Origin: Acidimicrobiaceae bacterium
Lineage (GTDB): Bacteria; Actinomycetota; Acidimicrobiia; Acidimicrobiales; RAAP-2
Direction: 5' to 3'
DNA: 47,600 nt
NCBI GenBank assembly: GCA_003132305.1
Contig: PKXJ01000032.1
Coordinates: forward strand, 1 to 47,600
Made by a program: the position numbers and the translations under genes. The notes under the pieces are model-generated. The model saw only the letters and a program-made list of their open reading frames with translations. It ran no database searches and was not told the origin of the DNA. Shown piece after piece: positions 1 to 47,600 of the stretch. Position 1 is the first letter of the stretch. Every line of letters begins with the position of its first letter.

Positions 1-1
1 G

Positions 2-940
2 ATCTTCATCTACGGCGCGGCGCTGGTCTACGGCGCCACGGGTTCGACGAACCTGTCGTCGATCTCGTACTTCCTCGGATCGAACGTCGTCCTTCGACCG
101 GGACTGCTCTACGCCGGGGGAGCGCTGTTGCTGATCGGCTTCGCCTTCAAGGTCGCGGCGGTGCCGTTCCATCTCTGGTCGCCCGACGTGTACGAAGGTG
201 CCCCCACGCCCGTCACGGGCGTCATGGCGTCCATCGTCAAGGTGGGCGCCTTCGCGGCGTTCCTGCGAGTCTTGATTTCTGCGCTGGGCACCCAGCTCGA
301 CACTTGGCGGCCGATCCTCTTCGTCTTGGTGGTCCTCACCTGCGTCGTGGGCGCGAGCGTCGCTCTGGTGCAGCGAAACGTCAAGCGACTCCTCGCGTAC
401 TCCTCGATCAACCAAGCCGGCTTCATGTTGCTCGGCGTCTGGTCGGGCAGCGCCCGCGGTGTCGCGTCGACACTCTTCTATCTCATGACCTACGCGCCGG
501 TCGTCGTGGCGACGTTCGCGGTCGTGACCCTCATTGGCGGCACGGGTGACGATCTGCACTCGATCGACCACTACCGAGGTCTGGCTCGACGCCAACCGTG
601 GTTGGGCGGCGCGCTGGCCGTGTTGCTGTTCAGCCAACTCGGCGCGCCCTTGACGGTGGGCTTCTACGCGAAGTACTCGGTACTCGCCGCGACCATCGAC
701 TCGGGTGGCGGCGCGCTCGCCTTGGTGGCGATTCTGTCGGCGGCGATCGCGGCCTTCTTCTACCTTCGTTGGATCCTCGCCCTTTACGCCGACGATGACG
801 TCGAGGGCACGCGCGTACACGTGCCACTCTTCACCGGCAAGGTCGTCGCCGTCGGGGTCATCGTCGCCGTCCTCTTCGGTGTCTGGCCCGGACCGCTCGC
901 GACGTGGTGTCAACACGCCACGATGCTCTTCCTGCCGTGA
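2..940 (+). CDS. nuoN: NADH-quinone oxidoreductase subunit N, 3' part (5' end outside window)
   Basis: This is the C-terminal part, about 312 residues, of the antiporter-like membrane subunit N of respiratory complex I, which takes part in proton pumping coupled to NADH oxidation by quinone. The frame is open from the left edge of the window. It carries family hallmarks: the stretch FKVAAVPFHLWSPDVYEGAP with the conserved membrane-embedded lysine and the PFHxWxPDVYEG signature, the segment KRLLAYSSINQAGFML with its conserved lysine and SSI(N/S)xxG pattern, and several hydrophobic helices to the end. The stop codon overlaps the start of the next gene by 4 bases (GTGA). The remaining nuo genes are presumably upstream, outside the window. 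Confidence 0.95.
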   Translation: MFIYGAALVYGATGSTNLSSISYFLGSNVVLRPGLLYAGGALLLIGFAFKVAAVPFHLWSPDVYEGAPTPVTGVMASIVKVGAFAAFLRVLISALGTQLDTWRPILFVLVVLTCVVGASVALVQRNVKRLLAYSSINQAGFMLLGVWSGSARGVASTLFYLMTYAPVVVATFAVVTLIGGTGDDLHSIDHYRGLARRQPWLGGALAVLLFSQLGAPLTVGFYAKYSVLAATIDSGGGALALVAILSAAIAAFFYLRWILALYADDDVEGTRVHVPLFTGKVVAVGVIVAVLFGVWPGPLATWCQHATMLFLP

Positions 941-1776
941 ACCGCGTCGCTATCGCCACGTGCGTTGGCGCAATCGACCCCGACAATCCACTCCTCATGG
1001 AAGCACTCTTGGCTGCGGGCGTGCACGCCGACGCGGCCGTCTGGGACGACCCGTCGGTCGACTGGGACCGCTACGACCTCGTGGTGATCCGTTCCACCTG
1101 GGACTACTCACAGCGGCGCGGCGAGTTCCTCGCTTGGGCGAAGGGCATCAAGCACCTCGCCAATCCTTACGGGGTCGTCGAGTACTCGACCGACAAGCAC
1201 TACTTGGCCGACCTCGAGGGCCACGGACTGAAGATCGTCCGCTCGCACTTCTGCAACGTCGGCAAGAAGCCGCGCTTCTTCGACCACGACTTCGTGGTGA
1301 AGCCCTGCGTCGGAGCGGGGTCGATGGACGCCGCGCGCTACCACGCCGACCAACACGACAAGGCGCTGGCACACGTGAAAGCCCTGCACGCCGCTGGTCG
1401 CGACGTTCTCATCCAGTCCTACGTCGACTCCGTGGACACTCTCGGCGAACGGGCACTGATATTCATCGACGGCACGTTCTCGCATGCCCTCTCCAAGGGT
1501 CCGATGCTGAACGTCACCGAACTCGACCGCAGCCAACTCTTTCGCCGTGACCAGATGTCAGAAGCCATCGGCGAACCCGACGCCATTCACTACGGCGAGA
1601 AGGTCCTGACCGCGAAGGGCTTCGATCACCTTCTCTACGCGCGCGTCGACCTCGTAAAGATCGACGACCACTGGGCCATCATGGAGCTGGAGCTCGTCGA
1701 ACCGTCGCTCTTCTTCACCTTCGAAGAGCGCGCGGCGACGCTGCTGGCGCAGGCCATCGCCAAACGCGTTCACTGA
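937..1776 (+). CDS. ATP-grasp domain protein (DcsG/RimK-like ligase family)
   Basis: A soluble protein of about 279 residues. It resembles ATP-grasp proteins related to the O-ureido-D-serine cyclo-ligase DcsG and to glutathione-synthetase/RimK-type ligases, which join a carboxylate to an amine through an acyl phosphate. The N-terminal pattern (VAIATC, then DPDNPLL, WDDPSVDW, and VVIRSTWDYS) is typical of this group. Nucleotide-binding features follow (FVVKPCVGAGS, DVLIQSYVDSV) and a late acidic MELELVEPSLFF segment probably binds metal. The GTG at 937 is chosen because it overlaps the nuoN stop and matches the usual N-terminus; an in-frame GTG at 904 would add 11 residues. The substrate is not predictable. 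Linkage to nuo may be only positional. Confidence 0.75.
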   Translation: MNRVAIATCVGAIDPDNPLLMEALLAAGVHADAAVWDDPSVDWDRYDLVVIRSTWDYSQRRGEFLAWAKGIKHLANPYGVVEYSTDKHYLADLEGHGLKIVRSHFCNVGKKPRFFDHDFVVKPCVGAGSMDAARYHADQHDKALAHVKALHAAGRDVLIQSYVDSVDTLGERALIFIDGTFSHALSKGPMLNVTELDRSQLFRRDQMSEAIGEPDAIHYGEKVLTAKGFDHLLYARVDLVKIDDHWAIMELELVEPSLFFTFEERAATLLAQAIAKRVH

Positions 1777-2000
1777 CGCGAGGCCGCGTCACCGAGAACG
1801 CGTGAAGCCGATGATGGGCGAATCGACACGTACTCGATCCCTCGACTGGACCACTCTTAGGGGTGTCGGGGCAACGCGTACGCGATGGTGGGCTGCTAAT
1901 CTGCCGTGAGCGACCAAGGCTTCTTAATTTCGACGCGCTTGACGGCTGGTCTCGTCTAGGGCATTCATCGACTCACCGAGCGAAGGAAGTGTTGGGCCGG

Positions 2001-4541
2001 ATGTCCATAGCAGAGATAACTCGTGATCAGACGATTGAGCGAGCGAAACTCCTGAATACGGTGTCGTACGACGTCAGCGTGGACTTGACTGGCGGCGACG
2101 AGGTCTTCGGCTCACGGTCCGTGATCACGTTCAATTGCACGACACCAGGCGCGTCCACCTACGTGGACTTGATCGCGCGCGAGGTGCGTGAGATCGTTCT
2201 GAACGGCGCGGCGATAGAGCCCGCGGCTGCCTGGGCGGATGGACGGATCACCTTACCTGGCCTCTTAGAGCACAACGAGCTGCGAATCGTGGCCGACTGC
2301 TCGTACGCCAACGACGGCACGGCGATGCACCGCTCCGTCGACTCGGCGGACGGAAAGGTCTACGTGTACACGGCCCTCGAGCCCGCCGACGCGCGCCGGG
2401 TGTATGCGAACTTCGAGCAGCCTGACTTGAAGGCCGCCTTTACGCTGCATGTCACCGCGCCGGCGCACTGGACCGTGTTCTCGAACCAGCCGACCCCTGA
2501 ACCCAAACCAATTACCGAGGGCACCGCGGTGTGGAACTTTGCGCCGACGCCGCTTATCTCGACCTACCTCTCCACGGTGGTGGCGGGCGAGTACGTCGTC
2601 GTACGCGACGCTCATACCACGCTCACGGGTCGCGTCATTCCGCTCGCGCTGGCCTGTCGAGCGTCCTTCGCCGACTTCCTTGACGCCGATGAACTGTTCG
2701 AGCTCACGAAACGGGGCCTCGACTTCTTTGCCACGTTGTTCGGAACCGACTACCCGTTCGCCAAGTACGACCAGGTCTTCGTGGCGGAGTTCGACAGCGC
2801 GGTGGAGAACGTCGGCTGCGTGGTGATCACCGAGGAGCTGCTGTTTCGCTCCCGAGTGACTGATTTGATGTACGAGAGGCGCACGAACACCCTCCTGCAT
2901 GAGATGGCCCACATGTGGTTCGGCGACCTGGTGACGATGCAGTGGTGGGACGACCTGTGGCTGAATGAGTCGTTCGCGGAGTTCTGCGCCACCCTGGCGT
3001 GCGCTGAGGCCACCCGCTTTACTGACGCGTGGGCGACGTTTGCCTACTCCCGCAAGACGTGGGGGTTTACGCAGGACCAGTTGCCGACGACGCATCCGAT
3101 CGCGGCTGACGTGCCGACGGTGACCGAGGCGGAGGCCAACTTCGACGGAATCAGCTATGCCAAGGGCGCGTCCGTGCTCAAGCAGTTGGTGGCCCACGTC
3201 GGAAGGGATACCTTCTTTGCCGCGATCAAGGGCTACCTTGAACGCCGCGCCTGGGGTAACGCGACGCTCGCCGATCTGCTGCAGGCACTGGAGGCGGGGT
3301 CGGGCAAGAGCCTGTCGTCGTGGTCGAAGGCCTGGCTGGAAACCGCCGGTCCGAACACGCTTCGAAGCGAGTTCGAGGTCGATGAGCAGGGAGCGTTCAC
3401 CTCCTTCGCGGTGCTGCAGGAGGCTAGCGAGAGCCAACCGACGTTGCGACCTCATCAGATTGCGATCGGCTTGTACGACCGCGAAGACGGTGCGCTGCGG
3501 CGTACTCGCCGCGTGGAGGTGGAAGTGACGGGTGCACGCGCGGGTGTGCCCGAGCTCGTGGGCGTGCGTCAGCCAGACCTGATCGTGCTCAACGATGATG
3601 ATTCGGGCTACGCGATTGTCCGCTTCGATCCTCGGTCGCTCGATACGTTGACCCGATCCATCGGGGAGCTCACTGACCCCTTGGCGCGCGCCGTGTGCTG
3701 GGTTGCGGCGATCGACATGGCGCAGCAGGCCCAACTCTCGGTCCGCGCGTTCGTCCAGATGGTGTCGACCGGAATGGAGAGAGAACCGTCGGTTGCCGTC
3801 GTGCAGACGCTGCATCAGGAAACCGCTCAGGTGTTCGTGCACGTGGGCGATCCGCTGAGGGTGGCGGATTTCAAGAAGCAGCTCGCCACGGTCGCGGTAC
3901 GACTGCTCATCGCAGCTGAACCGAGCAGCGATCATCAACTGGCCTGGGCGGAGCTGCTCGGATGGACCGTAACGTCCGACGAGCAAGTCGAACTCGTGGC
4001 CGCGCTGCTGGACGGAAGCACCGAGGTCCCCGGCCTCGAAATAGATACTGAGCTTCGCTGGAAACTGTTCGGTCGGCTCGTGACTATCGGCAGGGCGGCT
4101 GACGCCGAGATCGACGCTGAACTCGAACGCGACCCCTCCGACTCGGGCCAGCGCCGTGCGGCAACGTGCCGGGCATCCGTACCGGACACCGCACATAAAG
4201 AAGCCGCGTGGACACTGTTGGCCGAGACCGACGCGCTCGGCGTGCAAGGCGTTCTCGAAGTCGCCGAAGGCTTCACGCAGTCCGAGCATGCGGAGCTGCT
4301 CGTGCCGTACGCGCCGCGCTACTTCGACGCCCTCGAAGACCTCTGGTCGTCGCACGGTGACCACTTCCGGGTCGTACTCGCTCAAGCGCTGTTTCCGACC
4401 ACGGCGCCTCCGCATGAGGTGATCGAGCAGATCGATTCATTTATCGGCGCGAAGCACCGCGACCGCGGCCTGGTACGCGTCCTGGTTGAATTTCACGACG
4501 TTGCCGAGCGAGCGATTCGCTCGCGCACACTCAGCGCCTAA
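2001..4541 (+). CDS. pepN: Aminopeptidase N (M1 family zinc metallopeptidase)
   Basis: A cytoplasmic M1 aminopeptidase of 846 residues that removes N-terminal amino acids from peptides. The zinc site is complete: HEMAH at residues 300-304 and the third ligand Glu323 in LWLNESFAEF. The order is the N-terminal beta domain, the catalytic domain, and a helical ERAP1-like C-terminal half from about residue 520. The substrate-binding GAMEN motif reads SAVEN at 266-270: the key Glu and Asn stay, while Gly and Met have changed. The ATG at 2001 is chosen because it follows an AAGGAAG ribosome site and gives the usual opening (MSIAEITRDQTIERAKLL); a longer frame from 1863 has no family-like sequence. 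The peptide transporter genes that follow suggest a peptide-use context, but a 254-bp gap separates them. Confidence 0.95.
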   Translation: MSIAEITRDQTIERAKLLNTVSYDVSVDLTGGDEVFGSRSVITFNCTTPGASTYVDLIAREVREIVLNGAAIEPAAAWADGRITLPGLLEHNELRIVADCSYANDGTAMHRSVDSADGKVYVYTALEPADARRVYANFEQPDLKAAFTLHVTAPAHWTVFSNQPTPEPKPITEGTAVWNFAPTPLISTYLSTVVAGEYVVVRDAHTTLTGRVIPLALACRASFADFLDADELFELTKRGLDFFATLFGTDYPFAKYDQVFVAEFDSAVENVGCVVITEELLFRSRVTDLMYERRTNTLLHEMAHMWFGDLVTMQWWDDLWLNESFAEFCATLACAEATRFTDAWATFAYSRKTWGFTQDQLPTTHPIAADVPTVTEAEANFDGISYAKGASVLKQLVAHVGRDTFFAAIKGYLERRAWGNATLADLLQALEAGSGKSLSSWSKAWLETAGPNTLRSEFEVDEQGAFTSFAVLQEASESQPTLRPHQIAIGLYDREDGALRRTRRVEVEVTGARAGVPELVGVRQPDLIVLNDDDSGYAIVRFDPRSLDTLTRSIGELTDPLARAVCWVAAIDMAQQAQLSVRAFVQMVSTGMEREPSVAVVQTLHQETAQVFVHVGDPLRVADFKKQLATVAVRLLIAAEPSSDHQLAWAELLGWTVTSDEQVELVAALLDGSTEVPGLEIDTELRWKLFGRLVTIGRAADAEIDAELERDPSDSGQRRAATCRASVPDTAHKEAAWTLLAETDALGVQGVLEVAEGFTQSEHAELLVPYAPRYFDALEDLWSSHGDHFRVVLAQALFPTTAPPHEVIEQIDSFIGAKHRDRGLVRVLVEFHDVAERAIRSRTLSA

Positions 4542-4795
4542 AGAACGAGCAGGCACCTGAACACCCGACGATATCGAGGCGTCTCACTTGCGAAATGAGG
4601 CAACTCAGAAGCGCTTCGAGATGCGCGCGCGACGGTGCGAGCGAGTCCTTAGTTCACGAATCAGCGGGATCCAAAATGGTAGGGTAGCGCTTGACGAAGA
4701 GCGGATCTGCAAGCGATGGTTCTGGGTCGCGCAATGCCAACGATGTCAGCACGCGTTTTCAGAGAAGCGGAAGTTCCCGTCAGGAGTTGAGTTTC

Positions 4796-5830
4796 GTGCC
4801 AACAACACCCGTTCTTGAGGTATGCGGACTGGAGATGCATTTTCCGCTGCGGCGCTCGGCCCTCTCGATCGTACGACGACAGCCTGCCGAATCTGTGCGA
4901 GCCGTCGATGGCGTCAACTTCACGATCGCGCGTGGTGAGTCGGTTGGTCTGGTTGGAGAGTCGGGGTGCGGAAAGTCCACGTTAGGACGATGCATTGTCG
5001 GTCTCTACAAGAGTACGGCCGGTGAGGTTCGTCTCAACGGAGTTCCCGTGGTGGCCAACAAGCGACAGCGAAACACCAACCCTCGCGTCGCGCAGATCAT
5101 CTTTCAAGACCCATACTCGTCGCTGAATCCGCGTATGACGGTGCGACAGACTGTGTTAGAAGCGCTGCACGTTCATCACGCCGTCGAGCGACAGGACGCG
5201 GAGCGGCGGTCCACGGAACTCTTGGATCTGGTTCGCCTTAGCTCGCGGGTGGCACACGCGTACCCGAGGCAGCTTTCGGGTGGTCAGCGCCAGCGCGTCA
5301 GCATCGCCCGAGCCTTGGCGGTCGAGCCGGAGCTGCTGGTAGCTGATGAACCGGTCTCCGCCCTGGACGTCTCCGTCCAAGCTACCGTGCTCAATCTCCT
5401 CGCGGAACTGCGCCGAGACCTCGGCCTCACGCTGCTTCTGATTGCCCACAACATGGCCGTCGTACGCCACGTCTGCGACCGAACGATGGTTATGTATCTA
5501 GGACGCATCATCGAGACAGGCCTGACGGAACGCGTCATCAACGACCCGCAGCACCCCTACACCCGCGCTCTCCTCACGGCGATCCCTAAGTTGACGCCGG
5601 GGCACCGCTCGGAAGCGCCCGCGCTGTTCGGAGATCCGCCGAGTCCGATCCGACTGCCGACCGGATGCCGTTTCAATCCCCGCTGTTCTCGCGCCGAAGG
5701 CATCTGCCACGAAACAGAGCCAGGTCTCATCTCCGGCGCGGGCGACGATGCAGTGCACGCCGCGGCGTGCCACTTCGCGTGGACCGAACCTTCAGCGGTG
5801 TCGGTCAGTGAGCGACCCTCGAGCCAATAA
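4796..5830 (+). CDS. dppF: Dipeptide/oligopeptide ABC transporter ATPase, DppF/OppF type
   Basis: A 344-residue ATPase of a peptide/nickel importer that powers uptake together with DppD. Visible motifs are Walker [10 protein letters not shown], the Q-loop ([12 protein letters not shown]), the signature LSGGQRQR, Walker [13 protein letters not shown] and the switch His in LLIAHNM. The C-terminal oligopeptide-transporter extension has the [14 protein letters not shown] cysteine cluster. The GTG at 4796 is preferred because AGGAG lies 9 bases upstream; the open frame extends to 4691 but without family sequence. The gene runs opposite to dppABCD and its last 26 bases overlap the end of dppD, so the usual DF pair is split between strands. 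It needs its own promoter in 4542-4795. A TTGACG lies near 4692, but no convincing -10 was found. Confidence 0.93.
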
Positions 5831-6833
5831 CGGGATCGGCGAGCGCCGCGTCCCGACAACTGTCCGAGTGGATGCAAGCTGAGGCCCGACCTCCCTCGAC
5901 GAAAAGCAGCGGGAAATCACCCGTGGCGCAATCGTCTTGGGCAAAGTTGCAACGGGGACGAAAGCGACATCCCTCGGGCGGCTCCACCAGGCTGGGCGGA
6001 ATACCCGGAATCGGATCAAGCATCTCCTTTACCTTGTCGAAGTCGGGCACCGCACGAAGGAGGCCCAGAGTGTAGGGGTGCGTGGGATCAGGCAGCACTT
6101 GCGCAACAGGCCCGACCTCCACGAGCTCTGCCGCGTACATCACCGCCACGTTCTGACAGATCTGTGAGACGACGGCGAGGTCGTGTGTCACAAAGATCAT
6201 GCTGATCCCTGTCGACTCTTGCAAATGGAGCAGAAGCTTCAAAATCTGATCCTGAATGGTGACGTCAAGCGCGGTCGTGGGTTCGTCACATAAGAGCAGT
6301 TTCGGCTCACAGGCGAGCGCGATGGCGATCATGACCCGCTGCCGCATCCCACCGGAGAGTTCGCTGGGATACGCGCCAAAGCGCCGCGCCGCGTCGGGTA
6401 TGCCCACCTGCTGCATCAGCTCCACCGCCCGCTTTTTCCCGGCCTTCTTCGTGAAGCCGAGGTGGGCGATCGGACCTTCGGCGATCTGGAGGCCCACGTG
6501 CATCACGGGATTCAATGCCGTCATCGGCTCCTGGAAGATCATGCCGATGGACCGACCGCGCACGTCGCGTAACTGCTGGTGGTTTAGCGAGAGGAGATCA
6601 GTCCCCTGGAACACGATCTCTCCGCCCGTGACCCGCCCTCCTCGAGGAAGCAGTCCGAGAATCGTGCGCAGCATCATGCTCTTGCCACACCCTGATTCAC
6701 CGACGATGCCTAAGGTTTCACCTTGACGCAGATCGAACGACACGTTCTCTACCGCGTGCACGATCTCTCGGTGCGTGGTGAGCTCGACGCGAAGATTCTT
6801 AACGGACAGCAGCAAGTCGCTCACGCTACTCAA
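5805..6833 (-). CDS. dppD: Dipeptide/oligopeptide ABC transporter ATPase, DppD/OppD type
   Basis: A 342-residue ATPase and probable partner of DppF. Motifs are Walker [10 protein letters not shown] (Met replaces the common Thr or Ser after the Lys-Ser), Q-loop GMIFQEPMTALNP, signature LSGGMRQR, Walker B LLLCDEPTTALDV and switch His in FVTHDLAVV. The C-terminal peptide-transporter extension has CRFRPRCNFAQDDC. The start overlaps the end of dppC by 8 bases, so it is the last gene of the minus-strand dpp operon. Its 3' end overlaps dppF tail to tail by 26 bases, which could produce complementary transcripts for the two halves of one ATPase dimer. Confidence 0.94.
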   Translation of the reverse strand: MSSVSDLLLSVKNLRVELTTHREIVHAVENVSFDLRQGETLGIVGESGCGKSMMLRTILGLLPRGGRVTGGEIVFQGTDLLSLNHQQLRDVRGRSIGMIFQEPMTALNPVMHVGLQIAEGPIAHLGFTKKAGKKRAVELMQQVGIPDAARRFGAYPSELSGGMRQRVMIAIALACEPKLLLCDEPTTALDVTIQDQILKLLLHLQESTGISMIFVTHDLAVVSQICQNVAVMYAAELVEVGPVAQVLPDPTHPYTLGLLRAVPDFDKVKEMLDPIPGIPPSLVEPPEGCRFRPRCNFAQDDCATGDFPLLFVEGGRASACIHSDSCRDAALADPVIGSRVAH

Positions 6834-7692
6834 CCCGCAGGACGTCCGCGATGCCGTCGCCGAAGAGCGACAGCCCGATACCGATGATCACGACCGCAAT
6901 GCCGGGCACCGTGGCGAGTTGCCAGTGGGTCGTAATGAACTGCTGTCCGTCCGACATCATCGAACCCCACTCCGGGGTCGGTGGCGGGACCCCGAGTCCC
7001 AAGAAGCCCAGCGTGACGATCGTGAGCATTGCGAAGACGATGTCGGACATCGAGTAGACGATGGCTTGGGTGATCACGTTGGGGATCAGGTGTCGAACGA
7101 TGATCCGAAGGGGTCGGTAGCCGAGCGCGAGCGCGGCGAGAATGAACTCGTGGCGTTTCGTACTTAAGATTTCTCTTCGAATAATCCATGTGTACGACAC
7201 CCAGTCGGTGGCGATAATGGCGATGTAGATGCTCTTCGTGCCGGGTCCGAGAATGAAGACCAACGCGATGACGAGCACGAAGAACGGAAAGGCCAGGATC
7301 ACGTCGACGGCGCGCATCGCGAGGACGTCGACCCAGCCGCCGAAGTAGCCCGCGAGACAGCCCACCGCCGTGCCAACAACAAAGGAAGCAAGAACGGCGA
7401 GGAACGCGATCTCGAGGTCCACGCGCGCGCCGTAGAGCAAGCGCGTCCACACGTCACGACCGAGTTCGTCAGTGCCGAGTAGGTGATGCAGCGACGGCGA
7501 CAGCAGTGCCTGGCTCGGATTCAACGCCGTGGGCGAGTAATTGGTCAGCAGCGGCGCCGCAAGCGCGAGGCCGACGATGACAAAGAGGATAAAGGAGCCT
7601 GCGGTGAGATTCGCGGAGAGCCTCCTCGGGCCGCGGCCACGTTGCAGGTCGTCCGAAGAGAGCGGAATCGGTAGTGAAGTCTCTTGAGCCAC
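6826..7692 (-). CDS. dppC: Dipeptide/oligopeptide ABC transporter permease, DppC type
   Basis: A 288-residue inner-membrane permease. After a charged N-terminus, one helix (SFILFVIVGLALAAPLL) is followed by the LGTDELGRDVWTRLLYGAR signature of DppC/OppC proteins, then five more hydrophobic segments and the EAA-like loop (AALALGYRPLRIIVRHLIPN) that contacts the ATPases. It starts 2 bases before the end of the dppB stop region on the same strand, consistent with co-translation, and overlaps dppD by 8 bases. With DppB it forms the translocation channel. Confidence 0.94.
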   Translation of the reverse strand: MAQETSLPIPLSSDDLQRGRGPRRLSANLTAGSFILFVIVGLALAAPLLTNYSPTALNPSQALLSPSLHHLLGTDELGRDVWTRLLYGARVDLEIAFLAVLASFVVGTAVGCLAGYFGGWVDVLAMRAVDVILAFPFFVLVIALVFILGPGTKSIYIAIIATDWVSYTWIIRREILSTKRHEFILAALALGYRPLRIIVRHLIPNVITQAIVYSMSDIVFAMLTIVTLGFLGLGVPPPTPEWGSMMSDGQQFITTHWQLATVPGIAVVIIGIGLSLFGDGIADVLRVE

Positions 7693-7694
7693 CG

Positions 7695-8636
7695 TTATTC
7701 AAACCTCACTCTCGGGTCAAGAAGTGAGTGGACGACGTCGGTGCCAAGGTTGGTGAGAATGACGGCCAGCGCCAAAAGGAACGTAATGCCCTGGACGATG
7801 GGAAAGTCACGTCGATAGATGGAGTTGACCATTAGCGCACCTATTCCTGGAAGGGCGAACACCGTCTCAACCACGAGTGTTCCGCTGATCAGAAAAGCGA
7901 TCTGAAGTCCAAGAATGTTAAGACTTGACGCGAGTGCGTTTCGAATCGCGTGGCGGATCAGTACCCGGTACTCACGGATGCCCTTGGACCGAGCAGTGGT
8001 CACGTAGTCCGCGTCGAACGCGTCGATGAGGCTCGATCGCAGACTGCGGACCAGCAGGGGGGCAATGCCCAAAGAAAGGGTGAGGCTGGGAAGAAAGAGA
8101 GAATCGAGATGACCGAGGACGCCCGACTGGAGGCCGGCAACCGGGAAGACGTGAAACTTGAGACCGAGTAGCAGGGTCAGCATGATCGCGATCCACGCCG
8201 AGGGCATTCCCATGCCTATAAGTGGGATGGCTCGCACTGCCTGATCCGAGACGCCGTTGCGATGCGTAGCCGCGAGGACCGCGAGCGGTACGGCGATCAC
8301 TACCGAGAGAACGACCGCGTAGACGATTAACCACAGCGTGACCGACGCGGCGGAGAGGATGATCCCCGTCGCCGAGGTGTTGTAGAAGAGCGAGGTGCCG
8401 AAGTTACCTTTCACGACGCGAGTCAGGAAGAGCCAGTACTGCTCATACAAGGGTCTGTTAAGGCCCCACTCCCGATGAAGGGCGGCGACTGCTTTGGGAG
8501 TTGCCCGGATGCCCAGCATGGTCACCGCGGGGTCTCCCGGAATCAGGTGGATCATAAGAAACGTGACCAGCGTGACACCAAAAGCTGTCGGAAGCATGAG
8601 CAGAAGGCGTCTTCTGATGTACATGCCACGTGTCAC
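7695..8636 (-). CDS. dppB: Dipeptide/oligopeptide ABC transporter permease, DppB type
   Basis: A 313-residue permease with the usual N-terminal pattern of the DppB family (YIRRRLLLMLPTAFGVTLVT, then HLIPGDP and WGLNRPLYEQYW), six hydrophobic segments, and the EAA-like loop (TARSKGIREYRVLIRHAIRN) for coupling to ATPase. The GTG at 8636 is supported by GGAG 8 bases upstream. The spacing to dppA is 66 bases, with no strong terminator seen, so read-through from dppA is likely. Confidence 0.94.
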   Translation of the reverse strand: MTRGMYIRRRLLLMLPTAFGVTLVTFLMIHLIPGDPAVTMLGIRATPKAVAALHREWGLNRPLYEQYWLFLTRVVKGNFGTSLFYNTSATGIILSAASVTLWLIVYAVVLSVVIAVPLAVLAATHRNGVSDQAVRAIPLIGMGMPSAWIAIMLTLLLGLKFHVFPVAGLQSGVLGHLDSLFLPSLTLSLGIAPLLVRSLRSSLIDAFDADYVTTARSKGIREYRVLIRHAIRNALASSLNILGLQIAFLISGTLVVETVFALPGIGALMVNSIYRRDFPIVQGITFLLALAVILTNLGTDVVHSLLDPRVRFE

Positions 8637-8702
8637 AGTGAGTTCTCCTACTCGTCTTCGCTTCGTTTCCGCCGCGTTTGGCTAAGCGTGCCCAGCGTTC
8701 AC

Positions 8703-10304
8703 TTAACTGAGGTAGACGTTCTCGAGGTGGTAGGCGCCCGTCGGTGGGACATTGAAATCATGCACGGTGGACTGTTGCGAGTAAGGGTACGGGCTGTAGT
8801 AGAGCATCGCGAACGGGCAGTCATTCGCCACGATGGTCTGTATCTGCCCGTATATCTTGGCCCGCGCTGCGGTAGCAATCGTCAGCTCGGATTGATGAAT
8901 CAACTTGATGACCTCGGCGTTGTTGTACCACGAGTAGGCAGAGTAGATGCCCCCGTAGGCGCCACCGGCCGCTGCTGGCACGTTCTCATCCGGGTCGCCG
9001 ATATCGAGGGTCATCAAGCCCGGCGACATATCGTAGTGAGCCGTGGACTGAAGAGTAGCGAGGGTGCTCGGATCGTAGGACTGAATTGCGAGGTCGATTC
9101 CAATTGCTTTCAGGTTCGATTGAACGATCTGGGCGATCGTGCCGTTCAAGGAATCACCCGCGGCCACAGCGAACGTCGCTGCAAAGCCTTTCGGGTAAGC
9201 CGACTTGGCCATCTCTTGCTTGGCGGTTGCCGGGTTGTACCAAAGCTTGGGGGTGCTCGCCTGATAGAAAGGCCACGCTGGAGAAAAGAACGACGCGGCG
9301 GGTGTACCGTGTCCGAAAAGAACGTCCTTAATGATCGAGTCGCGGTCGATTGCGTACGAGATTGCTCGACGCACATGAACGTCAGCGAAATGGGGCTTCT
9401 TTTCGTTCATCACAATAAACGACACCGCGGAGGACTTAGACAAATTGACCTTGATTCCCGGGGTGCTTTTAAGAGAAGCAATGCTTGAGTACGGTGTGCC
9501 CTCCACGATGTCTGCTTGGCCACCTTTTAACTGGACAAGACGCGTATTGTCGTCGGGCACCGTCAACAACGTGACGGAGTCCAAATACGGCTTGCCCTTC
9601 TGCCAATAGTGTGGATTTCGCTTCAGCTGCAGTTTTTGTCCCTTGGTCCAGGATTCGAGTACGAACGGACCCGTCCCGATGGGGTGCTCGAAAAACTGCT
9701 TCGACGTCGCTCCACGCAAATTGTTTGGCAAAATCGCGTTCGAATACATGGACGTGTCACCAAGCAGTGGTCCCCAAGGATGCGTCGTGTGGATGACGAC
9801 CGTTGAGGCATTTGGCGTGTCGATGGCGTCGACCGCAGAAAGAATGTAGGCGTTGGGCCCCTTGAGAGCTCGCTCGAGAGTGAAGCGAACGTCCGCGGAG
9901 TCGAGTGGCCGACCGTCGGAAAATTTGACGCGGGGGCGGAGGCGGAAAGTCCAGGCACGCTGGTCCTTCGAGATGTCGTAGCCGGTAGCGAGCCAAGGTA
10001 CCGTCCCGTGTCCGTCAGCCGTCACGGTGTAGAGACATTCGTACAGGCTGAGACACGTCCAAATCGACTCGGTGTCAATGGCCGCACTGGGATCAATTGT
10101 TTGAGGGTCCGCAGTTCTGGCAAACGTCAAGTTTCCGCCCTTGACCGCTGTGCTGGCACCGGCGAATGGAACTTCCGCAAGCAGCGAGCCGAACGCCGAC
10201 GCCCCACCGATGGCCGCGCCTCCCGCAGCCACGGTTTTGAGAAAACTTCGCCGCGAAACCGAATTTAGGATCTCGATTTGCTCAACTTTCGCCCTGACGG
10301 TCAT
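8703..10304 (-). CDS. dppA: Peptide ABC transporter substrate-binding protein with Tat signal
   Basis: A 533-residue extracytoplasmic solute-binding protein of the SBP_bac_5 family, which captures peptides, nickel or other ligands for the DppBCDF importer. The N-terminus has a twin-arginine signal, SRRSFLKT at residues 18-25, followed by an alanine/glycine-rich hydrophobic stretch. No lipobox cysteine follows, so attachment to the membrane is unclear. Family features include FARTADPQTIDPS, YECLYTV, DVRFTLERAL and GTGPFVLESW. The start has a strong site (GAAAGGAG, 8 bases upstream of ATG). Export in folded form by Tat is unusual but known for actinobacterial binding proteins. The ligand cannot be deduced from sequence alone. 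Confidence 0.93.
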   Translation of the reverse strand: MTVRAKVEQIEILNSVSRRSFLKTVAAGGAAIGGASAFGSLLAEVPFAGASTAVKGGNLTFARTADPQTIDPSAAIDTESIWTCLSLYECLYTVTADGHGTVPWLATGYDISKDQRAWTFRLRPRVKFSDGRPLDSADVRFTLERALKGPNAYILSAVDAIDTPNASTVVIHTTHPWGPLLGDTSMYSNAILPNNLRGATSKQFFEHPIGTGPFVLESWTKGQKLQLKRNPHYWQKGKPYLDSVTLLTVPDDNTRLVQLKGGQADIVEGTPYSSIASLKSTPGIKVNLSKSSAVSFIVMNEKKPHFADVHVRRAISYAIDRDSIIKDVLFGHGTPAASFFSPAWPFYQASTPKLWYNPATAKQEMAKSAYPKGFAATFAVAAGDSLNGTIAQIVQSNLKAIGIDLAIQSYDPSTLATLQSTAHYDMSPGLMTLDIGDPDENVPAAAGGAYGGIYSAYSWYNNAEVIKLIHQSELTIATAARAKIYGQIQTIVANDCPFAMLYYSPYPYSQQSTVHDFNVPPTGAYHLENVYLS

Positions 10305-10410
10305 ATGCCGGGCTCCTTTCTCAAGTCCTAGAGACGTAGATGAAGAACTTCAGTGCATCGTTGTTCGCGTGGTACTCACGACATGGTAGCCAATGTGAAT
10401 GCTCCGAACA

Positions 10411-10438
10411 CGGTCATGATCCAACACGATCACGACCG
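10411..10438. repeat. Imperfect inverted repeat (11-bp arms) between hom-like gene and dppA
   Basis: The arms CGGTCATGATC (10411-10421) and GATCACGACCG (10428-10438) pair at 10 of 11 positions around a 6-base loop. It lies in the 271-bp gap upstream of dppA and downstream of the homoserine-dehydrogenase-like gene. No T-run follows in either direction, so it may be an operator or an RNA stem separating the enzyme genes from the transporter genes. No gene was recognised in the rest of the gap. Confidence 0.5.
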
Positions 10439-10575
10439 GGGAAAAATCACCTGTCGATTTCGCGGTTGGGGCTCAAGGACAGTAGGCAAGAGGTGGCGCG
10501 AGTACGTCGGGAACCGTACGGCACTTGATTCCAATCGACGTTCAGCTCCCCGAGAGGAAACTCAACCGTACGCAT

Positions 10576-11613
10576 TTACGTTCGAGGAGAACCGTCAAGT
10601 CCGATGTGCAGCACGTCGGCAAGGAGCCCGTAAGCCGTGTCGGGCAGTCGCGGATCACTGCAACTGATGGTGATTGGCTGCAATAGACGCGATTCAAAGC
10701 GAACTCCCAAGGAGGTGCCAGTGAGCGGATAGAACACGCTCTCGGGGCCGATCTCACTGATCTCCACTGTTGCTCCAACAACGTGATCAGAGGGCGTCGA
10801 CTGAAGGCTCGCCAAACTCACGAGGCGATTCCCACGCGCGCGCGTGTCGATTGCCGTTACCGAAAGGTCCTCGCTAATCGCCGTGCGTTCGACGCCCTCG
10901 ACGTGAATCGGTTGGTCCCATAGCGCGGCCGACAGCGCACACAACTTGACGGCAGCGTCCCAGCCGTCCAGGTCGTACTGCAGATCGTCTTCGACGATGC
11001 CAAGCGCCTGCGCCCGCCGGATTGCCTCAGAGAAGCTGCACCCTTGGCTGAGAGCGTCGAGGACGACGCCGCTCGTCGAATTCAATAGGCCCGTCACGGC
11101 GGTGACCGACGAACCCGGGAGCGTTCGCTCGATCAAACTAAACACCGGCATACCGTCGGCAACCGCCGATTCGTATCGATACTGCACGCCGTGGCGACCG
11201 GCCAACTCCCTCAGTTCGCGCAAGCCGTGCGCCACCGGACCCTTGTTGGCACTCGCGACGCTGCGTCCGGCGGTTAGTGCAGCACGGATAATCGCGATCC
11301 CGAGCGCCCCGGTGAACGGCTCGAGCGGCGTCGTCTCAACGACGATATCGGCGGGGCACGTTGACACGAAGGTCGTGGACTCTTCGAAAGGCCCCTGTGG
11401 AGACTCGGCGTTCGCATGTTCAAGCGCACGACGTAGATCGACGCCCAAGGGGTCGGCGACCGAGCCAAAGCGCGCCGTGCAAAGGCCGGTGACGACGAGA
11501 TCGAGGCCCACCTCCGATTGCAGGCGATCGTGCTCGCTAAGTATCAACGCTGCGAACGCGCGTCCAACCTTGCCGAACCCCACGAGACAAAGGCGGAGCG
11601 TTCGATGCTGCAT
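10576..11613 (-). CDS. Homoserine-dehydrogenase-like NAD(P)-dependent oxidoreductase
   Basis: A 345-residue protein of the homoserine dehydrogenase fold without an ACT domain. The N-terminal Rossmann motif is LVGFGKVGRAFA. The dehydrogenase core shows SANKGPVA, YESAVADGMPV, the GLLNSTSGVVLDAL loop equivalent to the GI(v)NGT segment, and DLDGWDAAVKLCAL, where the conserved Asp and Lys of the active site lie. Canonical homoserine dehydrogenases interconvert aspartate semialdehyde and homoserine. The absence of a regulatory domain and the position between a class V PLP enzyme (6-base gap) and a peptide-type transporter suggest a catabolic or specialised role, which is an inference. The start ATG follows the preceding stop closely, so the pair is probably co-transcribed. 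Confidence 0.8.
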   Translation of the reverse strand: MQHRTLRLCLVGFGKVGRAFAALILSEHDRLQSEVGLDLVVTGLCTARFGSVADPLGVDLRRALEHANAESPQGPFEESTTFVSTCPADIVVETTPLEPFTGALGIAIIRAALTAGRSVASANKGPVAHGLRELRELAGRHGVQYRYESAVADGMPVFSLIERTLPGSSVTAVTGLLNSTSGVVLDALSQGCSFSEAIRRAQALGIVEDDLQYDLDGWDAAVKLCALSAALWDQPIHVEGVERTAISEDLSVTAIDTRARGNRLVSLASLQSTPSDHVVGATVEISEIGPESVFYPLTGTSLGVRFESRLLQPITISCSDPRLPDTAYGLLADVLHIGLDGSPRT

Positions 11614-11619
11614 TCCTAA

Positions 11620-12864
11620 CTACGCCGCTGAGACGAGAAGACCAAGTTCCTCGACGCAGCGTTGGATCTCGCTTCCAGTGTTGTAGTGCATGAGGCCTAG
11701 TCGCAACAGGCCCTCCTCGAGATCAAGACCGAGATGTTCGACGATGCCCTGGGCGTAGAAATTGCCGTTCCAGGTGTAGATACCCTTCGCGCCCAGAGCG
11801 CGAGAAAGAAAAGCCGGACGTTTTCCCTCGACCACAAGGCCAAACGTTCCGACACGCTGGCTTGGATCCGCCCCTTGCACTCCGGTTACACGTACGTTCG
11901 CCAGTTCTCGCAGTTCGTTTATCAACTGATCGGCCAGCTCTGCCTCTCGGCTCTGGATCGCGCAGTAGGCGGAATCAAGGCGCCCCCGGAGGTCATCTCC
12001 CTCGCCCAAAGATGCGAGGTAGTCGACCGCGGCGACGAAACCCCCGATGTTCTCGTGTAACTGCGTTCCCGTTTCGAACCGGTGGCCCGGTGGTTTCGAA
12101 CCGGCGGGTCGTACCCTCTCCGCCGGAAGCGTCTCGGCGAGGTCGCTGCGCATCCAGGACATCCCCAGGTGCGGGCCAAAGAACTTGTACGGGGAACACA
12201 ACAACACGTCACAACCCAGCGCTTCGACGTCTATTCGACGGTGCGGGGCGTAGGCAACGGCGTCCGCCCACGCCAGAGCGCCGGCTTCGTGGGCCAGCCT
12301 TGCGATCTCGAGGGCTGGCGTCAAAGTGCCAACGGCGTTCGAAGCAAGACAGAAGGCAACGACCTTTGTCCTATGGCTCAACTTTGAACTCAGGTCCGCC
12401 AGATCCAGATTCAGATCCTCCGTCACTCCGACCTGGCGGACCACGAGGCCTCGATCCTGCGCCAGTAGAAGCCACGGCGCTACGTTGGCGTCGTGATCGA
12501 GCACGGTGGTAATGATCTCGTCCCCGGGCTTCAACGTTCTCCCGAACGCGCGAGTCAGGTTGAAGTTCAACGTTGTCATGTTGGGACCGAAGGTAATGCC
12601 GTCAGACGAGCCACCCACGAACGTCGCACCGTAGGACCGAGCTTTCGCAATCAGCTCATCCGTCTTCGCTGACGTCTCGAACTCTCCCTCGATATTTGCA
12701 TTACTACCCGACAAGTAGTCGGTCATAGCTTCGATGACAGACCATGGGACTTGCGTTCCACCAGGACCGTCAAAGAACACGGCGGGCTCGCCGCCGACGG
12801 CCGGTCGCTGCAGCACTGGAAACTGCGCTCGCACCATGTCGACATCAATTTCCGGCACTCCCAT
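11620..12864 (-). CDS. Cysteine-desulfurase-like class V PLP enzyme (VC1184-type subfamily)
   Basis: A 414-residue fold-type I PLP enzyme of aminotransferase class V. It matches the cysteine-desulfurase-like subfamily (TIGR01976 type) in its opening (VRAQFPVL, then FFDGPGGTQVP), the GSSDGITFGPNMTT segment, DHDANVAPW, WADAVAYAPH with the PLP-binding Asp, and SPYKFFGPHLG with the Schiff-base Lys. Unlike IscS/SufS, no clear catalytic cysteine loop was recognised, so sulfur transfer is not assured. The ATG at 12864 is chosen because AAAGGGG lies about 9 bases upstream; the ATG at 12873 sits directly against that site. It is the first gene of a minus-strand series with the oxidoreductase and dppABCD, and may supply a lyase or transaminase step. 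Confidence 0.8.
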   Translation of the reverse strand: MGVPEIDVDMVRAQFPVLQRPAVGGEPAVFFDGPGGTQVPWSVIEAMTDYLSGSNANIEGEFETSAKTDELIAKARSYGATFVGGSSDGITFGPNMTTLNFNLTRAFGRTLKPGDEIITTVLDHDANVAPWLLLAQDRGLVVRQVGVTEDLNLDLADLSSKLSHRTKVVAFCLASNAVGTLTPALEIARLAHEAGALAWADAVAYAPHRRIDVEALGCDVLLCSPYKFFGPHLGMSWMRSDLAETLPAERVRPAGSKPPGHRFETGTQLHENIGGFVAAVDYLASLGEGDDLRGRLDSAYCAIQSREAELADQLINELRELANVRVTGVQGADPSQRVGTFGLVVEGKRPAFLSRALGAKGIYTWNGNFYAQGIVEHLGLDLEEGLLRLGLMHYNTGSEIQRCVEELGLLVSAA

Positions 12865-13064
12865 ACGTTGCATCCCCTTTGGTGCTCTTCCGGCTAGTCA
12901 TAGTACGCCTCTTACTTTGTAGCGGTCGTTTCCGCCACCAGTCAACAACCTTGGCACAGTTGAACTGACTACTGCGACGCCGAGCGCTCTTTCACAGAGA
13001 CTTCTTTCGAGCCTAGGAGACGCGACGCGATCCGCCGAGGAAGTCTGGAGCGGCACACCATGGC

Positions 13065-16000
13065 TCAGTGCGAGGCAGCTTTGTCTACTTCTCTGGCGGC
13101 GGCGAGCACTTCTTCTGGCACGATCGTGGCCGGACGATTGGACGGGTCGTTCACGAGGAACCGACCGAGGACCGGCAACTCCGTCAAGTTCTCGGCGCGC
13201 AGGATCGCCGCCACGACGGGCACGAAACTCTCTGCCGCCGGGTACACGACATGGCGCGGCAACCAGGTGGGCTGATATTTCGAGTTGAATGACCACAGCG
13301 ACTCGATGGGCAAGATGCCCGAGAGCCGCTTGAGAGCCCATCGTTCGACACGGGTGAAGGTTCCCTCACCGCGTTCACCTTCCAACACCGATCGAAAGGC
13401 CGCGAAGTTGAGACTGAGTCCTTGCGCACCCTGTTCGCGTAAGTGCTCGATCGTCGAACAGAGCGCGTAGTCGACGAGTCCGTTCGGGTGTTCGCCGGGG
13501 TCGCGGCGCATGAGGTCGAGTGAGTAGCCGTGGATGGCCGGCGACGGAACGAACTGGCAGACCGCGACGGGCTTGGCGTTCGGGTCGTACACGACGGTGA
13601 GCAACAGACCCTTGTCCTTCGGGTCGAAGAGTCGGCCGAGCATCATGGAGAATCCCCGCTCGCCGCCACCTCGACGCAGCAGTGAGATCAACTCGACGAT
13701 CTCCGAGACGCGAGAGGGTTCGATCTTCGCGGGGTCGAAGAACTCGACGGTGTAGCCGTGACGCGCTAGACGAGTGCAGGCCTGACGGAGCCCCTTCATC
13801 TTCTGGCCCTGGAGCGTGAAGTGCTGACAGTCGACGATGGCTTCGTCACCGATGTAGAGGTAGTGCATCCCGGCCGCGTGATAGATCGGGAGCCACTCTT
13901 CACCGGCGGCCATGATGCCGATGGTCCAGCCCCTCGACTCCGCGAAGTCGCGAAAGGCACTCAAGACTTCGGTACGTTCGGCCCTGGGGCCAATGGGGTC
14001 CGGCGAGATTAGCGCCACTCCGCCGTAGACGGCGTAGGCGACGAGCGAGTCTCGAAAGAGGAAGAACTGTTTGTCGTCACGCAACGCGAAGTAGTCGAGC
14101 GTTCCTCGGCCGTGGCGTCGGACGATATCTCTCGCACGAAGTTCTGCCAGTCGTCGCTCGGTCGAGCCCGCCGAAGTGGAGAGCCGTCGATCGACGACGG
14201 GACGGGTTAAGAGATAGAGAGCCGAGATAATGAGCGAGACGCCAATGGCGAGCAGCGTGGGATTGACGAAGTCGTCGACGCGATCGGGCAAGGCAATGTC
14301 GTACTGTCCCACGAGACGCTCCATACAGGCCACGATGACCACGCCGATGTTGGGCAGATGATGATGTCTCGCCGCGGCCTCGACCCCGAGCGTCGCCGCC
14401 ACGATCGCCACGAGGGCCACGAGACCGAGTCGCGGCAGGGCGCTGGCCACACTCGAACGATCGGTCGTCGCTTGGAAGTAGCGGCGTTGACCAACGAGAA
14501 GGACCAATAGAGCCGCCGCGATGAGTAACGACACGATGGTGCCGCCGCGCAGGGCGTGCGCGACAATGGTGATGGCGAGTATCGACACGGCGAGAAACCA
14601 CGATCGACGTTGGCCTCGACGAAGGCCCCGGGCGAGCATGATCATCGCCACACCCGCGACCGCCGTCAGCGCGGCGGCCGACTTGGCGACCTCGAGCGGC
14701 AGGACCGACAGCACCAAGTGCAGGTGGCTACGCAGTGGTCGCACGGTGGTGACCGCGACGTTGAGTAAGCCGTCGAAGAAGATAAGTCCACCGGCCCAGC
14801 GTCGAATTACTCGCTGACGATGTTGGTCGCGAAGTCGTTCGACGTTGACCGGAAAGGGACTGCCGCCCGGCCACGAGGCCACCGTCGTCGTGACCGACGA
14901 GGGAGAGGGTTGCGTGCTGGCGCCCGCTATCAGGCTTTCGAGTACGGTTCCGCGGCGCCGCGGCGACTCACCGGCGAGGAGTCGCACCTGCACCGTGCTC
15001 GCCGCCTCGATCTCGACGGCACCGAGTCGATCGAAGGAGCTAAAGACGGGCGGCAAACCGAAGCGACCGTGTCGCTCGACGAGCACCGTCCTCGAAGGTC
15101 CTGGCGCCGCGCAGACGCCGTGATCGAGAAACGCCAGTGCTGGTCGAGGCGCCCCGCCGATGACGGCGCCGACACCTCCGCGTTCGACGACGCGTCGGGC
15201 GTACTCGAGCGCGTCCACGTCGCCCACCTTGGTAAACGTGAGGGGTTCACTCAGTTCTTGGCTTTTAGCGCCTCGGTTTCGGCGCTCGAAGCGTCGTCGA
15301 ACGATCAGTCCGGCGAGGGCCGCAATAAAGGTTTCGACGACGGCAATGGCGACGAGTTCGACGGACAGATTGGTCCAGAACCCCGTCGAGTGAATGAGGT
15401 GCAAACTGAAGTGGTGATGCGTGATGTGTCCGGCGATGGCCATGACGAAGCCCCACACGTCGAGGAGCGCGATGGCGAGAATCGGGAGCCACACCCAAGC
15501 GCCAAGCCGTCGATACAAAACGCGCGAGGAGACGAATCGTTCGAGCGCGTAGGGATCTTCGAGCCGGTCGGCGTCAGCGCGGTCGCTCGAGTCAACGGGC
15601 GTGACGTCGAGGTCGTAGGTGCCAGCCGCCACGGCGAGGTCGCGCACGCCACTCGCGGTGGCGATCTGCAAAATTAGGTCACTTGCGACGATGACGCCGA
15701 GTCCCTCGAGCAGCGCCTGCGCGCGTTCGCTATCGCGAATTTCTTCGTCATCGCCGCCCGGCAGCACGAAGAGTCGGTGGCCCGGCTTGGCACAGAAGGC
15801 CTCAAATTCGCTGCGCACTGTGGGCAGCGCGATGAGCGTTGCTTCGATGAACTTCGCCAGATCCGAGGTCGAATCGGGGTGAAACAGGTTGCCCGCGACG
15901 ACGACCACGGCCGCGTCGTCAATTTCACCCAGCAAACTGAGCAGTTCCTTGACGGGTCGACTGGTGACGTCCGTGGTTGGTGAGAGTGAGAGATCGCTGA

Positions 16001-16079
16001 CCACGTACACGTGATGACCGTAGGGAACCGGAATCGTACGTCGTTCAGTCCCTGCCACGGGGTCTAGTCTCGCAGACAT
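13065..16079 (-). CDS. Fusion of degenerate metallophosphoesterase and MprF-like lipid aminoacyltransferase
   Basis: A 1004-residue membrane protein. Residues about 22-330 follow the calcineurin-like metallophosphoesterase layout, including the family's YALERFVSSRVLYRRL segment and a membrane helix pair at about 193-260. The metal motifs are lost: DxH reads D29-L-S, GDxxD reads G63-N-L-F-H, GNHD reads G108-G-D-D, and GHTH reads G308-G-A-P. A second membrane block spans about 430-625. Residues about 650-975 form a DUF2156 aminoacyltransferase domain as in MprF and LysX: DKQFFLF, ALISPDPIG, YIGDEAIVD, GFSMMLGRL, SLDLMRRDPG, LSLNFAAFRS and FNSKYQPTWLPR. That domain uses aminoacyl-tRNA to modify phosphatidylglycerol. 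No lysyl-tRNA synthetase domain is present. The predicted start is 4 to 34 bases from the divergent HAD gene. Confidence 0.85.
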   Translation of the reverse strand: MSARLDPVAGTERRTIPVPYGHHVYVVSDLSLSPTTDVTSRPVKELLSLLGEIDDAAVVVVAGNLFHPDSTSDLAKFIEATLIALPTVRSEFEAFCAKPGHRLFVLPGGDDEEIRDSERAQALLEGLGVIVASDLILQIATASGVRDLAVAAGTYDLDVTPVDSSDRADADRLEDPYALERFVSSRVLYRRLGAWVWLPILAIALLDVWGFVMAIAGHITHHHFSLHLIHSTGFWTNLSVELVAIAVVETFIAALAGLIVRRRFERRNRGAKSQELSEPLTFTKVGDVDALEYARRVVERGGVGAVIGGAPRPALAFLDHGVCAAPGPSRTVLVERHGRFGLPPVFSSFDRLGAVEIEAASTVQVRLLAGESPRRRGTVLESLIAGASTQPSPSSVTTTVASWPGGSPFPVNVERLRDQHRQRVIRRWAGGLIFFDGLLNVAVTTVRPLRSHLHLVLSVLPLEVAKSAAALTAVAGVAMIMLARGLRRGQRRSWFLAVSILAITIVAHALRGGTIVSLLIAAALLVLLVGQRRYFQATTDRSSVASALPRLGLVALVAIVAATLGVEAAARHHHLPNIGVVIVACMERLVGQYDIALPDRVDDFVNPTLLAIGVSLIISALYLLTRPVVDRRLSTSAGSTERRLAELRARDIVRRHGRGTLDYFALRDDKQFFLFRDSLVAYAVYGGVALISPDPIGPRAERTEVLSAFRDFAESRGWTIGIMAAGEEWLPIYHAAGMHYLYIGDEAIVDCQHFTLQGQKMKGLRQACTRLARHGYTVEFFDPAKIEPSRVSEIVELISLLRRGGGERGFSMMLGRLFDPKDKGLLLTVVYDPNAKPVAVCQFVPSPAIHGYSLDLMRRDPGEHPNGLVDYALCSTIEHLREQGAQGLSLNFAAFRSVLEGERGEGTFTRVERWALKRLSGILPIESLWSFNSKYQPTWLPRHVVYPAAESFVPVVAAILRAENLTELPVLGRFLVNDPSNRPATIVPEEVLAAAREVDKAASH

Positions 16080-16113
16080 CGCCGTGGCGTTGGCTGCGAC
16101 GACAAAAGCACTG

Positions 16114-16602
16114 ATGACACCTGAGAGCCCTCACGAGAACTGGCACTGGCGCGAAACGCCGCTAACCCCCGGCGCGGCGGTGATCTTTGACATCGACGGC
16201 GTGTTGGCCGACGCCGCCGGTCGCCAGCACTACCTCGACTGGGGCGATTGGCGCAGTTTCTTCGACGCCGTGGGCGATGACCCCATCATTGAAGAGATCG
16301 AGCGACTCCTCGAACTGCTCGATTCGTCGCTCGCGGTCATTCTCGTGACGGGCCGTCCCCGTCGGGTGCAGGCGCACACCGTGGCGTGGCTCAACCACTA
16401 CAAGCTTCGTTGGGACCTACTCATCATGCGCGAGTACGGCGACTACTCCGGCGTCGACCGGTTCAAGCGCGAAACGCTGCACGAACTCGTGACCGACGGC
16501 TTCGACGTGCGTCTCGCGCTCGACGACGATCCGAAGAACCACGCGATGTACGTCAGTGAAGGCGTGCCGTGCATCTACATTCACTCGGGCTACTACTTGT
16601 AG
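16114..16602 (+). CDS. Small HAD-superfamily phosphatase (polynucleotide-phosphatase-like)
   Basis: A protein of about 162 residues with the HAD catalytic motif I FDIDGVLAD (nucleophile Asp and general acid Asp), motif II threonine in LVTGRP, and an acidic motif LALDDDPKNH. The pattern of RQHYLDWGDW, FF, TGRP, T-AWLN and MRE resembles the phosphatase domain of the Pnkp-type 3'-phosphatase group, but the substrate is not established. The ATG at 16114 is preferred; the in-frame GTG at 16084 would leave only 4 bases before the divergent fusion gene. The stop lies 4 bases from the convergent oxyR stop. Confidence 0.75.
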   Translation: MTPESPHENWHWRETPLTPGAAVIFDIDGVLADAAGRQHYLDWGDWRSFFDAVGDDPIIEEIERLLELLDSSLAVILVTGRPRRVQAHTVAWLNHYKLRWDLLIMREYGDYSGVDRFKRETLHELVTDGFDVRLALDDDPKNHAMYVSEGVPCIYIHSGYYL

Positions 16603-16606
16603 GGAC

Positions 16607-17521
16607 TTACATCGAGTACAACTTCTTAGCACGAAGACGAAGTGACAACTGTGTCGCGAGATCTTTAAAGTGGGTCGCGCGCGGACTCGACGCGCGCCAC
16701 ACCAGTGCGAGCGTGCGCGATGGCGGCTCAAGAAACTCTCTCACCACGATGCCATTGCCAGCTCGCGCCTCGACGTCCGTCGCCGTGGCCGGAAGTAACG
16801 TCACGCCCACGTTCGCGGCCACCATCTGCACCAAGGTGTGCAGGCTCGTGGCGCGCAGATCCGTGGGCTGAGCCGTGACGCCCGAGCAGACCGCGAGGGC
16901 CTGGTCGCGAAGGCAGTGGCCCTCACTGAGCAACAAAACGTTCTCACTCGCGAGAACGCTGGTCGAGAGCGGGACTGTCGACGCGGCCAGAGGGTGCTGG
17001 GCGCTGAGGGCGAGGAGGAACGGGTCGTCGATCAGCGCCTGCGCGACGAGGTCGTGGCCCTCGACGGGCAGCGCGCAGAGTCCGAGATCGATCTGACCGT
17101 TTCGAAGGGCCGCCAAGAGATCGTGAGTCTGCAACTCTTCGAAGCGCAACGTGGCGCTCGGATGACGTGCCACAACTTCGGGCACAAAGTCACCCAACAC
17201 GTAAGGCGCGATCGTGGGTATTGCGCCGACGGCTAACACCCCGGAGAGGGAGTCTCGGTTGAGCTGGGCGGAGTCGACGAGTTCATCGACGTCGGCGAGG
17301 ACGCGTCGCGCGCGCCCGACAATCTCTTCGCCTACCGTCGTCAAGCGCGCGCCCTTCGCCAAGCGCTCCACGAGTGTGGTGTCGAGTCGCTGTTCGAGCT
17401 CTCGAATCTGACTCGAGAGGGCGGGCTGCGAAACGCTGCAGAGATCCGCGGCCCTGCCGAAGTGGCCCTCGTCGGCCAGGGCGACCAGGTAGGAGAGCTG
17501 TCGGAGGGTTGGTTTGTTCAT
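16607..17521 (-). CDS. oxyR: LysR-type hydrogen-peroxide sensor OxyR
   Basis: A 304-residue LysR regulator. Residues about 5-65 form the winged helix-turn-helix (LRQLSYLVALADEGHFGRAA, SQPALSSQIRELE), followed by the effector domain. The redox pair is visible: SEGHCLRDQALAVC places Cys203 and Cys212 nine residues apart, the same spacing as the peroxide-reactive pair of E. coli OxyR, and the surrounding GHCLRDQA is diagnostic. It is divergent from katA with a 93-bp shared region holding an inverted repeat next to its own start, so autoregulation and activation of katA are likely. The C-terminal stop nearly touches the convergent HAD gene. Confidence 0.95.
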   Translation of the reverse strand: MNKPTLRQLSYLVALADEGHFGRAADLCSVSQPALSSQIRELEQRLDTTLVERLAKGARLTTVGEEIVGRARRVLADVDELVDSAQLNRDSLSGVLAVGAIPTIAPYVLGDFVPEVVARHPSATLRFEELQTHDLLAALRNGQIDLGLCALPVEGHDLVAQALIDDPFLLALSAQHPLAASTVPLSTSVLASENVLLLSEGHCLRDQALAVCSGVTAQPTDLRATSLHTLVQMVAANVGVTLLPATATDVEARAGNGIVVREFLEPPSRTLALVWRASSPRATHFKDLATQLSLRLRAKKLYSM

Positions 17522-17525
17522 AATT

Positions 17526-17550
17526 TGAAACTATCAAAAAGTATGTTTCA
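17526..17550. promoter_or_regulatory. Putative OxyR operator in the oxyR-katA intergenic region
   Basis: An inverted repeat TGAAAC (17526-17531) and GTTTCA (17545-17550), separated by 13 AT-rich bases, sits immediately upstream of the oxyR start and just upstream of the katA -35. Size and position fit a LysR-type binding site that represses oxyR and activates katA. The assignment to OxyR rests on position, not on a close match to the enterobacterial ATAG/CTAT consensus, although CTAT occurs at 17531 and 17553. Confidence 0.65.
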
Positions 17551-17555
17551 ATCTA

Positions 17556-17585
17556 TTGGAATTCTTAAGTGGTCCTGCGTAGTCT
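17556..17585 (+). promoter_or_regulatory. Predicted sigma-70-type promoter of katA
   Basis: TTGGAA (17556-17561) and TAGTCT (17580-17585) are separated by 18 bases, about 30 bases upstream of the katA start. The operator-like repeat ends 6 bases before the -35, a typical geometry for activation by a LysR regulator. Confidence 0.5.
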
Positions 17586-17614
17586 GAGTTTGTCGCACTA
17601 CACAAGGAGGAACC

Positions 17615-19072
17615 ATGGCAGAACGTCCCACCCTTACCTCGGAGAACGGCGCTCCGGTCGAGGACAATCAACACAGCCAGTCAGCTGGTGCCAGTGGTCC
17701 TCTGCTGTTACAAGACCAGTATCTCGTCGAGAAGTTGGCGCACTTCAACCGAGAGCGCATCCCCGAAAGAGTCGTGCACGCGAGGGGCTCGGCGGCCTTT
17801 GGCACGTTCACGCTCAGTCGCGACATGAGCGAGTTCACCCGCGCGAAGATGTTCAACGGCATCGGCAAAAAAACTGAGTGCGTGTTTCGTTTTTCGACCG
17901 TGGCCGGTGGCCGGGGAGCGCCCGAAGCGGTACGCGACCCACGCGGTTTCGCGATGAAGTACTACACCGAAGACGGAAACTACGACCTCGTGGGTAACAA
18001 CACGCCAATCTTCTTCATCAACGATCCGATCAAGTTCCCGGACTTCATTCACTCCCAGAAGGCCGATCCCTTTACGAACCATCAAGAGCCCAACAATGTC
18101 TGGGACTTCTTCTCACATTCACCCGAAGCCACACACATGTTCACCTGGCTGATGGGCGATCGAGGCATTCCCGCCTCGTATCGAAACATGGACGGCTTTG
18201 GTTCGCACGCGTTCACCTGGGAGAACGACAAGGGCGAGGTCGTCTACGTCAAGTACCACTTCAAGACCCAACAGGGCATTGAGATCCTGACGAACGACGA
18301 GGCGATGGAGGTCGCGGGGAAGAACGCCGAGTCGCACCAAACGGACCTCGTGGACAACATTGAAGCTGGCAACTTTCCGCGTTGGACGGTGAAGGTGCAG
18401 ATCATGCTCGAAAAGGACGCCGCGAACTATCACTTCAACCCCTTCGACGTGACGAAGGTCTGGCACTACGAGGACTACCCGGTCCAAGAGATTGGCGTCG
18501 TCGAGCTGAATCGCAACGCGGACAACTACTTCGCCGAAGTCGAGCAACTGGCCTTCTCGCCCGCGAACTTCGTGCCGGGCATCGGACCCTCACCGGACAA
18601 AATGCTCCAGGGCCGTCTCTTTGGTTACGGCGACGCGCACCGCTACCGTCTGGGAGCCAACGCTCACTTGCTCGACGTGAACAAGCCCAAGGGCGTCACC
18701 GTCAACAACTACGGGCGTGACGGCTTCATGGCCCTAGGTGATAACGCAGGACGTCGCGTGAACTACGAGCCCAACAGCTTTGACAGTGCGCCGGTCGAGA
18801 CCGGCCAGGCCCTCTACGGGCCACTGGCGAGCACCGGCCTGTCGGGATCGTACCCAATCGACAACTACAAGAGTGACGAATTCGAGCAAGCGGGCGACCT
18901 CTTTCGTCTGCAAAAGCCCGAAGCGCAAGATCGACTCATCATGACGATCGCCGGCGGTCTCGCCCAGGTGACGATCCCTGGCGTCGTGGAGCGTTCGATC
19001 AGTTACTTCGCGAAGGCCGACGCCGAGTACGGCCGACGCATCGAAGAGGAAGTCGCCAAACTGAAGAAGTAG
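17615..19072 (+). CDS. katA: Monofunctional haem catalase
   Basis: A small-subunit catalase of 485 residues that converts hydrogen peroxide to water and oxygen in the cytoplasm. Catalytic His55 is in ERVVHARGSAAFGTF. The distal Asn lies in NYDLVGNNTPIFFIND, and the proximal haem-ligand Tyr is in RLFGYGDAHRYRLG. Length and motifs fit clade 3. A very strong ribosome site, AAGGAGG, precedes the ATG. The gene is divergent from oxyR and is followed after 5 bases by an intrinsic terminator, so it is a single-gene transcript, most likely peroxide-induced through OxyR. Confidence 0.97.
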   Translation: MAERPTLTSENGAPVEDNQHSQSAGASGPLLLQDQYLVEKLAHFNRERIPERVVHARGSAAFGTFTLSRDMSEFTRAKMFNGIGKKTECVFRFSTVAGGRGAPEAVRDPRGFAMKYYTEDGNYDLVGNNTPIFFINDPIKFPDFIHSQKADPFTNHQEPNNVWDFFSHSPEATHMFTWLMGDRGIPASYRNMDGFGSHAFTWENDKGEVVYVKYHFKTQQGIEILTNDEAMEVAGKNAESHQTDLVDNIEAGNFPRWTVKVQIMLEKDAANYHFNPFDVTKVWHYEDYPVQEIGVVELNRNADNYFAEVEQLAFSPANFVPGIGPSPDKMLQGRLFGYGDAHRYRLGANAHLLDVNKPKGVTVNNYGRDGFMALGDNAGRRVNYEPNSFDSAPVETGQALYGPLASTGLSGSYPIDNYKSDEFEQAGDLFRLQKPEAQDRLIMTIAGGLAQVTIPGVVERSISYFAKADAEYGRRIEEEVAKLKK

Positions 19073-19077
19073 TCGCC

Positions 19078-19114
19078 AAGTGTCCGGTCAGCGAACGGTG
19101 GCCGGACACTTTTT
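19078..19114 (+). terminator. Rho-independent terminator of katA
   Basis: A perfect 10-bp stem, AAGTGTCCGG (19078-19087) with CCGGACACTT (19102-19111), encloses a 14-base loop and runs into five consecutive T bases (19110-19114). It lies between the convergent katA and hemY stops. On the minus strand the stem lacks a T-run, so it may stop hemY transcripts less efficiently. Confidence 0.85.
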
Positions 19115-19116
19115 GG

Positions 19117-20559
19117 TTAGACGTGAATCATTTCGAGAACTTCACGGGCCGCGCGACGTCCCGAGCCAATACTCGCGGGAATGCCGACGCCGTCGTACGC
19201 GTTACCCGCAAGGGCCAAGAAGAACGTGGCGCTGGCGGCGCGTGCACGCTGAACCCGCAACTCGTGGCCGACGTAGTACTGCGGCAGACCGAGTGGCCAA
19301 CGCTGAACGAGCGACGCCGAAGGTTCGCCAAAGTGGGGAAGTAGTACCGTGAGTTCATTTCGCACTCGATGCGTCAGTTCTTCGTCGCTCATTTCGAGCC
19401 ACCGAGTGTCGTCACTTCGTCCGACGTGCGCGCGAAGCACGATGTCCTCTTCACGATGAAGGTGAGACCACTTTCGATCGAGCAACGTGACGGCCGTCAC
19501 CATCATCGAACCTTCACCGGACCAGGCCGTGTGGAGCGGCACGAGGATACCCGTGCCGTGCGCGGGCAACGTGATCTCACTGTTCGCAACGGCGAAGGTC
19601 ACCATTGCCGCGCCAGCACTTTCAATCAGTCGTAGTTCGTCAAGGGCGGGATCGAGCGAACCGAGCAGGGCGCCGACCACGGGCGCCGGCGTGGCGAGGA
19701 TGATCGCGTTGGCGGGCGTCGTCGTGTTGAGCGTGTCCACCTCCCAGGGGTAGGCGCCGGCCGGCGTGCGGCGCAGCGCATTCACCGAGACACCGTGTCG
19801 AAGAACCACACCGCGTTCATTGAGACGATTCGCGAGAGCATTCGGTAAAGATCCGACGCCATTTCTCAGCGAAAAGAAGACCGGGACACTCGTCACCGTT
19901 TCGTCCTCAGATTCAGAGTTAACGGGATTTGATGAACGCAGCGCCTTCATGAGTGAGCCGCCCTTCTTCGCCGCGTCGAAGAGAGCGGGAAAGACGGACT
20001 TCGCGGAGAGTTCGTCGATACGACCCGCTTGAATGCCGCCGATCATGGGCTCGATGAACTGGTAGCTCAGTTCGCGACCGAGCTTGGTGTGCACAATCTC
20101 GCCAATGCTCGCGTCCTCACTAACGAGCATTCGCTTGGGAAGGAGAACGTCACGCCGCGCCGCCAGTCGAGCTCGCCACGACAGTCCTTTGAAGTTGAGG
20201 ATCGACTGGAGATTCGTGGGTACGCCAAGGACGAGACCGCTGGGCAGTTCGTGCAAGGCGCCTCGCGCCCACAACGATGCGCCACTCGCGCTGATCGCTT
20301 CCAGCTCTTCGCTCAGTCCGAGTGCTTTGATGAGCGCCACGGCTTCGGGACGCTTCGCTAAAAATCCGTCGGCGCCGAGATCTATCGTGCGCCCGGCGAA
20401 CGTCGTCGTGGCGAGTGAGCCCCCGAAACGGTCGCTCGCTTCGATCAGTTCAACGCGCGGCGTTGCGTTGTTGGGACCAGCGTCGCCGCCAGAGAGTTCC
20501 CACGCGGCCGCGAGGCCACTAATACCTCCGCCGACCACGACGACGGAGGCGCGACTCAC
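19117..20559 (-). CDS. hemY: Coproporphyrinogen/protoporphyrinogen oxidase, HemY type
   Basis: A 480-residue FAD-dependent oxidase of porphyrinogen. In actinobacteria this enzyme (also called CgoX) normally oxidises coproporphyrinogen III to coproporphyrin III. The N-terminal dinucleotide motif is VVVGGGISGLAAAWELSG and is followed by LIEASDRFGGS. The middle has LGADGFLAKRPEAVALIKALGL, and the C-terminus has a second FAD contact (ALAGNAYDGVGIPASIGSGR). The GTG start overlaps the hemH stop by 4 bases, indicating translational coupling. It is the last gene of the hemE-hemH-hemY unit. Confidence 0.95.
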   Translation of the reverse strand: MSRASVVVVGGGISGLAAAWELSGGDAGPNNATPRVELIEASDRFGGSLATTTFAGRTIDLGADGFLAKRPEAVALIKALGLSEELEAISASGASLWARGALHELPSGLVLGVPTNLQSILNFKGLSWRARLAARRDVLLPKRMLVSEDASIGEIVHTKLGRELSYQFIEPMIGGIQAGRIDELSAKSVFPALFDAAKKGGSLMKALRSSNPVNSESEDETVTSVPVFFSLRNGVGSLPNALANRLNERGVVLRHGVSVNALRRTPAGAYPWEVDTLNTTTPANAIILATPAPVVGALLGSLDPALDELRLIESAGAAMVTFAVANSEITLPAHGTGILVPLHTAWSGEGSMMVTAVTLLDRKWSHLHREEDIVLRAHVGRSDDTRWLEMSDEELTHRVRNELTVLLPHFGEPSASLVQRWPLGLPQYYVGHELRVQRARAASATFFLALAGNAYDGVGIPASIGSGRRAAREVLEMIHV

Positions 20560-21467
20560 GTACCAGCGGCTGTTCTGATGACGCCGGCGAGCACGCTCAG
20601 GAACGTGGGGTCGTCGTTGAGTGACGCGGTGCGAACCAGATTGAGGCCCACTTCGCGCGCGATGCTCTGGGCCTCAATATCGATGTCGAAGAGAACTTCG
20701 AGGTGATCAGAAACGAAGCCAATCGGGCACGACACGACGTCGGTGAATCCCTGCGCTCGTTTGTCGCGCAGTGCCACCAAGATATCCGGGCCCAGCCAGG
20801 GATCGGGGGTGCGCCCAGCGGACTGCCAGGCCACGTCGAAGGAACGGAGACCAGCGATTTCCGCCGCCAGCACCGCGCTCTCCCTAAGTTGTTCGGGGTA
20901 GGTGTCGCCGTGTTCGACGACCTTCTGCGGTAGCGAGTGCGCGCTGAAGATGACCTCGGTGGTCTCGTGGCGCGAAGCAGGAATCGTCGCGAGCGCGTCG
21001 TTGACCCGACGAGCGATGAGATCTAAGAAGCCCGGCGCGTCGTACCACGCGCCAATCGTGACGAACTCAATGTTCAAGCCGACGGCTTCCTTCGCGCGAC
21101 TCATGTACTGCTCGGTCGACATCGACGACGAGTGCGGCGCAAGAACGATGCCCACGACTTTTTTGAAACCGTCACTTCGAAAGGACTCGGCCGTCGCTTC
21201 GAGTAGCGGTGGCTCGAACTTTGATCCATAGCGCACGTCGAACGTACCGGGTGCCTCGACTTCAAGCGCACGGGCGACGCCCGCGACCTGGGCGGCAGTG
21301 CGCTCCGTGAGGGGCGACGTGCCGCCGATGGCCATGTAGCGACGCGTGAGATCGGCGAGAAGCTCTGGCGTCGGCGGGTGGCCGCGACGGATTCTCGTGT
21401 AGAACGCTTCGATACCTCCGGGCGCTGACGGCGTGCCGTGGGCCATGACGAGAACGCCGGTCTTCAC
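20556..21467 (-). CDS. hemH: Ferrochelatase (coproporphyrin type expected)
   Basis: A 303-residue chelatase that inserts ferrous iron into a porphyrin. The catalytic His is in FSAHSLP and the acidic partner is Glu in FVSDHLEVLFDID, matching His183 and Glu264 of the Bacillus enzyme. Actinobacteria use the coproporphyrin-dependent route, so coproporphyrin III is the expected substrate (CpfC). Only one cysteine was found (VVSCPIGF), so the [2Fe-2S] cluster known in many actinobacterial and animal ferrochelatases is probably absent. Both ends overlap neighbouring genes by 4 bases (hemE upstream, hemY downstream). Confidence 0.95.
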   Translation of the reverse strand: MKTGVLVMAHGTPSAPGGIEAFYTRIRRGHPPTPELLADLTRRYMAIGGTSPLTERTAAQVAGVARALEVEAPGTFDVRYGSKFEPPLLEATAESFRSDGFKKVVGIVLAPHSSSMSTEQYMSRAKEAVGLNIEFVTIGAWYDAPGFLDLIARRVNDALATIPASRHETTEVIFSAHSLPQKVVEHGDTYPEQLRESAVLAAEIAGLRSFDVAWQSAGRTPDPWLGPDILVALRDKRAQGFTDVVSCPIGFVSDHLEVLFDIDIEAQSIAREVGLNLVRTASLNDDPTFLSVLAGVIRTAAGT

Positions 21468-22501
21468 TTCACGCCCGCCCTTCCCTCGTCGTGCACGACG
21501 CGAACGATCGCTTCGAGTACCGCGGGGTCCGTCGTTGGCAGGACGCCGTGTCCCAAGTTAAAGATATGGCCCGCCTCGGCACCGGCCTTCGCGAGTACTT
21601 CACGCGTCGCTTCAACGGCGAGCTCTTCACCGCCGAGACACCGGGCGGGATCGAGGTTTCCCTGGACGGGTTTGCCACTGACGCGCCGACGGCCCTCGTC
21701 GAGATCCACGTGCCAGTCAATGCCCACGACCGTGCTGCCCGCACTACTCATGAGGCCCAAGAGCTCACCCGTGCCGACTCCAAAGAGAATCGTCGGCACG
21801 TTGAGGTCAGCGACGCCATCGATAACCCGTTGGGTCGCGGGTAGTGCGTAACGCGCGTACTCTTCGCGCGACAGCGACCCGGCCCACGAGTCAAAGAGTT
21901 GGATCGCTCGCGCGCCGTGGAGGATCTGCGCGCGAAGAAAACTTATGGTGATAGCGACGAGTCGATCGAGGAGTTGATCAAAGAGCGCGGGTTCGGCGTG
22001 CATCATGGTCTTAATGACCGCGAACTCTCTCGTCGGCGCGCCTTCGACGAGATAGCTCGCCACCGTGAACGGCGCGCCGGCAAAGCCAATGAGGGGCGTA
22101 TCGGACTCTTTCAGCTGTTCCACGACGAGATCGACGGTCTGGGTGACGTGGCCGACGTCGGCTTCACTCAGATCGCGAAGTCGCGTCAAATCCGCCGCAC
22201 TCTTGAATGGATCGGCGATAACCGGACCGCGACCAGGAACAACGTCGACGCCGAAGCCGAGCGCGTGATAGGGGGTCACGATGTCGGAGAAGAGAATGGC
22301 GGCATCAACGCCGTAGCGACGCACGGGCTGCATCGTCACTTCACAAGCCAGCTCGGGATTCGCGATGGCTTCGAGAATCGATCCCGAGGCGCGCAACGCT
22401 CGGTACTCGGGCAGTGAACGACCGGCTTGGCGCATAAACCACACCGGCACGTGGTCCACGGACTCGCCACGACAGGCCCGCAGGAATACTGGCTCTTTCA
22501 C
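21464..22501 (-). CDS. hemE: Uroporphyrinogen decarboxylase
   Basis: A 345-residue cytoplasmic enzyme that decarboxylates uroporphyrinogen III to coproporphyrinogen III. Hallmarks are PVWFMRQAGRSLPEY with the two substrate-binding Arg residues, AILFSDIVTP with the catalytic Asp region, GFAGAPFTVASYLVEG, and FNLGHGVLPTTDP. The GTG start has AAAAGGAG about 4 bases upstream. It is the first gene of the haem unit; a TAGATT in the divergent gap toward helD could be its -10. Confidence 0.97.
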   Translation of the reverse strand: MKEPVFLRACRGESVDHVPVWFMRQAGRSLPEYRALRASGSILEAIANPELACEVTMQPVRRYGVDAAILFSDIVTPYHALGFGVDVVPGRGPVIADPFKSAADLTRLRDLSEADVGHVTQTVDLVVEQLKESDTPLIGFAGAPFTVASYLVEGAPTREFAVIKTMMHAEPALFDQLLDRLVAITISFLRAQILHGARAIQLFDSWAGSLSREEYARYALPATQRVIDGVADLNVPTILFGVGTGELLGLMSSAGSTVVGIDWHVDLDEGRRRVSGKPVQGNLDPARCLGGEELAVEATREVLAKAGAEAGHIFNLGHGVLPTTDPAVLEAIVRVVHDEGRAGVK

Positions 22502-22555
22502 GACGCTCCTTTTGCCGATACCAATCTAGGCCCGTGCCCTTCTACATTGGTTGGC

Positions 22556-22569
22556 CGAGGCGCGCCTCG
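22556..22569. promoter_or_regulatory. 14-bp perfect palindrome between hemE and helD
   Basis: The sequence CGAGGCGCGCCTCG is self-complementary and lies in the 120-bp divergent gap. A possible helD -10, TAGACT, is at 22577-22582, so the palindrome would fall between about -33 and -20 of the helD promoter, a position suited to a repressor. No regulator is identified. Confidence 0.45.
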
Positions 22570-22621
22570 ATTCCTCTAGACTTGTTTCTTCCCGATTTTG
22601 GGAACCGAGGAGAGGTCGTCA

Positions 22622-24928
22622 ATGGCGCACGAGCGTGAGATAGCCGAGGAGCAGGAGTTCCTCGATCTCGCCTTAGGGGCACTCGATCACATGCGTCAAG
22701 GCGCGCGCTCGCTTCGCGACAGCGCGGCGGTGGCGAACATGCGCGGCGCCGGCGACCTCGTGGAACGCGACGTCGTCATGGGTACCGCGCTGCACCGTCT
22801 CGACCAACTCGCCATTGGTGACCAGTCGCTCTTCTTTGGTCGCATCGACTACCGGGCCAACGGCCACGGCACGGGCGACACCTACCACGTCGGTCGCCTC
22901 GCGGTTTCTGACGAAGCCCTTAATCCCTTGGTGATTGACTGGCGCGCTCCGGTCGCCGAGGCGTTTTACCGCGCGACGGGCGTCGAGCCCCTCGGGCTCT
23001 CAAGGCGACGTCACGTCGCCATTCGGGCGAACGAAGTCTCCGGCGTTGAGGACGAGTACTTCGCGGACGCCAACGGCGAACTCGATCTACCCGAAGGCGA
23101 AGTTCGCTCCGCGACCGAAGAGGGTCTCGTCGACGGCGGCCTCGCGCTCGGCGGACCGGGCGCGTTGCTCGCGGCGCTCGGTCGTGCGCGAACCGGCCGC
23201 ATGGGCGACATCATCGCCACCATCCAAGGTGAACAGGACCAAATTATTCGCAGCCCCTTGGCGGGCGTGCTCCTCGTCCAGGGCGGTCCCGGCACCGGCA
23301 AGACGGCCGTCGCGTTGCATCGCGCGGCGTATTTGCTCTTCACCCATCGCGCCACCCTCGAGCGCCAGGGCGTCTTGGTGGTCGGACCGAATCCGCTCTT
23401 TCTCAACTACATCGAAAACGTCTTACCGTCCTTGGGAGAGTCGGGCGTCACGTTATCGACCATCGCAGGACTCGTCACGAACGTCGAAGTTCGCGCCGTC
23501 GACCCCGAAGAGGTGGACCAGTTAAAGGGCGACCTGCGCATGGCGAAAGTTCTCGCGCGCGCCCTTCGCACGCGCGAGCGCGCGCTTCGCCACGACGTCG
23601 AAATCCCCGTGGGGCGTGCGATCGTGGTGCTGCGCGCTCGCTACTCCGCAGAAGTGGTGGAACGCGCTCGCCGGCGCCCGGGTAACCACAACCAACGTCG
23701 CTCGGCCGTCGGACGAGAGCTCGCCACGCGCCTCGCCCACGAGTACCGCGACCGCTTTGTGCACGACGCCTCGGAAGAGGTGAACGCGGTGGGCGAGTTG
23801 GCCGATCTCATTCGCTCGACACCCCAGTTCAAAGAGGCCTTGCAACGAATCTGGCCCCGTCTGTCGGGACAAGAGCTCCTGCACGACCTCCTCGGCGCGC
23901 CGGCGCTGTTGAAGGCGGCCGGCAGGGACGTGTTGAGCGAGAAAGAAATTGAGCTGCTGTACCGCGCGCGGTTCACGTCGTCAGAAGAGATCGCCTGGAC
24001 CAAGGCCGACGCCGCGTTGATCGACGAGGCGAGAGTCTTGGTGGGCCCGCGTCGTCGTCCGCGGCCTCTTATGAAGCCCAATGATCCCGGCGTGCTCGAC
24101 GGCGTCGACCTCGACGCCTACTCCGGGGTGCATCGCGCGGCCGCTCTGCGTGAAGCTAAGCGACTCGCCGTCGCGCAGTCCCAAGAACTCGACGAGGCGG
24201 AGTTCGTGACGTACGGGCACATCGTGGTTGACGAAGCACAAGATCTCTCACCCATGGAGCTTCGCGTCCTCAAGCGTCGCGATCTCACGGGCTCGATGAC
24301 GATCGTCGGTGACATGGGTCAAGCGACGACGGCCTCGTCGTCGGCCTCGTGGGACGTGTTGTTAAACGTGCTCGCGCCACGCAGGACGCCCTCGCGCGTC
24401 GATCTCACGGTGAGTTATCGCACGCCCGAAGAAGTGTTGAACTTCGCCGCGGCGACCCTGATGGCCGCGACCCCCGAGCTTGAGCCACCGCGCCCCGTTC
24501 GACGTGCGGGCACGCTACCAACGGTCAAAAAAGTGAGCGAAGACGAGTTCAACTCAGCGCTCGTCGACTTGACCAGAGTTGAGATCGACGCCGTCGCGCC
24601 GGGGCGCGTCGCGGTGATTGTATCGAGCAAAAGAGTGGACGAAATCGTGTCGACGTTGCGCGAAGGTGGACTCGAAGCGGTTGATCCGCGTGACCAAGAC
24701 TCAAAGGGACTTTCGGCCGATCTGGTCGTGTTGGCGGCCGAGGGCGCCAACGGTCTCGAGTTCGACGCCGTGGTCGTTGTCGAACCTGGTCAGATTGCCA
24801 ATCGGGGTGCTCTCGACGCCACGGGCGCGACCCCTCGTGGCCTGCGAACTCTCTACGTGGCGCTGACGCGCCCGACGAGGCGCTTGGCGATAGTTGCGTG
24901 CAAGGAACTTCCCCCCACGCTGCGCTAG
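22622..24928 (+). CDS. helD: HelD-type superfamily 1 helicase (RNA polymerase recycling factor)
   Basis: A 768-residue UvrD/Rep-related ATPase. The N-terminal coiled-coil arm (EREIAEEQEFLDLALGAL, then MRQGARSLRD) and the adjacent PLVIDWRAPVAEAFYRATG segment are typical of HelD, which removes stalled RNA polymerase from DNA. Motor motifs are Walker A LVQGGPGTGKTAVAL, Walker B IVVDEAQDLSPMEL, GDMGQATT, SYRTPEEV and LYVALTRPTRRL. Length is close to the mycobacterial class. The ATG at 22622 is preferred because GAGGAGAGG precedes it; an upstream in-frame start at 22598 overlaps that ribosome site. The gene ends 55 bases before ctaE. Confidence 0.92.
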   Translation: MAHEREIAEEQEFLDLALGALDHMRQGARSLRDSAAVANMRGAGDLVERDVVMGTALHRLDQLAIGDQSLFFGRIDYRANGHGTGDTYHVGRLAVSDEALNPLVIDWRAPVAEAFYRATGVEPLGLSRRRHVAIRANEVSGVEDEYFADANGELDLPEGEVRSATEEGLVDGGLALGGPGALLAALGRARTGRMGDIIATIQGEQDQIIRSPLAGVLLVQGGPGTGKTAVALHRAAYLLFTHRATLERQGVLVVGPNPLFLNYIENVLPSLGESGVTLSTIAGLVTNVEVRAVDPEEVDQLKGDLRMAKVLARALRTRERALRHDVEIPVGRAIVVLRARYSAEVVERARRRPGNHNQRRSAVGRELATRLAHEYRDRFVHDASEEVNAVGELADLIRSTPQFKEALQRIWPRLSGQELLHDLLGAPALLKAAGRDVLSEKEIELLYRARFTSSEEIAWTKADAALIDEARVLVGPRRRPRPLMKPNDPGVLDGVDLDAYSGVHRAAALREAKRLAVAQSQELDEAEFVTYGHIVVDEAQDLSPMELRVLKRRDLTGSMTIVGDMGQATTASSSASWDVLLNVLAPRRTPSRVDLTVSYRTPEEVLNFAAATLMAATPELEPPRPVRRAGTLPTVKKVSEDEFNSALVDLTRVEIDAVAPGRVAVIVSSKRVDEIVSTLREGGLEAVDPRDQDSKGLSADLVVLAAEGANGLEFDAVVVVEPGQIANRGALDATGATPRGLRTLYVALTRPTRRLAIVACKELPPTLR

Positions 24929-24983
24929 GAGTAATCGCGCGAAGCGTCGCGGCGGGGTCGTGATTTCTACTAGAAATGTAGGC

Positions 24984-25580
24984 GTGACTCAGGCAGTTTC
25001 CCCCAATAGCCTGGCCAAGCAAGAGAAGATTGTCCACGATCGACCGCCAATGCTGGCCATCGGCGTGATGATATGGCTCGGTTCAGAGCTGATGTTCTTC
25101 TCGGGACTCTTCGCCGCACTGTTTACCATCCGAGCGCACCTGGCCTCGTGGCCGCCCGTTGGCACGCACCTCGACGTGCTGCAGGCGGGGATCTTCACGC
25201 TCGTGCTCATCGCGTCGTCGTTCACGATGCAACGAGCGGTGTGGTTGGTCGAACACCGACACCGAGGCGCCGCTCGCAACTGGGTCATCGCCACGATCAT
25301 CATGGGCGCGCTCTTCGTGGGCAACCAGGCCTACGAGTGGACGCACATCACGACTCGTTGGTACACCAACTCCTACGGCTCGGTCTTTTTCATCACGACC
25401 GGTCTGCACGGACTGCACGTGTTCTTGGGACTCGTGGCGATGTCGTTCCTGCTGTTTCGAATGCGCGGTCGACAGGGCGACGCCGGGGAGCTCGCCACCT
25501 TCCAAGGCGTGAGCTACTACTGGCACTTTGTCGACGTCATCTGGATCGGGCTGTACTCGGCCCTCTTCTTGTTGAAGTAG
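24984..25580 (+). CDS. ctaE: Cytochrome c oxidase subunit III
   Basis: A membrane subunit of about 198 residues of the aa3-type oxidase. Five hydrophobic segments are visible, beginning with MLAIGVMIWLGSELMFFSGL, which contains the conserved Glu of subunit III. HGLHVFLGLVAM and the C-terminal YYWHFVDVIWIGLYSALFLL are strong family signatures. The GTG at 24984 is chosen by length; the frame stays open upstream with another GTG at 24960, and no clear ribosome site separates them. It directly precedes qcrC, the classic actinobacterial ctaE-qcrCAB order whose products form a bc1-aa3 supercomplex. Confidence 0.93.
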   Translation: MTQAVSPNSLAKQEKIVHDRPPMLAIGVMIWLGSELMFFSGLFAALFTIRAHLASWPPVGTHLDVLQAGIFTLVLIASSFTMQRAVWLVEHRHRGAARNWVIATIIMGALFVGNQAYEWTHITTRWYTNSYGSVFFITTGLHGLHVFLGLVAMSFLLFRMRGRQGDAGELATFQGVSYYWHFVDVIWIGLYSALFLLK

Positions 25581-26477
25581 ATGGGTGTGACGTCAACACT
25601 CCTGCGGCGCGTTCCGTTGTTACTGGCGGCCGGACTCGTCGCTAGTGCACCGCTGCTACTCTTCGTCGGTTCCGCGAACGCCAACAATCTGAACCCACCG
25701 CCGACGACCAGAAAGAACGCCGGCACGCCGAACTCGACGATCGTCGTTAAGAACAAGGCCGGCGTCGTGATCAAGTACGGCAACAAGTACATCACCTATA
25801 AGGCGCCGTCCTCCAAGCTCGACACGCTGGGCCGGGCACTCTTTTTGGAGAACTGCGCGTCGTGTCATGGCACCGAGGCCGACGGCGTACCGGCCAACGG
25901 CACCAGCGGTGCCTACCCCGACCTCGTGGGACTCGGCCCCGCGACGATCGACTTCTGGATCGACTCGGGTCGCATGCCGGCGAAGGACCTCGCGGCCGTC
26001 GAAGCGCCGCGGCGTGTACCAGCGCTGACCCCCGCACAGGCAGTCGCCATCGCGGCCTGGGTGAACTCGCTGTCGGCAAGCTACCCCGACATTCCCACGC
26101 CCCATCTAAAGAACGCCAACGTCGCCGAAGGCGCGGCTCTCTACGCCCTTAACTGCGCGGCTTGTCACACCATTGAAGGTGACGGCGACGCGCTCGCGGA
26201 GAGCACCTTCTCGCCGTCCTTACGTCACATCCCCGCCTTCCAAGTGGTCGAAGCGATCCGCACGGGCCCCGCGAACATGCCACGCTTCACGGGGAACCTC
26301 AGTGACCAGCAGGTGAGTGACATCACCAAGTACGTCACGACCGAGATTGAGCACCCGAACAATCCCGGTGGTCTTGGTCTCGGCGGGCTCGGTCCGGTCG
26401 CCGAGGGCTTCGTCGGGCTCTTGATTGGCTTAGGTCTGCTCATGCTCATCTGTTACTGGATCGGAGATCGCTCGTGA
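25581..26477 (+). CDS. qcrC: Diheme cytochrome c subunit of the bc1 complex
   Basis: A 298-residue membrane-anchored cytochrome with two haem c sites: CASCH starting at residue 92 and CAACH starting at residue 192. It has an N-terminal hydrophobic signal anchor (VPLLLAAGLVASAPLLLFV) and a C-terminal membrane helix (GFVGLLIGLGLLMLICYWIG). The two haems pass electrons directly from bc1 to the aa3 oxidase, replacing a soluble cytochrome c. Methionines MPAK and MPRF are candidate axial ligands. The ATG begins immediately after the ctaE stop and the gene overlaps qcrA by 4 bases. Confidence 0.97.
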   Translation: MGVTSTLLRRVPLLLAAGLVASAPLLLFVGSANANNLNPPPTTRKNAGTPNSTIVVKNKAGVVIKYGNKYITYKAPSSKLDTLGRALFLENCASCHGTEADGVPANGTSGAYPDLVGLGPATIDFWIDSGRMPAKDLAAVEAPRRVPALTPAQAVAIAAWVNSLSASYPDIPTPHLKNANVAEGAALYALNCAACHTIEGDGDALAESTFSPSLRHIPAFQVVEAIRTGPANMPRFTGNLSDQQVSDITKYVTTEIEHPNNPGGLGLGGLGPVAEGFVGLLIGLGLLMLICYWIGDRS

Positions 26478-27415
26478 GCGAAGAGCAAGAACAGCGCACG
26501 CCCGTCTCGCTCAGTGGTCTTAGTGCCGACGACCCTCGTCTCCAACCGGCGGCGAAAAATCCCAAGACCGTCGAGCGCGTCATCGCGATTACCTTTGTCC
26601 TCGGGACGCTCTTCTTTGCGGGCTTTGGCGCGCTTTTTTGGGTTGACGCGAAACCCTGGACGCTCGGCGCGACGTTGGGCGCCGGCATGTTCTTTGTGGG
26701 CGTCGGTCTCGTCGCGTGGGGTAAGTACCTCATGCCGAGAGGCCCCTTCGTCGAAGAGCGTCACGTACTGGCCAACTCCGACGCCGATCGCGACGCGTTC
26801 GCCGCGGTCATTGTCGAACGTGGTGGTGTCGTGGTCAAGCGTCGAAAGATGCTCGCTGGTCTCGCCGGTGGGGGACTCGGCATCTTTAGCCTCGTGGCGC
26901 TCTTTCCCCTCGTGCGCAGCCTCGGACCACTGCCCAAGGGCACGCTCTTTCACACCGACTGGCAGAAGGGTTCCTACGCGGTCGACCAGAACGGTCGACG
27001 CGTCAACGTGGGCGACCTCGCCGTCGGCTCGATCATGACCGTCTTTCCCGAAGGGACCCAGGACTCCGATCGCGGTCAGGCGGTGGACCAGACAGTGCTG
27101 ATTCGCATTTCGAACCAAAACTTCACGACCCAAAAGGGTCGTGAGACGTGGGGACCCATGGGCTACGTCGCCTACTCCAAGGTCTGCACGCACTTGGGAT
27201 GCCCGGTGGGCCTTTACGAACAACAACTGCAGCTTCTCGTGTGTCCCTGTCACCAATCAATGTTCAACGTCACCAACGGGGCGATTCCGCAGTTCGGACC
27301 GGCGCCACGGCCCCTGCCACAGTTGCCGCTCTACTTCGACGCGAGCGGCAACCTTCGTTCCCAGGCCGACTACGACCAGCCCGTCGGGCCCGGATTCTGG
27401 GAGCGCCACTCGTGA
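26474..27415 (+). CDS. qcrA: Rieske iron-sulfur subunit of the bc1 complex
   Basis: A 313-residue Rieske protein. Three hydrophobic helices lie in the N-terminal half (about residues 35-57, 61-85 and 130-155), the actinobacterial arrangement. The [2Fe-2S] motifs are CTHLGCPVG near residue 237 and CPCHQSMF near residue 257, with two Cys and two His ligands. The GTG start overlaps the qcrC stop, and the stop overlaps the qcrB start by 4 bases, so all three bc1 subunits are translationally coupled. Confidence 0.97.
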   Translation: MSEEQEQRTPVSLSGLSADDPRLQPAAKNPKTVERVIAITFVLGTLFFAGFGALFWVDAKPWTLGATLGAGMFFVGVGLVAWGKYLMPRGPFVEERHVLANSDADRDAFAAVIVERGGVVVKRRKMLAGLAGGGLGIFSLVALFPLVRSLGPLPKGTLFHTDWQKGSYAVDQNGRRVNVGDLAVGSIMTVFPEGTQDSDRGQAVDQTVLIRISNQNFTTQKGRETWGPMGYVAYSKVCTHLGCPVGLYEQQLQLLVCPCHQSMFNVTNGAIPQFGPAPRPLPQLPLYFDASGNLRSQADYDQPVGPGFWERHS

Positions 27416-28950
27416 GTGACGCGGCGGCGACCAACAAGCGCGCGCAGCGCCAGGCCCAGGGACGCTACGGCATGATCGGCAAGACGCTCAACGAGCTCGA
27501 CGATCGTCTGGGTATCGCCAAGGGTGGGCGCACCTTCATGGACAAGATCTTCCCCGACCACTGGTCGTTCATGCTCGGCGAGATCGCGCTCTACTCCTTC
27601 GTGATTATTATGGTTACTGGAGTCTTTCTCACCTTCTACTTCATACCCAGTTCGGCCCTCGTGACGTACCACGGCTCGTACCTTCCCCTCGATGGCCAAA
27701 AGGTCACGCAGGCCTTTTCGTCGACGGTGAACATATCCTTCGCGGTACGCGGCGGCCTCTTGATGCGTCAGATGCACCACTGGTCGTGCGACATCTTCGT
27801 CGGCGCCATCGTCGTGCACATGGCGCGCGTCTTTTTCACCGGCGCGTTCCGTAAGCCCCGCGAACTCAACTGGACTATTGGTCTCACGCTGTTGATCCTG
27901 GCGATCGGCAACGGGTTCTTCGGCTATTCATTGCCCGACGACTTGGTCTCGGGTACGGGTATTCGCATCGCGTACTCGATCATGGAGTCGATCCCCTTCG
28001 TCGGCACGTACATGGCGTTCTTCATCTTCGGCGGCAACTTCCCGGGTACGTCCACCATTCCGCGCTTCTTCATCTTGCACGTGTTGATCCTGCCCCTCGT
28101 CATTCTCGGACTCCTCGGCGCGCACCTCTTCTTACTCGTGCGCCAAAAGCACACGCAGTTCCCGGGTAGGGGCCGAACCGAGAAGAACGTCGTGGGCTCG
28201 CCGATGTTCCCGGTGTTCATGGCCAAGACCACGGGCTTTCTCTTTATCGTGAGCGGCATCACGGCACTACTCGGGGCGTTCGCCCAGGTCAACCCGATCT
28301 GGCAGTTCGGTCCCTACGACGCGGCGCGCATCTCCTACGCCGTGCAACCCGACTGGTACATGGGATTTCTCGACGGGGCGCTTCGAATATTCCCGTCGTG
28401 GTCGTTCATGGCCTTCGGCCATACAATCCCGCTCGAGGTCACCATTCCCGCGGTGATCTTCCCGGGCATCATCTTTAATATTGCCTACCTCTGGCCGATG
28501 TTGGAGCGAAAGTTCACCAAGGACAACGAGATACACCACCTCTTGGACCGGCCGAGTGATCGACCCAAGCGCACCGCGGCCGGCGTCACCGTGTTGGTGA
28601 TGCTCTCGATGCTCCACATCGCGAGTTCCACCGACGTCATCGCGAACTTCTTTCACCTCTCGCTCAACGCGGTGCTGTGGGGGATGCGGATCTTGACCGT
28701 CATTTTGCCCATCGTGGCCTACCCGCTCACCTACAAGCTCTGTAAGGAGCTGCAGGGCGTTAGGGGTGCGGGCAAGCGTAAGACCCCCAACATCGTCTCG
28801 CGCACCGCCGAAGGTGCGTACGTCGCCACGCCCACGCCGGCCTACGGCGAAGACGTGGGTCACGAACTCGAGGCGACGCCGGTGCCCGCGTACATCGAAA
28901 GTGAGCCCGAAGAGCCCCTCGAGAGCGGCGTTCGAACCGTCGATCGCTAA
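27412..28950 (+). CDS. qcrB: Cytochrome b subunit of the bc1 complex
   Basis: A 512-residue, multi-helix subunit that carries two b haems and the quinol sites. Haem ligand histidines appear in RQMHHWSCDIFVGAIVVHMA and in FFILHVLIL / LLGAHLFLLV. The Qo-site tetrapeptide is PDWY (in VQPDWYMGF), the form common in Gram-positive bacteria instead of PEWY. A hydrophilic C-terminal tail of about 60 residues follows the last helix. The GTG at 27412 overlaps the qcrA stop; the longer open frame upstream lies inside qcrA. It completes the ctaE-qcrCAB cluster. Confidence 0.96.
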   Translation: MSDAAATNKRAQRQAQGRYGMIGKTLNELDDRLGIAKGGRTFMDKIFPDHWSFMLGEIALYSFVIIMVTGVFLTFYFIPSSALVTYHGSYLPLDGQKVTQAFSSTVNISFAVRGGLLMRQMHHWSCDIFVGAIVVHMARVFFTGAFRKPRELNWTIGLTLLILAIGNGFFGYSLPDDLVSGTGIRIAYSIMESIPFVGTYMAFFIFGGNFPGTSTIPRFFILHVLILPLVILGLLGAHLFLLVRQKHTQFPGRGRTEKNVVGSPMFPVFMAKTTGFLFIVSGITALLGAFAQVNPIWQFGPYDAARISYAVQPDWYMGFLDGALRIFPSWSFMAFGHTIPLEVTIPAVIFPGIIFNIAYLWPMLERKFTKDNEIHHLLDRPSDRPKRTAAGVTVLVMLSMLHIASSTDVIANFFHLSLNAVLWGMRILTVILPIVAYPLTYKLCKELQGVRGAGKRKTPNIVSRTAEGAYVATPTPAYGEDVGHELEATPVPAYIESEPEEPLESGVRTVDR

Positions 28951-28967
28951 CGAGAGTCAACGAATTG

Positions 28968-28989
28968 ACGAAGATGGCGAACTCTTCGT
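28968..28989. repeat. Small inverted repeat downstream of qcrB
   Basis: ACGAAGA (28968-28974) and TCTTCGT (28983-28989) form a 7-bp stem with an 8-base loop, 18 bases after the qcrB stop. It could be a weak terminator without a T-run, or part of the leader of the hut operon. Confidence 0.35.
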
Positions 28990-29008
28990 GAGCGTTCAGC
29001 GCGCTAAC

Positions 29009-29027
29009 GCCCATGCCTAACATGGGC
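29009..29027. promoter_or_regulatory. Perfect inverted repeat over the hutG start codon
   Basis: GCCCATG (29009-29015) and CATGGGC (29021-29027) pair perfectly around CCTAA. Both candidate ATG codons of hutG (29013 and 29022) lie in the arms. In RNA the stem would hide the start; in DNA it could be an operator. No strong ribosome site precedes it. Confidence 0.5.
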
Positions 29028-29939
29028 TTCGTGGCACCAGCGCGTGATACTAAGTGGCCCTCGGCGGCCACGTTGCTGCACGCGCAGCCCGTCGTCGGTC
29101 GACGAAACGTCGCGCTGCTCGGGGTGTCCACGTTCGCCACGTCCGTGTCCATGCGATCGGCGTCGAGCACGCCCGCGGCGATCCGAGACGCGTTGGAGCG
29201 CTATTCGACGTGGTCGTTTGAAGACCGCGTCGATCTCGCCGACAGAGTGGCCGTCGTTGACTACGGCGACGTCGAGGACCCCGACGGCGACGGAGGAAGC
29301 GCGCGCGTCGCCCGGGCCCTTGCGGGAGTTTCCACGGACGCCGAACTGACGATCGTGCTCGGTGGTGACAACGCCGCGACCTGGCACGCGCTGCGCGCGC
29401 TCGCGAGCGACTCTTTTAGCGACTACGGACTGATCACGCTCGACGCGCACTTAGACCTGCGCGACGGTCGCTCGAATGGCTCGCCGGTTCGCCAACTCCT
29501 CGATGAGGGGCTCGATCCCCACCACGTCGTGCAGGTCGGACTCGCTGACTTCTCCAACTCCGCGCCCTACGCCCGAGGCGCCCTCGAGGCGGGCGTCACG
29601 ATCATTGGACGCGACGCTTTTCGTCGAGAGGACGTGGCGTCGATCGCGAAGCGAGCCCTCGAGGTCGCCGGCGGTGACGGTCGCAAGGTCTACGTCGACA
29701 TCGATCTCGACGTGGCCGATCGCTCCGTCGCGCCGGGATGTCCCGCGGCCGCGCCCGGGGGACTGAGCGCCGACGAAATACGCACGTTCGTGCGCGAAGT
29801 GGCCTCGTCGACGTCAGTGGTCGCGATCGACTTCACGGAGATCGACGCGGAACAAGACGGCATCGACCGGCGAACCATCCGTTTGGCCGCGCTCTTAGTA
29901 CTCGAAACGCTCGCGGGCGTGCAAAGGAGATCGGCGTGA
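29013..29939 (+). CDS. hutG: Formimidoylglutamase-like ureohydrolase
   Basis: A 308-residue member of the arginase/agmatinase family. In the hut operon it is expected to hydrolyse N-formimino-L-glutamate to glutamate and formamide. Metal-site motifs are DAHLD at residues 144-148 and DIDLDVAD from 229. The first metal motif reads GGDN at 117-120, with Asn120 in place of the usual His of GGDHS, which I recall also occurs in some formiminoglutamases. ATG at 29013 or 29022 could be the start; both are inside a perfect inverted repeat. It is the first gene of the operon and overlaps hutH by 4 bases. Confidence 0.85.
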   Translation: MPNMGFVAPARDTKWPSAATLLHAQPVVGRRNVALLGVSTFATSVSMRSASSTPAAIRDALERYSTWSFEDRVDLADRVAVVDYGDVEDPDGDGGSARVARALAGVSTDAELTIVLGGDNAATWHALRALASDSFSDYGLITLDAHLDLRDGRSNGSPVRQLLDEGLDPHHVVQVGLADFSNSAPYARGALEAGVTIIGRDAFRREDVASIAKRALEVAGGDGRKVYVDIDLDVADRSVAPGCPAAAPGGLSADEIRTFVREVASSTSVVAIDFTEIDAEQDGIDRRTIRLAALLVLETLAGVQRRSA

Positions 29940-31465
29940 CCATCATCGTAGGGATTGAACCTCTCACGAGGGCGCAGTTGATCGCCGCCGCGCGCCTTTT
30001 CGAGCCGGTCGCCATCAGTGACGAGGTGCTGAGTCGACTCACGCTTCAACGTGCCGCCATCGACGTGCTCGTGAAGAGCGGCGAGCCGATCTACGGCCTC
30101 TCGACGGGCTTTGGTTCGCTCGCGACGACGTCGATCTTGCCCGAGCAGCGCCAGGACCTTCAGCGATCGCTCATACGCTCCCACGCCGCGGGCGTGGGAC
30201 CCGAAGTCGAGACCGAGGTCGTTCGAGCGATGATGGTCTCTCGACTCACGAATCTCTGCAGTGGCGTGTCGGGTGTTCGCACCTCGACGGCCGAGGCGTA
30301 CGCCGCACTTTTGAACTCGGGCATCACGCCCATCGTGCACGAGTTCGGGTCACTGGGCTGTTCGGGTGATCTCGCACCGCTCGCGCACGTCGCGCTCGCG
30401 CTCATGGGCGAAGGCGACGTGCGTGACGCCGGGGGAGCCCGTCGCCGAGCCATCGACGCGTTGGCCGACGCGGGACTCACGCCGGTGGTACTCGCGGAAA
30501 AAGAAGGACTCGCCCTCATCAACGGGACGGACGGCATGCTGGGACAGCTCGTGCTGGCCCTCGACGACGGTTCGGCGCTGATGCAACAGATGGACCTGGC
30601 GGCCGCGATGTCGATCCAGGCCCTGCGCGGGACCGACCACGTGTTTCTCGCCGAGATCCACGCCCTGCGGCCCCACCCCGGTCAACTCGCGAGCGCGGAG
30701 AATCTGGCGGCACTTCTCAGGGATTCTGAGATCGTGGACGATCACGTCGACGATTTCTCCCAGGTGCAAGACGCCTACTCGCTTCGTTGCGCCCCCCAAG
30801 TGCACGGCGCGGCGCGCGACACGTTCAGCTACGCCGCGGGCGTCGCCGACATCGAGCTGGCCGCGGCCATCGACAACCCCTCGGTGCTATCCGACGGCTC
30901 CTTGGTCTCGAACGGTAACTTTCACGGCGCGCCCATTGGCTACGCGCTCGACTTTCTCGCCATTGCCCTCGCGGACGTCGCCTCGATGTCCGAGCGCCGC
31001 ACGGACCGGCTGCTCGACGTGAATCGCAGTTTCGGCCTGCCGCCATTTCTTGCGCACGAGGCCGGCGTGGACTCGGGTCTCATGATCGCCCAGTACGCTC
31101 AGGCCGCGCTCGTCACTGAGATGAAGCGTCTGGCCTCGCCAGCGAGCGTCGACTCCATACCCTCGTCGGGCATGCAGGAAGACCACGTCTCGATGGGTTG
31201 GCACGCCGCGAGAAAACTTCGCAAGTCGCTCGAGGCCTTTCGCGACGTCGTGGCGATCGAACTGCTCGCGAGCGCCCGCGCCCTGGCGCTTCGATCGCCG
31301 ATGAAACCCTCGCCGGTGACGGCCGCGATTAGCGATCGCGTGAACGCGCGCTCGGGGGGACCGGGCCACGACCGGTGGCTCTCGCCCGAAATCGCCGCGG
31401 TGAGTGAGCTAGTCGCGAGTCGCGAGCTACTCGAGACGGCGTCGCGTTACGTGACGTTGCACTAG
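29936..31465 (+). CDS. hutH: Histidine ammonia-lyase
   Basis: A 509-residue lyase that converts L-histidine to trans-urocanate and ammonia, the first step of histidine breakdown. The catalytic MIO cofactor forms by self-cyclisation of three residues; here they are Cys142-Ser143-Gly144 in [14 protein letters not shown], with Cys in place of the common Ala, a variant I believe is shared by other actinobacteria. Other signatures are [11 protein letters not shown] with the active-site Tyr, and [14 protein letters not shown]. The GTG start has AAAGGAG 6 bases upstream and overlaps hutG by 4 bases. A longer frame upstream is part of hutG. Confidence 0.96.
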
Positions 31466-31479
31466 GCGAAGGAGATCCC

Positions 31480-33138
31480 ATGGAAGGTGCCCGTCCCGTT
31501 CGAGCCGCGAGAGGAACTTCGATCAGCGCGCTCGGCTGGCCCCAAGAGGCGGCCCTTCGCATGTTGCAGAACAACCTCGATCCCGAGGTCGCCGAACGCC
31601 CCGACGACCTCGTGGTCTACGGCGGCACGGGGCGCGCGGCGCGTGACTGGCGAAGTTTTGACGCGCTCATTCGAACGCTCACGACCCTGAAGGCCGACGA
31701 GACCATGTTGGTCCAGTCCGGTCGGCCCGTCGGGGTCCTGCAGACCCACGAGTGGGCGCCGCGCGTGTTGATCGCTAATTCGAACCTGGTGCCGGACTGG
31801 GCGACGTGGCCCGAGTTTCGCCGTCTTGAAGCGCTCGGTCTCACCATGTACGCCCAGATGACCGCGGGCTCGTGGATCTACATCGGGACTCAGGGAATCC
31901 TCCAGGGCACCTACGAGACCTTTGCCGCCATCGCCACCAAGCGATTCGGTGGCACGTTGGCGGGTACGTTGACGCTGACCAGTGGCGCCGGCGGCATGGG
32001 CGGCGCGCAGCCCCTCGCGGTCACGATGAACGACGGCGTGTGTCTTTGCGTGGACGTGGACCCGACGCGCCTGCAACGGCGCGTCGATCAGCGTTACCTC
32101 GATGAGTGGACCGACGATCTCGACGACGCCCTCGCTCGCGTGGGCCAAGCCAAGAAGGACCGCGAAGCACTGAGCGTGGGGCTACTCGGCAACGCCGCGA
32201 CGATCCTGCCCGAGATCCTCCGACGTGGCGTCGACGTCGACATCGTCACCGATCAGACGTCCGCGCACGATCCGCTCAGTTACCTGCCAGAAGGGATCGA
32301 TCTGGGTGATTGGCACGACTACGCCGAGAAGAAGCCCGAGGAGTTCACCGATCGCGCCCGTGAGTCGATCGTGCGCCACGTCGAGGCGATGGTGGGCTTT
32401 CTCGATAACGGCGCCGAGGTCTTTGACTACGGCAACTCGCTACGCGGCGAGGCCCAGCTCGGCGGCTACCCACGGGCCTTTGCGTACCCGGGCTTCGTGC
32501 CGGCGTACATTCGCCCGCTCTTCTGTGAGGGCAAAGGCCCCTTCCGTTGGGCCGCGCTCTCGGGTGATCCTGGCGACATCGCCGCGACCGATAAGGCCGT
32601 GCTCGATCTCTTTCCCGAGAACGATCTCCTTCGTCGCTGGATCACGAAGGCCCAAGACCGGGTGGCCTTCCAGGGACTGCCAGCGCGCATCTGTTGGCTG
32701 GGCTATCAGGAAAGGGACAAGGCTGGCGTGGCCTTTAACGAACTCGTGGCCTCCGGCGCCGTCAAGGCGCCCCTCGTCATTGGTCGCGATCACCTCGACA
32801 GTGGTTCGGTTGCGTCGCCCTACCGTGAGACCGAAGCGATGCTCGACGGCTCGGACGCCATCGCCGACTGGCCGTTACTGAACGCACTCGTGAACACGGC
32901 GTCGGGGGCGTCGTGGGTGTCCATACATCACGGCGGCGGCGTCGGTATCGGGCGCTCCATTCACGCGGGTCAGGTCTGTGTCGCCGACGGGACCGTGTTA
33001 GCGGGCGAGAAACTTCGCCGGGTCCTCACGAACGACCCCGCGACGGGCGTACTGCGCCACGTGGACGCCGGTTACGAGATCGCGGACGAGACGGCCGAAA
33101 GAACGGGGCTGCGCATACCCATGCGCGAGGTTGAATGA
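31480..33138 (+). CDS. hutU: Urocanate hydratase
   Basis: A 552-residue NAD-dependent urocanase, the second enzyme of histidine degradation, giving imidazolone propionate. Typical features are the opening [21 protein letters not shown], the [12 protein letters not shown] segment, the glycine-rich [16 protein letters not shown] for tightly bound NAD, and the active-site Cys405 in [15 protein letters not shown]. The start is preceded by AAGGAG. It lies 14 bases after hutH and overlaps hutI by 4 bases. Confidence 0.97.
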
Positions 33139-34301
33139 CCACGCGCGTGCTCAAACACATCAGCGAGCTGACGACGAATGATCCCTCCCTCGGCGACGAA
33201 AGCGCACTCGGTCGACTCTTCGACGCGGCGTTCGTCTTTGACGACGACCAGGTGCTCTGGGTGGGACCGAGCAGCGACGCGCCCGACGCCGACGAAGAGA
33301 TCGACGCGGGCGACTGCGCGGTCGTGCCGGGCTTCGTTGATTCGCACACCCACCTCGTCTTTGCCGGAGAACGAAGTGACGAGTTCGAGGCTCGCATGGC
33401 GGGCGTGCACTACGACGGCGGGGGAATAGCGCGCACGGTCTCGGCGTCGCGCGCGGCGACACTCGACGACCTTCGTCGAGGCACGCAAAAACGTATCGCC
33501 GAACTCTTCACCGGTGGCGTCACGACCGTCGAGATCAAGTCCGGCTACGAGTTAACGACCGAAGGGGAATCGCGTGAGCTCGAGGTGGCGCGCGAGTTCA
33601 GTGATGAAGTGACCTGGCTCGGCGCGCACGTCGTTCCACCAGAGTTCACGAACAATCGAGAGGGCTACGTTGAACTCTTGAAGTCATCGATGCTCGACGC
33701 GTGCGCGCCACTAGCGAAGTGGGCTGACGTCTTCTGTGACCGCGGCGCCTTCAGCGTCGACGAAGCGCGCGAGGTACTGACGTGCGCGCGAGCGAAGGGT
33801 CTCGCGCCACGCCTACACGCCAATCAACTGGCCCACAGCGGCGCGATCGCGCTCGCGGTCGAACTGGACTGTGCCAGTGTCGATCACTGCACGTACCTGG
33901 ACGACCACGACATCGATCTCTTGAGCGCGTCGGCCACCGTCGCCACGCTGTTGCCCGGCGCAGAGTTCTCGACCCGTTCGCCCTACCCGTCGGCTCGTCG
34001 TTTGCTCGACGCCGGGGTTAGTGTGGCGCTCGCGACGGACTGCAACCCCGGATCGTCCTACGTGACGAGCATGGCCTTCGTCATCGCGTTGGCGGTGAGA
34101 GAGATGGCCATGAGTGTGGACGAGGCGCTCTTCGCGAGTACCAAAGGCGGCGCGCTCGCGCTTCGACGTGGCGACATTGGACATCTCGGTATTGGCGCAC
34201 GCGCCGACTTCGCCATCCTTGACGCTCCTCGCGCGGCCCACCTGGCCTATCGACCGGGTGGCAACGTGGTCGCGACGACGCGTTCGTCATCGCGCGATTG
34301 A
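33135..34301 (+). CDS. hutI: Imidazolonepropionase
   Basis: A 388-residue amidohydrolase that opens imidazolone propionate to N-formimino-L-glutamate. The metal motif HxH is in [16 protein letters not shown]. Further conserved positions are the Glu in [11 protein letters not shown], His in GAHVVPPEF, His in [11 protein letters not shown] and Asp in [15 protein letters not shown]. The start overlaps the hutU stop (ATGA). It is the last gene of the hut operon. The product would then go to HutG or, in principle, to the formiminotransferase encoded at 41429-42244. Confidence 0.96.
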
Positions 34302-34334
34302 AGAGCTGACGTTTCAAAGGCTGCGGGCGAACTG

Positions 34335-34547
34335 TTAAGACGCCTTGTCAATTCTGACGTCGCCCGAAACGGTATGGACCTTGATGAAGATCACTTCTTC
34401 GCCGCTACTCGCGTCACCAGTCGCGTCGAGGTCGATGTTCGTGCCCATGAACGGCACGGCTATGTTTGGTGTCGACGAGGAGGCCGCCGGGCTCTTGGTT
34501 GGCGTAAAACGCAACCACACGAACGTCGACGAAGACGTCAGTGTCAT
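34335..34547 (-). pseudogene. Possible C-terminal remnant of a beta-strand-repeat (DUF4097/LiaF-like) protein
   Basis: The minus strand holds a 70-codon frame rich in C or G at third positions. It ends in FIKVHTVSGDVRIDKAS, which looks like the end of a DUF4097- or LiaF-type beta-rich domain (compare the recurrent TVSGDVRI pattern). It lacks an upstream ribosome site and the rest of such a protein, so it may be a decayed fragment or a small gene of its own. The 359-bp gap around it (34302-34660) holds nothing else recognisable. Confidence 0.3.
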
Positions 34548-34660
34548 GAGCGAAACGATGGACTCAGAGTTTGCGATGGAGTGACCGCGTCGCTCGTGAA
34601 GTAACGATGGCGTTGGAAATGATTGCCTCGAAACTTTTGTAACGGGCCGTCGGTGCGGCC

Positions 34661-35596
34661 TTACTCTGACGAAGGTGGCGTTACGGGTGACGTCGCCGCC
34701 GGGGACTCTGCTGGCGCGGCGAGGCGTTCCACGGCGGCGTCGACTTCGCCCCCGATCAAGATGGCGAGACCAGTGAGATAGAGCCAGAAGATGAGTATCG
34801 CGACGCCGGCGAAAGCTCCGTAGGTCCGGCCGTACGAACCGAAATTGGACGTGTAGATGGAGAAGCCGAACGAGACGATCGCCCAGAGAGTCGTCGCGAT
34901 AAGAGCGCCCGGACTCATCCAGCGCCAGCGTCCCCGAGGGCGATTGGGAGCCAAGTAGTAGAGCAGCGTCATCAAGAAATTCATCAACGCGAGCGCGATG
35001 ACAAAGCGCACTACCGTCCACACGGCGCTGAACGCCGCACCCCCGATTGGCGCCGTTTCCTTGATGACGTTGCCCAACTGCGGACCAAAGATGATCAAGG
35101 CCGAAGCGGCGCTCCCGAACACGGTCGCGCCCAGCAGAAGTGGCACCGCCACCGCTCGCTTGCCGAGGAACGAGCGGTCCAGGGGGAGGTCGTACGCCAT
35201 GTCCAAACCCTCTTCGACGATCACCATTCCCGACGTGGCGCTCCACAGCGCCACCACGCACGCCACCACTGTGGCTATGAGGTCGGCGGCGGAGCGTTGC
35301 GTCGCGTGCGAGATCGCTCCCGTGAATACCTGCGCGGCTCCCGAGGGCAACGCTTTGGTCACGCCGTTGAGAAGATTGATCACCACGCTGCGCGGCACCG
35401 TGACGAGAGTGGCAATGCCCAGTAGGGCAATAATGATTGGGAAGATAGCGAGAAACCAGCGGTAGGCGAACGCGCCCGCGGCGATATTCACACGGTTCAT
35501 TTTCATGTGCGTCAACGTCGAGCGAAGAACTGGCCTCCCACCTCGAGAGAGCGTCTCGACTTCATCTTCCAATCGTTGACGCTGTTCTTCGATCAA
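34661..35596 (-). CDS. YihY/BrkB family integral membrane protein
   Basis: A 311-residue membrane protein with about six hydrophobic helices. The family pattern is clear: AAGAFAYRWFLAIFPIIIALLGI near the N-terminus, a Ser/Gly-rich central helix (VACVVALWSATSGMVIVEEGLD), and the late segment YGRTYGAFAGVAILIFWLYLTGLAILIGGEVDAA split across two helices. A charged N-terminal helix and a proline-rich tail flank the core. The transport function of the family is unsettled. The start codon is unsure: TTG at 35596 fits the frame but lacks a clear ribosome site. Confidence 0.85.
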   Translation of the reverse strand: MIEEQRQRLEDEVETLSRGGRPVLRSTLTHMKMNRVNIAAGAFAYRWFLAIFPIIIALLGIATLVTVPRSVVINLLNGVTKALPSGAAQVFTGAISHATQRSAADLIATVVACVVALWSATSGMVIVEEGLDMAYDLPLDRSFLGKRAVAVPLLLGATVFGSAASALIIFGPQLGNVIKETAPIGGAAFSAVWTVVRFVIALALMNFLMTLLYYLAPNRPRGRWRWMSPGALIATTLWAIVSFGFSIYTSNFGSYGRTYGAFAGVAILIFWLYLTGLAILIGGEVDAAVERLAAPAESPAATSPVTPPSSE

Positions 35597-36072
35597 GACG
35601 GACCGCGCTGAAGTCGACGGAGGAACGGTGACGCGCCCGGCGCCGCTGCCGTTAGGAGTTGCAACGATTCCATCGCACCGCTGACGGACGATACCTTCGC
35701 TGCTTCAACCTCGACGCACATAGTCCAAACAGTTAACACCATCTCGGGGTGAGCCCTACCGGCTGATCGAGTGACTTAGGCGATACTCATACGAACGTTC
35801 CCCGTCGCCCGCTTCGCGAGCGTGCAACGTCATCGACTCGCTCGCCTCGTCATCGCGGCGCGCCTAAGGTCGGCCTTGCGCTGGTCGGCCCGAGCGATCC
35901 GTTTCAACTGCCGGTCAACTTCCGCTTCACGTCGGACGAATAGTTTCAACGACCCTTCCCTGCTCGGTGGTTATCGCGCACAGGCGGGTACCGCACCTTC
36001 GTCACGTAACTTGCGTCACGAACACTTCCCGGAAACGAGCAACTACTTCGTGTCAGGAAACGCTGATTCTCT
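35597..36072. other. Intergenic region, about 480 bp, no confident gene
   Basis: No recognisable gene or RNA was found here. It presumably contains the promoter of the YihY gene on the minus strand. One weak candidate minus-strand micro-ORF (35830-35949) is listed separately. Confidence 0.6.
35830..35949 (-). CDS. Candidate micro-ORF, basic 39-residue peptide
   Basis: A TTG-initiated frame preceded by AGGGAAGGG encodes a strongly basic, probably helical 39-residue peptide (it includes REAEVDRQLKRIARADQRK). A stop lies just upstream in frame, so it is not a fragment of a longer frame. No family is recognised. The ribosome-like site is only 3 bases or so from the start, so this may be chance. 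Confidence 0.2.
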   Translation of the reverse strand: MKLFVRREAEVDRQLKRIARADQRKADLRRAAMTRRASR

Positions 36073-36162
36073 TCACTCCGCCGTGGTGATCTCAAACAGT
36101 TCGCGCACGAACGCCTCGAGCTGTCGTAAAAGCTCGAGCGACGTTAGGGGTGGTTCTGGCAC
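36073..36162 (-). CDS. Candidate micro-ORF, 29-residue amphipathic peptide
   Basis: A GTG start at 36162 is preceded by GGAAGGAG with 10-base spacing. The peptide is 29 residues with an amphipathic helix pattern (LTSLELLRQLEAFVRELFEI). The frame extends upstream to 36324, but that part runs through the 16-bp inverted repeat and the csbD end, so the short form is the likelier one. Function unknown. Confidence 0.3.
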   Translation of the reverse strand: MPEPPLTSLELLRQLEAFVRELFEITTAE

Positions 36163-36229
36163 GTGACGTGCGCTCCTTCCTCGGTGCAGTGCGCTGGGGG
36201 TGTCGGCGACGGTGTTCGCCGAGGTATCG

Positions 36230-36273
36230 CCGTCGACAGGGATCAGGGGGAGGCGCGTGATCCCTGTCGACGG
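36230..36273. repeat. Perfect 16-bp inverted repeat, possible terminator of csbD
   Basis: CCGTCGACAGGGATCA (36230-36245) and TGATCCCTGTCGACGG (36258-36273) are perfectly complementary around a 12-base loop. It starts 35 bases beyond the csbD stop on the minus strand. No T-run follows, so it may be a U-less terminator of the kind proposed in actinobacteria, or a binding site. Confidence 0.7.
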
Positions 36274-36307
36274 GCGGTCTGTTGTGTCCATCGCGTGGAC
36301 GGGCGAT

Positions 36308-36481
36308 CTACTCTTGGAGCGCATCCTTGACCTTCTCTCCGGCTTGTTTGAGGTTGCCCTCCACCTGGTCGATGTTTCCCTCAGCTTCGAGCTGCTCGTT
36401 GCCGACGGACTTCCCGGTTGCCTCTTTAACCTTGCCTTTGGCTACTTGAGCCAAGTTGCGTGCCTTGTTTTTCTTTCCCAT
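36308..36481 (-). CDS. CsbD-like small stress protein
   Basis: A 57-residue hydrophilic protein of the CsbD family, small stress-inducible proteins of unknown mechanism (in Bacillus under sigma-B). Typical sequence includes QVAKGKVKEATGK, NEQLEAEG and QVEGNLKQAGEKVKDAL. The start is preceded by AAGGACG about 7 bases upstream. It is followed by a strong inverted repeat, and the next gene upstream on the same strand is a small membrane protein 178 bases away. Confidence 0.85.
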   Translation of the reverse strand: MGKKNKARNLAQVAKGKVKEATGKSVGNEQLEAEGNIDQVEGNLKQAGEKVKDALQE

Positions 36482-36659
36482 TGTTCGTCCTTATCTCTTT
36501 CTCCTAGAAGAGGCCAGTTCCTCTCAAGTACTTCGGACTTTTACGGTGTGATCATTTGTTCAGAACTCGATCGTGCGTACCGCGTGTTACTACTGCACGC
36601 GCGAGATTTTGTGGTGCGAGGGAACGTGGTCCGTCGTTGGACACGGTTCGTAGGAAACT

Positions 36660-36908
36660 TCATGATCCGAACTCAATTTTCCTTGAGCGTCGACGAGTTG
36701 ACGGTCCGGCGGGTGCTCTCGAAAGCGTTGGGCCCCGCGACACCGCAAAATTAATCGTCGAAGCGGCAAAACCACTAGCTCCGGCAATCAGGAAGTTGGC
36801 TCCCACTGTTGACAGTCGAAAACCGGCGCCTTGATAGGTGGCAGCCCAGTAGATGGTGGTCCCAACGACGACGGTGATGGCGCTTAACGCCACTTCAGGA
36901 CGACCCAC
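36660..36908 (-). CDS. Small two-helix membrane protein (DUF6458-like)
   Basis: An 82-residue protein with two hydrophobic helices (VALSAITVVVGTTIYWAAT and TVGANFLIAGASGFAASTI) and a basic tail. The arrangement, a first helix, then a short polar loop ending in TVG, then a glycine-rich second helix, resembles small actinobacterial membrane proteins such as DUF6458; family membership is tentative. The GTG start has AAGG about 6 bases upstream. It precedes csbD in the same direction, suggesting a stress-related pair. Confidence 0.5.
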   Translation of the reverse strand: MGRPEVALSAITVVVGTTIYWAATYQGAGFRLSTVGANFLIAGASGFAASTINFAVSRGPTLSRAPAGPSTRRRSRKIEFGS

Positions 36909-37611
36909 TACGCACCTTCTTCTGACAGCCCTGACTAAGGGTCAGGCGAGAGGAATGCGGGGTCTAGACGTCCTTCTACCGCAGCGTAACACTTTGAAGG
37001 TGGAATCTCCTGTCAATAATCTGACTACATTTGGTCGGATTCTGGACTGACGCCCTGGTTAAGCGTTCGATTTGTTGCGCCCTCTATCGCAGCACATTTG
37101 TCCGGCTTTTCGTTCTCGGGGCCACGATATCGGAGACGTCACGTAAGACGATTTGTGCGTAGGTACTCGTAGCAACCGCGTCTCTGGACGTGAACGTGAC
37201 ATCGGGCTCTTCCGTATCTTTTGTCGCAAAGTTGGCCATCATTTCGACACGTTGACGTTCACCGTCGCGAACTACTCGCGCGCGTCGCGTGCCTCGGTCC
37301 GGTCGGTGCCGCGGAGGCGCCTGTCCGATTTCAAAGCATCGAGGCCCTATTCGAAGCTATCCGTGGAGAAGCGTGGCGCTCGCCGCCCGCGAGTTCCTGA
37401 GATGAACGCGCTGCGACACAGAGCTTTCGTCACGTTTCGCACACTTTCGGCGTGACCAAATCGTCGATTCTCACCGTCGCCAGTGAAGCTCCTCGCCTCG
37501 ACGCGGTTCTCAAAGAGGACCCCGCCCGCTCCGTGCCACTGGTCAGAGTTTCGTTGCTCGATCCCGACACCTGGGGTTCAAAGGTGACAGGGGACCCTCT
37601 AAGGTGCACGT
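36909..37611. other. Gene-poor region of about 700 bp
   Basis: No convincing gene, RNA or repeat was recognised. A plus-strand frame at 37452-37637 (61 codons, GC-rich third positions, GTG start) overlaps the moxR start by 26 bases but has no ribosome site. A frame at 37153-37455 has atypical composition. Promoters for the flanking small membrane protein and for moxR should lie here. Confidence 0.55.
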
Positions 37612-39033
37612 ATGAACACCCCCATTTCACCCTCTGATCTACCCACAACCCTTGGCGCCCTTCGCGCTTCGGGCTTCGAGTCGCGCTCCGTTCGAGACGA
37701 GATCCGTCGCAACTTAGAAGTTCGTCTCGCCGCGGGCGTGCCACTCACCTCGACCGTTTTGGGATATGAAGACACCGTCCTACCCCAACTCGAGACGGCG
37801 CTCCTGGCCGGACACGACATCATATTGTTGGGTGAGCGCGGACAGGCCAAGACTCGAATAATTCGCTCGCTGGTTGAACTGCTTGACGAGTGGCTGCCCA
37901 TTGTCGCTGGATCTGACGTTCGCGACGACCCCTTCAGCCCGATCTCGGCCTTCGGGATAGATCTCGTGCGCGATAAGGGTGACAAGACACCGATCAGTTG
38001 GGTCCATCGCAGTCAGCGTTTCGCCGAGAAGTTGGCCTCGCCCGATACGTCAATGGCGGACCTCATCGGAGAGGTCGATCCCATCAAAGTGGCGAACGGT
38101 CTCTACCTCGACGATCCGAAGGCCCTCAGCTACGGTCTCGTACCCAAGTCCAATCGCGGCATTTTTGCGATCAATGAGCTGCCCGACCTATCCGAGAGAA
38201 TTCAAGTCGGTCTACTCAACGTGCTCGAAGAGCGCGACGTGCAGATTCGTGGTCACCTTGTTCGTCTCGAACTCGACGTGTTGGTGGTCGCGACGGCCAA
38301 CCCCGAGGACTACACCAACCGCGGACGGCTCATCACCCCGCTGAAGGACCGCTTCGGGTCCCAGATCCGTACGCACTATCCCTTCGAAGTTGCCACCGAA
38401 ATTGAGATCATGCATCAAGAGGCCCACCTGCCGACCTCACCAGTACCCATCAAGGTGCCGTGGTTCATCAACGACGTCATCGCGCGCGTGAGCCACGTGG
38501 CGAGGCGTAGCCACGTCATCAGTCAGACCTCGGGCGTGTCCGTGCGTCTGTCGATCGCGAACTACGAAACGGTCATCGCGAACGCGCTGCGTCGAACACT
38601 GCGCACGCACGACGCGGTCGTCGTGCCGCGCGTGAGTGACCTCAGCGCGATGGTGCAGTCCACCCAGGGCAAAATCGAGTTCGACACCATGGACGACAGT
38701 GACGCCGATCAGGTCATCGCCGCCCTGGTGTCGCTCGCGATTCGCCAGTGCTTTAGTGACGTGCTCTTGGAAGAGGCGCCCGAGATCGTTGGGGCCTTTA
38801 ACTCTGAAGCCATCGTGCACACCGGCGACGACTTGCCCGATGCCGACTACTTGGCGGTCCTCGCGGCGATGCCCGCACTCGCGGCACCGGTCGAGCGAAT
38901 TGCCGGACCCCACGCGAGTGACGGCGAGAAGGCCGCGGCCGTCGAGTTCGTGCTTGAGGGTCTCTACCTCACCAAGCGCCTCGCGAAGGACGCCTCGGGA
39001 GCGAGGGCGCTCTACCGCTCTAGGAACCGATAG
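37612..39033 (+). CDS. MoxR-type AAA+ ATPase (magnesium-chelatase-like)
   Basis: A 473-residue AAA+ ATPase of the MoxR/ChlI-like group. Walker A is GERGQAKTR. The Walker B region reads IFAINELPDL, with Asn where most AAA+ proteins have Asp, but I recall that this sequence is shared by close relatives. Other elements are the sensor-1 region VVATANPEDYTNRGR and the arginine-finger segment LKDRFGSQIRTHYP. MoxR proteins act as chaperones with VWA partners to mature enzyme complexes or respond to stress; the partner here is the next gene, which starts on the last base of this stop codon. AAGGTG lies about 5 bases before the ATG. Confidence 0.9.
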   Translation: MNTPISPSDLPTTLGALRASGFESRSVRDEIRRNLEVRLAAGVPLTSTVLGYEDTVLPQLETALLAGHDIILLGERGQAKTRIIRSLVELLDEWLPIVAGSDVRDDPFSPISAFGIDLVRDKGDKTPISWVHRSQRFAEKLASPDTSMADLIGEVDPIKVANGLYLDDPKALSYGLVPKSNRGIFAINELPDLSERIQVGLLNVLEERDVQIRGHLVRLELDVLVVATANPEDYTNRGRLITPLKDRFGSQIRTHYPFEVATEIEIMHQEAHLPTSPVPIKVPWFINDVIARVSHVARRSHVISQTSGVSVRLSIANYETVIANALRRTLRTHDAVVVPRVSDLSAMVQSTQGKIEFDTMDDSDADQVIAALVSLAIRQCFSDVLLEEAPEIVGAFNSEAIVHTGDDLPDADYLAVLAAMPALAAPVERIAGPHASDGEKAAAVEFVLEGLYLTKRLAKDASGARALYRSRNR

Positions 39034-41027
39034 TGCCCGTTCGCTACGGCTTTCGTCGCTTCTCCGAGGACGACGACTTTAACGACCTCGACGTTGAAGA
39101 GTTGCTGGCCCACTTGGCCGACGACTTCATGGAGAGCGGCGACCTCGACGACGCCATGGACCGACTCTTGCGCGAGGGCTACACGAGCGAGGACGGCGAG
39201 CGGGTCGAAGGGCTGAGAGAACTCCTCGACCGCACCAGAAAGAAGCGCCGCGAACTCGAGCAACAGGGTGACCCCGACGGCGAGATGCAACGCTACCGCG
39301 AGTGGCTCGAGGACATCGAGGCCATGGAATCCAGTGAGCTCGCCGAACTTCTCGCCGACGCCGAGGCCTCCAGCGACGAACGTCGTCAAGAGGTCACGCG
39401 CGACCTCGTCGATCAGAAAAAGATGCAGCGTGAACTCATGAGCGACTCGCTCGGCGATCGCTTGGGCGAGTACCAAAACTACGAGTTCGTGTCGTCGAAG
39501 GCCCGTGAAGAGTTCGAGGAACTCATGAGCGAACTCCAACGCGACGTGCTCGACACGTACTTTCAAAACTCGAAGGAGTTCATGGGTCGCCCGGACCCCG
39601 AAGCGCTCGCGCGCACGCGCGAGATGATGGACGCGCTGTCAACCATGATCGAACAAGACCGCCGCGGAGAAGAACTTGATCCCACGTTTCAGGACTTCAT
39701 GGAGAAGTTCGGCGACTTCTTTCCGGGCGCCGAGAGTCTCGAGGACGTCGTGCGAGCCATGGCCGAGCGCGCGGCGGCCGCCGAAGCCATGTTCAACTCG
39801 TTGTCCGCGGAGCAACAGGGAGAACTGCGCGCGCTCTTTGACGAAATGATGCAGAACATGGAGTTGAACTTTTCCATGAATCGGCTCATCTCCAACCTGC
39901 GCCAGGCGACCCCCGACATTGATTGGAATCGCGCGCACCGCATGCGCGGTCAGGACGGTTCGCCCTTCGCCCAGGCCGCCTCGGTCGCGGAACAGCTCGG
40001 CCAGTTAAGGGGCCTCGAGGACTTTCTGGGCCAGAGTCACGCCGCCCAGGGACTACCCGAAGTTGACGTAGAGGCCGTTCGGCGTAACCTCGGCGACGAC
40101 GCCGCGCGCCACGTCCAACGTCTCCAAAGGGCGCTCCAGGGACTCAAGGATCAAGGTTTCATTGATCGCCAGAGCAATCGACTGAAACTGAGCGCGAAGG
40201 GCATTCGAAAAATCGGTCAGATCGCCCTGAAGGATCTCTTCAACCAGCTTCACGACTCCCCGACCGTCGGGGCGCACCCGGTCGCGACGTTGGCCCGAGG
40301 CGGCGATCGCGAGGAGACGGCGAAGCCCTGGGAACCGGGCGAGGCCTTTTCGCTGCACCTGCCCAAGACGCTGAAGAACGCCCTCTTGCGCCAGGGCCCC
40401 GGCACGCCGATTCATTTGCACCCCGACGACTTCGAGGTGGAAGAGTACGAGGCGTCGCGACGCTCGTCGACGGTCTTCGCGATTGACCTGTCGCTCTCCA
40501 TGGCCATGCGCGGCAACCTCGTGCCGGCAAAGAAGATGGTGCTGGCTCTCACGCAACTCATTCGCTCGAAGTTTCCCCGTGACTTCGTCGCGGTCGTGGG
40601 CTTTGGCGAACGGGCGCAGGAGCTCAAAATCGACGACGTGCCGGCCCTCACGATCGACTACAACTACGGCACCAACCTCCAGCACGCGCTGGCGCTCAGT
40701 CGCCACCTTCTTCGTAACGAGCGCGGCGAGCGTCAGATCGTGGTCGTGACCGACGGCGAGCCGACGGCGCACTTGACGGCCTCGGGGGAGCCCTTCTTTT
40801 CCTGGCCCCCCGTCCAGGAGACGCTCGAAAAGACCATGGCCGAAGTGCTGCGAGTCACCAAGGCCGGCATCACGATCAACACCTTCGCCCTCGATATTGA
40901 GCGCAGCCAGTTTCCCTTCGTAGAACAGATTGCCCGCGTGAACGGCGGACGACTGTTCTACACCGACGTGGACGACCTCGGAATCTACGCCCTCGACGAC
41001 TTCGTCAAACACCGCCAAACGAGTTAG
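39033..41027 (+). CDS. VWA-domain protein, partner of MoxR ATPase
   Basis: A 664-residue cytoplasmic protein with no signal peptide. Residues 1-440 are acidic and mainly helical (for example DDDFNDLDVEELLAHL and repeated Glu/Leu-rich helices), and the C-terminal 200 residues form a von Willebrand factor A domain. Its metal-ion-dependent adhesion site begins with FAIDLSLSMAM near residue 484, and the later VVVTDGEPTAH supplies the second acidic loop. MoxR-VWA pairs are thought to insert metals or assemble complexes; the target is unknown here. GTG start overlaps the moxR stop by one base, so the two are translationally coupled. Confidence 0.88.
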   Translation: MPVRYGFRRFSEDDDFNDLDVEELLAHLADDFMESGDLDDAMDRLLREGYTSEDGERVEGLRELLDRTRKKRRELEQQGDPDGEMQRYREWLEDIEAMESSELAELLADAEASSDERRQEVTRDLVDQKKMQRELMSDSLGDRLGEYQNYEFVSSKAREEFEELMSELQRDVLDTYFQNSKEFMGRPDPEALARTREMMDALSTMIEQDRRGEELDPTFQDFMEKFGDFFPGAESLEDVVRAMAERAAAAEAMFNSLSAEQQGELRALFDEMMQNMELNFSMNRLISNLRQATPDIDWNRAHRMRGQDGSPFAQAASVAEQLGQLRGLEDFLGQSHAAQGLPEVDVEAVRRNLGDDAARHVQRLQRALQGLKDQGFIDRQSNRLKLSAKGIRKIGQIALKDLFNQLHDSPTVGAHPVATLARGGDREETAKPWEPGEAFSLHLPKTLKNALLRQGPGTPIHLHPDDFEVEEYEASRRSSTVFAIDLSLSMAMRGNLVPAKKMVLALTQLIRSKFPRDFVAVVGFGERAQELKIDDVPALTIDYNYGTNLQHALALSRHLLRNERGERQIVVVTDGEPTAHLTASGEPFFSWPPVQETLEKTMAEVLRVTKAGITINTFALDIERSQFPFVEQIARVNGGRLFYTDVDDLGIYALDDFVKHRQTS

Positions 41028-41065
41028 GCCGAAACCGCTCTCATCAGGTAGTTCAAAAAATAGAT

Positions 41066-41093
41066 TTGCTATTTGCGCGAAACCCCGTAACAA
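41066..41093 (+). promoter_or_regulatory. Possible promoter of the first whiB gene
   Basis: TTGCTA (41066-41071) and TAACAA (41088-41093) are 16 bases apart, in an AT-rich stretch about 55 bases upstream of the whiB start. Downstream of it lies CCGTTGTAA, which recurs upstream of the gene at 42696. Confidence 0.4.
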
Positions 41094-41148
41094 TGACACC
41101 GTTGTAATTACATCGGTGGAAGCAATTGCCGACGGGGAGGATCACAAC

Positions 41149-41424
41149 GTGGAAATCGTCGAACTCTTGAGCGGTATGGAAGATCGAGGTTGGCAAGCGC
41201 GATCAAACTGTATGGGGGTAGACCCGGACCTCTTCTTTCCCGAGCGTGGTGCGTCCACTCGTGAGGCCAAAGAAGTCTGTCGCGGATGTGTGGTCCGTGA
41301 GGACTGTCTGGAGTACGCGCTCGAGAACGGTGAGAAGTTCGGTATCTGGGGTGGCATGAGTGAGCGCGAGCGTCGTCGCCTCCGTCGGGCCCGCGCGATT
41401 GAACGTCGCGCCCAGGCGGGCTGA
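41149..41424 (+). CDS. WhiB-family transcriptional regulator (WhiB2/WhmD-like)
   Basis: A 91-residue iron-sulfur regulator of the WhiB family, restricted to actinobacteria and their phages. Four cysteines at 21, 44, 47 and 53 (C-x22-C-x2-C-x5-C) bind a [4Fe-4S] cluster. The GIWGGMSERERRRLRR segment is the conserved turn and basic DNA-binding tail. TREAKEVC and CLEYALEN most resemble WhiB2/WhmD, which controls septation in mycobacteria and sporulation in streptomycetes; orthology is not proven. The GTG at 41149 follows GGGGAGG by about 8 bases; an in-frame start at 41116 lacks such a site. It nearly touches the convergent ftcD-like gene. Confidence 0.93.
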   Translation: MEIVELLSGMEDRGWQARSNCMGVDPDLFFPERGASTREAKEVCRGCVVREDCLEYALENGEKFGIWGGMSERERRRLRRARAIERRAQAG

Positions 41425-41428
41425 CCCA

Positions 41429-42244
41429 CTACAACAAGCGAGCTTCGATCGTTTTTTCGTAGCTCAAATCCAACTGCTCCCACCGCGCGGGGTCTTCCGC
41501 GCGAAGTAGCGCCTCGGGAATGAGTCCGACCAACTCCGCGTGATCGATGACGCCGCTCGCCAACAGACTCCGGACCTGGTCGTAGATCGTCGACGGTCCG
41601 ACCAGCAGTGGCGCGATCAAGTTGCAACTGATCTGCGTGAACTCTCGTACTGGCAACGCGAGCGAGCGCACTTCGACGCGTCGAACAGCTTTGGCGATCG
41701 CCCTACCGTCGTCGAGGGAGATACCGCGCACCCAGAGATTCCACGCCACGAGTAGGCCCCGGGCGCCGAGGGCGCTGGCGCCCAACTTGACGTCGGGCGA
41801 CGCCGGTCCCCAGTCGGGCTTTAGCGTTCGAAACGCCCCTCGGCGAACGTCGGGCAACGACCGGGTCGTTCCGTCGCCGAGCGGCCCGTAGAGAAAGACC
41901 GGAACTTCAAACGTCGTCGCCAGCCACGCCGCGGTCTCATCGCGCAGGGTAACGGCCTGGTCCGTGCGGGCTTCGTCGAGTGCTACGTAGGGCACGACGT
42001 CCAAGACCCCAAAGCGAGGGTGCACGCCCACGTGCGCTCGTAGATCGAGCGTGTTCATCGTGGCGACGGCGAGGGCGTGAACGTCGCGACGTAGTTCGTC
42101 GCGATCGTGGATCAACGTGAAGACGCTGCGGTTGTGGACTGCGTCACTGTGGCGATCGCGCAGTGAGGCACCGGCGGCGACACTCAGTGCATCGAGGACG
42201 TCGAGACGTTGTCCCTCGGAGATATTGATGACGCACTCAAACAA
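41429..42244 (-). CDS. Glutamate formimidoyltransferase-like protein
   Basis: A 271-residue protein matching the N-terminal transferase part of FTCD, which moves the formimino group of N-formimino-L-glutamate to tetrahydrofolate. Clear features are the opening ECVINISEG, RDRHSDAVHNRSVFTL, and HVGVHPRFGVLDVVPY with the probable catalytic His75. No cyclodeaminase domain follows. The start is a TTG 9 bases after the whiB stop on the same strand, so the two may be co-transcribed. It lies 7 kb from the hut operon, which already encodes a hydrolytic HutG, so a folate-linked branch or a different substrate is possible. Confidence 0.82.
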   Translation of the reverse strand: MFECVINISEGQRLDVLDALSVAAGASLRDRHSDAVHNRSVFTLIHDRDELRRDVHALAVATMNTLDLRAHVGVHPRFGVLDVVPYVALDEARTDQAVTLRDETAAWLATTFEVPVFLYGPLGDGTTRSLPDVRRGAFRTLKPDWGPASPDVKLGASALGARGLLVAWNLWVRGISLDDGRAIAKAVRRVEVRSLALPVREFTQISCNLIAPLLVGPSTIYDQVRSLLASGVIDHAELVGLIPEALLRAEDPARWEQLDLSYEKTIEARLL

Positions 42245-42253
42245 GAGGCTCGC

Positions 42254-42505
42254 TTAGTGAAGTTCGCGGTTAAAGAGACGCAAACGACGGCGTTCGCGAA
42301 GTAGGCGGCGCCGCTCGCGCTCACTCTTGCCGCCCCACACGCCGTGGTCGATGTGATTGTCGAGCGCGTAGATAAGACACGAACTCGCGACCGGACACGT
42401 CACGCAGATTCGTTGAGCGATGATGACGCCCATTCCGTCACGGGGAAAGAAGGTCTCGGCCGGATACTCGCGACACTTTCCGTCGGCCATCCATTCGGTA
42501 GTCAT
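42254..42505 (-). CDS. WhiB-family transcriptional regulator (second copy)
   Basis: An 83-residue WhiB protein. Cysteines at 11, 34, 37 and 43 give C-x22-C-x2-C-x5-C for the [4Fe-4S] cluster. HGVWGGKSERERRRLLRERRR is the conserved turn and basic tail. The class is different from the 41149 copy (ICVTCPVASSCLIYALDN), nearer to WhiB1-like types, but not assignable with certainty. The ATG at 42505 follows GAGAGGGGG; a longer frame to 42571 has no family sequence. Downstream, the formiminotransferase gene follows in the same direction after 9 bases. Confidence 0.92.
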   Translation of the reverse strand: MTTEWMADGKCREYPAETFFPRDGMGVIIAQRICVTCPVASSCLIYALDNHIDHGVWGGKSERERRRLLRERRRLRLFNRELH

Positions 42506-42647
42506 ACTTACCCCCTCTCGCACCTCTGCCCTTACTTCTACTCTCACAGTAGCGACGTTGGAGGTCACCACCTGCCACCTTTCGTTCGCTCGTTCACGAG
42601 CATCTCGACCCTTATAAGTCCCTTAGAGATGAATCGAGAAAGTCCAG

Positions 42648-42653
42648 TAGAAT
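42648..42653 (+). promoter_or_regulatory. Possible -10 element for the gene at 42696
   Basis: TAGAAT lies 42 bases before the GTG start, in the 190-bp divergent region shared with the second whiB gene. No good -35 is seen at standard spacing. CTTATAAG at 42611-42618 could serve as a -10 for the minus-strand whiB. Confidence 0.35.
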
Positions 42654-42695
42654 GGCCAAAGTAAGCGCCGTTGTAACGCATTCGTAAGGAGTCTC

Positions 42696-42974
42696 GTGAG
42701 CCAGGTCCCCACAACCGAAGTAACCGAAGTCGTTGACCCAGTGGGTCACGTCCAGGTCATCTACCTGGGTCCGGTGGCCCCGCACTGGGAGTGCCGCATG
42801 GTCTTTGGCGACGAGGAGCAGATCCAGGCCTTCGTCGACCGCGTGGACGCGCGACTTCGATTCTTGCCGCCGCACGACCCGCAGTTTCGCCGCAACCGCG
42901 AACGCGTGAATCGTGACGCCGAGCGTGAGAATCTACTCGTCGAGTGGAACCTCGGGTACGACGAAGAGTCTTAG
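42696..42974 (+). CDS. Small conserved-looking protein of unknown function
   Basis: A 92-residue soluble, acidic protein that I do not recognise. The first half looks beta-rich (HVQVIYLGPVAPHWECRMVFG), followed by helical, charged sequence (DEEQIQAFVDRVDARLRFL, then RRNRERVNRDAERENLLVEW). The GTG start has AAGGAG 5 bases upstream, strong evidence that it is translated. It is divergent from the second whiB and its stop overlaps that of the convergent zincin-like gene by 4 bases. Confidence 0.7.
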   Translation: MSQVPTTEVTEVVDPVGHVQVIYLGPVAPHWECRMVFGDEEQIQAFVDRVDARLRFLPPHDPQFRRNRERVNRDAERENLLVEWNLGYDEES

Positions 42975-44095
42975 GCCAGCGGCGAGGTCGTCACTCGCTC
43001 GTACCACGCGTTGGGATCGTAGAGTTCGCTCGCACTCGGCAGACCGTCCACGCGAAGGAGCGCTCCAAAGACACTAAGTGAGTGCTCGGCCACGAGCGTC
43101 GACACGAAAGTAGTCGCCGCGTCGTGATGGGGACCCTGCGTTGAGATACCGAAGAGCGCGGCGGCCGCGTCCTCGCCGCGCGCGTCACTTCGACGGTGGC
43201 GGGTGTAGGCCTCGGCGAGCGCGGGACGAGGTCCGAGCAGCTTCTCGGTGATGTCGTGCGCGGCGGCGCTGAAGAAGGCCAGCAGCACACTGGCGGCGGC
43301 GTTGACGGCGCGCGTGGCGTCACTCTCTTCGGGTACCTCGATGCCGTCGAGCAGGGACTCGGGATTGCTCATCATCTCGTTGATGTCGCCGGACTCCATC
43401 AGGGTCTGCAGGCGCTCCATGAGATCGCCCTGGATGGCGTTGGCCTCGTTCACGGTGTCGATGAGGAGGGCTCGGAGGGCGTCACTGGTCCCCGGTTGGG
43501 TTAAGACCAGTGAGGCCACGAACTCTTGGGCCAGGGCGAAGACGTAAACCTCGTCGCGCTCGAGGGACCACTCGGTGGCGAAGTTGGCCAAATTATTGAC
43601 GACGAGAAGGTGTTGGTCGTTCAACCGCGGCAGGGGCAGCACCGCGAGCGACCACGCGCGCGCGGAGAAGTGGCCCGCCACCGAGCCCATCTGAAAGCCC
43701 GCGAAGAGCGGTCCGATCGTCGAGGAGATCTGCGCGATGAGCTGATTACTCGATTCGTCGAGCTCCTCACTCGTTGACGCTGGCGCGTTCGGGATCATGG
43801 GTTTCATCAAAGGACGCCACTGTTCGAGCGCGGCGATGGTCAGAGCCGATCGGTTCACGGCCACGACGGAGGGTTCCCTCGAAGCGCCAAAGAGGGCGTC
43901 GACGTGTCGACCCACGAGTGGTGCCAGCTCCTCGAGGCGCTGGCGCTCAATGGGTTGGGGATTAGGGTCACCGTCGTCACCTCGGGCGATGTTGAGCGCG
44001 AGCTGGGTGGCGGTCGTGAACCAGGTGTCTGGTCCTTGCTGGCTCAACATCGAAAAGATGTCGCCGAACATGTCGCCGAAGGGGTTGGTCGTCAC
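42971..44095 (-). CDS. DUF2342 zincin-like protein with degraded HExxH site
   Basis: A 374-residue protein resembling the actinobacterial DUF2342/zincin family (mycobacterial Rv3195-like), judged from the MGSVAGHFSARAWSLAVLPLP and LLVVNNLANFATEWSLERDEV segments and the late acidic helices. The zinc motif that should follow is changed: at 190-194 it reads QEFVA, so both zinc histidines are absent and only the Glu remains. Protease activity is therefore unlikely; a binding role is inferred. The gene overlaps the HtrA-like gene upstream by 4 bases. In mycobacteria, to my knowledge, the homologue sits beside a YlbL-type PDZ protein, also found here at the right edge. Confidence 0.75.
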   Translation of the reverse strand: MTTNPFGDMFGDIFSMLSQQGPDTWFTTATQLALNIARGDDGDPNPQPIERQRLEELAPLVGRHVDALFGASREPSVVAVNRSALTIAALEQWRPLMKPMIPNAPASTSEELDESSNQLIAQISSTIGPLFAGFQMGSVAGHFSARAWSLAVLPLPRLNDQHLLVVNNLANFATEWSLERDEVYVFALAQEFVASLVLTQPGTSDALRALLIDTVNEANAIQGDLMERLQTLMESGDINEMMSNPESLLDGIEVPEESDATRAVNAAASVLLAFFSAAAHDITEKLLGPRPALAEAYTRHRRSDARGEDAAAALFGISTQGPHHDAATTFVSTLVAEHSLSVFGALLRVDGLPSASELYDPNAWYERVTTSPLA

Positions 44096-45186
44096 GGCAC
44101 CAACTTAGAGGGGCAGCCGAGCGTCACGTTCGCTTGGACCACCTTTGACTTCTGATCAAAGGTCAGGTGCGCCGACGTGTAGGCGGGCGTCAGATAGAGC
44201 GTCGACACTAGTTGATCCCAGTTGTCAATGTCCGTGCCGTTCCACTCGGTCAAGATGTCACCCACGGCGACGTTGGCGTGCGCGGCCGCGCTGTAGCGCA
44301 CGACCTTGGTCACCACGACGCCCCCGCCCTGTTCGTCCTTGCCGTTGACGCCAAGTTCCGCGTGACAGCCGTGTCCCGTCGCGACGACTTCGGCCACGCG
44401 GGCGACGAAGAGGGCCGGGTACCAGAAGTGACGTGACGACAGTACGGCTACGACGTGACCCTGCGAGTCGATCGCGATCGCGTCGACGTAACTACTCAGG
44501 CTCGTGTCGGACTTCGTGGCCAAGTAGCGCACGACTCCCTGGGCGTTGATCAGGGGGTCGCCGAGCGTGGTCATGGACCAGTCGTACTCGGGTGTCTTCG
44601 TCGAGCCGCGCACGATCGGCGCGACGGCCACGACTGACGTACTCGCGGGCATCGCGTCGAGTTTCATCGCCACGACCGGAACGCTCAAGTGCACGATGGA
44701 AAAGCCCATGACATTGTCACGGCCCTTGAGCGTCACGGGGAAGTTCACCCTGGTGGCGGTGGAACCGGTGATGAGTGCGTTCACGGGAATAGTCACCGTC
44801 GTCACCGCCAGATCGTGCGGCAGCACCAGCGCCGAGACGTGCAGCACGTGACCCGGCGTCGTGATCGTGAGGTCGACGGTGTTCTGGGCGGCGGCCCGAC
44901 TCGACGCCGGCAGCAAGCTGAGTTTGGTGGCCAAATGTGCCGGTAGATCGCCGTTTGGCGTGCCCGAGCCTCGATTGACGATCAGCACGACACCGCCCAC
45001 CACTAAGAGTACGGCCATGCCGCCCGCGATGATTCGCGGAATGGTCGGGCGAGAGTGTACGCCGGTCGTCGTCGCCAGCGTCTCAAAGCTCGGGAGTTCA
45101 CTCGGATGGACCCAGGGACGGCTCTCAGCCGGAGGTCGCGCGCGGCGGCCCCTGCGCCACCACCTCGTTCTATCCCAACCAGCCAC
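44092..45186 (-). CDS. Membrane-anchored HtrA-like PDZ protein, catalytically degenerate
   Basis: A 364-residue protein. A basic cytoplasmic N-terminus with RPWVHPSELP, a motif frequent in actinobacterial membrane proteases, precedes one membrane helix (IIAGGMAVLLVVGGVVLIV, about residues 52-70). The outer part has a trypsin-like layout and a C-terminal PDZ domain (from about residue 275: VRYSAAAHANVAVGDILTEWNG). The usual TNAHVV, DLAV and GNSGGP stretches are not recognisable; the last is replaced by SSYVDAIAIDSQGHVVAVL. It looks like a pseudoprotease that binds peptides. GTG start; the zincin gene follows with a 4-base overlap, and the MreB-like gene is divergent 57 bases away. Confidence 0.7.
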   Translation of the reverse strand: MAGWDRTRWWRRGRRARPPAESRPWVHPSELPSFETLATTTGVHSRPTIPRIIAGGMAVLLVVGGVVLIVNRGSGTPNGDLPAHLATKLSLLPASSRAAAQNTVDLTITTPGHVLHVSALVLPHDLAVTTVTIPVNALITGSTATRVNFPVTLKGRDNVMGFSIVHLSVPVVAMKLDAMPASTSVVAVAPIVRGSTKTPEYDWSMTTLGDPLINAQGVVRYLATKSDTSLSSYVDAIAIDSQGHVVAVLSSRHFWYPALFVARVAEVVATGHGCHAELGVNGKDEQGGGVVVTKVVRYSAAAHANVAVGDILTEWNGTDIDNWDQLVSTLYLTPAYTSAHLTFDQKSKVVQANVTLGCPSKLVP

Positions 45187-45229
45187 CCTGTGCAGGCTAG
45201 TTACGAAAGGCCTCTCGCTGGCATCGCCC

Positions 45230-45235
45230 TAACAT
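45230..45235 (+). promoter_or_regulatory. Possible leaderless promoter -10 of the MreB-like gene
   Basis: TAACAT ends 8 bases before the ATG at 45244, and there is no ribosome site between them. This matches the TANNNT-plus-short-gap pattern of leaderless actinobacterial transcripts. Confidence 0.45.
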
Positions 45236-45243
45236 CACTACTC

Positions 45244-46248
45244 ATGGCTGTAGACGTTGCCCTTGACATTGGCACCTCGCACACGCGCTTGGCGACAAGT
45301 CAACGGGGCGTCCTCTTCGATGAACCCACCATGGTCGCCATCGACACCAACACGGGCGTCGTCGTGGAAGTCGGTCACGGCGCGCTCGATCTCGTTGGTC
45401 GCACGTCGCGACACGTGATCGTGTTTCGACCCTTCAACCAAGGCGCCACCGTCGACTTTGACGTCACGTCGCGGCTCATCGCGTCGCTGTTTGATCGCGC
45501 GGGCGTTTCCAAGATGAGCCGAGCACGGGTCGTCATGAGCGTCCCGTCCTTGGCGACGGCCATCGAACGACGCGCGCTTCGCCAAGCCGCCATTCAAGCG
45601 GGTGCGCGTGAAGTCTCTCTGGTGGAAGCGCCGCTCGCGGCCGCGATTGGTCTAGGCCTGCCGGTCCAAGACCCCGTGGGATCGGCGGTGGCGCTGCTGG
45701 GCGCGGGCGCGTCGGAGGCGGCGGTCATCTCCTTAGGGGGCATCGTCACGGGCGCAACGCGCCGACTTGGTGGCAACGACGTGGACGCCGCTATTGCGAC
45801 GTCGCTACGACTCCACCTGGGCGTGGTCGTGGCGCCGTCGGTCGTCGAGATGCTGAAGTGCACGCTCGGGTCCGCGTTGGGAAGAACGGCCGGACTCTCG
45901 GAAGTGGTGCTCGCGCGAAGTGTTGATCGAGGCGAACTCGTCGAAGTGGAAGTGAGCGCCGAGTTGGTGAACTCGGCCGCGTACGACGTACTCAACTCAA
46001 CCGTGCGCATGATCCAAGAGTGCCTCAGCGATACCCCGCCCGATCTCTCCCAGGACGTCAGCGCGAGGGGCATGACGCTGGTCGGGGGACAGGCCAACCT
46101 ACGTGACGTCGACGAGCTCGTCGCCACGGCGACGGGCGTAGAGGTGAACGTCGCCAACCAGGCCGACCTCGTCGTTATTCAAGGACTTCAGGCCTGTCTC
46201 GAAGAGATGGCCTCGCTGCACGCGCTGTTTCGCAGCGCCGATCGCTAG
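45244..46248 (+). CDS. MreB-like actin homologue lacking catalytic acidic residues
   Basis: A 334-residue actin-fold protein aligned over its full length with MreB. The phosphate-1 loop is DIGTSHTRLA (8-17), the connecting region has RVVMSVPS, and the adenosine loop reads GMTLVGGQANLRDVDELV. Two catalytic positions differ: the EEP motif reads VEAP (Ala129 for Glu), and the phosphate-2 motif, normally DIGGGTTE, reads LLGAGASE (Leu151 for Asp). ATP hydrolysis is therefore unlikely, though nucleotide binding or copolymerisation could remain. The upstream frame to 45055 is not MreB-like and lies antisense to the HtrA-like gene. Its stop overlaps that of the HEAT gene within CTAG. Confidence 0.8.
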   Translation: MAVDVALDIGTSHTRLATSQRGVLFDEPTMVAIDTNTGVVVEVGHGALDLVGRTSRHVIVFRPFNQGATVDFDVTSRLIASLFDRAGVSKMSRARVVMSVPSLATAIERRALRQAAIQAGAREVSLVEAPLAAAIGLGLPVQDPVGSAVALLGAGASEAAVISLGGIVTGATRRLGGNDVDAAIATSLRLHLGVVVAPSVVEMLKCTLGSALGRTAGLSEVVLARSVDRGELVEVEVSAELVNSAAYDVLNSTVRMIQECLSDTPPDLSQDVSARGMTLVGGQANLRDVDELVATATGVEVNVANQADLVVIQGLQACLEEMASLHALFRSADR

Positions 46249-46877
46249 TCGTCGTCACTTCGAAGCTGCGTGACGGCCGAGCGCACCTGCCAGTCACGGT
46301 CTTCACCGGCCTCGTCGAGCGCGGCGTCGATGTCGGGGCCTTCGAAGTTCGACAGCGCCACGATCGCTCGACGACGAATCGCCGGTTTGTCCTTGAGCGA
46401 CTCGATGATCGTCGAGCGTCCGCGGTCGTCGCCGATGGCGCCGAGTGCGGCAATGGCCGACTCGCGACAACGCGCGTCCTCGTGTTCCTTGGCGACCCCA
46501 CAGAGGGCCACGACCGCGTCAACGTAGAGGTGTTCACCGAGAACGAAGGCCGCGCCCTCCACCACGAGCGCGTCGTCGTCATCGAGCATTCGTACGACCT
46601 CGTCCAGTATCGAAGGATCCTCCAGCGGCGCGTGCGCCAACTGTTGCAGGGCTTCACGACGCGTCTCGACGTCACCATCGTGAAGGGCGCGAAGCCACAG
46701 GTCGTGCGTCATCATCGACTGACGCACCAGTCCGCGAAGCGCCAGCACCCGTCGACGAGCGATCGATGATTCAAAGCTGTCCATCAGCCGCGCGACGCTC
46801 GCCTCGCCGGGAGTGAAACTTGCGCGTAGCAGTTCGTTCTCAAAGGGCTCAACTAGCGTTGGTTCATCACTTGGCAC
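46245..46877 (-). CDS. HEAT-repeat protein
   Basis: A 210-residue helical protein with about four HEAT-like repeats of roughly 31 residues, for example DVETRREALQQLAH, DALVVEGAAFVLGEHL, DARCRESAIAALGAIGDD and KPAIRRRAIVALSNFEGPD. Such repeats form a curved binding surface with no catalytic site. The GTG start lies only one base after GGAGG, so initiation may be leaderless or atypical. It is convergent with the MreB-like gene (stops overlap by 4 bases) and divergent from the YlbL-type gene. Confidence 0.8.
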   Translation of the reverse strand: MPSDEPTLVEPFENELLRASFTPGEASVARLMDSFESSIARRRVLALRGLVRQSMMTHDLWLRALHDGDVETRREALQQLAHAPLEDPSILDEVVRMLDDDDALVVEGAAFVLGEHLYVDAVVALCGVAKEHEDARCRESAIAALGAIGDDRGRSTIIESLKDKPAIRRRAIVALSNFEGPDIDAALDEAGEDRDWQVRSAVTQLRSDDD

Positions 46878-46883
46878 CCCTCC

Positions 46884-47600
46884 ATTCCATCATCTAAAGC
46901 AAACCGTCGTCGCGCGTGGCGCAACCTGGCCATCCTGCTCGTGTTGTTGATCATCTTCCTTGGGCTGGAGACCATTCGCACCAACGAGTTTGCGATTACG
47001 CCCGGCAACGCGACGCCGGTGGCGCCGCTGGTGAAAATCGCCGGCGTCGCCACGAACCCGCACCACGACAAGATCATGCTCGCCGACGTGTACCTGCAGC
47101 AGTTAACGCTGTGGGATTGGATCGGCTTTCACTTTCAATCGCACGTGCAGTACTTGAGAACCAACCAAGTGGTCGAGCCCGGCATCCCCACCCAGGAACT
47201 CGAAGCGCAGGGATTTCTTCAGATGAGTGACGCGAAACAGGCCGCTGAAGCGGCCGCCTTTCGAGCGATCGGCTGGACCATTCCCGCCACGAACTCAGGG
47301 GCTGTCATAAACGGGGTCATCGCGCCCTCGCCCGCGAAAATGGCCGGCCTTCACGTGGGCGATGAGATTGTGGGCGTCAACGCAGCGACGATACGTACGG
47401 AGTGTCAACTCATTAGTTACACCCGCAACCTCGCGCCCGGAACGGCGTTGACGTTGAAGGTTGAGCGTGTCACGATTTCGAGCCAGGGCGCATTGTCGTA
47501 CTCTTCGACGTCCAGCGTGAAGTTAACCACCGGGACGGTTCCGAATCTGGAAGTGGGCTCCTCGGGATGCCCGGGTGTCTCGGGTATCGAGAAGTCGTTC
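46884..47600 (+). CDS. YlbL-type PDZ membrane protein, 5' part (3' end outside window)
   Basis: The frame encodes a basic N-terminus, one membrane helix (NLAILLVLLIIFLGL), a YlbL/Lon-like domain beginning EFAITPGNATPVAPLVKIAG, and a PDZ domain (INGVIAPSPAKMAGLHVGDEIVGVNA, within residues about 150-190). YlbL proteins are membrane-bound PDZ-Lon-type peptidases; the catalytic part lies beyond the window. The start is unclear. From the in-frame TAG at 46854 there is no ATG, GTG or TTG before the membrane helix; a GTG at 46941 would cut the helix. An ATT at 46884 is used here as a tentative start. Confidence 0.75.
   Translation, partial: MPSSKANRRRAWRNLAILLVLLIIFLGLETIRTNEFAITPGNATPVAPLVKIAGVATNPHHDKIMLADVYLQQLTLWDWIGFHFQSHVQYLRTNQVVEPGIPTQELEAQGFLQMSDAKQAAEAAAFRAIGWTIPATNSGAVINGVIAPSPAKMAGLHVGDEIVGVNAATIRTECQLISYTRNLAPGTALTLKVERVTISSQGALSYSSTSSVKLTTGTVPNLEVGSSGCPGVSGIEKSF

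Follow-up and report, generated by a model that had tools for sequence, protein, structure and literature searches.

In an Acidimicrobiaceae bacterium, a Zincin_2 protein, an HtrA-fold/PDZ protein, an MreB paralogue (MreB2), a HEAT protein and a YlbL protein are encoded side by side at 42971-47600 of the window, by which we mean the whole stretch of 47,600 nucleotides that was analysed. The first three have lost catalytic residues, yet selection has kept their genes, which suggests that former enzymes now serve as components of a cell-envelope scaffold. The host group is uncultured, and peat is the source of many of its members. The initial annotation had read this region as a cluster of dead enzyme folds; all five genes lie where it had placed them, and the reading holds for the zincin, the HtrA-like protein and MreB2. 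YlbL is not dead and keeps a Ser-Lys dyad. The features are the following.

42971..44095, minus strand: Zincin_2 protein, 374 aa, both zinc histidines missing (Pfam PF10103, E=1.4e-24)
43514..43528, minus strand: HExxH position of the zincin, reading QEFVA, Glu kept and both His lost
44092..45186, minus strand: HtrA-like membrane protein (PDZ_2, E=5e-8; AlphaFold2; Foldseek; hhalign)
45094..45114, minus strand: WVHPSEL motif, residues 25-31, in the presumed cytosolic tail of the HtrA-like protein
45244..46248, plus strand: MreB2, MreB paralogue of about 334 aa, predicted to lack ATP hydrolysis (MreB_Mbl, E=7e-78)
45628..45630, plus strand: CcMreB E140 codon, Ala in place of the catalytic Glu
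45694..45696, plus strand: CcMreB D162 codon (D156 in Spiroplasma MreB5), Leu in place of the Mg-coordinating Asp
45709..45711, plus strand: CcMreB T167 codon, Ala in place of the water-positioning Thr
46245..46877, minus strand: HEAT-repeat protein, 210 aa (HEAT_2, E=1.6e-16)
46941..47600, plus strand: YlbL, membrane protease of PDZ-Lon type, truncated at the end of the window (PDZ_2, E=1.2e-9)

Gene order and its conservation

The zincin and HtrA-like genes overlap by 4 bp on the same strand, the HtrA-like gene and MreB2 diverge across a gap of 57 bp, and MreB2 and the HEAT gene converge with a 4-bp overlap, which is kept in 24 of the 36 genus loci with HEAT. The genes thus overlap or nearly touch, as had been claimed, but they stand on alternating strands, and from this spacing and orientation the five-gene block is not one operon. 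A promoter and terminator scan gave results near chance.

Within the genus, zincin and MreB2 occur together in 37/37 loci and HEAT in 36/37; the HtrA-like gene is absent from 14/37. It has been lost several times within the genus while MreB2 stayed, so the HtrA-like protein cannot be an obligate part. Conservation of the gene order, which had been proposed as a check, extends far beyond the genus: with gaps, the block is also present in 23 further families of the order (zincin-MreB2 gaps up to 3.2 kb) and in the class, where MreB2 is present and HtrA absent in 5 of 20 loci. The order sample comprised 23 of 24 genomes, with G057 (family f22, matched only in part, at the end of a contig) left out and G052 giving two loci; the class sample comprised 20 of the MreB2-bearing places, L177-L196 (17 of other orders, three of the own order). 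Among 92 sampled genomes of other classes, 21 carry zincin and MreB side by side in a locus of the form zincin | MreB - YlbL that has neither HtrA nor HEAT, and the MreB residues are mostly intact; 20 of these were fetched (not G215). The divergent order zincin | YlbL - UPF0182 is shared with an actinomycete gene group (phylum loci L258-L262, zincin site RExxH or RExxR), which in M. tuberculosis corresponds to Rv3193c-Rv3195; unlike in our locus, no MreB2, HEAT, DivIVA-type or HtrA-like gene was found between the genes of these five loci.

Catalytic residues of the zincin and MreB2

The zincin scores 87.5 bits against the Zincin_2 profile (cut-off 25) and falls under the cut-offs of TIGR03624 and TIGR03883. 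Its AlphaFold2 model (pLDDT 81) has a single structure match at E<=0.001, to the putative Chloroflexus hydrolase 3cmn (E=1.3e-5, TM 0.62/0.76). The absence of zinc histidines had been correctly noted at the outset: the HExxH zinc site of Zincin_2 metallopeptidases is found in 0/37 genus loci, both His being lost in 36 (L072 keeps the first) and the active-site Glu kept in all 37. The site is intact in 5/21 loci of the order, 9/20 of the class and 8/20 of the phylum, in 16/16 zincins fetched from outside the locus (L198 and L212 were put among the non-locus zincins after inspection) and in 4/4 outside-locus paralogues. Text matches to HExxH in 5/64 named zincins were discarded, all lying in the C-terminal part, away from the site. 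Loci with YlbL and/or UPF0182 and without MreB2 also lack HExxH (0/10), so a loss special to this cluster was rejected; the loss is phylum-wide, with or without MreB2. In the count of MreB2-minus zincins, L211 (from G063, of uncertain MreB2 status) is one of two intact sites.

MreB2 has the MreB/Mbl fold (PF06723, E=7e-78 across 322 residues; CcMreB structure, E=4.8e-54) and scores under the NCBIfam cut-offs for mreB subfamilies. It had been described as lacking two catalytic acids, and both substitutions (E140 to Ala, D162 to Leu) were found, with T167 changed to Ala besides; neither the catalytic Glu nor the Mg-binding Asp is present in any of the 37 genus proteins. At E140 the genus has Ala (33) or Ser (4), the order Gln (24/24) and the class Gln (19/20), with Glu in 17/20 phylum loci and 21/21 canonical MreBs; among 66 close loci (61-91% identity) Ala or Ser occurs in 59, and 7 were not parsed. 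D162 is replaced by Val, Leu, Ile, Thr or Met in 37/37 genus loci and kept in 24/24 of the order, 19/20 of the class, 20/20 of the phylum and 21/21 canonical MreBs. T167 is lost in 37/37 genus loci, and the D12, T and E169 equivalents are kept in 37/37. The loop preceding the RPR/RAR stretch likewise retains a hydrophobic residue (KLSRAR, KMSRAR), a feature that would bear on polymerisation at membranes. The catalytic residues are intact in all 21 canonical MreBs fetched. MreB2 as the sole MreB of the cell was rejected, a separate canonical MreB being present in its own genome (G000:C26), followed by ORFs that by eye resemble MreC and MreD. Synteny is the basis for naming the MreBs next to phylum zincins MreB2; our quick tree does not unite them in one group, and it places L244 with canonical MreB.

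As each of the 37 genus loci has lost these residues and the paralogues fetched from elsewhere keep theirs, the loss in the zincin and MreB2 is beyond chance. Conservation of the lost residues, which had also been proposed as a check, holds for the genus loci that carry the genes (L072 keeping its one His), but relatives are partly intact. Catalysis might alternatively have been altered, with other zincin ligands round the kept Glu and MreB2 turnover via E169 and the kept first phosphate loop. The kept zincin Glu, the histidines H142, H300 and H323, invariant among 40 aligned zincins, and the retained D12, T and E169 equivalents speak for such a change; we consider it quite improbable, given that three ATPase positions were lost together in the genus and that both zinc His are gone in 36/37 loci and one in the remaining locus.

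The HtrA-like protein and its tail motif

The HtrA-like protein comprises a presumed cytosolic tail, a predicted hydrophobic helix (residues 50-71), a trypsin-like fold without triad and a PDZ domain, the last being all that Pfam detects. Its AlphaFold2 model (pLDDT 75.5, pTM 0.66) matches DegP/DegQ/HtrA in Foldseek (best E=5.4e-16; TM by query only 0.40-0.54, rmsd 5-8), in keeping with the trypsin-like fold plus PDZ of HtrA/DegP at modest TM. In hhalign its profile matches the intact HtrAs of the class at E=6.9e-16, with Gly for the catalytic Asp and the Ser stretch in a gap, which agrees with the early description of a PDZ protein without a triad. Since no His-Asp-Ser triad is visible in 23 genus HtrA-like proteins, it is best classed as a pseudoprotease relative of HtrA/DegP and not as a member protease. 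The triad is intact in 7/37 order and class loci with MreB2 versus 12/13 HtrAs without it, the latter set coming from 12 genomes (G121 gave no MreB, G137 a second canonical-like fragment). In this count L177 was scored as lost on account of its eroded domain, L187 was shifted from the control to the MreB2-bearing group because it is the sole HtrA-like gene of its locus, and the fragment L080_ctrl was left out.

A W-x-H-P-[STA]-E motif precedes the membrane helix. Among HtrA-like proteins of MreB2-bearing genomes it is present in 21/23 of the genus, 22/22 of the order and 14/15 of the class (L187 included), and in 0/13 HtrAs from genomes without MreB2; these counts come from whole frames re-read with a strict pattern (a looser pattern with a guessed membrane helix gave 22/23, 19/22 and 13/15). 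It is missing from L071 and L072 in the genus and from L192 in the class, which combines MreB2 with an intact HtrA. As a DNA pattern, its sole match in the own genome is the HtrA-like gene, and across 38 genomes 12 of 20 matches fall at the HtrA-like gene, the other 8 being at the level of a reversed control (12); these scans do not support the motif as a general membrane-protein signal. Genomes without MreB2 still have the zincin, UPF0182 (16/18) and the DivIVA-type protein (at least 7/18), so it is MreB2 that the motif tracks and none of these three. A single evolutionary event may underlie the contrasts in motif and triad, since the quick tree unites the MreB2-minus families f30, f35 and f38, within its canonical-MreB part, in one clade (support 92, not starred). 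No surface patch of MreB2 that might serve for docking was clearly relaxed when loci with and without the HtrA-like gene were compared.

An ancient zincin-YlbL-UPF0182 neighbourhood without any shared complex, in which each protein took up a separate non-catalytic role and independent losses merely look concerted, would account for the loss of the zincin site in many lineages irrespective of MreB2 and HtrA, for the dispensable HtrA-like gene, for the alternating strands and for the gaps in other families. Retention of the order in 23 other families and a membrane-protein tail motif found only with MreB2 argue against it, and we regard this explanation as somewhat unlikely. As the presumably cytosolic motif tracks MreB2, the scaffold reading gains a concrete link. 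We infer a membrane-tethered MreB2 scaffold.

YlbL

YlbL continues past the window edge to about 47956; its start codon is uncertain, the frame being open from 46857. Its PDZ and Lon parts were read apart because an NN at 47601-47602 breaks the reading, beyond which Lon_C follows (E=5.9e-15) with GGPSAGL and EEK. The protein thus has a TM segment (by eye), a PDZ domain and a Lon domain whose intact Ser-Lys dyad indicates that it is not dead. Ser and Lys are present in 32/34 genus YlbLs found (the other two are cut short) and, by a strict pattern, in at least 13/15 of the order, 7/17 of the class and 13/19 of the phylum.

The dead HtrA could activate or restrain an active protease, either YlbL or a canonical HtrA, with MreB2 only positioning it. 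According to PMC4794232, MamE proteolysis is activated by MamO, a dead relative of HtrA; the adjoining YlbL keeps its Ser and Lys, and several relatives carry intact HtrAs close to orf92. YlbL persists, however, in genus loci that have lost the HtrA-like gene, and we think a regulator of this kind unlikely.

Purifying selection and order of decay

Median dN/dS by group is 0.03-0.10 for MreB2, 0.03-0.16 for the zincin and 0.11-0.22 for the HtrA-like protein. With such low medians (0.03-0.22), all three are working proteins under purifying selection, and pseudogene decay is refuted. The NN within ylbL and the fact that nearly all named relatives are MAGs could point to decaying pseudogenes or an assembly artefact, which open frames with dN/dS far below 1 in independent genomes and 66 close loci under many isolate names make scarcely credible. 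Decay was stepwise, with losses of different age, since relatives keep intact HtrA triads and zincin HExxH in part: in the class the MreB2 Glu became Gln, the HtrA and zincin sites were lost repeatedly, and the genus lost all three outright.

Discussion

Gene order, residue losses, purifying selection, the folds (from sequence or predicted model) and the co-distribution of motif and MreB2 are directly supported. The protein-binding assembly first proposed fits the order, losses, selection and motif, but the zincin loss is not specific to the cluster and the HtrA-like gene is dispensable. We tentatively propose, short of calling it probable, that an old actinobacterial envelope module, zincin | MreB2 - YlbL - UPF0182, gained in Acidimicrobiia the HtrA-PDZ membrane protein, the HEAT protein and a DivIVA-domain protein, and that its zincin, HtrA and MreB2 then gave up catalysis in steps to become binding proteins. 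MreB2 would keep part of its nucleotide pocket, with slow hydrolysis in most of the class (Glu to Gln) and none in the genus, and could thereby form a long-lived cytosolic filament or platform beneath the membrane. On it the HtrA-like protein would dock via its cytosolic WxHPSE tail, presenting the dead trypsin-like domain and PDZ outside, where YlbL, the sole member with an intact protease site, might read out the PDZ side; a role in growth or division is conceivable. More doubtful is a membrane-anchored pseudo-enzyme cytoskeleton, basic to most Acidimicrobiia and fully non-catalytic in the genus, in which a non-hydrolysing actin homologue would hold a transmembrane pseudo-HtrA by its cytosolic W-x-H-P-S-E motif and, with a pseudo-zincin, relay envelope signals to YlbL as the only live protease.

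MamK is an actin-like protein encoded with HtrA/PDZ membrane proteins. MreB2 is not MamK, as the NCBIfam MamK model gives it 28.5 bits against a cut-off of 400. Like our locus, the magnetosome system of MamK and MamE/MamO has HtrA/PDZ membrane proteins that include a dead protease. Pseudoproteases arose repeatedly (PMC4794232). Two Spiroplasma reports describe an ATPase-deficient MreB5 E134A that still assembles (PMC9195046) and an MreB3, altered at the same site, that polymerises with slow Pi release (PMC9597168); like MreB2, they have an altered E...T-X-[D/E] motif in a paralogue beside other MreBs. Spiroplasma MreBs serve the swimming of wall-less cells, whereas the MreB2 genome has canonical mreB and MreC/MreD-like ORFs, and MreB2, unlike MreB3, sits with membrane PDZ proteins and has also lost the Mg-binding Asp. 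In Bacillus subtilis, YlbL, with the same TM, PDZ and Lon domains and Ser-Lys dyad, keeps down the division inhibitor YneA together with CtpA, and excerpts of that report mention no MreB, zincin or HtrA neighbours (PMC6051672).

Literature searches found none joining MreB with Acidimicrobiia (MreB with Acidimicrobi gave some matches), none with at least three of MreB, Thermoleophilia, Actinobacteriota, pseudoenzyme, HtrA and zincin, and, among the papers listed, none with UPF0182 or DUF2342 in title or abstract. The locus places three unrelated enzyme folds in one conserved setting, where the stepwise loss of catalysis can be read across the class and the paralogues examined are intact. It would thus provide a natural series for an actin homologue without ATP hydrolysis and for the change from enzyme to scaffold. 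The W-x-H-P-S-E motif opens a cheap and direct binding test, and the locus may offer a lead on UPF0182 and on its zincin.

Gene content and conservation of the MreB2 locus

The window lies on a 452,928-base contig, and the genome to which it belongs measures 2.9 Mb. Five genes lie between 42971 and the window end, and the locus continues beyond it:

42971-44095 (-), zincin (Zincin_2, PF10103)
44092-45186 (-), HtrA-like PDZ membrane protein
45244-46248 (+), MreB2, an MreB paralogue
46245-46877 (-), HEAT-repeat protein
from 46941 (+), YlbL, with its Lon part beyond the window end
beyond the window end, DivIVA-type protein of 555 aa (N-terminal DivIVA domain, PF05103, E=9e-8)
beyond the window end, UPF0182 protein of 965 aa (E=1.7e-242)

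An NN just past the window end (47601-47602; L002:11602-11603) splits ylbL, with the PDZ and Lon parts in different frames around it. Next to the zincin, in the genus as well as several other families, a 92-aa protein (42696-42974, +) without a Pfam match is conserved; some of these families have an HtrA gene on its side away from the zincin (L073, L078, L186, L193, L195), with the triad intact in all five. Most genus loci keep a MoxR-like ATPase and VWA-domain gene pair (37612-41027) upstream of the block, and a second WhiB gene (42254-42571, -) is often not found in those genus loci where the HtrA-like gene is absent. In one genome (G052) the zincin-HtrA-MreB2-HEAT block is present twice, on separate contigs (L091, L095), with closely similar MreB2.

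Among 80 loci kept, 66 were near relatives with 61-91% identity and the remaining 14 were Bacillota-like MreBs (34-38%). Most of the near loci carry titles of Acidimicrobiaceae, Acidimicrobiales or Actinomycetes MAGs, often with a palsa, bog or fen label, and a few titles name Acidobacteria or Saccharibacteria; the 66 contain zincin (64), HEAT (63), YlbL (60) and HtrA-like (44) genes. Conservation of gene order, proposed as a check in the initial annotation, was confirmed: zincin and MreB2 occur in all 37 genus loci (our own and 36 others), together with HEAT (36), YlbL (34), DivIVA-type (33), UPF0182 (31) and HtrA-like (23) genes, some of the absences lying at contig ends. The block recurs, with gaps, in 24 loci from 23 other families of the order, each located by its best MreB2 match (zincin 21, HtrA-like 22, HEAT 20, nine of these HEAT genes being >1 kb from MreB2). 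The class contributes another 20 MreB2 loci, including three from our own order (zincin 20, HtrA-like 15). Outside the class, 21 of 92 genomes have adjoining zincin and MreB genes, and these 21 come from six families; in the 20 such loci picked as the phylum set the two genes are divergent (20/20) and accompanied by YlbL (19/20) and UPF0182 (14/20), with no HEAT or HtrA gene between them.

Inactivated sites and their distribution

The dead sites that the initial annotation had reported in three neighbours were borne out. The zincin has QEFVA at the HExxH position. PDZ is the sole Pfam match of the HtrA-like protein, whose model (pLDDT 75.5) matched DegP, DegQ and mycobacterial HtrA across some 300 columns at modest TM-scores; its genus profile matched intact class HtrAs (E=6.9e-16), with Gly at the Asp position and the Ser loop missing. 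Aligned to CcMreB structures, MreB2 has E140 as Ala, D162 as Leu and T167 as Ala, and keeps E169 (numbering from the alignment, with the offset set to give the catalytic residues E140, T167 and E169 named in PMC4051119 and PMC9597168; D162 follows the same offset). The Ser-Lys site of YlbL is intact by sequence (GGPSAGL and EEK, both beyond the window edge), and both residues are present in 32 of the 34 genus YlbLs found, the other two being cut short.

Checked across Acidimicrobiia, as the initial annotation had proposed, the residues are lost throughout the genus and in part outside it. E140 is Ala or Ser in 37/37 genus loci, where D162 and T167 are lost too. It is Gln, the earlier stage of the loss, in 24/24 order and 19/20 class loci, and the phylum MreBs keep the Glu in 17/20 and the Asp in 20/20. 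An own-family locus from another genus (L177) is intermediate, with Gln, the Asp kept and the Thr changed. Among order, class and phylum loci, only L196 (G073) has lost D162; this MreB2 has Pro in place of the Glu and Val in place of the Asp, stands beside a worn zincin with no HtrA found, and is apparently a separate case of degeneration. None of the 21 canonical MreBs fetched has lost the Glu, Asp or Thr.

No HtrA triad was visible in the 23 genus proteins. It is intact in 7/37 order and class genomes with MreB2 versus 12/13 HtrAs from genomes without it (Fisher p=4.5e-6, kinship ignored). Zincin HExxH is intact in 0/37 genus and 5/21 order loci, in 9/20 class loci with MreB2 and 2/14 without, and in 8/20 phylum loci with MreB2 and 0/10 YlbL/UPF0182 loci without; zincins outside the locus have it in 16/16. 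Judged from these sequences, the losses in MreB2, HtrA and zincin are of different ages. Beside YlbL/UPF0182 in other actinobacterial families (L258-L263, L269-L270, L275) the zincin mostly has RExxH or TExxH, so the locus zincin is possibly a pseudo-metallopeptidase across the phylum.

Median dN/dS values (Nei-Gojobori, five groups of near relatives) were 0.03-0.10 for MreB2, 0.03-0.16 for the zincin and 0.11-0.22 for the HtrA-like protein (three groups), compared with 0.12-0.19 for UPF0182 and 0.10-0.32 for the PDZ part of YlbL. These low ratios indicate that MreB2, zincin and HtrA-like protein are still functional.

A tail motif accompanying MreB2

A W-x-H-P-[STA]-E site lies in the presumed cytosolic tail of the HtrA-like protein, ahead of the predicted membrane helix. 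In MreB2-bearing genomes it is present in 21/23 genus, 22/22 order and 13/14 class proteins, and in L187, outside that class set; it is absent from all 13 HtrAs of genomes without MreB2 (12 genomes, of which G121 yielded no match to any MreB and G137 an additional fragment resembling canonical MreB). A DNA pattern for the motif gave 20 matches in 38 genomes, 12 at the HtrA-like gene and 8 elsewhere (reversed control, 12), and missed G038 and G042, two of 14 genomes with a motif-bearing HtrA, which have Val after the Glu. Because genomes without MreB2 retain the zincin, UPF0182 (16/18) and, in at least 7/18, a DivIVA-type protein adjoining UPF0182, MreB2 is the putative partner that best fits the motif. 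The contrast may reflect a single evolutionary event, since the families without MreB2 (f30, f35 and f38) cluster together in the canonical-MreB part of a quick tree.

A putative envelope module

The scaffold proposed initially, linking an actin-like filament to membrane PDZ sensors, fits these facts, although it was drawn without sight of the intact YlbL site beyond the window or of the differing ages of the losses. Repeated loss of the HtrA-like gene within the genus and the alternating strands of the block argue against an envelope module. We nevertheless read the locus as one, in which enzymes would have turned into binding parts: MreB2 as a platform with slow or absent hydrolysis, a step that Spiroplasma MreB3 and MreB5 show to be possible (PMC9597168 and PMC9195046, respectively); pseudo-HtrA as its putative membrane tether, as precedented by MamO (PMC4794232); and YlbL as the enzyme that would remain, for which B. 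subtilis YlbL (PMC6051672) offers a precedent.
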